Assembly (NCBI RefSeq): GCF_025602895.1
Contig: NW_026516390.1
Span: 1-64,000, forward strand
Reading direction: 5' to 3'
From: Polychytrium aggregatum
Taxonomy: Eukaryota; Chytridiomycota; Chytridiomycetes; Polychytriales
Length of the DNA stretch: 64,000 bases
The translations under genes were made by a program, and so were the position numbers. The stretch's first letter is position 1. The number at the start of each line of letters is the position of its first letter. Of this stretch, positions 1-64,000 are shown in pieces. The notes under the pieces were generated by a model. The model ran no database searches, was not told the DNA's origin, and worked only from the letters and a program-made list of their open reading frames with translations.

Positions 1-81
1 CACATCTTGCTTGCACATCTCGTGGAGAGTGCGCTGTCGCTTGCGGGGAGCCATCTGTGCGAGAAAGCGTCCTTGATTCAT
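1..81 (-). CDS. Possible N-terminus of a protein inside E0, partial
   Basis: The short frame that starts at the ATG shared with the E1 transposase (near 105) ends after five codons in E0. A second open frame starts at 81 and runs off the window edge without a stop. It gives 27 residues with a basic stretch, MAPRKRQRTLH, at residue 10 that could be a nuclear localisation signal. It does not resemble the start of the E1 transposase or of the Fanzor. It could be the beginning of a different transposon protein, or chance coding in a decayed copy. No function is assigned. Confidence 0.3.
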   Translation of the reverse strand, partial: MNQGRFLAQMAPRKRQRTLHEMCKQDV

Positions 82-195
82 ATCCAGAATTCTATCGCTG
101 AACGGTCATGGCCAGCGCGCGATAGCATTGGGTAACAAAATATTCGATGAATGGTCAAAAACCCGGGTGTCCCGTTTTTTATTGGATCGCCTGTA
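1..195 (-). mobile_element. Left end of a Tc1/mariner-type transposon (E0), cut by the window edge
   Basis: Read on the minus strand from the TA at 194-195, this stretch starts with the same terminal sequence as element E1 at 16873 (TACAGG, then AACGGGACACCCGGGTTTTT). It stays nearly identical, with about three substitutions, for roughly 95 bases, up to and just past an ATGACC. Beyond that point the two sequences stop matching. The element continues off the left edge, so its body and right end cannot be seen. The shared end means E0 and E1 belong to the same transposon family and could be moved by the same transposase. That last step is inference. Confidence 0.85.
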
Positions 196-1732
196 ATGAA
201 CCCACGCAGCAAGGCGCGGGGCGGACACACAGGCGGACAGCGCAGCGCCACCCACGCGCCACAGCCGCGTACAGCGCCCCGGGGAGGGCCACGCGCCTTG
301 GGCGACATTGGATCTTGTTTGGCGCGTGCCCCGCGTGACTGGCTGCGCGGGCGGAGCTGAGCAGCGGCGCCGGCGTGGAGGGTTGCCCGTCCCGTGTTCC
401 CGGCTGTGCGACAGACACGCGTTGGTGACGCGCGGGTGGGGCTTGGGCCTGTGCTGTGTGCCCATTGTGCCCATTGTGCCCGTTGTGCTCGTTGTGCTGT
501 GCTGCGAGCACTGTCGGGTCGTCCTGCGGCCTTGCGTCGGGTGTCCTGTCGCGCGCCGGGCCTGTGCGAACCTGCACCCGTCGCCCCTGCCAGCCCCTTG
601 GCGGGGTGGACCGGTCTGTGCTCTGTGGCCGGTGGGTGGCCGGCGGGTGGCCAAGGCCACGGGGCCGAGCGCGAAAAATGCCGCTGGCTCCCAGGGTTGG
701 TACACGCCGATACGGGCCGGCGCTCCTGGCCCTGCGGGATTCATCCGGATCGGCCATGGGCAGCCTCGACGCAACGGGATCGGTCGCTTCGGGCGCTGGT
801 GGTCGTTCGCCTCGGATGGCTGGGATCTGGGCCGACAGGAGGAGGACGAGACGGCGGCACGATCGATGCGATTGCCTGCAAGCTGCTGTTTCGGCAGTTC
901 ATCCACGACCCTCCATCTCCACGACCTCCCATCTCCACATCGATTCCCTGCGCGTTGCATTCCGCCGCCGATCTTGGGCGCTTGGTCGGTTCTTTCCTTC
1001 TCCCCACCCCACTGAGCAAAGACGGGAAAGTGGGAAAGAATGCAGTCGCGAGGGAGACTCCCGGATGTCGGGCTGTTTCGCTGTCGCCGCTGGAGCTTGG
1101 CTTGGCCACATCGGAGGCAGATGCCGATGCCGATGCCGATGCAGATGCAGATGCATGAAAGCAGCTTGTTCATAATGTCGCCATGGAGGACTCTACGGCA
1201 CTTTGACCGAGTGCCCATCTGGCCACTTGGGGTCGATCCAGAGCTGGATGTCCGTCTGGCGAGCCCGACGCACTCCCGGCTGGCCTGGTGCATATCCTGG
1301 TGGTCTCGCCCGCGGTACTTCTGCGACACCCCGCCAGCATCTGCGCCGTCTCGATCCTGTTCCTGGCTGTCCGTGATGGGGCCCTCGGTCCAAACTGTCC
1401 ACCAGGGTGCCCGTTCAAGCGAGGGGGGGGGCCGCTGGTCGCTCTGTCTGTGCGGCCAGACATCGCCATGAGGCGACCGTCTTCCAATCCCAGCAAGCGG
1501 CGGCTTTTTCCATCCCCGATCGGCTCGTCGTCGCAGCCCGTCGCTCCTTGCCGCCATCTCCGGACTTGCCCTGGTCGACCGACCTGCCATCCATCCATCC
1601 ATCCACCCACCTTCTTCCCCGCATCTCCTTCGGGCAGCAACACCACCAGCACCAGCACCAGCACCGGCACCAGCAGCAACAGAGCGAGTCCCTTCTGCCT
1701 CCTTCGCAACAATATCCCACCTGGCCATCGTC
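196..1732. other. No gene seen; GC-rich leader region with simple repeats
   Basis: Long open frames exist here on both strands, but they are compositional: they have no recognisable domain and are rich in Arg, Pro, Gly and Ser. The region holds a short GTGCCCATT-type tandem run near 457-505, a GATGCC/GATGCA run near 1119-1158, a CATC run near 1586-1607 and an ACCAGC run near 1640-1680. The last few hundred bases are presumably the promoter and 5' leader of the MOB4 gene. Confidence 0.5.
1119..1158 (+). repeat. Hexanucleotide microsatellite (GATGCC/GATGCA)
   Basis: About six copies of a GATGCN unit in tandem. It lies in the gene-free region upstream of MOB4. Confidence 0.8.
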
Positions 1733-3578
1733 ATGCCCAACGCACCTTCTCCCCTGGAGCTGCTTGATCGCAACCGCCCCGGCATCAAACTCGAGGTTAG
1801 CGCTTGTCCTGTCTCCATCCGATACATCCACTGCAGCGACGAGATCGACAGCATCCATTCCACCTTGACTCTACCCCGTCTCTGGCCAACAGTCTTGTTG
1901 ATGGTCTGCCCCATTTGTCCTCTGAGGTCTAGACTTTCCTTCCCCTCCCTTGTGGCCACACAGCAGCGGCAGCTACATCCGATCGCTCGCCATATTCACC
2001 TTCCCTCTGTCGACGCCTACGCCTCGTTCTCTCCCGTCGATCCAGGAATGGTGCGACTGGCCTGAAAAAACGCTCGATCAGATGAAGGGCGTCTTCGGAC
2101 TGCAACAATATATCCAGATGCTGATACGCCGGGACCCGGCCGATATTGAGCGGATCGTCCACCCGCCTCCAGACTTTGATTCTGTCGAGGCTTGGCAGTA
2201 CGAGCACCTCAGGTATTGTGTCGCTGACTTGCTCGCCGTAACTGATACCCCTGCTGCATTGGCCGCTGTGTGTTCTTGCTACAGCGACGATGGCGATCGC
2301 CGTCTTGGGCATAGTTTCGATCGATCATCTTGGGCATTTGGACTGACGACCCTCAACCCGCCTCCACCGACGTCCATATCAACTATCGGTTGCCGTTATT
2401 GCACCCTTTCGTGAACGATACGGCCGCATTTCCACCCTGGCTGTCTGCGCTGTGGACATCATCGACCCCGGCTGCCTGCGCCGTGAACGGCATCAACCTT
2501 GGATATACGGCGCAGGCTCTTTTGTCTGGAGCTCGGCAACCTCGTCGTTGCCCTGGAGGCCGAATGCACCGCCGAGTCCTGTCCCGAGATGCGAGCGGAC
2601 GAATGGGTCTATCTCTGCGCCGCCCACCCGACGCCTGCTCCTGTAAGCCATCGACACTTGTGGAAAGGCATCGATTGCACCCGAAAGGCAGGATCCGGTG
2701 GATCTATCCTGCAACAGATACGGGCTGCCCTGGCGATATCGGCTGCGATCGCCGCAAAGGAAGGGCTCCTGACCTCGATCGCGCTTGCTCTCTCCCCGGA
2801 CAGTGCTGTGCCATGGATTACATTCTTCACACCCTTGACGGAGCCACGGCCCTGCTGAATAGCACCAGACACTTCTCCAGCCGGTAAGGCCGAGCCATCC
2901 GCGCACTGGCGAACAACATGAGCAGCAGGAACAGCATGAACAACAGGAGCAACGGCAGCAGCAGGAGCCTCTGATTGTCTGATTGCACCGTTTCCTGCTC
3001 GTGCTTCCTCATACTGCCAGGTGCTTCATCAACGCCGACTCGGTCAAACACTTCCAGAATGTCGCCCGACGATTGTACCGCATCTTTGCACATGCCTGGT
3101 ACCACCACAAAGAGACATTTGTTGCCTTTGAGGTACGGCTTTGACCTCATGTCCATACCGATACCGATATCGGAACATGACACAACAGTCGGACGCCCGT
3201 GCGTGGTCTGATGTTGCTTGGGCATTCACTGCCGTTGTCACCACTGCTATCGCCGTCGCTGTCGCTGTCGCTGGTCGTTGAAATAGCGTCGGCCATATCC
3301 AGAGCGATTCAGCAGGCTTCTGACCTGCTGTGACCCGGTCCCTGACCGCGATTCTATCATGCTCAACAGGCCGAAAGCCACCTGTATGCCCGCTTCCTGC
3401 GGTTTTCCACGATTGAATTCATGGTGAGAGCAAACCACCGCACGGCGACCGAGACAGACTGCCAACAGCGACAACAGCAACAGCAACAGCAACTTACACT
3501 CTGCCATTCTTGCTGCAGCTCATCCCCGAGAAGCTGGTGATCATTCCGCCAGAGGCGTGTCTGCCTTACGACGAGTAG
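1733..3578 (+). CDS. MOB4: MOB4/phocein family protein
   Basis: This is a MOB-family scaffold of the striatin-interacting (STRIPAK) phosphatase/kinase complex. Seven exons join in phase: 1733-1795, 2046-2212, 2516-2642, 2804-2883, 3021-3132, 3370-3423 and 3519-3578, giving 219 residues against about 225 in animal MOB4. Family landmarks are RNRPGIK near residue 13, QQYIQMLIRRD, the cysteine pair C94-x4-C99 of the metal site followed by WVYLCAAH, the HTLDGATALLNS segment, and RLYRIFAHAWYHHKE, which supplies histidines. The match is to MOB4 rather than MOB1, both by length and by the RNRPG start. The introns are 104 to 303 bases long. The start codon matches the conserved N-terminus. STRIPAK assembly is known for the family and was not tested here. 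Confidence 0.9.
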
Positions 3579-4085
3579 CCAAACAGCATCAAGATCCGGC
3601 ATGTCATATATCAACCGTCTGAGGACGATACGGCGCTGGCTGTAGGCTTGCCCTACATCGGCACCGTGGTCCTCCTTTCTTCCACTTGCTCACAACCACC
3701 TTTTGCATTGCCTTTGCCATCATCCGGCCGTTTGATTTTGCTCCGCACCGTGGGCCCACCCGGCCTTCTTGTTGCCCTTTATCCATCTTGCTGCATCAGC
3801 ATCACCCATCTGTAGCCCCCCGCATGCTCTGGGTCGATGTCCAGATCCATGTCCCTGTATTCAAATGTATGGCGGAACGCCTGTACATAGCCAGGGGTAC
3901 GGAGCATGTCACAGCGGTTGCCATTGACTGGGATTCTATCAGGGATATGTATTGCACGGGAGTCGTATGGATCACGGAGGATCACGGAGGATCACGGAGG
4001 ATCACAGAGGATCACAGAGGGATCGTGTGGAGATTGCAGGGATCATTGAGAGAGTTCAGCGTTGACTGGTGATCACCGCTTTCGG
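3579..4085. other. Intergenic region between MOB4 and the Nudix gene
   Basis: The two genes converge, so this should hold both 3' ends. The only structure I see is a tandem repeat near 3970-4022. No coding signal was recognised. Confidence 0.5.
3970..4022 (+). repeat. Tandem repeat of a GGATCACRGA unit
   Basis: About five copies of a roughly 10-base unit (GGATCACGGA, then GGATCACAGA) lie head to tail. They are in the 3' intergenic region after MOB4. Confidence 0.85.
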
Positions 4086-5042
4086 TTACGGACGAAAACC
4101 AGGTTGCTGCTCCTTCAGCCGTATCATCGGACCGAACAAGGGCTCTCGTTGATAGAGCTCGTCGAATGTCATAAACTCCCATCCCTCGCAGTACTCGGGT
4201 TCGACCAACTGGCAGCCAGGATAGAGATATGCACGGCACAGCCGAAGAAGAAGGAGTGTCTGGTGAGTGAGTGGTGGGGATGGGATGCACCGGAGGGAAC
4301 TATTCGACAGCAGGATTCTTTGGCTCGCCTTGACAAACGAGGATCAGAATGATGATCCTCCCCCCTCGAGCAAAGGCCGACTTACCACCGGAACTGGGTT
4401 GGCATCGACACACTCTCCCCGCATGAAGATGGAAACGTAGTGACGGCGCTCCTTGGGGTTGGGATCATTGACGGCGGTCGCAAAGGTTACGTTCTCGATG
4501 GCCAAGCCAGCCTCCTCGAGCACTTCGCGGTGGGCACATTCCTCGAACGATTCACCAAACTCCAGATGACCTAGCGATGGGACACAGCGGCATTGTGAGA
4601 GACAGCTTATGGAGAATACATGGATGAGAGCAGGGCAGATGGGGCAGCGCAAATGCAAGCAAGTGTCGTCTCGACTTGGCTGCAACTGCCTCTTCTCGGC
4701 TGTGGGCCGACTGACCTCCCGGAAGTTGATATGTGCCTGGTTCGGCGGGGCGGACGGGCGAGGGTCAGTATCTCTGCGGGCAAGTCCGAGCGACAGATGC
4801 GACAGATGCGACGGATGCGACGGATGCGGTATCGATCCAGGCGATCAGAGATGCACACCGGACTCACCTGCTCCGTGGCTGCCCTTCCGCTTGCCGATCA
4901 GAATGGCACCGTCTGATTTGCGAATCACAAAGACCCCAACGCCGACCCGGACGGGAGGAAGATCCTCGGGCTTGGGTGCATGAGCTGGGGGTGCGGCTCC
5001 GCTGCTCGGTCCCTCGGTTGGACGGGCGGCGCTGTGGGTCAT
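4086..5042 (-). CDS. Nudix hydrolase, NUDT15-like
   Basis: The enzyme should hydrolyse nucleoside diphosphate-linked compounds; NUDT15 relatives clean oxidised or modified nucleotides. Four exons join in phase on the minus strand: 5042-4868, 4736-4716 (a 21-base microexon), 4570-4386 and 4208-4086, giving 167 residues against 164 in human NUDT15. The Nudix box fits completely: G66, E72, then R80-E81 and E84-E85-x-G87. The region before it (GVGVFVIR, then [11 protein letters not shown]) and the microexon peptide TYQLPG match NUDT15. The C-terminus has a WEFMTFDEL stretch like the WEWVPWEEL of the family. The chosen start at 5042 gives a low-complexity leader of about 30 residues. The frame is open further upstream, so a longer N-terminus is possible. 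Confidence 0.88.
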
Positions 5043-5371
5043 GGCGATCCAGGCTCGGGAGAAGCGATGCGGGTCTGGGAGGGCTCGGGGATGTGCGGGA
5101 GCCAAGCAGCGACCCTGAGCAGCCAGGGCGGCGATCGATGGGCGGATCGGCAGGCGCAAGAAGGCTGGCATGGCGGGGAGAGTTGGGGTCCAGCAGCGAT
5201 GTGCCGAGGGCAAGAGCGGCTTGCCGGCTGGTTGGACGCTGGTCTTGGATTCGTCCTCCATCACAAGGCGGCCCTGGTGTCTGCATTGCATTGCATCTTT
5301 GAGCTGCCCCGGCCCTGCGGACTGCCAGAGACGACCCCAGACTCCTCCTGCACCATGGCTTCGGCACCTCC

Positions 5372-5506
5372 ATGGATCAACTACAGGCCCTGAGCCTCTT
5401 TCGGGAGCTGGCCGCCGAAGGACACAGCGACAGTCAAGTCTGGCTGGGCAGGTACTCGATTTGTGGCAACGAAGTATCGGAGCACAACTCAGCGGCGTTC
5501 GAGTAG
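5372..5506 (+). CDS. Short open frame resembling one Sel1-like repeat
   Basis: The 44-residue frame contains ALSLFRELAAEGHSDSQVWLG followed by a Tyr and a Gly-containing loop. This is the pattern of a Sel1-like (TPR-type) repeat helix pair. A GT at the end of the WLG motif could be a 5' splice site, but I could not find a convincing next exon. It may be a relic of a larger Sel1-repeat gene or the first exon of a gene I cannot trace. Confidence 0.25.
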   Translation: MDQLQALSLFRELAAEGHSDSQVWLGRYSICGNEVSEHNSAAFE

Positions 5507-6023
5507 ATCAGGACAGGACAGCTGCCAACCAGAGGCACCAGCCCTCCATCGACATCCTAGCATATTTTTACAAGCCGTCCTGATGTCTCGGCTGGGTGAT
5601 CAGCGCTGACATCGTTCGCCCATCTGAGGAGTGACATGGCGGCGTCTTTGTCTGTTCCTTACCAAGTTTCCAATTCATCTTCGCTCGCCTTGTGGCCGTT
5701 GCCATCCGATTTTGCGGCGTCCGGCTGAATAACGAGACATATACGGGTTTCCCCTCAACGAGGGCTGATGAACTCCATGTTGTCCTTGCATATGAACATT
5801 GCGATGGATGCATGTATTGAGGCAACAAGGTGGTAGTAGTGGCCATGGGATATCCAGCGAATCCTGCTTCCGTGTGAGTGCACAGCCGCTGCAGCTCAAG
5901 GAATGTGGTTGAGGGAGGAGGAGGAAGTACTTTGAACCAGTTCAGGCGAGTGCTGGTCCGCCAACGTTCAATGCCCACCCCGTCTCCGCTCCAAAATCAC
6001 AGGCTTTGGTCGGGTTGGCGAAT
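5507..6023. other. Intergenic; nothing recognised
   Basis: Neither strand shows a family I recognise. The right part should hold the 3' end of the E2 gene that follows on the minus strand. Confidence 0.45.
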
Positions 6024-7460
6024 TCAGAGTCCGTTCAGGAGGGCATCCACCGCCTGCTCCTCGTTTCCATTGACCTTTCGGAGGGCGCCGATGACGTCCT
6101 TGCGACCAAAGCCCATTTCGACGAGCCGCGTGATGGCGCCGGGGTCCAGGCCGGCCATGTCCAGGGATGTGTTAGGATCGGCGTAGATTCGGGTCCACTC
6201 CCGAGCCTTGGCATTGAAAGACTCTCTGTTGCTCCGGTAGTGGTTGGCGACCTCGGCGTCCTGGGGATCGTCAGGGACCGGATCAAACAGCAGCGACTGG
6301 ATCGAGATGACCTTGTGGTCGGTATTCCGGGGTTGGTTGGAAGCGAGCGAGAACGATGGTTTCAGTAACATCGCACAGGCCTCGAACAGCCTCGTCGATC
6401 GGCGATTGGGGATGCCTCATAGACCACAACGAAATTGTGGCGTCGGCAAGGATGTAGATGGATCCCATACCACTGTCTTCAGGGTGAGTACCGGGCTCCA
6501 TGCATCCTTGAGAATGTCCAGGCAGATCGCTGAAGGGAGTAAGCGATGGGCCGATGTGAGTTGAGAATGCGGCTGAATCGGGCTTCGGATCTGCCGCGAT
6601 TCAACTTCAACATTACCTCCTGTTTGAGACGAAACATTGGGATGGTAAACCCGGGTGTCGAACTTGACCTGAGCGATTCGAGAAGGGAACCGTCTGTCAG
6701 TCGTGCATGTCTGGCGATCCCAACGACAGTGGCAGTCGGAGCAATCTGCAAGCCAGATTGAATGTGCTCTTGCGGCGAAGCGGCCAGCCCGTTTGATATG
6801 AGCCGAGACCAAGGCCATCAGAATAGCCCCCCCTCCCATCGGACGCTGTAACTGGCTCTATCAGATAAATGGGGGGGGGCCACACCGCCATCAAGCACAC
6901 CTTTGGAGCCTTGAACGGATAATCGTTTGGGAGCTCAATGTTCAGGACAAACTTGCCACCTGCCCGAACATCCGAATATGAGCGCGTTTGGACTGATATT
7001 CACCGCAGAGCGTCCGACCGATATGCCGGCGACAGCTGCGACCCACCCGATAATGCTTCAGCGCGGGAGATTCCGAAGTGCTATGAGGACTCCCGGACCC
7101 CAAGCGACGGAGGCGGCCGACTCACCTTCATATGGGGTGGCAGCAGGCCCGGGGAACGAGGCCTTGAGATGGACTGGTTGCGTTGCGTTGCGTTGCGTTG
7201 GGCAAGAATGCGACGGGAGTGTCAGCAATCGATCGCCATGATCGACGTGAATGTAGTGCGTTCGGGCAGCAGGCGGATGGAGGCAGGTGAAGCAGACGGA
7301 TGCGATCGAAGAGACCCAATCGAGGATGAGGACGGACACCTTCCACCCCCAGAACACATAACGTACGCATATTGCTCTCCTCGGGAATGAAGATTTCGAC
7401 GCCCGACGACTTGTCGAGCCGACATTGCCTGATCTCTCGCTCGATGCGGCGTGGGTCCAT
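6024..7460 (-). CDS. UBC1: Ubiquitin-conjugating enzyme E2 with C-terminal UBA domain (Ubc1/UBE2K type)
   Basis: This E2 takes ubiquitin from E1 and builds chains. Yeast Ubc1 and human UBE2K make Lys48-linked chains in proteasomal degradation. Six exons join in phase: 7460-7367, 7173-7126, 6959-6901, 6668-6617, 6529-6471 and 6311-6024, giving 199 residues against 200 in UBE2K. The UBC fold is clear: TPYEGGKF, the HPN motif at residues 76-78, and catalytic Cys87 in the AICLDILKDAW block. The DDPQDAEVANHY segment follows. Residues about 162-199 form the UBA domain (ITRLVEMGFG to the C-terminus), which binds ubiquitin. Start and end both match family borders. An intron carries a short GCGTT repeat near 7180. 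The gene is head-to-head with RIB7. Confidence 0.93.
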
Positions 7461-7813
7461 GGTGTGTGATGCTGCGGTGGTCTGGTGGTGAGAGATGGGT
7501 CGTCCGCAAGGCCGATAGTCGCTGCGGTGGTGCTGTGGATGAGATCGCTGCCAAGGCGGGGACAGCGGCGGCCTTGGACTGGTCCTGCTGTTGGGTATCC
7601 GCGGCAGTTCGCTTCCCTGATCGCTGCCGGCTCTGGGCACCCGCTCCTGGCATATTCGGCATATCGGCGCTGGAGCCGTATCAGCACGCTGGCGATATTG
7701 GATTCTCCCTCGCACCGACACCTCACCTGCATCACACTCCCATCGCCGCTGGACAATCGCTGCACCAACTCCAAGTCCACCCCCCTGCATCGCGCATCTC
7801 GCCGTCAACACCG
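7461..7813. promoter_or_regulatory. Shared divergent promoter of UBC1 and RIB7
   Basis: The two start codons face away from each other across 353 bases, so both promoters must lie here. I see no clear TATA box. An open frame through this stretch joins the RIB7 frame but has no family match. Confidence 0.5.
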
Positions 7814-8638
7814 ATGGAACAGGCCGCCTTTGATCTCATCCAGCCTCGGCTCGGCCGACCAAGCGTCCTCTCGGCCCGGCCGCACATCACCTTGACCTAT
7901 GCTCAGACCCTCGACGGCTTCATCGGCGGGCCGAACCGCACCCAGGTGCTCATCTCGTCCAAGGAATCGCTTGTCATGACCCACACTTGCCGGGCCCTGC
8001 ACTCGGCCATCCTGGTCGGCTGCCAAACAGTTCGTTCCGACAACCCGTCGCTGACCGTGCGGATGATTCCGTCGCTGCCGCCAGCTCATCCGGGTGGACC
8101 TCGCCGTCCGGTGCAGCATCCAACCGCCATCGTTGTCGACTCAAGCCTATCCATCGATCCGGGATGCAATCTTGTCCAGCGGGCCAAGGAGCGGCCGCTC
8201 ATCGTGCTCGCCAACGAGACGGCTCTGATCGATCGCAGCAAGCGAGAAGCGCTGGAGTTGGCTGGTGCATCTGTCGTTCTGGTTCCTCCGATGCCAAGCA
8301 ACCCACACCGGATCGATCTCGCCCAGGCGTTCTACCGGCTGCACCAGGAGCCCTTCCGGATCGATTCCATCATGGTCGAGGGAGGCGCCTCGATTATTTC
8401 CTCGGTGCTGGAGCAACAGCTGGCCGATCTGCTTATCGTCACGATTGCGCCCAAGTTCATGGGTCGAGACGGCGTCCATGTCCTGGGAAGCAGGCCTGCG
8501 GCATCCGGCGAACCCGTAGCCGATGACGACGCATCGGCGTCCAAACGCACATCCGGCGTCGATGGACAACAGCTCGCTCGAGTTCAGTGGCAGCCATTTG
8601 GAATCGACATGGTGATGGTTGGCGAGTTTGTGCGCTGA
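7814..8638 (+). CDS. RIB7: 2,5-diamino-6-ribosylamino-4(3H)-pyrimidinone 5'-phosphate reductase
   Basis: RIB7 reduces the ribosyl side chain of the riboflavin precursor to ribityl using NADPH, an early step of fungal riboflavin (vitamin B2) synthesis in the cytosol. A single uninterrupted exon encodes 274 residues against about 244 in yeast. The N-terminus has the RibD-C signature TYAQTLDGFIGG, followed by SSKESLVMTH with the conserved residues around the active site. The VGCQTVRSDNPSLTVR stretch and the late VEGGASIISSVL motif are both typical. The start at 7814 (MEQAAFDL) was chosen because family homology begins shortly after it, although the frame stays open about 120 codons further upstream. 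A low-complexity insertion near residue 240 explains the extra length. Confidence 0.9.
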   Translation: MEQAAFDLIQPRLGRPSVLSARPHITLTYAQTLDGFIGGPNRTQVLISSKESLVMTHTCRALHSAILVGCQTVRSDNPSLTVRMIPSLPPAHPGGPRRPVQHPTAIVVDSSLSIDPGCNLVQRAKERPLIVLANETALIDRSKREALELAGASVVLVPPMPSNPHRIDLAQAFYRLHQEPFRIDSIMVEGGASIISSVLEQQLADLLIVTIAPKFMGRDGVHVLGSRPAASGEPVADDDASASKRTSGVDGQQLARVQWQPFGIDMVMVGEFVR

Positions 8639-8724
8639 CCCCGATCCGACACAGATTCCGGCTATTGTTGAGCCCTGGCGACACACGGACGGAAGGCCAA
8701 AGGGTAACGAAGTGATCGCCACTT

Positions 8725-9587
8725 CTATTTCTGACCGCCAGCGGGCCTCGGTTTCGCCTGGATTTGAGCATATGTGCCGAGAATCACGGAGGTGTCTGTT
8801 TCGATCGTCTTTGCCCAGTTCTGGATATCGCCCAGCTCCTGCGGGGCGAGAGAAGGAGAGTGCGATCCAGAGCGTGAGGACATGATCAAACGACAGCTTG
8901 GATGATGAAATGGGCAGTATGCGCAATGGAGCCGGGGGCGGAGGCTCGAAGAAAAAATACAGCCTGACGAACCCTGGCCCACCTTGAGCGAGTTGTTGAA
9001 GGGAGCCACAAGATCGATCCATTGCTGGGTCTGCTTCTGATACTTTGCGATGGAGGCCTGCAGCTTTTTTGTCTCGCTCTCGATCTCGCGCTGGTTATGG
9101 AAGACAGAGGACGGGCTGGGCTCGAGAACACACAACCGGGAGGGGGAAAGGACATCCAAAGTGAGTGGGCATCGCCGCGATGATCGAGGATGCTGCGAGC
9201 CAGCTCGACAGGCGAACAGGAAGGGGCAGGCGAATGAATGGATGGATGGATGTGTCCAAGCCCATGAGAAATAGCTTGAGCCGCATCAGTGTCTGAGACT
9301 TCCAGGGCAAGCGGATTCGTACTTGGCATAGAGCACATCCGTCAGCGCATCGGAGAGATTGCCGGCCGCCTTCGTGGCTTCATTCCTCAGGAGCTCTGCA
9401 GGCCATTCGAGCAGCAAGGGGGAAGGCTCCAGAATCAGAGACGGCCGGTGATATTGTTCATGCATCGACAGAGTTTGCACAGCGACAACGACACAGGCGG
9501 AGGTGTGGGCCGAGGAGGGTTCTGACCATTGTGAGTCCGCAGTTCCTGTTGCTGTGTCTGGTGCTCCTTGGCGATTTTGGCGAGCAT
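8725..9587 (-). CDS. BLOC1S1: BLOC-1 subunit 1 (GCN5L1) homologue
   Basis: This is a small coiled-coil subunit of the BLOC-1/BORC complexes that act in endosome and lysosome positioning; the animal protein is also linked to mitochondrial acetylation. Four exons join in phase: 9587-9527, 9395-9323, 9115-8983 and 8838-8725, giving 126 residues against 125 in human. Matching landmarks are the MLAKIAKEHQTQQ start, EATKAAGNLSDALTDVL, the HNQREIESETKKLQ helix, QKQTQQWIDLV and ELGDIQNWAKTIE near the C-terminus. The whole protein is predicted helical. Its stop lies only 86 bases from the RIB7 stop, so the two transcripts converge and probably overlap at their 3' ends. Confidence 0.9.
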
Positions 9588-10076
9588 CCCGAGCCAGAAC
9601 GAAGGGAGTGGAGTGGAGTGTTGGAGGAGGAGGTGGGGGTGTGGATTTGACGAGGACAACGAGCAAGCGGCGGAGATGTGGGTTTGAGGGGGGCGATTTG
9701 GTGGCTTCTCCGGCCTCGACCCAAACTGCACTCGCTCGAGACGACGGAATGCAAGCGAAGATCTCCACAAAGCCAAGCCAAGCCAACCCAAATGCCGCCC
9801 CGCTTCCGTACTCGATTCCTTGGCATCGGGTACTGAGCTGCAAGTACTCTCTCGCTCTCGTCCACCGCCGAGATGATGCAGGGCATTGCTCATGGGGTTC
9901 AGAGCACCGAGTGAAACGCAAGCATTGTTTGATCAAGAATGAAAAAAACGAGTGCAAAGGTCGACGCAATGCCGCGCCGGTCCGGGCCTATGCTGCCGGA
10001 CTCGCCATCATTTCGCCTGCTGTGCATGTGATGGCTTGATGGAGAGGGCAAGTTCGCCGATTGCCGCCTGGAAAAT
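9588..10076. other. Intergenic between BLOC1S1 and the ABCG gene
   Basis: This holds the BLOC1S1 promoter and the ABCG 3' end, both on the minus strand. No further gene was recognised. Confidence 0.5.
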
Positions 10077-13000
10077 CTACTTCATTTTTCGGCGATCGAA
10101 TGCCTTGAGGGCAAGGAATGCGAGGAAGTGCCATCCCAGGCCAATGTAAATCATCATGAACCAATTCGGGATGTCTGCAAGCGGGGGATGAGGAGGAGAG
10201 ATGGGTGAGGCAGTGTTGTGTCATAAAGTCCGATGCATGCACAAATGCGCAATCGTGCAAGGGCCCTTCACCGCCCATCGAGCACCGACACTCCGGCAAG
10301 TCCGGTACTCGTCCCACGCATCGGCTGGGCAGAGACTCACATGCGTTCCAGACGTATCCGTAGGGCGGGGGCAGGGCCAGGTCCACATCAAAGGGCCGGT
10401 TCTGCACCTCTCTGACCCAAAATGCCTCGACGGCATAGCGAGGGGCCGAGATCTTCCAGAGCCAACCGATGTACTGGTAGATGCCAGAGTTTGATTCGCT
10501 GATCACGTCGGAGTAGCTGGGCATGACTCCCGAGAGGACTGCAGAGCAGAGCAGAAACAACACCAGAGGAAGCCGAGCGGTGGTTAGTCCATTGGGCAGC
10601 AACACAATGGATTCAAAATCAGGGCGGTCGTTGGTAGAGTGAGTTTGTCCGCGGGGGTGTGAGTTTGTCCGTGGGAGCTCATCGTCCAGATCGCCGCCTG
10701 GCTCTATCGGTATCTCATGCGCCCGTGCTGCCCACACTTACCGAGAGCCCAGAGTAGAGAAAAGCCGGTACCAGCCAGGGCCACCTGGGCAGGCTTGATG
10801 GCGGCCGAGAGGGTGTAGCCCATGGCATACGAGCTAAAGTACAGCGCCGACACGATCATAATGACGTTCCAGTAGTTCATGTAGATCGTGGTCAGCAAGC
10901 TGAACGACAGCGAGAACATGAGCGATGCCACGATCATCTTGGGAACGTCGACGAGGAATTTGCCCAGGAAGTACGGAACCGCGCCCATGCCGGCAGAGAC
11001 ATCGCGCCAGTAGACGGGCTTTTCACGACCAAAGGTGCTGGAGCCCACGGCAATGCCTGCAAAGAGAACACCGATACACAGGAACATGCCCATTTCGCTG
11101 TCGGCGGTTTTCAAGGAGGGGCGAAAATGAAGGTGCGTGATGGCAGAGCAAAAGATGTGTCAGGATACGTGTCGGGCACTATCGGCGATGCTTTGGTAAA
11201 GCGGGACAAGACGCACCGCCTCGAGGGGGTGGATATGGCATCACAAAAGCACCCATACCGCCCGCCAGCGCCGACTTACCGAATCTTATCCGTTGGGTTG
11301 GCGCAAACCCAGTAGATTGGCGGAGGCGTGATGAAGCAGATCGGGTTGGGGAGCTGGCTGAAATAGGTGAACTTTTGGGTGGCAATACTGATGAAGCATC
11401 CGACGCCAAAGTGCATCATCATTTCGCCGGCGATCGACTGGAAGTTGCGGTAGGCTTGCAGCGAAGCACGCTTGGTCAGATACCACAGCTGGAGGTGCAG
11501 GCCGCAAGTCTGCCGGATCGGGTCGGAGCGGCAGATGATGAACGATCCAATCGAGAGCAGAGTCATGCCAAGCTCGAGAGCAACGTCGCCGATCCACCAG
11601 AACAGCTCCGAGAAGAACTCGACGATCGCTCGTCCGATTTTGCCAAGGGTACTGCTCTGCTTCTTGACGGGCTCGGTGCCCATCAGCGGCGAGTCGGCGA
11701 TTTCTGAGGAGGAGCGTTCCTTGGGCTCCACCTTGCGGCCTTCCTTGTGGCGGATCCAGTACTCGAAGAGATCAGAGGTCTTGAAGTTGGGATCCAGAGC
11801 ACACGGGACCTTTCCGGAGGCGACTGCAGCCGGGAGACAGACAAGTGGGTGAGCGGAAAGCAGAGGGGCGAGGGCGCCTGGACGATGGTGGGGCGCAAGC
11901 AAAGGATTGCAGAGCAGTGATACGCACCATCCATGAAGAAATCGCTGGGGCTTTCGTCAGGAGGGCAGGTGAATCCTGGAGCGAGACGAGAGCGGCAGGC
12001 GCAGGGTAAGCAGAAGCGATTCATGCGAATTGCAAGAACCGGGGAAATGAGAGCTCCGCACGCATGCAGTTTCGTATCTGCAACACCGATGGGCGACGAT
12101 GGCGCTTGAGCCGAAACAACAGGAGTGTGCGATGATATCGGCAGATATGAACGCGCGCCGATTCGTTGTCCATGCTCGTGCCGTCGGACATGGGGTCTTA
12201 CCGATGCTGTCAAAGTATGCAGAGCATTCCTCGCGCGGACCAAAGTAGATGAGACGACCGCCCTTGCCAAGCAGCATAAAGTCGTCAAACTCTCTGAAGG
12301 TTGAGGGTGAAGGTGAGTGGATGACGGCAGCGACCAAGAGACCCTGTTGCTGGGCAATCCGGCGGAGCATGTGGCAGAGCTCGAACGACGTGGAGGAGTC
12401 GAGGCCAGAGGTGGGTTCGTCGAGGAACAGGAGTGACGGCTCGGCAACAAGCTCCATTCCAATGTTGACTCTGATGCAAGGGGACAGCGGCAGGGTTCCC
12501 GAGTGAAGTACCGATAGTGTTCATCGTGCCGGTTGGGTTGCGTGAGGTCAGGCAGGTGTTAGCGGCGGCTTTAGACAGGCATCTCGTACCAAGAAGGGGG
12601 AGTCTCCTGCTGTCGGTCAGATGAGCTCGCCGTCCCGGCACAAAGCAGACGCAGACTCGCTTGATGCCCACCTTTTGCGCTGACCGCCCGAGATGCCGCG
12701 GACCTGCTCGTCGCCAATGGGCGAGTCAATCACATGAGAGAGTCCCAGAAACGAAATGATCTCGAGAACCTTGTCCTTGATTTTGGCGCTATTCCAGCTC
12801 GAGGGCAGGCGCATGCGGGCGCTGTGCATCAGGATATCTCGCACGGTGAGCTCGCGCAGCATCACGTCCTCCTGGGGCACATAGCCGATGAGCTTCTTGT
12901 ACTTGGAGAGCTCCTCGCCTCTGCCGTTGACCTTGACCGAGCCGGAGGTGCGCTTGACTTTGCCGGTCAGCAGCGTCACAAAGGTGGTTTTGCCGGCGCC

Positions 13001-14284
13001 ACTGGGGCCCATGATGGCGCATGTACGGCCGCCACGGAGAGCGCCGCTGACGCCTTTCATGATCTCGACGCCGTTGGGCAGGACCAAGCCCAGGTTCTCA
13101 AATTCGACATCGAAGGTCTTGGAGAGCTTTCCCAGAGCGGCCGATTCTTTGCGATCGGTCTGGTTGACGCTGCCGATCTGGATGCGGTGCTTGAGGAAGC
13201 GCTTGCGGTCGTTCTGTTCCTTGAAGGAAAAGGCAACATAGAGGATGATACAGAAGATCAAGAAGATAAAAAGCACTCCGAAGCGGAACGCCGACTGGCT
13301 TCTTGGCGGACAGTAGGCCATAAAGTCGCAAGAGATGGGCCGCGTAGTTCCTGATGATGGGCGTTGGGGAGGTGGGATGATGGTGATTGAGAAGAGTCGA
13401 GAGGTGGGGTCAGTCAGCTCTGAATGACTGCACTTGGCACTCGGCCCTCGGTACCTGCCAATCCAAGATGGGCGGCAGCAGCATGACCGGATATTGGCTC
13501 CGATCCAAACAAGCCAGATCCGACATGCACGACGCTTGGCCCAAGGATGAGACTTGACCAGCAACAGCAAACCGACGACTGCAGACGTGGACGTACCTGC
13601 GGGACAGAAGCTGCCCTGGGGACACTCAATGATGTTGGATGGATCTGGGCAATAGTATCCGGGCGGGCAGTAGACCGGCTCGGCGGCGTTGGCGGGGCAG
13701 TAGAATCCGTGTGTGCACGGAGCGGTGCGGTTGGAGCTCAAGCAGTACGATCTGGTGGAACGAGGGGATGTCCAGAGTCAATGTCCCAAGGTATCGTCCA
13801 TGGACACGACTGTGGCTGAGATCCAGACAGCAGCCAAGGATCGGCAGACGAGCGATCAGCAGACGAGCGATCATAGCAGACCAGGCCAGGGGCTGTCTGC
13901 GGACTTACCCAGCATCGCAGTTCCAGGTGATGTTGCCGTACTGGGCGCTGGGCTTTTGAGGAGTGCCGTAATACTGGCAATCTGCGGGGCCAGACAGGAC
14001 GGAGTCGATGAGGATGGGCAGGAGGAGGCACAGTTTGCATGGCAAATGTCGGCAGCAGAGCAAGCCGAACAGGATGTGGCCCTACCGTTGTTGTTGGGGT
14101 ACTGGGGGCAGTTGCGCCACTCCAGCAGCGAATAGTAGAGGATAGGATCGACATAGGCCAGCATTTCCTGGCGCGAGACATCGGATGGACTTGTGGGAGG
14201 GGTTTGGGCCTGGACGCCGAGCTGGGGAGCCAGCAGCAGGGCACCGAGGACACAGACAGCAGCGAAGTGCATGCGCTTGGACAT
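10077..14284 (-). CDS. ABCG-family half-transporter with signal peptide and Cys-rich ectodomain
   Basis: This is a membrane exporter of the ABCG/White family, closest in layout to yeast Adp1 and plant ABCG24. Ten exons join in phase: 14284-14086, 13981-13909, 13736-13597, 13350-12672, 12470-12202, 11975-11928, 11823-11280, 11097-10742, 10538-10341 and 10174-10077, for 867 residues. The order is a signal peptide (residues 1-27), a Cys-rich stretch with CTHGFYCP and CPPGYYCPD repeats (about 60-155), and one transmembrane helix (FRFGVLFIFLIFCIILYVAF). The ATPase domain follows, with Walker A GPSGAGKTT near residue 250, signature ISGGQRKR and Walker B LLFLDEPTSGLDS. A C-terminal membrane domain of several helices closes the protein. 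All catalytic motifs are intact, so it should be active as a dimer. The substrate is unknown. It is head-to-head with PRMT1. Confidence 0.92.
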
Positions 14285-14878
14285 GGTGCCGGTGGTCGTG
14301 CAGATGTAGATGGCACAGTTGGTGCTGATGACGGAGCCGATGCTGATGCTGATGTTAATGTTAATGTCGGTGCTGAGGAAGAATGGGCAGCCGCGGGGGA
14401 TCCGAGCAGAGGATGGCGAACAAGTCGTCCAAGATGGGCTGGGTTGATCAAGTCGAAGGAGACCGAACACCCAGAGCGGGTCCTTCGCCGCCAAGACCGG
14501 GTGGCGGTGGCGTGGCGGTGGTTGTATCCCAGCCCGAGACCGCCCGAGGCCGCCGAGAGCGCCCGTGGCCGAGAGCGCCTTGATGGCCCCGCAGTCTCTG
14601 TGCTCTTGTCTGCTGCTGCCCTCGGCGCGCTCTCGCCTGCCCACACACACACGCGCCTTCATTCATTTTTTTCTCCTGGGCATTTTTTTTGAGCCAGGAC
14701 GGCCGGACGGACAGGCGATCGCCCTCTGTCCTGCTTGCATCGCCGGTATCCGCATCCCCCAGCCCATCCCAGCCCCGCTCCGGCTCCCCACCCTCCCACG
14801 CACCAAGCCCGACAGCCAAGGCGCCCGTCGCATCAGCCCACAGATCCATCCCTGCCACCGCACCTGCATCGATTCGCC
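14285..14878. promoter_or_regulatory. Divergent promoter region of the ABCG gene and PRMT1
   Basis: The start codons point away from each other across 594 bases. The region has pyrimidine-rich tracts just before the PRMT1 ATG and a GATGCT/GTTAAT-type simple stretch near the ABCG start. No TATA box was recognised. Confidence 0.45.
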
Positions 14879-16502
<1,624 letters not shown>

Positions 16503-16872
16503 GCGACTCGGCTCGCTCTTGGACCTGGATGAAGAGGGCTAGGGGCGGACTAGCGAGTGAGCGGGGCGACGGGAATGACTGACGTTGGGAGGGGGGACAC
16601 GGAGGGTGCTGCTTCTCTCATGGGGGGTTATGCGAGCCGAAAGTGAGACACGATGGGAAGCAGCAAAGTGAATGAATGCAGCCATCCCGAGGCTAGTGTT
16701 GTTCCCTTGTTTGTTTGTTTTTTTTTGTTCTACGGGCAGCCTCGGTAACCGCCTTGGGTTGCGCGGGATTGGATGCCGCATTTGCCCGATCTCCTCGTTT
16801 CGTCACAATACACGCATAGATATCATTTGCTGTGGTCACCAGATGTGAGGTTGGGAGATGACACTTGCAAAT
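16503..16872. other. PRMT1 3' flank; no gene
   Basis: This holds the presumed PRMT1 3' untranslated region, with a GTTTGTTTGTTTT tract near 16708-16726, and then runs up to the transposon. Nothing coding was recognised. Confidence 0.55.
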
Positions 16873-16901
16873 TACAGGCAATCCAATAAAAAACGGGACA
16901 C
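16872..16901 (+). repeat. E1 left terminal inverted repeat
   Basis: The first bases are TTACAGGCAATCC, and the repeat continues to ACGGGACA. The same sequence ends E0 at 165-195 in the opposite orientation. A CCCGGGTTTTTGACC subterminal block follows and is also shared with E0. Confidence 0.88.
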
Positions 16902-16958
16902 CCGGGTTTTTGACCATTCATCGAATATTTTGTTACCCAATGTTATCGCGCGCTGGCC

Positions 16959-17890
16959 ATGACCATTCGCCACACATCCGACTTTCGCACCGCCGCATTG
17001 CGATGCTACGCCCTCATCCATAGCCTGCGTAAGGTCGCCTCCATATTCAGTGTATCCAAGAGCACCATCCATCGATGGCACCGAGGATGCAAGCTGGATG
17101 ACCCATCCCGGGTCCCAGCTCGCAGATCCACTTTCTTCGAGCAGGCATGTCCAGTCATTCGCACCCTGATTGAACAGGACCGTTCCAGACTGGTCCTGTG
17201 TTGCGATGCAAGCTCGAGTCCATCCTCCAGAGGAAAGTATCACTCTCACTCTGCCACACTGCCATCCACCGAGCAGGTCTCTCACACAAGAGGGCAACAC
17301 ACCTCTACAAGTCCAAGCGACTGGATGAGCGAGTGGCACAGTTCAGGGACCAGGTCCGCTCCATCGACCCACGACGATTCGTTTTTGTCGATGAGACAGG
17401 GATCAGGAGATCCATTTTCCCTCTCTACGGATACTCACCGAAGGGTGCTCCGCTTCGCCAGCGCAATCACATGAAACACAAGTCTGTCTCGGCTGCATTT
17501 GCCATCAACCACTCTGGTGTGCTGCATCGCATGTACATCCCCACATCATTCAAGACACACTCGATGGTCGAGTTCTTTGAGCGAGCGAGCTTCCCAGACG
17601 ACTCTGTGATTGTGATGGACAATGTCAGCATGCACAAGACAAGGGCTGTCCTGGACTGCATCGAGCGCCGAGGATGGTCAGTGATCTTCACCCCACCTGC
17701 CTCACTCGACTTCAATCCCATCGAGAACTTCTTTGGGATTGTGAAGCATCAGTACAGGAAGGCAGCAGCGCTGAATGCGTCCGAGGGGTTCAAGATCGGG
17801 ATGGTGACCCTGTTTGAGTCTGCCGTGCGGAGAGTGCTTCCAGATGTCTTCCCACGGCTGATTGAGCGAGCGATGCGCTTCTGGGGTTGA
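16959..17890 (+). pseudogene. Tc1-type DD34E transposase, broken by one frameshift
   Basis: The N-terminal part (from ATG 16959) is a helix-turn-helix DNA-binding domain: RTAALRCYALIHSLRKVASI then SKSTIHRWHRG. Around 17171-17230 the coding frame moves. From about 17198 the second frame carries the rest to a stop at 17890. The catalytic triad is complete: D in FVFVDETGIR, D in VIVMDNVSMHK, and E in FNPIENFF with 34 residues between the last two, the Tc1 spacing. Family length (about 310 residues) is kept if the two frames are joined. A 20-base GT-AG stretch at 17193-17212 would restore the frame but is too short to be a normal intron. A one-base indel is more likely, so this copy is probably not self-mobilising, barring a sequencing error or ribosomal frameshifting. 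Confidence 0.82.
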
Positions 17891-18007
17891 GTTCCCTCCA
17901 ATCAAGCCGCCGTTCTCACGTTCACATCCCTGTCTTGAACCTCTCGGCGATTTTTGAACAGGGTCGCTTCCCCAACCAGCCCGCGCAGACGGGTTCCTGC
18001 TCTCGGG

Positions 18008-18014
18008 TATAAAT
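18008..18014 (+). promoter_or_regulatory. TATA box candidate for the Fanzor gene
   Basis: TATAAAT lies 129 bases before the Fanzor ATG, in the 252-base gap after the transposase stop, and is followed by a pyrimidine-rich tract. The position fits an own promoter for the Fanzor, separate from that of the transposase. Confidence 0.5.
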
Positions 18015-18142
18015 GCCACATCTTCGTCCTGCTGCTTTCTTCCCTCATCTCGCCTTGATTTGATCATCGCGCTATTGTACGATAAAAAAAAGTCTCTGCT
18101 CTGACCAGTACCACTGGCAGGCATCCAGCATCCTCTGCCCCC

Positions 18143-20515
18143 ATGCCTCCGAAGCGTAAGGGTACCGGTGATGGCCAGCCTCGGCCACCCAGGCCCAAGA
18201 AAGCCAAGTCACAGTCGGAGCCTGTCTCTGGTTCGTATTCTGATCCCACGCATGCTTGGTCGTCTGTTGCTCCGTTGCTCACCACCACTGCTTCTGCAGA
18301 TCCAATGGATGTCGATCCCACCGAGCCTGGTCCATCTACTTCCTCGAGTACCGGCAAGCGATGTCGCAAGTGCGACGGTACCGATCACGAGCGAAGCAAC
18401 ACTAGCAAGTGTCCAAAATACCGGCCTCTCAAGAGTTCTGTCGTCCCACTCGTGGATGGAAGGTCATCCGCTCCTCAGTTCAGCTGCTTCAAGCAGACGA
18501 TGGATGGCTGTTGTCTCAATCCCGCTCTCCGCGACAAGATCCAGGCCACCGTCGAGGCCATGACCCAGATCCAGTTCGAGGCATCCAGGCTGCTCAACCT
18601 GCACATCCTCCGGTGCATCGAGCAGGATCTTCCCGTCCCTGTCATCTCCAAGACCACCCCTGCTTTCATCCGCCAATGCTTCACGATTGTCGAGGCCGAT
18701 GCCCTCTCGCCGACCGGGGACAATGAGAAATACAACGAGCATCTGGTCGCTTCCTTTCGCGACTATCAGACCACTCGGCACGCAGACCTGCCTCCGGCCC
18801 CTCGTCTGCCTGATGGTGCTCACAGTCAGCTTCTCACACTGGCTGTCAATGCCTATGCCACCAACTGCACCACCCACCTCGACCTGGCCTACTGGCGACT
18901 CCTTCGCCGCTTCTGCGCTGCCGTCTTCCCAGCCAACAAGCATAAGCACGAAGCCATCGAGGCCTGTCTTGAGCTCTTCGAGAAACCAGGGCAGACTCCA
19001 CCCAAGGCCGATCTCGAGTTCCTCTATCCCGACTTTGGTCACATCCTGGACGAGTTTCGGTACAGCAACGACCAGGACCGCTTCCGGGCCCTTCATCGCC
19101 TCTCACACCATGTGAGAATCCTCGCCCGAGACAAGATGGTCGACAATGTCCACAAGTGGATCGACTGTGACATGCCCGCCCTCCGAGTCACCGAGCTGCA
19201 GCGCCAGGCCAAGCTGGACGAGCTCACTACCCAAGGCATTCCCTCCGACGACAAGAGGTTCACCACGGCCAAGTCTGAGCTCGGCACCACCAAGGCCAAG
19301 ATCAACAAGCTGGCCGCCAGGATCAACTGGGCACTCAAGCAGCTCGCTCTCGACACTCCTCCGGCCGTGTGCACGATGGTCCCTCTATGCACTGCAAGGG
19401 CCAAGTATGTCAAGATTGACACCGTCACTCTCTGGAATCTCCTGGGTCCAAAGAAGCGCCTTGGACTCACCAGGGACAAGCTCAAGGAAGAAGGTGAGGA
19501 CGGTGTCAACAACCAGGATCGACTCTGGCGCAGCTGCTTCAAGCTGCGTAGTTCCCTCTTCCAAGAGCGGGACGTGAACAAGAAGCTGTTCAACTACGAG
19601 ATCAGCACCGATGGCATTGGATGCACCACCGGTCTCGTCAAGTTTCTGCGTCGAACCGATCGCACCGAGACCTCCGAGCCTCCTCCGACCGCCGAGCAGC
19701 GTATCCAGGAGCACATCGGCGACCCAGACCCCGACAAGACCACTTGGATTGGCATCGATCCTGGAGTCGGCTCCATCTTCACGGCGGTCATCCAAGCACC
19801 GGGCCACCAAGACGAGGTGGTCTCATTCTCCAATGGCCACTACCAGCAAATGTGTGGCCATACGTCCAACACCAAGTGGCACAACACCATGAAGTATCGA
19901 CTCAGCATCGAGACCTGGATGTCGACCACCCCCTCGCCCAAGGTGTCGTCCTCGGAGGCTTTCAAGGTCCATCTCACCCATGTCCTGCGACCGGAGCTGC
20001 GGGTGCAGCTCGACTTCCACCTTGGCAAGAAGGCCCGTCACCATCGATTCACGGGCCACAAGAGACGCCAAGTGGCCGTCGACAGGATGTGCAAGGCCGT
20101 CCTGAAGCACGCCCCGATACGGACCGATGTGGTGATCGCCTTTGGCAATGCGTCATGGCGACAAGGCAAGGGCTATGCATCCAGCCCTCGGAGGCAGCGG
20201 TTTGCTCGGTACTTTGAGCAATTCGAGCACCACCGACGCCGTCCCAATCACCATCATGGAAGCGTCAAGGTAGTCTCGACGAACGAGTTCAACACCTCGC
20301 AAGTGTGCTCCAAGTGCCTGGAGCCAGTTCGGTTGGAAGGACTCGATGCGCCCAATGTTGCGAATTCCCACTTTGTCAGGAGCTGCAAGAATCCCAGCTG
20401 CCGGACAGTGTGGAATCGCGACGTCAATGCGGCGCGCAACATGATCACAGTATGCAGGTCGATTGTGGAGATCGGAGAGCGACCGGCGGTCTTCACTCGG
20501 AGGCTGCCAAAGTGA
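18143..20515 (+). CDS. Fanzor RNA-guided endonuclease (eukaryotic TnpB homologue)
   Basis: Fanzors are eukaryotic relatives of TnpB and Cas12. They bind an RNA transcribed from the element's 3' end and cut matching DNA. This copy is one intact exon of 790 residues. The N-terminus is basic (MPPKRKGTGDG, then PPRPKKAKS), a likely nuclear signal, and is followed by a zinc-knuckle-like CRKCDGTDHERSNTSKC. A long helical region precedes the nuclease core. RuvC-I is GIDPGVGSIFTA with D539. The usual RuvC-II glutamate position holds FGNASW (G668, N669), and a glutamate appears instead at E715 in STNEFNTSQVC, the rearranged arrangement reported for Fanzors. The zinc ribbon is C722-x2-C725 with C748-x4-C753. 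RuvC-III is NRDVNAARNM with D760. Catalytic residues all look intact. The gene lies between the transposon ends, downstream of the transposase. Confidence 0.93.
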   Translation: MPPKRKGTGDGQPRPPRPKKAKSQSEPVSGSYSDPTHAWSSVAPLLTTTASADPMDVDPTEPGPSTSSSTGKRCRKCDGTDHERSNTSKCPKYRPLKSSVVPLVDGRSSAPQFSCFKQTMDGCCLNPALRDKIQATVEAMTQIQFEASRLLNLHILRCIEQDLPVPVISKTTPAFIRQCFTIVEADALSPTGDNEKYNEHLVASFRDYQTTRHADLPPAPRLPDGAHSQLLTLAVNAYATNCTTHLDLAYWRLLRRFCAAVFPANKHKHEAIEACLELFEKPGQTPPKADLEFLYPDFGHILDEFRYSNDQDRFRALHRLSHHVRILARDKMVDNVHKWIDCDMPALRVTELQRQAKLDELTTQGIPSDDKRFTTAKSELGTTKAKINKLAARINWALKQLALDTPPAVCTMVPLCTARAKYVKIDTVTLWNLLGPKKRLGLTRDKLKEEGEDGVNNQDRLWRSCFKLRSSLFQERDVNKKLFNYEISTDGIGCTTGLVKFLRRTDRTETSEPPPTAEQRIQEHIGDPDPDKTTWIGIDPGVGSIFTAVIQAPGHQDEVVSFSNGHYQQMCGHTSNTKWHNTMKYRLSIETWMSTTPSPKVSSSEAFKVHLTHVLRPELRVQLDFHLGKKARHHRFTGHKRRQVAVDRMCKAVLKHAPIRTDVVIAFGNASWRQGKGYASSPRRQRFARYFEQFEHHRRRPNHHHGSVKVVSTNEFNTSQVCSKCLEPVRLEGLDAPNVANSHFVRSCKNPSCRTVWNRDVNAARNMITVCRSIVEIGERPAVFTRRLPK

Positions 20516-20615
20516 TCTGTTTTATTTCTTGTGGCTTTGCTTGACGCAAGCACAGCACATACTACATGTTCATGGAAACGGCTATATTGTCCCGTTTTTT
20601 TCTGAATAAAGTGTA
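20447..20615 (+). ncRNA. Candidate guide (omega) RNA region at the Fanzor 3' end
   Basis: In TnpB and Fanzor systems the guide RNA overlaps the end of the nuclease gene and runs out through the right end of the element. Here the last 70 or so coding bases, the roughly 95-base 3' noncoding stretch and the right end form a block that reappears in E4 (40338-40510, minus strand) after almost everything else has been deleted. Part of it is also recognisable near 48950-49025. The boundaries are inferred from that conservation; no RNA structure was computed. If the model holds, the guide would be the flanking host sequence just beyond 20615. Confidence 0.45.
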
Positions 20616-20616
20616 A
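20587..20616 (-). repeat. E1 right terminal inverted repeat
   Basis: Read inward on the minus strand it begins TTACACTTTATTCAG and ends AACGGGACA, pairing with the left end. The last bases overlap the TA at 20614-20615. Confidence 0.85.
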
Positions 20617-21221
20617 CCATGACAGTATGTTTTCTGTGACCTGAATACACCCACCCACTCATCGCATTCATGGCCAAGCAAGTATGTCAAAGGGAGACCG
20701 AAGTGGTGATTGCCTTTGGGAATGCATCCTGGAAACAGGGGAAGGGATACGCTTCCAGTCCCAGGAGACTCAGGTTCGCCAAGTACTTTGAGCAGTTCCA
20801 CCACCACCGGAGACGACCACCAGACCGATCCGTCTCCAAGATCCATGTGTACTCGGTGAACGAGTTCAACACATCCCAGGTGTGCTCACATTGTCGGGAA
20901 TTCAAGCGACTTGAGTCACCCGAGTATCTTGATGTCGAGAAGCCACACTTTGTCCGGAGCTGTGCAAGCTGCCATACGCTGTGGGATCGAGACATCAATG
21001 CAGCCAGGAACATGATCTCGGTATGCCAGTCGATCATCGCCACAGGAGATCGACCGGGTGTATTCAAGACTGTGCTTCCCAAACCAACCAAAACCACTCG
21101 ATTGCCAACCAGGACGGGAAACAATTTCACGGCTTGCTCACTGGGGCCTACAGTCAGTCAGCGGGGTTCAGACATCTGAAGCCAGGAAGTGACTGTCCCG
21201 TTTCTTTCTGGATAGACTGTA
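20616..21221 (+). mobile_element. Truncated second Fanzor element (E2), left end missing
   Basis: Directly after E1 comes sequence that matches E3 (39935 onward): CATGACAGTATG, then CCTGAATACACCCACCCACT. It continues through a Fanzor C-terminal half to a right end reading TGTCCCGTTTCTTTCTGGAT and ending in TA at 20 kb coordinate 21220-21221. The terminal repeat of the left side is absent and is replaced by the E1 right end. It is a different subfamily from E1, because its 3' tail differs. The coding part is fused directly to the left end, so the large N-terminal part of the nuclease was lost before or during its spread. Confidence 0.8.
20670..21179 (+). pseudogene. Fanzor C-terminal fragment in E2
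   Basis: The open frame of 169 residues starts at an ATG in the element's left flank and enters the nuclease at VVIAFGNASW. It keeps the alternative glutamate (SVNEFNTSQVC), the zinc ribbon (CSHC and CASC) and RuvC-III (DRDINAARNM). It lacks the RuvC-I aspartate and the whole N-terminal recognition region, so it cannot be a full nuclease. It is about 70 percent like the E1 protein by eye. After KTVLPKPTK it continues about 30 residues further than E1 does, to a stop at 21177-21179. E3 shares this C-terminal extension. Confidence 0.85.
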
Positions 21222-21256
21222 AAAACGGGGGTGTCCCATTTCATTTTGGAAACGCT
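21222..21256 (-). repeat. Orphan left-type transposon end, inverted
   Basis: This is the reverse complement of the E3 left end (39900-39934): GCGTTTCCAAAATGAAATGG, then GACACCCCCGTTTT. It sits directly against the E2 right end in the opposite orientation, so two outer ends abut. This suggests a rearrangement or a nested and mostly deleted third element. Confidence 0.8.
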
Positions 21257-21619
21257 CGATCTGACTTGGTTGCCAGCAGTCACGTGCCCGCGCCACACAA
21301 GCCAGCCAAAACGCCGCCGGCCATGGCTCAGGGATGCATTCGATCCTAGATGCATTCTGGATTGTTTCTTCCCGCTCCCATCCGGCTCCAGCCGGCTCCA
21401 ATGTAGACAGCAGTGGTTCTTTTGGTTTCATTCATTTATATTCCGCTTCCATTTCCATTGGTCGGCCCCCAAGCCCCTCGTCCATCCAAACTCGGGTCCT
21501 CCGTTCCCCCACCAGTCCATTGCCTCCGCTTCATGATCCCCGCAGCGAACCAACCACCAGCCCATCCGCACGCCAACCCACCCAACAATCTGCTCCCGCA
21601 GCAGGACTGACTGATCACC

Positions 21620-22589
21620 ATGGCCGCTCCCGCTGCTCGGCTCCTGCTCATGGCCGTGTTATCACTGCTGATCACCCGGTCGCTGGCCGACAACTACAAG
21701 CTGTTCCTGATGTCTTCGTCGATCGTGGGGATCCCGATCCCGGAAGCCCCAGAAGCCTCAACAGCCAGTCCCCGCATGTCCTATACCCACACCTTCCTCC
21801 ACGAGGGCTCGCCGCTCCTTTTCCGAAAAGACCGGAGCCACTCGGTGCCGTGTGACTGCCGTGCACCCTGTGAGGTCCGTGTATCCTGGATCGGCAGTGT
21901 GAGTGGCTCAAGACCAATCCACATTGCCATCAAGCTTACCGCCCAAGAGAGCACCCGGCTGACCATCCCGCTCGTCCACGATTGTTTGCAGGTGCCGCTT
22001 AACGTCAATCTTTCATTTTCCATCGACAAGAGGGTGAGTTTTGTGCGATCCAGACGGAGCCCAAGTTAGGCCAGCCGACAAGACTCGCCGACCCAGTTCG
22101 CACACAGACCCACGCACACCCAGCAACCCGGTTGTCAGAACTGTCCGTGCTCATCGCATCCCCTCAACTCCTCGACTCTTGTTTCACCCAGGGCTTGATG
22201 TTCAATATCCATCCCGAATTCCATTCGGTGACGGCCCAAGCCAAGATCGGCCAGGAACAACGGTTCATAGATGACGAGAGCTACTTTGGCATAGGTTGGT
22301 ATTGATTGTTGCGGCAAATCTTCCTCCCCGTCCCTCGTCCAGTATATGCCTCAGTCAAGAGACATGCACCGCCATGGTCTTGTTCGATCGGATCGAGACT
22401 GAACCCCCATCTTGCCGCCCAGCCTTCGAAAGCCTCCTCTTTGGGTTCATTCCCGCCTCCTCGGTGCGACTAGGTCTGGTGATAGCCATCGTCCTTGCCT
22501 TTGGATGGCTCTGGGCGTATCCCCGAATGCTCCTCGAGATCCAGCTGGCCTTTGAGTGCCCGGATGCTGAGCGGAAGATCGAGGACTAG
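21620..22589 (+). CDS. Unknown type I membrane protein with signal peptide
   Basis: Four exons join in phase: 21620-21898, 21992-22033, 22192-22294 and 22423-22589, giving 196 residues. Residues 1-23 are a signal peptide (MAAPAARLLLMAVLSLLITR, then SLAD). The lumenal part has a CDCRAPC cysteine cluster and short beta-like stretches (VPLNVNLSFSIDKR). One transmembrane helix near residues 155-173 (LGLVIAIVLAFGWLWAY) leaves a tail of about 23 residues ending in ERKIED. The layout suggests a secretory-pathway or plasma-membrane protein. I do not recognise the family and assign no function. Phase agreement across three introns supports it being a real gene. Confidence 0.6.
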
Positions 22590-23303
22590 ACTCCCAAGCG
22601 GAGCACCGGATCAACCCTGCACATCTCAACAGAGCTTTCGTTTGGAGTCCGATTCACCTTTGCCGTATGCCAGCTGTGAGACGTGCCCGTCCTGCGGAGA
22701 CGATCGCCGAGGATATCACCGATGCATCGCAACCCAGAACAGCCAGATAGAGAGTCATGGCGCGCAAGCCAACTTCCATTCGTGAAGGCCGACTTGTGGA
22801 CGCCCTAGACGTTCAACTAACGACGAATATATCATCACTGAATGGCAGCAGCAGCAGCGAAAACGACGACACCCCACTGCGCAACCGCCGATGCACATCT
22901 CCCGAGTACGTCCAGTCTATTACGAATCGAAGGAGATGTGATATCGCTTCTTGGAGCGCATCCCGTACTGGTCAAGGGTCCTGTCACGCCAAGGATGCAT
23001 CGACCTTGGTTGCAATATCAAGATGTGGGCACCAGCCCCTGACTCTAACGAGCGCATGAGGACGCATGACAAGAGTCTCTCCAGGAGATCGAAATATCCC
23101 TGGCTGAGGTTTTGGCTGTTCGGCTTTGTCCCAGTATGCAGTGGCCTGGCACAGACATGTGGATTCAGTCCTTATCGAGCTGTGATCCAGTCGGCGACTC
23201 ACAGACTGGTATGACACTGTCATCACAAGTATCAGAAGTGACAGGTCAGCGTGCGCCGGATTGCAACCATCCAGAGCAAAGGTTCTTCGGGGACATGCAT
23301 CCA
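22590..23303. other. Intergenic; nothing recognised
   Basis: This lies between two convergent genes. Short open frames on both strands show no family features. Confidence 0.45.
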
Positions 23304-26300
23304 TCAAGCCGTACACACCAGCGGGCAGCAGAGTAGGCCAGAGATCTCGCTCTCAATGGCCCGATGCTTGCATACGTGACACATAAAGTGGATCGCCTCG
23401 ATGATCGGGCGTCCAGAAGCAATGCAGGTCGGGAAGGCAATGTGGCAGTGGTTGCAGAACGTTTGGCTGTCGGTTCCAGAGGAAGAGCATATTTCTTGGA
23501 TGTCAGCAAGCGACCCGATGCTGAGGGTGTTTGCGGACGGATCTACCATGTTCCTGGCCGAACCAAGGGATGCAGATAGGCCCGCGCCACTCACTTGTCT
23601 CTGATAGAACCAGCGCAGTTTGTGCAGCTGACCAGTGTGCCCTTGGGATCGACAGGTGGATATCTGGCCGGCAAATCGTCCAAAGAGTTGTCAGCGACCG
23701 TAATGCTGCCCATGTGGAGCTTGTCGGATATAACGTGGCAATTGTAGCCTGCGACGCCTTACTGGGTAAAGATTGACAGAGCGAGCCTTTCGTAGCTGGC
23801 CTGAGTGTCCTCGGAAAGTGTCGAAAGGGCCTCGAGTTTGACCAGGGCTCGCGAGCAGGTGCCGAATTGCTTGGCTTGGATGCTCACCAGCGCAAGCAGG
23901 CAGTAGATGACTTCCGGATCAAGGATATCCTCGTAATCACGGAGAACGCTGGCCTGCGATAGAGATCGAGAGCGCCGTTGGTCCGTCCGTCGGGTCGGAG
24001 GAGCTGAGTTAGTACCCAGGGATCTATGCACCAACCACAATTCTATGGTATCTGTGCCGAGACGAGCGAAAACCTTTGGTCCCTCTTGAAGCCAGGATGC
24101 CTACCGTGTTCACGGCGCCCTCAAAGTTGCCCGAGTAGTATTGCCGTTGGCACAGAAGGTAAAAATGATATGCCTCGGCGCCGCGCCAGGCATTTTCCAG
24201 GAACTTGCCGTCCATGGTGTTCTTCTTGTCCTCCTCGAGTAGACCGTCCAGTGCCGCCGTGACCTGGGATGCAGCGCCAGGACGCACGATCAGAACATGT
24301 CGCGGTTGCTGCTCTCAAGCAGTACCCGAGACCAGGCTCTATGCGAGCTCGCCAACTGGACGATCTCTTACACTCTCGCGGCCCAGTCCCTTCCCGGACT
24401 TGTGTAGTTTGTGGTAGGCTTCGACTTCGAGTGCTGCAAGGACATAGAGCTTCTTGATGCACAGCGGGCTTTTGTTCGCCTTTGTGGCAGTCTTAGCAAG
24501 CTGGATGGAGCAGGTTCGGCAGCAGATAAGCTCCTCAAGTGCGCCGCTTCGTGGCCATTGGGCCATGGCCCATAGGACGGTTTAGGGGCACAGCGGCAAC
24601 ATTGCTTGCCAACGAGTTATCATTGGATCCGTGGCTGTGCCCCAGGTCTAGACTGCCGTGGCAGCCTAGGCCGAGACCAGCTGCTTCACATCATACAAAC
24701 TCACGTCAAACAGAAGCTTGGCAGACTTTTCACAAGCGTTGGCCTTGCGGTAGAGCTCGATGGCTTCGATGACTCGGTTGCTCTGAAGCAAATGACTGGC
24801 GTACTTTGCAAGCAGAGGCTCAATCTCCTTGAATTTGTGCGCCTCAGCAAGCTCGACCGCAGTGTTCCACTGATTGATCCGTTCGGTCACGGTCGATGGA
24901 GGGAAATCCGACCTGTTAGTATGTTCAAGCCATGGATGTGCATGTTCCAGAGCCGCGCTGACTGGACGTGCCCGAGGTGCGGGGTGCTACTCACTTGACT
25001 GAGGTATATGCACGTATCGATGGCAGCTTGTATGTCGTTGATCTTGACAAATGCAGCCACGGCCTGCTCGCACATGCCCACAGTCACAAACTTGTCGGCC
25101 AGGTTCTATGGGGTTTGGAGGCGGTCCTATTAGAAGCATCCCTCAGGCCCGCACACTCGATTTGGCACGCCCAAGAACACACCGCCAAGTCCGGCAGTGC
25201 TCGCTCCTATGGTCTCAGCAGAATCCGAGACTCACCCTGAGAAGAGGATCGCCATCAGGGAGCTGATATATCATTTTCTCGAGATTCTCGTAGTCGTCCA
25301 GAAAGTAGAAGCACTCGATAAGCCGCTCGTTGCTGCGGCCTTGGGTGTAGTACGTGATGGATTGAGACCTTGACTCCGAGGACGCAACCAGGTGGTGGGC
25401 CAGCCCATGCCCAATGTGTCGATCCAGCGCCAATACGACAGAAGAATCGAAAGCCAAGTGCATGCCGTCAGAAACAATGTTTTCGCATCCACCCATCCAT
25501 AAGAATCCGATCAGAATCTGCTTTGCCTCCTCAACTCGATTCGCTGGCTTGGAGGACCCACCATCGTTGCCGGTCAAAGTAGTAATCGCCAATGGCGTTC
25601 CACGCTTTCTCGAGGACAATGTCATCTCCGCCACTGCCGCCGCTCTTGATGAGCTGGATCACACGGAACCAATCGCCCAAACGGATACGCAAGTCGATGG
25701 CAAGATCCTTGCGATCCATCTCGAGATAGATCTTCTCTGCGGCGTCGTGGTGGCCAAAATATGCCTCGATCTCAGCGCGTTGCTTCATTTTATCCTTTGC
25801 ATATCAAATTAGATGAGTTGGCCAATACTCAGAGAAGATATCAAGCATAGCTGCATGTCTAGCTGAGCGCAACTGGGCACTCGATCGGTGGCGCGTTCGA
25901 ATGAACAACTGTCAAAGCGGCACCACTGCGAGTACTGTCCAAGGAAGTAGAACTTTCATGGCATTGCCAAGCGAGAATGTCCAATATACGGAAGTCACTT
26001 ACATCATATTTCTGGAGCCGCTTGATGAATTGAATGCCCTGGTAGTCCGTGCAGCGGATCAGTGCCTTCTGGGCAACCGTAAAGTCGAGCTCCTCCAGAG
26101 AAGCGTCCGCGATCAACTTCCACAGCCGAGGATGTGGGTTGTCTTCCACAAACTGGAGAGCGTCCGCGATGCCGACCTGACTAAGAATGTCTTTGAAGCC
26201 ATACATGACGGAGAGAAATGCGGTTGTAGATGCAGGTGTCAGCAGCGGTGGTCTCGGTGAGCAGATATCGCCACTGCACACGATGACAGCGAGAAAACGC

Positions 26301-29300
26301 ACTTCGGGTATCGCGCAGCGATTTGGTCTCCATGTTAATAATGTGCTCCTTGGATGGACCCTCGGGATCCTTCAGCAGCTCGTCCAGCAGCACGGCCTTG
26401 ATCTGGAGCTTGTCGAATCCACATATGTCTGGTGTCGTGTGAGAACGAAATCAGCGAGTCTCGCCAAGGCTGCTCGAGCACCGCGTTCACATGGTATGAA
26501 CAACGGCATCAAGTTGCTGCAGACATCATATTCCCATCAATGCTCGAGCATTCCTCAGGCAACCGGGCCACACTTACATCCCGAGCATGTGATGGGCTCC
26601 TCAGGATCCAGGTTGCGGAAGACGTACATTCTGGTCTTCTCCATAATGGCAAAGAGCTCCGGGTTGTCTTCGGCCCTGCAGCACCGGGTGGATTCATGTC
26701 AGTATCGCCGAGCGCATCAACTACATTCAAACGAATCTATGCCATGTCCAGCCTGCTGTTTGCTTTGGGCCAAAGTGTGCGCACCATCGGACATCCCAAA
26801 CGTCCTTCCTCTCAAAATCGAGCAGCTTGCCGCTGTCTGACAGCTGTTGCTGTAATGGGATCAAAAGCGTGACGAAATGAGAATCGTGCAAGGGGCTTGG
26901 GCCGCCACGATCTGCCCGATATTCCAAGGCCCCAGTAAGAGGATACCAACCGCACTGTCAAGCAAGGGGATGAGCTGCGGCTTACCTTGGATCCCACCAA
27001 TCCGCCGACCATCGTGGATCCCGATCCGCTTGACCCGTCTGCCGGACTCGTTCCGGCCGGCACCCCCACAGAGCCCCCAGAAGCACCGCCCGCACCGCCA
27101 CTGATGTTGGTGGCAGCCCCGGATCCTCCGGGAGCGAGCGCGCCACCTTTGCGGTCAAACTCAAAGATCTTGAGCAAGCCAGCGGTGTCGAGCATCGCAA
27201 GTCGTGAGGAGTTGCAGTTGAGGGATATGAATTGGGTCCGTATACCGGTGCTGTACTTGTTCTCGAGTGTCATCGACGGAAGCACAAACTGCAGGAGCTG
27301 ACCGCTCTGTCGCGCAAGCACAAAGGTCGAATCGCTGGCTGTGGCCGAGACAATCGAGTCTGACGAGGGCCTGGGGCAAATACACAAGGGCACATGAGCA
27401 CAACCCGGTCTGCCGATACCCGAGGCAGCCTCCGAGATATACACCAAGCTAAACAGCCGATGATAACTGATTTGATATGTGCATATCTGGACGCTCCGGC
27501 TCACCTCTTCTTCTTTAGCTCAACCACAAACGACCCACTGTCTCGGGTACCAATCACCGACATGTCGTCAACGTGGAAGGCGCGCTCCTTGGTTTCTTTT
27601 CGTCGCATTGCTGATTGGTTGTGAGTATCATGGCCGAGCAGCAGATCCAGGACACACGGCCGGGCATTAGCATCCCATGTTGAGGTTACGCGTTGGCGTC
27701 CCACACTGAACGGCATATTGGTGCGCTTTTGTTCCACAGTTTGTATTCACAGCAGTGCGCTCCAGTCAGCGTGCGCCGCCCTTACCGTCAATCGCAGAGA
27801 GCTTGGATCCGAGGACCGAGCTTCGAAACTGCCAGTACATCACGATATCCGATGAGGCCACAAAGACGTGTGTCTTGTTGATCGCCGCAAATCTGGGCTC
27901 AAAGTCAATCTGCTTGGATTCGATGGAAGTGCCGATGGAGTTGACCACGCTGATTTGATATCTGATGCGCGCAAGAGCGAGTCAACAAATCAAAGCAGCG
28001 GGCGAGGCTGCACATCGCAGTACCGGATGCTGCCGCCGGCTTGCAACCACCATGCTAGGCGCCGGTCTGCTTTTGGCCAGGGTTCGGCCGGATTACTTAC
28101 TGCTCGCTCAGCTCTTCGATCTTGGTCACTAGCACGCAATAATCTCCGCTTGATGCAAGTGCCACCAACTTGGATGTGTTCCTTTGTCACAGCGATCGGA
28201 CATTAGCGATCGGGCATTAGCGATGACAAACGCTTCGCACAAGCGTCCGTGCGGGATGGAACAACGCCAATGGCTCTCGATCTAGGGTATTCTCGTCGAC
28301 GATGCGTGGCCTTACTTTGTGTTCTTCTCGTTGGTCTTGGAGTTCCAGAAGACAATGTTGGTGTCGGTCCTCTCGGACTTTGTGTAGGTATACACAAGCA
28401 CATCGCTTGCAAAGAACGACCAACGATAGTCCGGTCGAATGTTTGCAAAGTAGATGAACGAATCGACAGCCAAGGCGATACGCAGGCCGCTGTACTCCCA
28501 GCTCAGGGATGTGATGCGTTTCCCTGGCACCTTAAGAGATCTCACGTACTGGTGCCGAGACGGAGGCGTCAGATACCATCGCTGTAGAAGTGAGTGCGTC
28601 TGCGCTTAACCAGAGTCCTTTGGCCGTCGGATGAACTCACCTGTCCATGCGAGTCGTAAAAATGGACGACGCTGACTTCCTTCTCGTCGCCCTGCGCGCT
28701 GCGTGCGTGCTGGACGCCGGCGACGGCCAGGATCGATCCGTTGTTGTTCCACTTCATCTTGAGATGTCTGAGGTTGGTGTCCAATACCATCGGGGCTGGG
28801 GATATTGTTTGTGCTGTTGATTACCAAGCTGATCTATACCGAGCTATGTTGCTATGGGCCCCTTGCCTCGAATCACCGCCCCATCGAAGAAAGCGATTCC
28901 TTACACGAGTCTTTCTCGTCCCTCATGATCTGGATCTTGCCATTTTCGAAGCATATAGCCAGACAAGGTGCCCGGGGCTCGATGTAGCCGTTGCTGCCGT
29001 TGTACCAATCCAGCGCGGCGATCTTGAGCAGGCCAGCGCTTTCGCTGCCGTAGCACGGGACTTTGCTCTGGAAAGTACACAGCAAAGCGTCAGTCCGGCC
29101 CTGCGAGGGTCAGGCAAAGAGAAGGAGCGCCTTTGCTTCGACAGCATCCGCACTAAAGTACTTATGATATTGATGGTAGTGCAGAGATCTTACCACAAAG
29201 TTACCGGACGAGTCATATAGATGAAGCTCGCCAGTACTCGTGCCAAAGAGGATGTTCTTGCCGTCGGGCGACCACTGGACGTGGGCAAGCTGGCACTTGA

Positions 29301-30506
29301 GCTCCTTGCCCCACAGCCGGTTTCCATCCACAGAGCCGACGATGACGGCGCCTGGGCGATGGCAGAGCGCATTGCAGCGTGAGTTCGAATACGCTTCGGT
29401 TGGCGACACAAATGGCGAGACTGCTCAAAGATGCGAACCACCAGCGCATGAAGAAAGTCACGGACGGCAAAGTCCCAAGCAACACCGTTGGGACCCACGC
29501 CCAAGCAAGTCTCTGTTGGAAAACAACGCAAAGTCGCTGCCGGAGATGCAAATGGGAAAAATATGCAGAAACGCATCACAAACGCACCATCCTCATATGC
29601 GATGCAGATCTTCTGCCCGTCCCGATTCCATTGCATGTCGGAGACCGTGCTTTTGTTTCGGTTGTTGATCATCTCCTCGTACCAGATTCCCTTGTAGAGA
29701 ATCCACACAATGATCAAGCCCTGCTGGTCTGAGGTTGTCAGTTTCCTGTGTTGTTGGTTCCAAGTCGAGACCACGACAGCGCCTACAAAGAAACAAGAGA
29801 GTCCATCAATATGGCTACGTCGTGGTACGGCTCTGGCAGTCACCATCGTTGCAGACACGACAACGATTGACGACGACCATGAGGACGTCACGCGACATAT
29901 GCCTCGGCTGTTCCAGCAGGCAGGCACCGACGCAAGCAGCATCTTGCAGAACCCCCGAGCCCTTTGATTTCGTGATGGCCATCCCTGCGGTCGTCACAGC
30001 GACAGCGACAGCCAGGTCAGGCTGCTCGAAATCGCCGATGTGGGCTTTATCAGCGTCGCGTTGGGACCTACCCGTGTGCCCTTCCAACGTTTGGTTCATG
30101 GACAGATTGCTCAGGTGCTGCCCAGTACCAGTCGAGCCTGCGCCCTGTCCTGCGGCGCTGGTGCTGGTCGGGTCGCGGCGAGAATTGTAGTTGTTGGGCT
30201 CGGTGGTTGCGACGGGGGTCTCGAGCTTCAGGACCTTGAGCAGCCCCTCATCACCACCACAGGCAATCCATCCCTGGTCATTGTACCAGGAGACGGTGTG
30301 GAGCTTGACGCCGTTTGGGATGGCGATCTGGACGATATCCGCGGCAAAGGATGATAGCAGATCGGCGTGTGAGAATCCGGGCCTATTATTTGCATCCGCA
30401 TATCGAATCTGGAATCTGCCCTTTGCCCGCCTGCCCATGCATTTGCCGCTTTTCCATTCCACCCACAGCCGCGATAACCAACCTTTTTGCTCAGATAGAT
30501 AAACAT
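23304..30506 (-). CDS. WDR35: Intraflagellar transport protein 121 (WDR35), IFT-A complex
   Basis: IFT121 is a core subunit of IFT-A, which drives retrograde transport and membrane-protein entry in cilia and flagella. About 20 or more exons run from ATG 30506 (MFIYLSKK) to the stop at 23304. The N-terminal WD40 part follows the animal protein closely: [68 protein letters not shown]. The TPR-like part has [55 protein letters not shown] and [18 protein letters not shown]. The C-terminal zinc-binding segment has CTNC (about 23620), CNHC and CHVCKH. An added Gly/Ser/Ala-rich loop of about 50 residues (near 27000-27140) interrupts the second propeller. The gene implies a flagellated stage. I did not fix every exon border. 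Confidence 0.93.
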
Positions 30507-30852
30507 GGCGCCGTCTTAATTGGGCCGATCGACAGTGGCGTTGCAGCTCAGTGTACCCGAGGGTGGTGGCTCGCAGCAAGCCAGAGCCGAGCAGATGAAG
30601 GCGAGCGTTCCCACACGAAACCCGAGCCGATGACCCGAGCCCATCCGGAATGGCGCCGGCTGCGTCCTCTCTTCCCGCCACGAACCGACCTGCTTGCCAG
30701 CACCAGCGTCCGTCCTCTGCAACACTGCGATTGAAAGCATCGGCGCCGACCAGACCGGCAGCACCATCGCATCACAACGACGATCGACATCTCTACTGCT
30801 CTGTCCCCAAAGTCGTGCAGTGTCTGCCGTTGATGCCGCTCAGCACGCCGCC
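30507..30852. promoter_or_regulatory. Shared divergent promoter of WDR35 and the F-box gene
   Basis: The start codons are 346 bases apart and point away from each other. No TATA box was recognised. Confidence 0.45.
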
Positions 30853-32085
30853 ATGATCGATCAACTCCCTGTCGAGATCACCGCAGAGATCCTGCGCTAT
30901 CTCGGCTTTGCAACCCACCAGCGGCTGCGGGCAACCTGCCGCATGCTCGCTCGGATCGTCGAGGGCCTGCCTCGGCAGCAAGGATACATCTCTCGGTACC
31001 GCACACTGCCTGAGTTGTCGGATCGGCTGCCGCACCTGATTCATGAGCTGCTTTCAAAGCAGTGTCTACCGTCGGTCCAGGACGGCCCTTGGCTCCATCT
31101 CGCCCTGCTCAGTCCTCACATCAGCTGGCATCAGCCCGGAAACGGCTGGCCCTCAGCGGCCTGGTCAGCGCCCGATGGCTGCGGTGCAGCGTCCCTGGTC
31201 CCGCTGTTGAGCAACCATAGTCTCCACGAACATCGACTCTATGTGCTCTTCAAGATCCAGCGATTCAAGGTGCCGCCAGCAAACGATCCCGAATCCGAGT
31301 CCGAGCCCGAGCCCGAGCCCGAGCCGGCAGCCGAGTCTGAAACGAAACCCGGAGCAGATACCAAATCCGAACCCGATGCTGCTGCCAACCGGACCAGCAT
31401 CGACCATGCCCAGAAACAAACCCCACTTCCCCGGCTATCGCCTCCAAAAGCACCGCCGCTGACCCGCCTGCGAATCTCGGTCCGACTGCTGTTTGGAACG
31501 GGCCTCAGGCTCGATCGTGGCCTCTACATCATCTCGGAAGGCATTCGGGCCCCGATGGGCGACTGCACCTCGGTCTGGCTGAGGCCCGAGAACCGCCCGA
31601 TCCGCAACGTCTACAACACTCCCGACTGGGGCGGCGACCCCGTTATGCGCAAGCAGCTGGGCCAGGACCGCCATTCGACGCACCTGCGTGCGTTCATGGA
31701 AGAGAGGAGCCAGGTCGAGCTGCGATATCGCGGCGGCGGATCCGATGCCTTCCTGAACGAGACGTTTTCGCTCCTGCGGTCGCCGGAGGGTGATCTGCAC
31801 CAGAGCGACTCCAAGAGTTGGATCCAGATGGTATGTCGCAATACCGAGCGCATCGACACTGCCGAGATTCTGCCGGCTGCATCCCTCAGTCAAGACCACC
31901 ACGGCGCGGTTAGATCCAGCCGCTCAGGCCATCTCCATCATGAGTTTGGTGCCCATGCCGAAGAGAAGGCCTTGGCGCTGGTCAAATGGTTCACCGATCT
32001 GGCGACTCGGCTGCTGGATGAGACGAATGCGGCCCCGCACGAGAACCTGGCTCGACACAAATTCGCACTTCGGCGGAAGCGATGA
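30853..32085 (+). CDS. F-box protein
   Basis: F-box proteins bring substrates to SCF ubiquitin ligases through Skp1. One exon encodes 410 residues. The start at 30853 opens directly with the F-box (IDQLPVEITAEILRYLGFA, then RLRATCRMLARIV; residues 2-37). The rest is not a repeat domain I recognise, so the substrate is unknown. Residues about 140-175 are an acidic, low-complexity linker of SE, EP and PE dipeptides. The C-terminal half has a folded look, with many aromatic and charged residues. The 3' flank has an AAGTCC/AAGTGC repeat around 32109-32150. Confidence 0.8.
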   Translation: MIDQLPVEITAEILRYLGFATHQRLRATCRMLARIVEGLPRQQGYISRYRTLPELSDRLPHLIHELLSKQCLPSVQDGPWLHLALLSPHISWHQPGNGWPSAAWSAPDGCGAASLVPLLSNHSLHEHRLYVLFKIQRFKVPPANDPESESEPEPEPEPAAESETKPGADTKSEPDAAANRTSIDHAQKQTPLPRLSPPKAPPLTRLRISVRLLFGTGLRLDRGLYIISEGIRAPMGDCTSVWLRPENRPIRNVYNTPDWGGDPVMRKQLGQDRHSTHLRAFMEERSQVELRYRGGGSDAFLNETFSLLRSPEGDLHQSDSKSWIQMVCRNTERIDTAEILPAASLSQDHHGAVRSSRSGHLHHEFGAHAEEKALALVKWFTDLATRLLDETNAAPHENLARHKFALRRKR

Positions 32086-32666
32086 GCCCGCCACTAGATC
32101 GTACAAGACCAAGTCCAAGTCCAAGTGCAAGCCCAAGTGCAAGATCCAGTGCTCGACAGCACACCCGGAACAGGGCCGCAGCCACGGATGTGGGGCCAAG
32201 TCCGGTGTCAACAGAGCAACCATCCTGAGCAACTCCACATACGGCATCCAAGTTGACGAGGGGACGAACAAACAGGGCTAGACATGCCTTTGGGCTTGCT
32301 TTCGTGCAGCCTCATCTCTTCACCCGAAACGACGGACTATGCAGAGACTGGGGTTGATTCGTGTCCACCGCCGCGGTTGGACGACAGGCTTGCCTTTGGA
32401 CAGCATGATCGCAAATATCACGTCGTAGACTCGTGCCCCTCGATCCATGGATAACATACTTGAGGTGGGCGAAGCACGGAGGTGAGCCAACGAAATCCAT
32501 GTAGCCCATGACAACTCCTCCCCCCCCCTCGTAACTCACTACAGCCAGCGACGCGTTGATCTTGCCGATGGCCGCCGGAGAGATCGGCGGATGTATTGAT
32601 GATCCAGGAAGAAAACAATCGCCGCTGGACATGGAAACGTCTCCCGGCTGCGCTTCCCGAGGACGC
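32086..32666. other. Convergent 3' region; no gene
   Basis: Besides the AAGTCC-type repeat close to the F-box stop, I see no coding signal. The Dabb gene ends at its right edge. Confidence 0.45.
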
Positions 32667-33810
32667 TCAGATCTTGGGGGTGTACGGAACGACAAAGTCG
32701 AAGGCAAGAACACCGGCATCTGTATCCATTCAGCAAGCCGCCCCTCCCTGTCAGTCGTGGTGGATTGTCTGCGACTGCGTGGTTTCGACGCGGCGACAGC
32801 CGGCGATGCTTTGTAGATCACAGGCACCATGGCCACAGACGGTGCTACTTACCAGCCTCGACATGGGGTCGGATGTGGTTCGTGACGACGCCGACTAATG
32901 AAAGATCGCGGATGAGTGACTCGGAAGACGACAGTGAGCGACGGCTACGGAACATCCGGCACCTTACCGTGGTCAGGATGGATGGCGTAGCCCTGCAGAG
33001 CCTGGGTCCGCGACGCAGGTGGCTGGAGGTTAGATAGAGAGCGATTTGCATTCGCTGCGCTGGAGCCGTCCATGATCAAACCTCGCACCAAGCTGGAGTG
33101 ACACTGACCTCCTTCGACTCGAACTCGGCGCTCAGACCTAGACAATATCACAGATACGGACGGTCAGCGCTGCAGAGGCAACATCCGAACGAGTCTGGCG
33201 GCTGTTGCTGGCGAGAAACCCCATACTACGACTTGATATCAAGCCGTGCTTGTTGAACCTACCGTGGGTGTATCCGTGGGCACGCTCGGGCATGAAGTTC
33301 TCTCCGGCTGCAATCTGGTTGTGTGTCGAAAGTGTTAGCGGCGTGAGGACGACGAGTCGTCTTGTCAGAACATGGAGCAACCCAGGAGCAACCAAAGCCC
33401 AGCTATCGGATGCGCCGTTGTCTAGCATATAAGATCAGCAGCAGCCGCACCTTGATTAGACCAGGGATGTGGTGGAGGTTGTTGATTTCGCGGATCATGG
33501 TGTCGATGGCCTCCTGAGGGACATCCTTGCGGATCTTGAGCAGAACTGCATTGTGGAGGGGCACGGCGATAGCGAGGACAGCACCGTCAGCACTCCAGAA
33601 TCTCAGAGAGGCCGCGCAGTATTAGGTTTGGAAACCCAGCAGCCTGACCGAGGGCCTCAGACCGCGCCAGGAATGTTGGTTGGGTTTGCATATGAACAGG
33701 CGCGTAATCGAGATGGTGGGCTGTGTGGGCTGTCGCAGGGAGATTTGTCGGAGCCGCTGAGCGGGCTGCCGATCAGTGCCATCGCTCTCACCGGTGTGAA
33801 TGACGACCAT
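32667..33810 (-). CDS. Stress-responsive A/B-barrel (Dabb) domain protein
   Basis: This is a small dimeric alpha-beta barrel protein. Family members act in stress responses or as small enzymes, so the reaction here is unknown. Seven short exons join in phase: 33810-33792, 33545-33451, 33314-33263, 33137-33109, 33001-32968, 32894-32853 and 32719-32667, giving 107 residues, the usual length for a single Dabb domain. The family pattern is clear: MVVIHTVLLKIRKDVPQEAI, then HHIPGLIK, GYTHGLSAEFESKE, ALQGYAIHPDH and a final DFVVPYTPKI. The first coding exon has only 19 bases. Phase agreement across six introns is strong support. Confidence 0.85.
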
Positions 33811-34295
33811 AGCGAAGGAAACGGAGAGCAGAAAGCGGAAATGCGCGAGCGGACGATGGGTGAGTATCCGAAAGCGCGGATGGCAATCAAGAAAAACTGA
33901 TGGAGGGAAACGAAGCAAGATTCGATTTCAAAGCGAGAGAATCTGGCGAGAACGCAGGTGAGAGAGAACATCCGCCGGGCGATCTGGTCAGCCAGTCAAA
34001 GGGAGTGCTGCAGACTGCATTAGCATTGCGATTTCGTATCGCAGTGCATCCGTCGCAAGCATCGGATAGTCCCAAGATAGTGCATATTCGCAGGGGCCAT
34101 GTTCATGAAGAGGACGACTGCCGTGCAGATTCCCACAAAGCATCTCGCGAGAACAGGGCCGAGAACGCGGGCTTCTCTCTCGGCCGTTGGCTGTGCTCGA
34201 TCGGGCGCAGGACTGCCAGCGAGCTTGTTCTCATCCCCATCCATTCATTCACCCATCCATCTATCCGCTCATCCGCCCATTTACCCTGCCCAAAA
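33811..34295. promoter_or_regulatory. Divergent promoter region between the Dabb gene and the small membrane gene
   Basis: The 485 bases lie between start codons that face away from each other. A CATC-rich stretch near 34240-34275 lies just upstream of the plus-strand start. Confidence 0.4.
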
Positions 34296-34941
34296 ATGAG
34301 CCGGCTCCTGCTGCCCCTGACGGCCGGGGCTCTCGCCGGCGCCACGGCATACCATGTTTTGACCACCCAGTCGGACTCGGACTTTCAGTCGTTCACAAGA
34401 GCGCTGAACGGGATGCGCCAGGATCTGGACTCGTCACTGCCTCAAGACAGCCGCGAATCGGTATGGCTGGCGATTGTGGCCAGAGTGGTGTGTCAGAGGA
34501 AGCCGGCCCAGGGCTGCGATGCTGTCGAGAGCTGGACGCAAGGGAGCCGACATCAAGAGCCCGGACTTGACGACGGCTGTGACAATCGAGCATGGGCCAG
34601 GAGCTGCCGAGCCAAAGTGCGATATCGCTAACGGGTTTGTCTATCCAATCAACCAACGGTCGCTATCGTGGACAAACGACTGCACGATATGTCTATGCGT
34701 GACTTGCGGTGAACGATTCTGGACTGAAAATGGGATGATCCATCGATGCATGGTCGGCAAACCTGCTTGTTACCGATAGAACCCCGCCGGCAGAGCCCAG
34801 GGCGACCGATCGGGATCGTACGTTTCCTACTATCTGCGATCCATCAAGTTGCCTGACTTTGAGCGCAGAAGCCGCGAGCTCAAGTCCAACTGGAACAGAG
34901 TGGTGTCGGAGGCGATCGACAAGATCACAGGCACGTTCTGA
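34296..34941 (+). CDS. Small membrane protein, possibly MICOS subunit MIC12-like
   Basis: Two exons (34296-34460 and 34801-34941) join in phase to give 101 residues. The N-terminus is a hydrophobic helix (LLLPLTAGALAGATAYHVL) after MSR. The remainder is polar and helical and ends in LKSNWNRVVSEAIDKITGTF. A short N-terminal anchor followed by a helix containing a W-N-x-x-V motif near the C-terminus recalls fungal MIC12, a subunit of the mitochondrial contact-site complex. The similarity is weak and rests on layout. The 340-base intron has GT and AG ends. Confidence 0.5.
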
Positions 34942-36094
34942 ACAAGCACGATGACTTTGATGGCTGGCAGAGAGCCGTGTTCAGCCGAGCCAACAGCAAC
35001 ACGAATACAGCTTGGTGTCTCGATGGTGGACATGATTGACATGATGGACATGGTTTGTGGTCGGTGCATCGGCTGTCCAGGATACAACGGGACCCGCCAT
35101 TTCCCTCGGACAAAAACACGCCGTAGTTGGATCGTATCATATCACGTACTGGCCCAAGTGTCAAATCAACCCCTGGCTGTCGGTCCCAGGGAGTTGGTGC
35201 CAGGCTCCAATATCCCATCGGCCGAGCTCGTCATACAGCGCAAGCCCTGATCGACACCAGACCGGCTAACATCATGCAATCCACACAAGCGATCTGCATG
35301 CTGAGGTGTCCCGTTTCAGAATGCCGCACTGTTACCCGTCGCTGCAACGGCGGGATCGGATGCGGGATCGGCTGCATCCATGCCGACCGCGTGGTCGACA
35401 GACATCCGGCAATGGCCGGCCGTTGCTCATGATGGCTCACCGTCTTGGCATGTGCGCTATCGACCGGGCCGGAGTACACCGCTCGGCCGTCACCGCAGGG
35501 CGCCGTCACAGGGGGCGGCACCACTGGGCCGCTATCACAGGGCCATCACACGGCTGGAGCGGTGACGCACCGACGACGGATTGTCGTCATGGTTCCCGGT
35601 CGCCGGAAAGCGGACCCATTTCTGCGCCGCCCGGCAAACGCCGCAAGGACACCTGGTAGACACCCGGTGGACACCAAGGACATTTGGAGACATCTGCTGG
35701 CGCTCTGCGGATGCTCCGGAGCTGCTCTGCTGATGCTCCGCTGATGCTCTGCTGATGCTCTGCTGATGCTTGGTCGATACTTGCAGACGCCCGATGAGTC
35801 TCGGATCGCTGCAGGCGACCCTCTCCCGCGGGTGGCATCTCGCTGGTGCGTTGCTGTTTCTCACGAGAACGCCTGTGTCGCTGTTCTGTGGTGCTCTCCC
35901 CCCGCCGCGTGCTGCACAGAAGGTATGGCTCTCGCCGGGACATCCCCGCCGCCGATTGGCCGCAGCCAGCCCCGGCCAGGTGAAAAGCGGGCTCGCGGCC
36001 TCGGTTTTTGCGGGCTTTGCGTTTTGCTTTTCGTTCTCTTCACCTGGATTGCCCCAGATCCGTCTGCTCTGACAAGCCTCTTCTCCCTCCCACC
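34942..36094. other. Intergenic with a GCTGATGCTC tandem stretch; no gene
   Basis: Open frames are short and low in complexity. A run of GCTGATGCTCTGCTGATGCT type lies near 35725-35770. A GTGTCCCGTTTC at 35307 looks like part of a transposon end but lacks the rest. The last stretch is the leader of the ATPase-inhibitor gene. Confidence 0.45.
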
Positions 36095-36997
36095 ATGTCT
36101 ACTCCCGCTCTCCGAACCGCTGCTGCTCGCGCTACCCGTGCGGCCTTCCCCTCCACCATCCTTGCCTCCGTCGCCAGAATGTCGTCCAACATCCGCGAGT
36201 CCGGCGGCTCCTTTGGCAAGCGCGAGGTTGCCCAGGAGGAAAAATACATCCACGATCACGAGAAGGATGTCCTGAAGAAGTTCAAGGATACCCTCGACAA
36301 GAAGGCCTCTGCTCCCGCTGCCGAGTCCGCCAAGCCCGAGGGTGCCCAGAAGCCTGCCGAGGCCGATTCCGAGCACATCAACCCCACCCCTGTGGACTCG
36401 AACTACGGCGGCAATGTCCGATCTGGCGGTGGTGCCTTTGGGTGAGTGATCCGGACCTCTCTCGGGTGCGACCGATCCATGGCTGAGGCTGCGAATGCAA
36501 TCGCTGCAATGCATACGCGTGAGGGGCCAAGCACAGAAGGCGACCGGGGAGGGGAGGGCAAATGGCCGGAAGCGGCTTGGGGTGATCTCGCCGCCTGCGG
36601 ACGAGCCGCCGCAAGCAAGATCGCGAGCGCACTGGAGTGCAGCACACCGGCATTGCTCCTGCATGGTATCTTTGCATGAGCAGGGTTGTCGCTGTGCCAT
36701 GTCGAAATGTGGAGGCGATCGATCGATCAGGCCGATGCACTTGGTTGTTCCTGGGGGTGTGCCAGTGTATCGGTACCGCGAACCTGGTTCCTCTGGCGCA
36801 GGCCAGTCCCGAATCCACGATGCATTGTTACTGATCCTGACTCCCCTCGCTCTCGCTCCTGTGTGTCGCCCTATCGCCATCCACCGCTCTGGTTGCGCTC
36901 ACCCCTCTGCAGCAAGCGCGAGGCCGTCCTCGAGGAAAAGTACTTCCGTGACCACGACCGCGAGCTCGCCCAGAACCTGCGCAACAAGCAAAAGTAA
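36095..36997 (+). CDS. INH1: Mitochondrial F1F0-ATPase inhibitor (IF1/INH1) with two inhibitory motifs
   Basis: IF1 binds F1-ATPase at low matrix pH and stops ATP hydrolysis. Two exons (36095-36441 and 36913-36997) join in phase to give 143 residues. Residues 1-31 look like a mitochondrial presequence, rich in Ala, Arg and Ser without acids. The first inhibitory motif is ESGGSFGKREVAQEEKYIHD near residues 36-55. After a helical linker (KKFKDTLDKKA) and an Ala/Pro/Glu-rich stretch, exon 1 ends with SGGGAFG and exon 2 continues KREAVLEEKYFRDHDRELAQ, a second copy of the motif. Normal IF1 is 80-110 residues with one motif. If the intron is retained, a TGA follows the last Gly codon at once and leaves a one-motif protein. 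Confidence 0.85.
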
Positions 36998-37640
36998 AAA
37001 AGAAAAAAAGCAGTTCTCCAAGTTTTGGCATTTCGTCCATCCAACGGGAGTCGATCCGATATTGAAGTGGTACATCCTCCACCCTCCCGACGGCTTGCGG
37101 CCAAAAATGCTGCGTGTGATCGACGTCGTCTCCTGGCGCAAGATCAAAGGCTCTGTCGGGGCAGTTGATGGAGCTCCAGGAAACGGTGGCAGGAAGCGCA
37201 CCAGCCTCATCTCATTTTCTTCCGGCTTTCTGAGAGCATTCGTCAATACACCGGAGCTCATCTGTCTTCTGCGTTGGTGCTGGTGTTAGTGTTGGTGTTT
37301 GTGTTGGTGCTGGTGCTGGTGCTGGTGCTGGTATCGATCGCTGGTGCTGGTGTTGGTATCGATCGCTGGGCATCACCCTTGTCGCCCCGCAGATCCCGTG
37401 ATCCTGGGCTGGCAATCCGCCAAGAGCGACAGCGCCGCACACACACACACGCGGCAGCACAGCGTGCCCACAGAAACAGCGTGCGCGCAGCACACGCCAC
37501 GCACGTGCGCACCACGGCTTTCCTTTCCGGGAACCGCGTTTCTCCCACGCCGCCTCGGCCGATCTCGTCGCGCGTGTTGCCCACAAAAGGCACCGCCGTT
37601 TCTTTTCCCTCGCCAACCAGCCTCGCCCTCCATCTGCCCA
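36998..37640. other. Intergenic; promoter of the UXS gene with a microsatellite
   Basis: This contains the IF1 3' end, a long GTTGGTGCTG-type repeat and the pyrimidine-rich leader before the UXS start. The frames seen through the repeat are compositional. Confidence 0.5.
37270..37366 (+). repeat. GTTGGT/GCTGGT microsatellite
   Basis: A run of about 15 six-base units of the GTTGGT, GCTGGT and GTTAGT type, interrupted by two copies of TATCGATCGCTGG near 37331 and 37355. Confidence 0.85.
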
Positions 37641-39746
37641 ATGTCCCCGGTCTCCAAGAAGCTCAAGACATCGCCATCCATGCAGCTCGATCCCAGTCCC
37701 AGCGCCAAGGCCCTGCCGGCCCTCACCCCCACCTCGGCCCCCGGCCAGCGAGTCACCCACGTCGGCAGCCCTGAAACCAAGAACCACTTTGCCCTCGACC
37801 GCCTGCGTCCGCTCTACCTCAACCCGCCCACCGCCATCGGCCGCACCATCACCGACGAAGCCCACGAGTATATCCAGTTCGACACCCAGCGCACCTTCCC
37901 TCCTGTACTCAAGCTCAAGAACTCGGAGCAGCTGCGCATCCTCGTCACCGGCGGCGCCGGCTTTGTCGGCTCGCACCTTGTCGATCGCCTCATGCTCATG
38001 GGCCATCAGGTCAAGTGCCTCGACAACTTCTTCACCGGCAACACCAAGAACATCCTGCACTGGGTTGGACACCCCAACTTTGAGCTCATCCGCCACGATG
38101 TCGTCGGTATGTTTGATCGCGGCCTCGGCCGTGTAGCTGGTGTGCTTTCCGTGGCGACGATCGTGCTGCAACAGGCTTTACAGCAGCAATGCGGCGAGGC
38201 GGCGCGATTGCTGGATATGCTGTCCGGAATGCGATTCGTCCTGCTGGCTGTAATTTTCGCTTGGGGACCGCCGGTTAGAGGCTGGGATTGCTCAAGCTCG
38301 ACCTGTGGCCCTCCCCTATCCGGTTCATTACCCCCCCCGTTTTATTCCATTCTCTCTGTTGTTCCTGCTTCTTCCCTCTGTCTCGGGCTGCTTTAGAGCA
38401 AAAGAGAATTGGCGTCATCGCCGCGGATGCGACGGTCGCTTATTTTCTTCGCCCGCTGCCCGTTGCCGTCTCTATTGCTTCGAAATTGCGCCGCGTCATT
38501 GCGACCAGCTACCCCCCCCATCTGTGCCTCTGGAGTGCTCGTGAATTGAAGCTGCTGGTGGATCCAACGTCGTGAACCCGACGTCGTGGACGCTAGCCCG
38601 AGCCTGAAATGCAGCCCGAATGTTCGGCCGATATCTTAATTAACCTCCATCCCTGGTCTCGTTCGCCGCCGCCATAATCGCTGTCTTCAGAGCCCATCCT
38701 CGTCGAGGTCGATCGCGTCTATCATCTGGCCTGTCCTGCCTCGCCTCCCCACTATCAGTACAACCCCATCAAGACCGTCAAGACGAGCGTCATGGGCACC
38801 ATCAACATGCTCGGCTTGGCCAAACGTGTCAAGGCCCGCTTCCTGCTGACCTCCACGTCCGAGGTCTACGGCGATCCCGACCAGCATCCTCAGTCCGAGA
38901 GCTACTGGGGCAACGTCAACCCTGTGAGTGCCATCATTCTCGAGTGGGCATGGCCTTGCTTTGGTGCACGGAGGGGATTTGATGGGTACTGTGTGTTGCT
39001 GTGTGTTGCTGTGTGTTGCTGTGTTGCTGTGCACGCTCACATTGCGACTGAGCGGCGCTATCACGGGTGGATGGGTGCGGGGAAGCTATAGTGCTCCGGC
39101 GTCCTCGGCTGTAGATCGCTTGGTGTTGCTTGGACGCACGGCCTTGTGCGCACGGCCCGAGCGACTCTGTCCATTGTTCCTAACCATCGGCCGCCCTCTC
39201 CTTCTGCTCGCTGACCAGATTGGCCCCCGTGCCTGCTACGACGAGGGCAAGCGTGTCGCCGAGACGCTGACCTACGCCTATGCCAAGCAGGACAAGGTTG
39301 ATGTCCGTGTCGCCCGAATCTTCAACACCTTTGGTCCGCGCATGAACGAGAACGACGGCCGCGTCGTCTCCAACTTCATCATCCAGGCCCTCAAGGGCGA
39401 GGACCTGACCATCTACGGCGAAGGCGACCAGACCCGCTCGTTCCAGTATGTGCATGATTTGGTCGACGGCCTGATCGCGCTCATGGAGTCCAACTACTCC
39501 GAGGGCCCCGTCAACATTGGAAACCCCGACGAGTGCACCATCCGTCACTTTGCCGAGGTCATCAAGGAGATGGTCCAGTCCAAATCCAAGATCATCAAGC
39601 TCCCCCCCACCGAGGACGACCCCAGACGACGCAGACCCGACATCTCTCGGGCCAAGAAAGTGCTGGGCTGGGAGCCCAAGTTCTCGGTCCGCCAGGGTAT
39701 CGAGGAGACGGTCGACTACTTCCGATCCATCATCAACGACATTTAA
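37641..39746 (+). CDS. UXS1: UDP-glucuronate decarboxylase (UDP-xylose synthase)
   Basis: The enzyme converts UDP-glucuronate to UDP-xylose, the xylose donor for cell-wall and secreted glycans. It is an extended short-chain dehydrogenase with bound NAD. Three exons join in phase: 37641-38106, 38691-38923 and 39219-39746, giving 408 residues. The Rossmann motif is [20 protein letters not shown] near residue 97. The catalytic triad is present: Ser/Thr in [12 protein letters not shown], then Tyr and Lys in [33 protein letters not shown] and the [18 protein letters not shown] stretch are typical of UXS. There is no N-terminal transmembrane helix in the predicted protein, so it should be cytosolic. 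Intron 2 contains a GTGTGTTGCT repeat (about 38985-39025). Confidence 0.95.
38984..39028 (+). repeat. TGTGTTGCTG tandem repeat in UXS1 intron 2
   Basis: About four copies of the unit GTGTTGCTGT follow head to tail, wholly within the intron. Confidence 0.8.
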
Positions 39747-39896
39747 GCCACTCGCGTGGCTCTCTGTTGCTACACTTGCTCGTTCTGAACCCTTACTTTC
39801 TTGCTTTGAGCGCCGCTGTGTGGCCTTTCGTTCTCTGGATCGGCCAATCTGGTCTCGATGGCTTGCTTTGGCCAAACCATTGATCCATTAGCGGGA

Positions 39897-40293
39897 TACA
39901 GCGTTTCCAAAATGAAATGGGACACCCCCGTTTTGAGCCATGAGAGTGCTTTTTCTGGAACCTGAATACACCCACCCACTCATCGCATTCATGGCCAAGC
40001 AAGTCTATCCAAGGAGACCGAAGTGGTGATTGCCTTTGGGAATGCCTCGTGGAAGCAGGGGAGGGATCTTCATCCAGTCCCAGGAGACTCAGGTTCGCCA
40101 GTCGATCATCGCCACAGGAGATCGACCGGGTGTATTCAAGACTGTGCTTCCCAAACCAACCAAAACAAAGAGATTGCCAACGAAGACAGGAGTGCAATGC
40201 CATGGCCTGCTCACTGGGCCTACAGTCAGTCGGCAGGGTTCAGACATCTGAAGCCAGGAAGGAACTGGCCCGTTTCTTTCTAGATAGACTCTA
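39897..40293 (+). mobile_element. Internally deleted Fanzor transposon E3 (miniature)
   Basis: This 397-base element, including the TA at each side (39897-39898 and 40292-40293), has both ends. The left reads CAGCGTTTCCAAAATGAAAT and continues GGGACACCC; the right reads CCCGTTTCTTTCTAGATAGA. It is a deletion copy of the E2 type. After CAAG it enters the Fanzor at VVIAFGNASW, then loses about 247 bases relative to E2 between two GCCA tetranucleotides (20778-20781 and 21025-21028 in E2). It resumes at SIIATGDRPGVF and keeps the C-terminal extension and 3' tail. It codes for no nuclease. Confidence 0.9.
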
Positions 40294-40337
40294 CGGACAG
40301 CCCAGACCATCCCAAGATCCAAGGTCGCCATGAGCGT

Positions 40338-40591
40338 TACACTTTATACATGAGTAAACGGGATATCATCTCTATCCCGCATGTCGGTGTAGTATTCGAT
40401 GGCTTGTGTCCGACTCGGTCACATACAATTCAACAGATCACCTCGACAGCCTCCGAGTGAAGACCACCGGTCCGCTCTCTGGTCACCACAATCGACCTGC
40501 ACACAGTAGTGATGGGTGTGTATTCAGGTCCTTGAAAAACAACAGTCCTGGCTCAAAACAGGGTGTCCCGTTTCGTTTTGGGAACGCTATA
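40338..40591 (-). mobile_element. Miniature Fanzor-derived transposon E4
   Basis: About 250 bases lie between TA dinucleotides at 40590-40591 and 40338-40339, read on the minus strand. The left end (GCGTTCCCAAAACGAAACGG, then GACACCC) and its flank with CCTGAATACAC match the E3 type. After about 75 bases the sequence jumps into the last Fanzor codons (CAGGTCGATTGTGG, GGTCTTCACTCGGAGGCTG) and the 3' tail of the E1 type, ending TTACACTTTATAC as in E1. It therefore looks like a hybrid of the two subfamilies with nearly all coding sequence removed. Confidence 0.85.
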
Positions 40592-40877
40592 TTCGCAAAG
40601 CAAGGTATGGCACAAGCGGTTGAAGGGATTTCGCCTATCCGACAGGCCGAACTGGGTGCCCAGAGCGGCGTGCGGACTGCTTTTCCACCTCTCCCTCTGT
40701 CCAGTTCAGTTGGTAGGTCGTCGGGTGAAGCGGAGGTGGCCTTCATAATAGACAAGAAGCTAGACATCGAATAGCAAGGTTGGGGTGGTGATTAGGATAG
40801 CGTAATTTGGCAGCCATGTTGCCGGGGGGGGGCGCTGGTCGGTTCCTTTGCTCTCGGACGGTCGAGCACCCCCCCCG

Positions 40878-42071
40878 TCAGTTGTGAGCCACCAGAGCCT
40901 GCCGAGCCTGCGACCGATCCATGCGGACAAGGTCGAAGAGCTGGTCAGCGCACACCACGGATCTCCCATGCACCAACGCTTGCGCTTACTTTCTTTGGGC
41001 ACTTCTCGTGGATGGTCTCGGATCGATGGATGGTCTGCTTGCCGTCTTTCCACTTCAGGACGACAACCAGCTGTCTGGACTCGTCCTTGGCTTGCTGGAC
41101 ATGCTCGATGGACTCGACATCATCCTCCCAGGAGACCTGGGCCCGAATATCCTCAGTCAGCTCGTTCTCGGCATCTGAGACAACCGAGTCTTCCGAGGAG
41201 TCGACCAGGGTGGCGACATCGGCAGCCGAGCTCTGGCCCTTGTGTGGCGAGCTTGTAGCCGAAGCAGCGTCCGAGTCTCTGGCTCTCTTTTTCTATCGAC
41301 GCGGGAGTGTGCGGCCACGATACAAGTCAGAGGTCGGATGCGGGTCAGGGTCAGATTTGCGCCAAGGACTGGGTGGACGAGAGCATCCACACCCGCAAAC
41401 TCGAGCGACTAGGGGGCCAGTTACAGAGCGACCACTCGGTTATACCTTGGAGCCAGAGTTGGATCCAGTGGCAGCCGCCCGCTTGGAGCTCGGAGTGGCA
41501 GGGCTCTTGACCTTTTGACTGTCCAAAAACTCCTTCAAGATCGGGCCATCCTTTGGGCGACAAATCGATCGATCAACATGAGTGAATAGCGGTGTCGAGA
41601 GTCAAAGCATGACTTGCCCAGTAGAGGGGCGGCGATGCTACGTCACAGCCAAGCCGGCCAGATCGCCCAGTTTCTGGCAGCTCGGCGCTTGTTTCTGCTG
41701 ACCCAGCAGGAGGACATGGTGTCGGAGGCGTTTTGACTTACGCTGATGTTGTCCTGGTCCTCCCAGGTGGTTTCGGTGTAGCCAACCCATTTGATAAGGT
41801 ACTGGGTTCTGCCCTGGAAAAGATCATGTATCGTAAATGCCTGCAGCGATTCCACATAGATCGGCGTCGACTCGACCGTCGGGCTGGGAAGGTGGTGCGC
41901 GAACCGCTGATCAGCGCCGAGGGTTGCGGGGGGCTGGTCGGCGTGTCCATTGCTGGGGGAGGGGAGCAAACATACCCCTTTCTTGCGCTGGTCGAGGATG
42001 GCCTCGACCTCGTACTCCTCCTCTTCGTCGTCCAGAACGACGGCCTTGGCGTTTTGAACCTTCTTGGGCAT
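40878..42071 (-). CDS. HP1-type heterochromatin protein (chromodomain plus chromoshadow domain)
   Basis: HP1 proteins bind methylated histone H3 lysine 9 through the chromodomain and dimerise through the chromoshadow domain to build heterochromatin. Five exons join in phase: 42071-41976, 41813-41742, 41550-41446, 41292-40990 and 40940-40878, giving 212 residues. The chromodomain (about residues 20-56) has an acidic lead, EEEEYEVEAILDQRKK, and the aromatic-cage region QYLIKWVGYTETTWEDQDNI. A Ser/Lys-rich hinge follows. The shadow domain (about 142-212) has SWEDDVESI, LVVVLKWKDGKQ and HEKCPKK. The last 20 residues (LFDLVRMDRS and onward) differ from the usual FYE-containing end, so the final exon is less certain. 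The length is close to animal HP1. Confidence 0.85.
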
Positions 42072-42506
42072 GGTGTATCGTCACGGAATCGAGCTGCGGC
42101 GGCGGCGGCGGCGGCGGATCGATGGGTCAACAGCGAGAGGACTGTCAGGACCCAGACATGCCCTTCTTCAGCACCAGCGGGCCGAAATGAAACAGGGCGC
42201 TGGTCAATTTGACTATTTTGGGCTCGGCGCGCGGCCGAGGGACGAGAGCATCTTCGAATCGAAGACAGGATCCGCTGGTTGCTCCTGCCCTGCGTTTCAT
42301 GCTCCAGCATGCAGCATGCCGGCCATGCCTCCCTGCCGCTCGCTAGTGCTGCAGGATGACCGGCCGCACGGACGAGATCGTCACGGTTCGTTGCTCCTTC
42401 AACCCACTCACAACACAACTGTTCAGGTCCGTTCTTCACCACGGAGGCGATATATTGGGCAACCCTTGGTGCTGCAGTAGCCCTCGGCTCTACAGCAACT
42501 CTCGAC

Positions 42507-45146
42507 TCAGCCCAGCTTGGGGGTGCCCGGTGTGTTGCCAGGAACATGCCGGGTCACGTAGATGCCCTGATCGACATCGGCAAACTTGGTGTGCTTAGGC
42601 TGGTAGTTGCCGGGTCGGTAGCCATCGGGCTCTGCCAAGGCGGCCGTTCCTGTCCCTGTCGATCGGAATGATGCAGATGTCATGCGAGATCCTTTGGACC
42701 CGAAGCCATAACTGCCAACAGCGTACCCATCCTGCTCAGCACTTTCAGCGGATCGAGTCGGGCCGGGCTGGGTTCTGCGGATATCAGACCGGTCGGCGGC
42801 AAACTCGGAAACTCGAGAGAGGCCAAGGTTGCTGCTCATGTCTGCCTCAGCCGAATCACCCTTGGCGCCGCCCATGAGGCCTGCGATTAAGCTGCTGCCA
42901 TCGTCGGTGGTCTTCAGCACGCTCATGGCCTCCATGTTGAGGGCACAGAGGCCGCGCATAAATGCCTTCTTCACATCCTCCTGTTGCTTGGCTCTGTTAC
43001 TATCGGACTCTTGCAGGCGCAGCGTCAGCGTTTCGATGCGGGCGTTGAGCTGTTTTGGGCAGGATCGGGGAGTTGGACTCAGTTCAGGCATGGAACCAGC
43101 CCTCAGTCGCAAGGTATTCAGGTGCAGCCCATCTCCATCGCCCGATTTCCTTTAGAGCTACATCGCACGACAGCGAGCAAACACACGATGTGGCTTCTTC
43201 CGCATACCTCTGCGATCCGCTTTTCGTATTCGGTTGCCAGTTTCTCCATGCTGCTCTCGGCCTCGCGACGGGCCTTCTTCTCGACGCTCCGTTTCCAGTG
43301 TATGCCGGCGACCCTTTGCCATCCGCGCAGGGCCTTGCGCTGCTGGTGTCGGATATGCTGTTGGCGTGCAAGTTGCTGCCCGTAGTTGACTTGCTGCCGG
43401 TGGGCATAGGCAACTTTCCACGAGGCAAAGAATCGCACAGAGAGGGCCTTTTCTCGCTGCGAAACCGAGAGGTATCAAGCTTGGTAAGCATATGCTGGAG
43501 TCCCACAGGAATCAGCAGATTCTTGATGCAAGGCACATGTCGTCCCCAGAATGCGTGGTCGTTCGGGCTATCATGGCTATCGCGGCTATCATAGCTGTGA
43601 TGGCTGTGATGTTTGCCATGGTGGTCATGACTGTCATAGTGTACCTTGTAAACAATGTAGAGCAGCATCCGCTCGACGAGCTTGCTCTTGTTCTCGAGCA
43701 TCGTTAGATAGCTGGCCGCGACGTTTTCCGAGTTTCTCAGCTGCGCCGTCAGATCGTCGATCAGATAGCTTGACTGGGTACGCAGTGTCTCTGCCTGCTG
43801 CGAATGCTGCCGAACAAGGGCTTCCCGGGAGGTTCGGAAATCGGTCTAATTGCGACGGGTAGTCGGGTTGGTGGGAATCGCAAGGGCGTCTCGTCGTCTC
43901 CAGCTCTGCCGTGAAGGCCTGTTGCGTGGGAATCGCCACAGGACCCATCGCACTTACGAGAATCGATTGCTTCAGAACGTTGGTCCAGCCCTCGAGGCAC
44001 TCAGCAAACCGAAGCATGGGGTCATCTCCCTCCCTTGCGTCTGGTGCCTGTATCCTGCTGTTTGATGTGGACGGCCTTTGGGGCGGGGCGGTGTCCGTAT
44101 GTACCGACAACGCTTCGACCTTTGGCGATCCGAGTGTGTGCATTCGATCTGCCGCCAATGCAGCCAGCGGCTGATAACCGGCGGGCGAGTCTTGGGCCCT
44201 GGCTCGAGAATCTTGGACGGCGAACGGATCGGCGTCGACCCCTCCGGGTGGAGGTCGCAGCCGCACGTCTCGTTGACCGGCTCCGTTCGCCTGGAGTATG
44301 TGTGGTTCAAGACGCCCGGCAGATGCAAATTGGGGACTAGAGTAGCCTGGATTCACCAGCGGGGCTGGACCACGAGACGAGACTGGCTTTCGGAACGAGT
44401 TGTATGACTGAATCGATACCTCGTCTGTGGAGACGGCGGGAGGGGTGGATCAGCGAGGCACATGCAACAGATCATCAGAATCGAGCCCACCCGGAGGACG
44501 GAGGGCAGCTCGCCAGAAGGACATGCCCCGTGCTCGATGTTGCTCCTCAGTGCCTACCATCATACTCGGATGCCGACTCATGGGCTCGCATTCCTGTGTG
44601 TCGCCCAGACCCGTCGGTGAATAGACGATCGTCACCAGGCTGCTCGTTTCTTGAATGGCTTCCCAGACCCGAAGGTTCCGGCGAGACGGGGTCGAGCATG
44701 GCGGCATGTTTCAGATCATGAGGCTCCAGAAGAGAGTCGCCGAGGTCATCGATTGGACTTTGCGCAAAGATGCCGTCTGCAGAGGGCTCGAGCGACATGG
44801 GCTGGGCGTTGCCGACAAAATCTCGGGGCTGTTCTTCGTAATTCATGGCCCGCCGATTGAAGACGGGGGAGATAGCAATGCTGGAGGTGCCGGACTGGGG
44901 CAGGATCTGGGGCAGGATCTGGCGAGAGGCGGATGTGATCTTCCCGCCCATCCGCGGCTGCTGTTGTCGCTCGGCAGCTCTGGCCGACCAGGGTCCACCC
45001 GGGTTGGGCTCGGCGACGGCAGGGCGGGATCGACGGGGCTGATCGATCTCGGAGAGCATCGATGCAATGCTGCTGAATCGGCCTTTGGATCGCTTGTCTC
45101 GAGGTGTCGTCGCCCGTCTGCCGATCGCCTCATCGCCATTCTGCAT
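42507..45146 (-). CDS. POC5: Centriolar protein POC5 homologue
   Basis: POC5 is a centrin-binding protein of the centriole inner scaffold, needed for elongation of centrioles and basal bodies. The gene runs from ATG 45146 to the stop at 42507. Exons with firm borders are 43845-43645, 43456-43208 and 43049-42507, plus one ending at 43958; the 5' exons (first one about 45146-44561) are less sure. The diagnostic block VKKAFMRGLCALNMEAMSVL lies in the last exon. The upstream segments match the POC5 plan: LEGWTNVLKQSIL, a coiled coil (ETLRTQSSYLIDDL to LTMLENKSKLVERM), and Trp-containing centrin-binding helices (FFASWKVAYAHRQQ, RKALRGWQRVAG). The N-terminus is low in complexity. This is a second sign of a flagellated cell. 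Confidence 0.85.
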
Positions 45147-45289
45147 TTGCTGCGATTCTGCACTCGCAGCGGCCCCACCAGCTGCATATCAGTAGCCTGC
45201 TGCCAGCCTACTGCCGGCCTGCTGCTAGCCTGCACTCGCTCTGCCCTCGGATTCTTTGAATCTCCCGCCAACGCACCACCACCATCGTC
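45147..45289. promoter_or_regulatory. Compact divergent promoter of POC5 and the FtsX-like permease
   Basis: Only 143 bases separate the two start codons. The stretch has repeated GCCTGCTGC and CTGCCAGCCT pieces and no visible TATA box. Both genes probably share regulatory elements. Confidence 0.5.
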
Positions 45290-48200
45290 ATGAAGCTCCG
45301 GGCACTGCTGGCTTCGTCCCGGCTTGCCGCACGAGGGGCTTCCCGCAACCGAGGTCACTTTTGCGTTGGCTGCTCTTCTGTGTGCCTCACGACGGTCTCG
45401 GTTGGGCTTTTGATGACCATCCTGGCTGTGTCGCCGTCGGTCTTTCTCTACTTTGCCGAAACCATCAACGGCGAGTCGGATCTCGAACTCTGGCCCCGCG
45501 GCGAGTCTGGATGGCAGCGGCTCAACTACACTCGTATTTCCCAGGCCCTGCAAGACAGCAGCATCGCTCCATACCACTCGCCCCGTTTCTCAAGCATCGG
45601 CCTCAAGACCTACAATCCAAAACTCTGTCTCGGCTTCAGCGCCAGCACACCCTCCCTGAGCAACTTTACCTATGAGGGCCCTGACTCCTCTCCGGGCGAC
45701 TCTGGCGATATGACGACCCTCAAAGCCAGCGCGCGCTCGGCATGCCAAAGCTCGCCCAGCCGCTGCATGGACATCCTGTGTGCCAAGTCAGTCGATGCCT
45801 ACGTGTGGATCATTGACTCGCAGAAAGACGCCGACATTGGCATCAGCACTTCTTGGGGTCTGCCGCCTCTCCCTGCCGGTGGCATCTACATCAACACTCG
45901 CGCAGCCAACAGCCTTCAGGTCCAGGCCGGCGACTACATCTTTGTGCAGCTTCCCGATAGCCTCCTGCCGGCGACCCTTGACAGCGCCCGACGCTCGGCA
46001 TATGCTGCAAACTCCTCGATTCTCGTCAACGCTACGTTTTCGAATGGCAACCCGGTGCCCTGGGTCACGAACGTCCCCTTTCGCATCATCAGCGTCTTTG
46101 ACTCTGGAGGCACATACAAGTTCCCCAAAGGCTACCAGAAGAACAGCGTCATGGTCTTTGAGCTGCCCATGATGCTGGAGAGCCTTGCTCCGCATATCCA
46201 CCCACAGTACTCGAGCGCCTATGCGTCGGCGCTCCTGGCTGAATCTGCAAGGCAGACCCACTATGGCGAAGTCAGCGATACGATCTTTGCCTGCCCAAGC
46301 CAGCCTCGGAGTGCCTGCTACATGGACTCGGACTTTTCTGTTGTTGCCCGTCGCCTAGTCGACTGGGCCGGCCAGGTCTCTGAAGCCGTCGGCATCGATA
46401 GGTCAATGTTTCGCCTGTCCCAGATCAATACGTTACGTCAAGCAGCCGGCCTGTCCAAGTTCCTCGGGCTGGTTGTATCGCTGGTGGTGATCCTGTTTTG
46501 TGGACTTTCGTGCTTCTTGATCTACAGTCTGTTGCTAACCTTTGTGCAGACGCAGTCCCATGACCTCGGCATCCTTCGCATGGTTGGTTCAGGGAGATCG
46601 GTGATTGCTAATCTGATCACGGTATGTTTCCAGACCAACAGCGCAATCGTCATTTGGAAGGTTCTTGATAGTTCGGTGACGGCGTTTCTTGGGTCCTCTC
46701 GCCGTTTGATGTTGCGAGTCCGTCCCGTGCCAACTGAGTGTATCAATTCTGACCCGCCTATCATTCCGCCATGCCGACCCGCCTGCTGCTGGCGTTGCAT
46801 AATCTCCATTCCGCTCTGCACTTTGCCCTCAAACCGCGGTTGCAGCTGAGTGCTCTGAGCTACTCTCTTCCGGCGTGGGTCGCTGGCACAGTTGCAGCCC
46901 AAGCTCTCGTCGTCGTCGCCCGGATACTCTTGTTACGATTTCTGGATTTTACGATTCCATGGACGCTGTCGCTACAGGCAGTCGTCGTCTCGATTTTCCT
47001 GGCTGCGCTGGTTCCGCTACTGTCGTCACTGCAACCCATCGCCATGGCCGTCTCGAAGGATCTGCATAGCTCCTTGGTTCTGTCTGCCGCCCGTGCCGCA
47101 ACATTCACCCAGACTCTGGACCGAGGCTCGATGCTCGCCGGACTCTACGGCTCGTTGAAGTATCTTGTTGGATCGCTCGTCCTGTCGATGGCCTGTTTCT
47201 TGGTGTACATTCTGCTCCCAGAGTCTCTGGCGATCGAGAACCTCGGAATGCTGTTTTCGGTATTTCTGGGGCTCATCATCGTCGTGATCATCGGGCTTGT
47301 GGCTGTCTCGTTCAATCTACAGCCGGTTCTGGAGCACTGTGTGCTGTACTTGATATTTTCGGCTTTATTCTGGGAAGATGGAGCCTTGTCGGCACTCATC
47401 AAGAAGAATCTGGCGGTCCACCGACGCAACAACCAAAAGACAGCGGCAATGCTGTCGTTGGCCCTGGGATTCATTTTTTTCCTTAACATCAATCTCGACA
47501 TTGAGATTCGTTCTCTGCAGTACAGGTATATGGTCGATTTGGCATGGTCTCTGATTGCATTGTTTCGCAGCCATAAACGCAAACGAAAGCTGGACTTGGG
47601 CTGGACTTGGCCAAGGAGAGTGGCGGCTTGTTTGAGGTGTCAGTGACGCAGGGTCGACATCATTTGAATTTATCCCGAGTGAGACGATCAGCTGCGCTGA
47701 CTTGAGTCTCTGTTGCCGCAGCTATACACAGTCGGTCGGGAGCGACGTGCGAGTCAGCATCAACGCTGTCGACGGCTCGACCGGCTTGGCTTTCTCCTTG
47801 GCAAGCTTGAACCAAATCGAAGCCTTTTGCCAGTCCCGCCCAGACTTGGTCCTCGACTGGTCATATGTCTCATACCCGCTCACCGCTTTGTTGGCGACAG
47901 TCTTGTCCGACACCCTGGTCAGCAACGTCGGGCAGCTGGTGTCGTATCCCGTTTCGATTGTGGCGGTATCTCCAAACTACTTTGACATCGGCAGCAATGG
48001 CCCCGGAACAATATGGCCATTCCAAGTTGATCCGGACCTGTCGGCACAGTATCCTTCGATGAAGCAACAGCTTTACTCTGCCAAGGGCCTGCAGTCCGCC
48101 GTTCTCAGCGCAAACTTGCTGTCGGCCCTTGGGTTTGTGCGAGCTTCCTCGCCGACAAACTACTCGTGCCCGTTTGTGACTACGACGGCTCTCCAAGTGG

Positions 48201-48925
48201 ATGGCTCGACTGTTCAGTCAAACATGTCGACACTCTATCCCCTGGGATTCTTAGAAGACTGCTATCTCTGCACAATGACGCAGTACCCCACCTCTAGCGC
48301 CACGAGCATGCTTGTTTCCTTTCCGACATATCTGCAGCTTGCCCAAGGCATTCTCGAATCCGTCGGCGACATACCTATTCAGTATCTGCTTATCACGGCC
48401 ACCGATCCGTCCAATAGCAACCAGATCTACAACGGGCTCCTACAAATCATCGAAGGCACTTTGGACGACATCACCACGGTCGCGATCGAGACCCAGGCTG
48501 TCGACACGATCCAGCTGTATCTTGGACCGATCTTCGGGCTCGCGACTGTGCTGGTGATGCTCGTTTCCTTGTTCAGTCTCAACACAGCCATGTACTCCAA
48601 CATCCATCAGCAACTCAAGGAAATATCGATCCTGATGGCCATTGGACTGAGCCAGCGACAGCTCCTGCGCATCTTTATCTACGAGGCGTTCATAGTTTTG
48701 ATGGTATCGCTTGTGCTGGGAGCCGGTATCGGACTCTCGGTTGGGTACAGCATGGCGGCGCAGAACTCTGTCCTCGTTGAGGTTCCGGTGACTCCCCGGT
48801 TTCCGACCGAGGTGGCAGGCGTTGCAGTTGTGCTGAGCACTATCTCGGCTCTGGCAGCGACTTGGGGTCCCTTGCATGCTTTGGTCGTTCGCCGCTCGAT
48901 CATCGCCGGCCTGAAATCCACTTGA
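45290..48925 (+). CDS. Large FtsX/MacB-like membrane permease
   Basis: Three exons join in phase: 45290-46621, 46846-47525 and 47722-48925, giving 1071 residues. An N-terminal transmembrane helix (VSVGLLMTILAVSPSVFLYF, residues about 41-60) is followed by a large extracytoplasmic domain of about 330 residues with many Cys and N-glycosylation motifs. A first FtsX-type membrane block has FLGLVVSLVVILFCGLSCFL and then SHDLGILRMVGSGRS. Several more helices and a second ectodomain follow. The C-terminal FtsX block has KEISILMAIGLSQRQLLRIF with flanking helices. This is the duplicated plan of the ABC3/LolC-MacB permeases, but no ATPase domain is fused to it. Bacterial relatives are mechanotransducers or lipoprotein movers. 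The function in a fungus is unknown. Confidence 0.75.
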
Positions 48926-48949
48926 GGCATGCGCCAACGAGATACTATG

Positions 48950-49025
48950 CCGATCCCACATGTCGGCGTCGTATGTGATGGCCTGCGTCTGGCAATATCA
49001 TATGCAATGAAATCGATCACCTCGG
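48950..49025 (-). mobile_element. Diverged remnant of the Fanzor 3' tail
   Basis: About 70 bases align by eye with the 3' noncoding tail of E4 (40375-40447), for example CCCACATGTCGGCGTCGTAT against CCCGCATGTCGGTGTAGTAT, and GATCACCTCGGCAG against GATCACCTCGACAG. There are no recognisable terminal repeats. It looks like an old insertion in the 3' flank of the permease gene. Confidence 0.5.
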
Positions 49026-49245
49026 CAGTTGTGTCTTGGAAGTAATGGAGCTGATGTAGCAGCTTTCTATTGTTCCCAGATAGCTTATAAAGCGGAAGGT
49101 GGGCTTTTACATCTCATTTGTATCATACGAAAATAGTGCAAACTGTGTAATCAAAATAAAGAACAAGGAATCAAACCAAGCACATAAAGAAACAACCGCT
49201 AAAGCTCATGGGGCGACGCTCATTCGTTAACCCAGGGTCGACAAT

Positions 49246-51500
49246 CTAAAAGTTGGCGGTGGGGGCAACGAGCGGAGTCGAAGCGGTGATGGTGGCGGCT
49301 ATGCTCGATACAGAGAAGATCAAGCCCGAGGGGGTGACAGTGGCAGTCACGGTCTCTTTGATGACGTCGGTGAGAGTAGCGGTAAAGGTAGCGGTGAGGA
49401 TGGAGGTAATTGTATCGGTGATGGTGGCGGTGGGCAGGGCTGTCGAAGTTGGGATGAAGACTGTGGATGTGGCAGAAGTAGGCGAGGCAGTGGCGGACGT
49501 GCGGGTGGACGGGAGAGTCGAAGATGGGAATGTCGAAAAAGCCGTGGTAGTGGTGGTGGTGGATTTTGAAACGGAGGCCGAGGCAGAGGCAGAAGCGGAC
49601 GCAGACGAGGAAAGAGAGTGAGAAGTAGAGGAGACAGTCGACGAGGGAGAAGACGAAGAGGAAGAAGCGTGGGTAGAGGAAGCCGAGGATGTGGTGGAGG
49701 ACGAGGAAGCAGGGTGGGAAGAGGGGGCAGAGGAAGTAGTAGAGGAAGAAGCGTGGGTAGAGGAAGCCGAGGAAGTAGTAGACGAGGAAGAAGCGGGGTG
49801 GGAAGAGGAGACAGAGGATGTGGTGGAGGACGAGGAAGCGGGGTGGGAAGAGGACACAGAGGAAGTAGTAGACGAGGAAGCGGGGTGGGAAGAGGAGGTA
49901 GAGGATATGGTGGAGGAGGAAGAAGCGGGGTGGGAAGAGGAGACAGAGGATGTGGTGGAGGACGAGGAAGCGGGGTGGGAAGAGGGGGCAGAGGAAGTAG
50001 TAGAGGAAGCGGGGTGGGTAGAGGAAGCAGAGGATATGGTGGAGGAGGAAGAAGCGGGGTGGGAAGAGGAGACAGAGGATGTGGTGGAGGACGAGGAAGC
50101 AGGGTTGGTAGAGGAAGCAGAGCTTGTGGCGGAGGATGAAGAAGAGTGAACGCTTGTAGCAGTGCTCGTGGGGGTGTTCGTCGGAGTGGTGGTGGGAGTG
50201 GTGGTAGTAGTGGAGGATCTGATGGTTGTCGGAGTGGTGGTGGGAGTGGTGGTAGTAGTGGAGGATCTGATGGTTGTCGGAGTGGTGGTGGGAGTGGTGG
50301 TGGTTGTGGTAGTTGTGGTAGTTGTGGTGGTTGTGGTGGTTGTAGTGGTTGCCTGCACCGACGACGAGGGGCTCGAAAGCGGAGGAGCATAGCAGCCTTG
50401 ATGGGCATTCGACCACTGCTTCTGAACAATGTAGTTGTTTCCGTCGGTGCCGGTAATGGTAGCATGAATGTGATTGCAGAGATCGCCGATCTCGTTGCCG
50501 TTACCATCGGTCCAGCCGTTGAAGATAGGGTCGGTGATGGTCTCGAACAGCTCATGGGACGAGACAGATTGCAGGTTGTTGAGGGTGGAGGGATCGCTGC
50601 CGCATCCGCCCGCGCATCCGCTGGTACTCAGGTCGGGCATGACGCCGTAGGTGAGGTAGTAAATTTGGGTTCCGGGAATATCCCCGATATAAACGGCACT
50701 GTGGAAAGCGCAGAACACGACGCAGGACTGTTCGCCGCCAGCGGTAATGGTGTACCCGGGGGGAAAGTGGATAGGGTAGTACGTGTTCTGGGTGGGGACC
50801 AGAGTTCCGCTTGCAACAAGTCCATGGAGCCAGGTCTGGTTCACAGCAATGAAGGGCCATTATTAGTAAAGTTGGAATGCGATACGCATCAAACCAGGGT
50901 CCGTGAGTGATTCATGCTGGCTGCCGATCAATTGCTCAATACCCCCGAAAGGGCAACTGTACCTGGATGGCGGAGTTGTCGATGGTAGTGTTGGGACCGA
51001 TACTCTTGACGATCGAGGACGAGAAGGTGCCGGTGCCAATGTTTTGGCTCGGGGTATCGTACTCAGACACTGAGGCAGATAGAAGTGTAAGAGCGAGGTA
51101 CATTCGATAGATGTCAGCTTAGACATCTCCCACTCGATGAGATGGCCTTGGACTCGCAACCATGCAGAGACTCGGCACACAGACGGAGCAAGCACGTACG
51201 CCAAGCCAGGTAGGACGAGCCGACGATTGCACTATAGAAAGTGTTGAGCTGGCTCTGGTAGTTCACGTTGCTGCCGTAGTAGATGGGGTGGACGTTGACG
51301 TTGGGGACAATCGGTCCGCTGCCGTAGATGAGCCGGGTGGTGGTAGTGGTGGCAAGGTTGCTTGCACCAGGGGCACCGTCGAGGTACTGGATGCCGTTGG
51401 GGCGAGGCGAGTCTTGTCTGATTCGGAGCTTGGCGGCCGGGAGAGCCGCAGCGGTGGCCGAAAGCGCCAGCGCCAGAAGGGAAGCCTGCATGGGGAGCAT
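49246..51500 (-). CDS. Secreted EXORDIUM/PHI-1-like protein with mucin-like Ser/Thr tail
   Basis: Three exons join in phase: 51500-51200, 51069-50963 and 50835-49246, giving 665 residues. Residues 1-20 are a signal peptide. The folded part (about 60-310) follows the phosphate-induced protein 1 pattern: VHPIYYGSNVNYQSQLNTFY, SSYLAWLSEYDTPSQNIGTG, FPPGYTI, then VSSHELFETITDPIFNGWTD and GNEIGDLCNH. In plants, EXORDIUM proteins are extracellular and promote growth; chytrid relatives are not characterised. Residues from about 335 on are a Thr run followed by about 200 residues of SSSHPASSSSTTSS-type repeats, then a Ser/Thr/Ala tail ending VAPTANF, likely O-glycosylated. No clear GPI signal is visible. 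It could act at the cell surface or in adhesion, by inference. Confidence 0.75.
49620..50140 (-). repeat. Tandem coding repeats of the mucin-like tail
   Basis: A unit of about 42-60 bases encoding SSxHPASSSSTTSSxS recurs about a dozen times with small changes, alternating between HPASSSS and HASSSS forms. The opposite strand shows long Glu/Arg/Gly frames, which are only the complement of these repeats. Confidence 0.85.
50200..50350 (-). repeat. Thr-codon microsatellite with a duplicated 57-base block
   Basis: A run of ACN codons forms the start of the tail. It includes a near-exact tandem duplication around 50212-50268 and 50269-50310 (unit TTIRSSTTTTTPTTTP). Confidence 0.75.
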
Positions 51501-52749
51501 TGGCGGAAGTTGGTGCAGGATGCCGGGCGAGTTTGCGGGAGAGCGCAGGAGCCGATGTCGAGAGCGCCGTGGTTGGCAAGCGGCCCTGCGGTTTTAACTG
51601 CCCCGGCGTCGTTGCGGCAGCCCAAGGAGCAGCAGCGCGAGGTGGTGGGAAATCTGCCGGCCGAACAAACGTGCCTGGTCAGGGCCAGAGACGCGCGGGC
51701 ATCGTGGCACACGTTGCAGTGGGGGTGCCTTTGTGCGAGAGCGGCCGCTGCATTGTGGTTATGATGGAGCGCCGCTTCCATCCGAGGCCGGCGAATGCCA
51801 CTGGCAGAGCCAGCAGCTGCCTTGGAGCGTGGCTGCCTGGTGGCTGCGACGGAAAGGGGGACATGTGGATCTGGCTCGGTGCCTGCAGACACGTTCCGGC
51901 GATCGGTTTGGCCGGACCAGCGCCGATTGGCAGACCAGCGAAGCCGTATCGGCAGCGATGCCCGGCACGCCGGGATACGTGGAATATCCAGGACAGGCGG
52001 CGGATCCGATTTCTGCAGGCACGCCTCGGCCGCAGCCGTGCTGCTCGTCCGGAGGAGTCGTTGTTGGTGGTGCAGACCGCAACAGGCAACCCATCCCTGG
52101 CACGTTCGAGCGGTGCGGGTGGTGGAGAGGCCCAGCGAGATCAGCGGCCTTGAGCGGTTGATTGCGAAAGCCTGCAGCGCAAGCACCACGGGGACAAGTA
52201 CCTCATACAGCCGCATCGTCGTCGTGGCCGTCGCTTTTGCCAGGCCGATGGCGAGGACGCAAAATGGCAACGCGGAGATCGAGGACAGCAAAGACCATGC
52301 AATCATCTGCTCATGGACCGCATGTTGGCGACGGCTGATCGCGCATGGGACTCTCCCTGGCTTGTCGTGGGATCGCCTGAAATCGCCTGAAATCGCCTGG
52401 GATTGCCTGGGGGTGGGGCTGCGACGCAGAGCTGTCCCGCCGATGATTGCGGTTCAAGCAACCGAGGCATACCTGACAAGACTAAAGCACACCAGGGCAA
52501 GAGGCCCTGCTGTCCCACCGACGTCCTGGTCAGGCGATCGCTCAAGTATCCAGCATCGGCCCGCCTGCAATCCAACTTTGCCTGCTGCCGCCTTCGTCGC
52601 TCGGCCCACCAACCAGTCCATCAACCGGTCCATCAACCAGTCCACCAACCGGTTCATCATCGACGCAGCCCATCGACGCAGCCCATCGACGCAGCAGTCG
52701 GGCGCTCCACCAACCCAGCACCGATTCAGTTGCATTTGCCCCGCTCGCC
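51501..52749. other. Long divergent intergenic region, no gene recognised
   Basis: The region lies between two start codons that point away from each other. Open frames across it are Arg/Pro/Gly-rich and lack domains. Near 52610-52695 there are short tandem repeats (CATCAACCGGTC, then CCCATCGACGCAG) just before the ABCC start. Confidence 0.45.
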
Positions 52750-60268
<7,519 letters not shown>

Positions 60269-60963
60269 TGGCGGCGCAAATGTCGCTGTCCGGGCGTGCT
60301 GGGATAGCTCGGCGACAGAAACCAGTGCTGCATTCTCCGTTGCACATCGCCGTCGCCAGCAGCATCATCCTGTGCATGCTGGTAATATGACGATCGATTC
60401 CACAGCTGCATCGATCACCTTTGAACAAGGCTACACTCACTCTGATGCTATTGATGAAGCCTGTCGGCTTTGGGGGCTGGCTCGCTGGCTCTAGTGTTAG
60501 GCTCACAGAGTCGGTGGAAGGAGTCTGTCCGAGCGCTTTCCCGGCTGAGCGTTATGCCCCTGCCTCTCGATCCTGGCGATGGTGGCCTTCTGTTTGGGGA
60601 TTTTCGTGGAGAGTTGTGCTGGAACTTGCGACAACAGCTGATGAGACAAAACCGCCCGATGGGACCGCCAGTTGAGTCACCGATGAAGCCACTGAAAGAG
60701 CCTCCGCCCCGTCGCCAAAGTATCTCGAGCCTCGACCCTGTTTGGCCATTCGTCGAATTCATTTCCGATGCAGTTTATTAAATTTGCTCAGATGCCATTC
60801 AAAGTGAAGATCAGTGCGCAGTGTTGGGGCCATGTGGATTTGATGACTCTGGGTCCAGGATGCAACAATTCATCAATACTGACGGGGACTGAGGGGGAAG
60901 TGAACAACAAGCTTTATAATCCAATATAGACAAGCCGTACAAAATGAACACGCGCTATTCGGT
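60269..60963. other. Convergent 3' region
   Basis: This holds the 3' ends of the ABCC gene and of the GTPase gene. A 103-codon frame at 60470-60781 (plus) is Pro/Arg-rich at its end and has no family features, so I did not call it. Confidence 0.4.
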
Positions 60964-63047
60964 TCATGGCTTGAAAGCCTTGAAGAATAGCTTGAGCTTG
61001 AACATGAACTTTTTGAAGCCTTTCCGAGGGGGTTGTGCTGGGGTAACGCTGGGTGCCGGCGGTGGCGGTGGTGGGGGAGGAATGAGACCAAGCGACTTCT
61101 TCATCTCCTCGTGGGTCGGAATCGCACCGGTGTGCTTTGCCAGAGCGCCGACCATCACCCGCTTCTCGCTTTCGTATATCTGCTTGAGCTCACTCAGGCT
61201 TTGGAGAGGGCTTTTGGAGCCAGCGGAGGTGCCGGTCGCAGCGGTCACCTCGATGCTTGCCCCCTTTTCTTCCTCGATGAGATGGTTGATATACTCAATG
61301 ATCGCATCGTTGTACAGTATGATTCCGTTTTCTTTGACAAAGGCAGAGTAGCTGGAGGCATTTCCTATGAGGCGTGCTTCTTCACCTGTGAGGCGAGAAA
61401 TGGCGCTCCTGAGGGAGCTGATGGAGCTCTCGAGTTTCCTTCCCGCCTCATTCTGGCTGTTAACTTGGCTTGTGGCGTGTCTGTTCATGATTTTTTTGGT
61501 TTTATAGACGACCTCCCAGTTGATTTGCATGTGGAGCTTGAAGCTGCGACCGCAACTTGAGCACAATTCATTTTTGAACATACTGGAGCCTTGAAACAGT
61601 GGGTCGCCGATGACTCCGATGCGAGAGTTTGGCAAATAGAAGGGCTCGGCACACTTGGTGATGTAGTCGGTCATGCTCTTCCCATTCTCATCGCTGGTGT
61701 GCTTGACGCAGTCTTGGTGAGCGCAGACCAAAACATTGTGGGACAGAAACTTCTTGGCACCGTAGCTCAGATCGACTGTCAAGGCACTCCGAAGGTCTCC
61801 AGCGGCGGCTTGAGCTTCGCTGAGCGCCTCGACATGGTTGTTCAGTGCTCGGGTGTTTTTGGTGATAGATGCGCCGACCTCGATGATGGGCTTGCACAGC
61901 TCCAGGATTTTCTCTCTGGCCTTGTACAGCACAACCGTTTTCTCGGAAGCGTGGCTCTCGAGGCCTTGCGATGGTCTCCAGGAGCCTGTGACACGCCATG
62001 GACGAGTTTATCCACGAGCTATGAAAGTCCCTTTGCTCCGCCTCTGTGAAGTTGACCTGTCCCCTTGCAAGGAGATATCGATAGGCCTCGTTGTCGACCA
62101 TGAAGAGGTTGCTCTTGTTGATTGGGATGTCGACCCCAGAGTCGCGCTTGACCTCATTCAGCAGCTTCTTCAGCGCCGGCATCGTGTCTCCCGGACGGTA
62201 GAGAGTGCTTCTGGCATTGGTGAACATGAACAGGATGTTTCTGACACAGTCCTTGTGCAAGCTCTTGAGGAGTTCCTTGATGCAGAAGCGGAACCAAGTG
62301 GTCAGGCGGCTGTTGTTTGGCTTCAGTAGCATCAAGATGCCGTTGATTTCGGGATAGTCAGCGATGTACTTGATGATGAGGTCCATGTTATCCTTGTCTT
62401 GCTGGATACCGCGAGTGTCGCCCATGCCGGGTGTGTCGATGATCCGGCATATTACTTTGCGGCCGGTAGATAGATATGTGGTGAACTCATAAGTCCTGGG
62501 ATGCTGCGTGCAGGAGGTGCCTACTACATGTCTCTCATTCATATGAGCGTCGGTGAGATCAGCCTCGCCGACTTCGGCTTCGACTTCGGCTTCGACTTCG
62601 GCTTCGACTTCGGCTTCGGCTTCGGCTTCGGCTGGATCTTGTGATGATTCTGGCAGATCTTTTAAAAGATGCCGCCGCGGTTATTAGTCAAAGAGTTCGG
62701 AGCACATTTGCCGGCACATTCCCATCGGACCTGGCCATATCACCCAGCTCGCTGACTGAGCACCTACCAGGAACAGAGTTGGTCACTGCGAGACGGTCTG
62801 AGGATATCTCGATTTCTTTGTCCGCATCGACATCATAGAGGTAGAAGCTCGTTGGAATGAGCGTCAGGGCGTCGTTGAGGTTGATATCGTTGATGTCCTT
62901 GAAGGTGAGGTAGTTGGCCAAGGCGTTGATGAGGGTTGACTTTCCGACACCTGTTTCACCAAGGATGAGGATGTTGTATTCCAGAGGCGGCTCTTCGGGC
63001 AGCATCTTCTCTGTCGGGACCTCTTCGATCAAGCTCACTGGCCTCAT
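60964..63047 (-). pseudogene. AIG1/GIMAP-like GTPase with an apparent frameshift
   Basis: Exon 1 (63047-62768) encodes the P-loop GETGVGKSTLINAL after a short leader. Exon 2 (from 62649, phase-consistent) starts with an acidic EAEAEV repeat and continues to the G3 motif IIDTPGMGDTRG and the rest of the G domain. At about 61950-61965 the frame shifts by one base: CHRLLETIA is in one frame, and ESHASEKTVVLYKAREKILE and everything after it in another. The downstream part has CxxC-like metal ligands (CAHQDC, CSSCGRSF), coiled coils, a Pro8 run and a basic C-terminus (GFKKFMFKLKLFFKAFKP) that could bind membrane. Joined, it would be about 650 residues. It could be a recent pseudogene, a sequencing error or a missed small intron. 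A possible upstream exon at 63050-63232 was not joined. Confidence 0.7.
62572..62636 (-). repeat. Glu-Ala/Glu-Val coding hexamer repeat
   Basis: Ten or so copies of GAAGCC or GAAGTC in tandem encode the acidic EAEAEV stretch at the start of exon 2 of the GTPase. Such repeats change length easily. Confidence 0.85.
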
Positions 63048-64000
63048 CAGCCACTCAGTGTTGGCCTCGTCGGCTTGTCGAGGTACTCAAAGATACCGTC
63101 CGGTATTGACCTGGCAGCTGAACCTCGGACTCGGGCAGATGGGCTCAGATCATTGAACTTGTGGATTCGTCCGAGCTGAGGTAGGAGCTGTGTTGCGGAT
63201 GATGTTGTACCTTTGCGCTTACGTAGAATCATTTGGGAGCGAATTTATTCAAGCCTGAGTCGTCGATGGCAGCGAGCATCTTTTGAATCAGAGAGAAACT
63301 TGGGAAGATGGGCGACGGAAAAACGAGAATATTGGGGCTGACGTTCAACAAGCGCGGTTCTTCCTCGGACGAGCCGAGGGGGGTTTTATTGCTTTGAGCT
63401 GGAGCGCCGGAGAGAACGGAGTCGGCGGCAACACGAGCGGGTTGAATCGAGCTTCAGCCAGAGAGGCGATTCCCCGTCGTCACGACCAGGAAACGTGGAC
63501 GGCAAGATAGCATATTATTGGCCAGGTTCTGGGTATCCCTCGAGCGCTGTGTGGCTCGTTCTGGTGCCCTCATCGAGCGCACATGGCCCGAGCGAACACG
63601 CATCGGGACATGGCCCGGCGTTCGTCAATAACCGTCATATTTTCTGATAATCATCATACACATGCTGAGCGGAGTCTCTTGAGGAGACCGCGCGCCCTGT
63701 TGGTCAGAATCAGGACAAGGGCGAGTGCTGCGCGAGTTCCCCAGCCGTGACACCAATCTTTGTGTGGCATTGCACCCCGGTGGCGTCTTTCTCTTGGGCT
63801 CGCCTGACAAGGCGGAGGTATCGGCCCGACTGCGGTATCGGCCCGAGGAGAGGCAGAGCAGCGCATCGAACGCCACCATGGGGTGCTGAGGGAGTTGTGC
63901 GGTCGCGGCCCTTGCTCACGATGGCATCACAACGAAACCCCAAGACGATGGGCATCGCTGCAGCAGAGAGGCATGCGGCATGTTCGGCTGATGGACTGTT
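63048..64000. other. Upstream of the GTPase; nothing else recognised
   Basis: A minus-strand frame at 63050-63232 (MILRKRKGTTSS onward) could be an upstream exon of the GTPase, since it ends close to the conserved part, but no acceptable splice pair was found. The remaining 750 bases hold no feature I can support. Confidence 0.4.

Follow-up and report, generated by a model that had tools for sequence, protein, structure and literature searches.

The biological role of Fanzor proteins has been described as unknown (Saito et al., PMC10432273). In the same account, the Spu-1 element of Spizellomyces punctatus, which encodes SpuFz1, has a Fanzor1 gene, inverted repeats, an RNA region at the right end, conserved bases ahead of the left repeat and ghost copies without the gene; the TAM of SpuFz1 is given as CATA, a conserved CA precedes the left repeat and the guide lies beyond the right repeat. 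The elements PGv-1 and PUl-1 combine a mariner-type transposase with Fanzor1 and are bordered by TA duplications, and PGv-1 is described as single-copy (Bao and Jurka 2013, PMC3627910). GtFz1 of Guillardia theta is a Fanzor1 with a TTA-containing TAM (PMC10432273, PMC11423790), stated as TTAAN in PMC10432273, and its locus is said in these descriptions to be without inverted repeats and transposase. The TnpB systems of IS607 and IS605 are characterized by a right-end RNA, a guide taken from flanking DNA and an alternative RuvC glutamate, and the Fanzor1 RNA scaffold is counted as including the TSD in the account that treats them (PMC10711439).

We analysed a 64,000-nt stretch of Polychytrium aggregatum DNA (the window) that contains an element resembling all of these systems in part. 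It shares with Spu-1 the Fanzor1 gene, the inverted repeats, a putative RNA region at the right end, conserved bases ahead of the left repeat and ghost copies, but the Spu-1 Fanzor gene is described as standing alone, with no transposase found inside the repeats, whereas here the unit also encodes a transposase and is flanked by the motif TTA instead of CATA. In contrast to GtFz1, the TTA is accompanied by inverted repeats and a transposase. Unlike PGv-1, the family is represented by more than 270 matching right ends within a single genome, together with ghosts and miniature copies, and it differs from the TnpB systems in its transposase class and in its eukaryotic-type Fanzor1 with a TDG motif. 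Fanzor1 in mariner elements is thus already known; the present family is a further member and an unusually good test system. We consider it probable that this is a high-copy IS630/Tc1-mariner family encoding both a DD34E transposase of its own and a Fanzor1 that guards empty sites through TTA and a guide from the right flank. The parts in the window are as follows.

16875-20613: transposon copy, a 3.7-kb unit between TA duplications
16872-16874, forward: TTA at the left junction, the predicted target motif of the Fanzor, made up of the conserved T at -3 and the TA target duplication
16875-16900, forward: left terminal inverted repeat
16959-17890, forward: IS630/Tc1-type DD34E transposase gene, here with a frame break near 17180, type taken from the intact copy L011
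18143-20515, forward: Fanzor1 gene, 790 aa in a single frame, with D539, E715, D760 and TDG at 489-491
20516-20613, forward: putative omegaRNA scaffold region, non-coding, taking in the right terminal repeat, with two predicted hairpins in 20534-20613
20588-20613, forward: right terminal inverted repeat, ending in G
20614-20615, forward: right TA target duplication
20616-20635, forward: flanking DNA predicted to serve this copy as its guide, by analogy with SpuFz1 as described in PMC10432273
20616-21221, forward: 3' remnant of a related element directly behind the copy, with its own right repeat and a Fanzor C-terminal part that is 65% identical
100-195, reverse: left end of another copy, close to the beginning of the contig and again with TTA ahead of it
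40338-40507, reverse: relic of the right end of a third relative, which is more distant

The paired terminal repeats and TA borders of the preliminary description were both found: the repeats are inverted but imperfect, with 29-nt arms (16872-16900 and 20588-20616) that are 76% complementary, and TA stands at 16873-16874 and 20614-20615. The repeat-bounded unit is thus real, but the term "complete transposon" was not confirmed: the preliminary description overlooked that the transposase is split in the window copy into frames of 171 and 139 aa. Residues 1-74 correspond to 16959-17180 and residues 75-310 to 17180-17887 in a different frame. The DD34E type was borne out in the intact copy L011, where 34 residues separate the second D from the E and the transposase scored 117.1 bits against the IS630 model NF033545 (cut-off 100) and 79.1 bits against DDE_3 (cut-off 28.6). 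A DDE transposase and terminal inverted repeats, as expected for IS630/Tc1-mariner, are combined in this family, although the window copy itself is frame-broken.

A search for the same 3.7-kb unit elsewhere located many other places with different flanks. Among the matches listed, at least 29 further full-length copies occur in the same genome at 95-97% identity (30 full-length places among 55 matches, the window copy counted). The ends were read in 39 fetched copies, and the Fanzor sequence always lay between both ends, in none of the 39 outside the repeat-bounded unit. TA was present on both sides at 31 of the 32 loci with two unique flanks, which is the target duplication of IS630/Tc1-mariner elements. 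Frames were tabulated for 38 copies, omitting the near-identical duplicate L012: the full 310-codon transposase frame was present in 18, four others were in frame with an in-frame deletion, and both genes were full-length and intact in 13. Both are also intact in a copy on contig C402 that shares its left flank with the window copy. The core of the putative omegaRNA was detected at 379 places with up to three mismatches. No close relatives were confirmed in viral contigs. Some copies are mosaic, and these may be products of assembler scrambling. Presumed alleles show 8 differences at 60-120 nt from the flank, almost the non-allelic level (ratio 0.81), but fewer in the outermost 60 nt (3 differences, ratio 0.25); this pattern argues against short-read polishing as the only cause.

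The Fanzor had been described as an intact, single-exon protein of 790 residues, and one open frame does run from 18143 to 20515. Its profile check gave a TNB domain at 38.1 bits (cut-off 26.3); no ncbifam model scored above its cut-off, and a single-sequence search of the PDB returned no Fanzor, just LaTranC at E 0.88. A C-terminal profile built from two sequences placed SpuFz1 (8gkh) first (E 1.4e-4) and GtFz1 (9cer) next (0.011), followed by LaTranC (0.016 and 0.019), L79 (0.13), Cas12m (0.2), PpFz1 (0.34) and 8hr5 'Transposase' (0.53), and with 11 sequences the values were 0.0023 for SpuFz1 and 0.19 for GtFz1. By profile search the nearest solved protein is thus the Spizellomyces Fanzor1, in agreement with the proposed placement; two Fanzor1s lead and the third, PpFz1, ranks below non-Fanzors. 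The motifs DPG, TDG, E715 and RD were all seen, and a regular expression for the RuvC/zinc-finger motif of Fanzor1 as defined by Bao and Jurka 2013 (PMC3627910), D-X(125,275)-[TS][TS]-X2-C4 finger-X-RD, matched residues 445-760. The spacing from catalytic D539 to T718 also falls within the permitted range of that motif. All catalytic residues are present, as had been claimed, with the qualification that the glutamate sits at the alternative position described for Fanzors: NEFNTS at 714 aligns with LDEYKTS of SpuFz1, and G668 (GNASW) occupies the apparent canonical place.

We considered whether the Fanzor is a decaying hitchhiker without present function, whose intact frames reflect only recent spread. 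Its frame is broken in 10 of the 38 fetched copies, and private, recent variants look relaxed, their stops being close to the expected number (9 versus 7.8). Variants common to at least four copies, however, contain no stops where 6.3 are expected, with a pN/pS of about 0.36 and a third-position bias, and D539, E715 and D760 are retained in at least 28, 26 and 27, respectively, of the 28 intact copies; these residues were read by fixed position and L026 has seven extra residues, so that the misses are possibly overstated. The TDG motif of the presumed WED domain (489-491) is kept in all 28. For the transposase, the corresponding shared variants gave a pN/pS of 0.25 and no stops (1.5 expected). 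The shared-variant pattern points to purifying selection on Fanzor and transposase, and we regard the hitchhiker explanation as quite unlikely.

The flanking bases suggest what a functional Fanzor might recognize. T precedes the left TA (position -3) at 31 of 33 sites and at 174 of 180 exact left ends (~97%), whereas the mirror A on the right side occurs at 6 of 33 sites and at 52 of 276 right ends (18.8%). Because the latter slightly exceeds the background of 174/1253 (13.9%; p 0.013), the T preference is not perfectly one-sided. The last base of the element is G in all 38 copies. Together, the left T, the scarce mirror A and the terminal G lead to a predicted Fanzor target motif of 5'-TTA, which would mark empty sites and spare filled ones, where GTA is formed. 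Joined-flank searches at 8 and 24 loci (32 non-duplicate loci), in each of which 40 candidates were scored (out of 54 and 334, respectively) and the second of which used L030 and L045 stretches with four extra bases at the left boundary, gave no match joining the flanks of a site, and the T at -3 has therefore been seen so far at occupied targets alone. For five of the 8 loci, the flanks recur at a second place; four of these places are presumably occupied, since their flanks are spaced 3.5-3.8 kb apart, and at the second place of L024 the flanks lie ~32 kb apart. Two matches crossing the join, at L027 and L034, were rejected as empty sites because they start in the locus's own left flank and continue into the left end of the element. 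At both loci, the left end of the element resembles the right flank.

The one-sided T could also be a preference of the transposase alone, if its complex told the two ends apart and favoured T-TA, with the Fanzor as a passenger that has another target motif or none. The terminal repeats are only 76% alike, so that the complex could be asymmetric, and most miniature copies read also have the T (7 of the 8 fetched, among which one site is represented twice). Two points are at odds with this explanation: the known target preferences of Tc1/mariner elements are palindromic, and the mirror A is close to its background frequency. In SpuFz1, moreover, the analogous flanking CA belongs to the measured TAM, as reported in PMC10432273. 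We judge a transposase preference alone to be unlikely.

The right end, at least 168 nt of it, is kept in 10 of 10 small derivatives read and contains the putative guide-RNA region. Folds of the putative omegaRNA were modestly better than those of shuffled sequences in three element stretches (z -2.2, -2.9 and -2.9), with z -1.75 when the flank was added and z -0.55 to -1.77 for the right ends of the two relatives in the window; Rfam returned one chance-level match, far under the gathering score. Retention of the right end might instead serve long subterminal needs of the transposase, as the left end is also kept, at 99 nt or more, in all four derivative classes read. In the ten derivatives, however, the right arm is never below 168 nt, while the left goes down to 99 nt, and we find this alternative somewhat doubtful.

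Under the guarding model, the transposase inserts the element into TA, as the TA duplications show. The stretch between the stop codon of the Fanzor gene and the right end would yield an omegaRNA whose guide, by analogy with SpuFz1, is the right flanking DNA. The Fanzor would then recognize 5'-TTA plus guide, a combination confined to sites that lack the element, for example a donor site that it has just left or an unoccupied sister or homologue, and cleavage of the empty site would lead repair to copy the element back. The filled site would be spared because the element's own end gives G, not T, before TA; the base composition is observed, and its protective role is proposed. In trans, the same activity would maintain ghosts and miniature copies that have kept the right end. 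Nuclease-aided persistence at the donor site, already suggested in the preliminary description, is compatible with the one-sided T, the terminal G and right-end retention. More tentatively, and with somewhat less than even confidence, we propose that the T at -3 is a genomic footprint of Fanzor-dependent survival, in that it was mainly insertions beside a usable TTA that were re-established once excised or were transferred to the homologue by copying.

If true, a eukaryotic genome would here provide evidence that cleavage by the Fanzor determines which insertions are retained, and this reading would account for the guide-RNA region kept in copies without either gene. Because one genome holds the transposase, the nuclease and the putative guide-RNA region as well as numerous insertion sites that carry the predicted motif, the cut-and-copy-back idea is directly testable in this family.

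The element in the window lies between a TA at 16873-16874 and a second TA at 20614-20615, and its inverted ends are imperfect. The window represents bases 1-64000 of a 64,267-base contig in an assembly of 64.7 Mb and 418 contigs. The features concerned are the following:

15391-16510, just upstream of the insertion, a gene that we take to be protein arginine methyltransferase-like
16875-20613, element between the TA duplications
16959-17890 (+), transposase
18143-20515 (+), Fanzor1
20616-21221 (+), 3' remnant of a related element directly behind the window copy (neighbouring relative)

A DNA search of the genome placed the full-length element at no fewer than 30 places among the matches listed, the window included; the other 29 are 95-97% identical to the window element, and deletion forms are also present. 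We fetched 39 copies (L009-L047). Their left flanks terminate in TA at 33/33 distinct left sites, and their right flanks open with TA at 32/33 distinct right sites. L030 and L045 have CAGG replaced at the left end by GTGG, the tetranucleotide that also follows the right TA at each of these two sites; such starts may mark repair-made junctions. On the right of a copy, matches to related elements begin no more than 100 bp away at 7/32 loci (L009, L022, L025, L027, L032, L034 and L039); on the left, they begin no more than 200 bp away at 2/32.

The window Fanzor has an open frame of 790 aa, and the transposase frame of the same copy is broken around 17180, with codons 1-74 and the remainder in different frames. 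With the near-identical duplicate L012 left out, Fanzor frames are intact in 28/38 copies and the transposase frame is kept in 22/38 (four of the 22 with in-frame deletions); both genes are full-length and intact in 13/38. L018 on contig C402, in which both are intact, matches the window copy in its left flank (99.8% over 900 bp) and its right flank (95.6% over 610 bp), and we regard it as a second allele of that site or else a duplicated version of it. The intact transposase of L011 scored 117.1 against a curated IS630 transposase model (cut-off 100) and 79.1 against DDE_3 (cut-off 28.6); 34 residues separate its second D from the E. Among the transposase matches listed, 28/129 stop at residue 262 or 263, perhaps a spreading subfamily sharing one break.

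The Fanzor contains a TNB zinc-finger domain above the Pfam cut-off (38.1 vs 26.3). When the whole protein was compared with the PDB by phmmer, LaTranC was the sole match, and a weak one (E 0.88). A profile of the Fanzor C-terminal part and the neighbouring relative ranked Spizellomyces SpuFz1 first (E 1.4e-4) and Guillardia GtFz1 second (0.011), followed by LaTranC (0.016, 0.019) and four weaker matches including Parasitella PpFz1 (0.34), and an 11-sequence profile gave SpuFz1 at E 0.0023 and GtFz1 at 0.19; with both profiles, convincing alignment was limited to the C-terminal part. The protein carries TDG at 489, DPG at 539 and RD at 759-760, as well as the alternative glutamate at 715. TDG, DPG and this glutamate are among the Fanzor-lineage features named in PMC10711439, and the RD motif is named for the lineage in PMC3627910. 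Stretch L048 holds two inverted copies, alike by eye, of one 476-aa protein (987-2417 (-) and 4877-6307 (+)), with an IS607-recombinase-like N-terminus (NF033518, 46 bits, below the cut-off of 110) and a TnpB/Fanzor2-like nuclease part (NF040570, 109.8 bits, cut-off 100). On C63, C2 and C157, and less clearly C113 and C134, there are TNB-domain matches whose profile match is closer to the neighbouring relative than to the window Fanzor, and about 3.3 kb upstream of them lie the starts of transposases 96-98% identical to that of L011; going by positions and scores alone, different Fanzor modules may have been exchanged on a common transposase chassis.

Mariner elements combining a transposase and Fanzor1 have been known since 2013, as PMC3627910 records. 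The titles and abstract openings covered showed no high-copy element that is flanked by TTA and has both genes; the set omits many journals and does not prove absence.

The base before the left TA is T at 31/33 distinct left sites, against 180/1253 TAs in nearby DNA (binomial 3e-24). Across the genome, the base before an exact left end is T in 174 cases and a different one in 6, counts that include both alleles of some sites and exclude end variants. The mirror A after the right TA occurs at 6/33 distinct sites and 52/276 exact right ends, the latter slightly above background (174/1253, p 0.013), and the last base of the element is G in 38/38 copies. For SpuFz1, the CA before the left repeat belongs to the measured target motif (TAM) CATA, and the GtFz1 TAM is TTAAN, both according to PMC10432273. 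By analogy, the TAM of the present Fanzor is predicted to be TTA, and a filled site would present GTA and so be spared from cutting.

A protein search placed the Fanzor at no fewer than 57 sites at 94-100% identity, 49/57 without a stop, a proportion biased by the retention of best scores only. Variants common to at least four copies have pN/pS of about 0.36 in Fanzor and 0.25 in the transposase, with no stops in either (6.3 and 1.5 expected, respectively), whereas private variants have pN/pS of 0.59 and 0.45, with 9 stops (7.8 expected) and 1 (2.8 expected). From these values we conclude that both proteins were under purifying selection during the spread of the family and that individual copies now seem to be drifting.

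Four pairs of copies have both flanks in common (identity 95.6-100%), and the elements within them differ by 2.6-4.2%, like unrelated copies (all-pairs mean 3.7%). Most differences fall at variants known from other copies (L009/L018 110/120, L013/L037 121/157, L014/L019 81/98, L016/L020 109/131), and variant linkage drops to background within ~25-40 bp; L011 and L012 differ by 0.03%. Divergent elements in shared flanks, together with the short linkage, could be due to frequent gene conversion among the copies or to mixing in the assembly. L010/L047 and L022/L036 have one flank only in common (right or left, 900 bp at >99.7%), which we read as rearrangement at the copies or assembly joins.

From stop codon to right end the element has 98 nt, the region of a putative guide RNA. 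Diversity per site is 0.025 here (0.012 in the terminal repeat, 0.030 without it); the transposase gene has 0.029, the 58-nt 5' leader 0.034, Fanzor residues 121-790 0.043 and the intergenic spacer 0.047. Right-end folds moderately beat shuffles: z was -2.9 for 20534-20613 (1/200 shuffles as good), -2.2 for 20516-20613 (6/200) and -2.9 for 20480-20613 (0/200), falling to -1.75 (14/200) when extended through the flank to 20635; two relatives within the window gave -0.55 to -1.77. At up to three mismatches, the genome holds 379 occurrences of a 27-nt core of this region and 278 of the right terminal repeat. Two 1110-bp ghosts with a large internal deletion (L051, L052) retain ~664 nt of the element's left and 448 nt of its right. 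Among the matches listed, at least 10 short end-to-end pairs were picked by eye, and the eight fetched (L053-L060) form three classes of ~279, 308 and 380 bp, with left arms of 99-105 or 209 nt and right arms of 168 or 216 nt; T precedes TA in 7/8, L055 and L057 being the same site.

Borders, duplications, gene order, frames, the one-sided T, the terminal G and right-end retention in the derivatives fetched were all read directly from the DNA. In the mechanism that we propose, the guide would come from the right flank, and Fanzor would recognise TTA and cut empty sites, after which repair from a filled copy would follow; the ghosts would be supported in trans.
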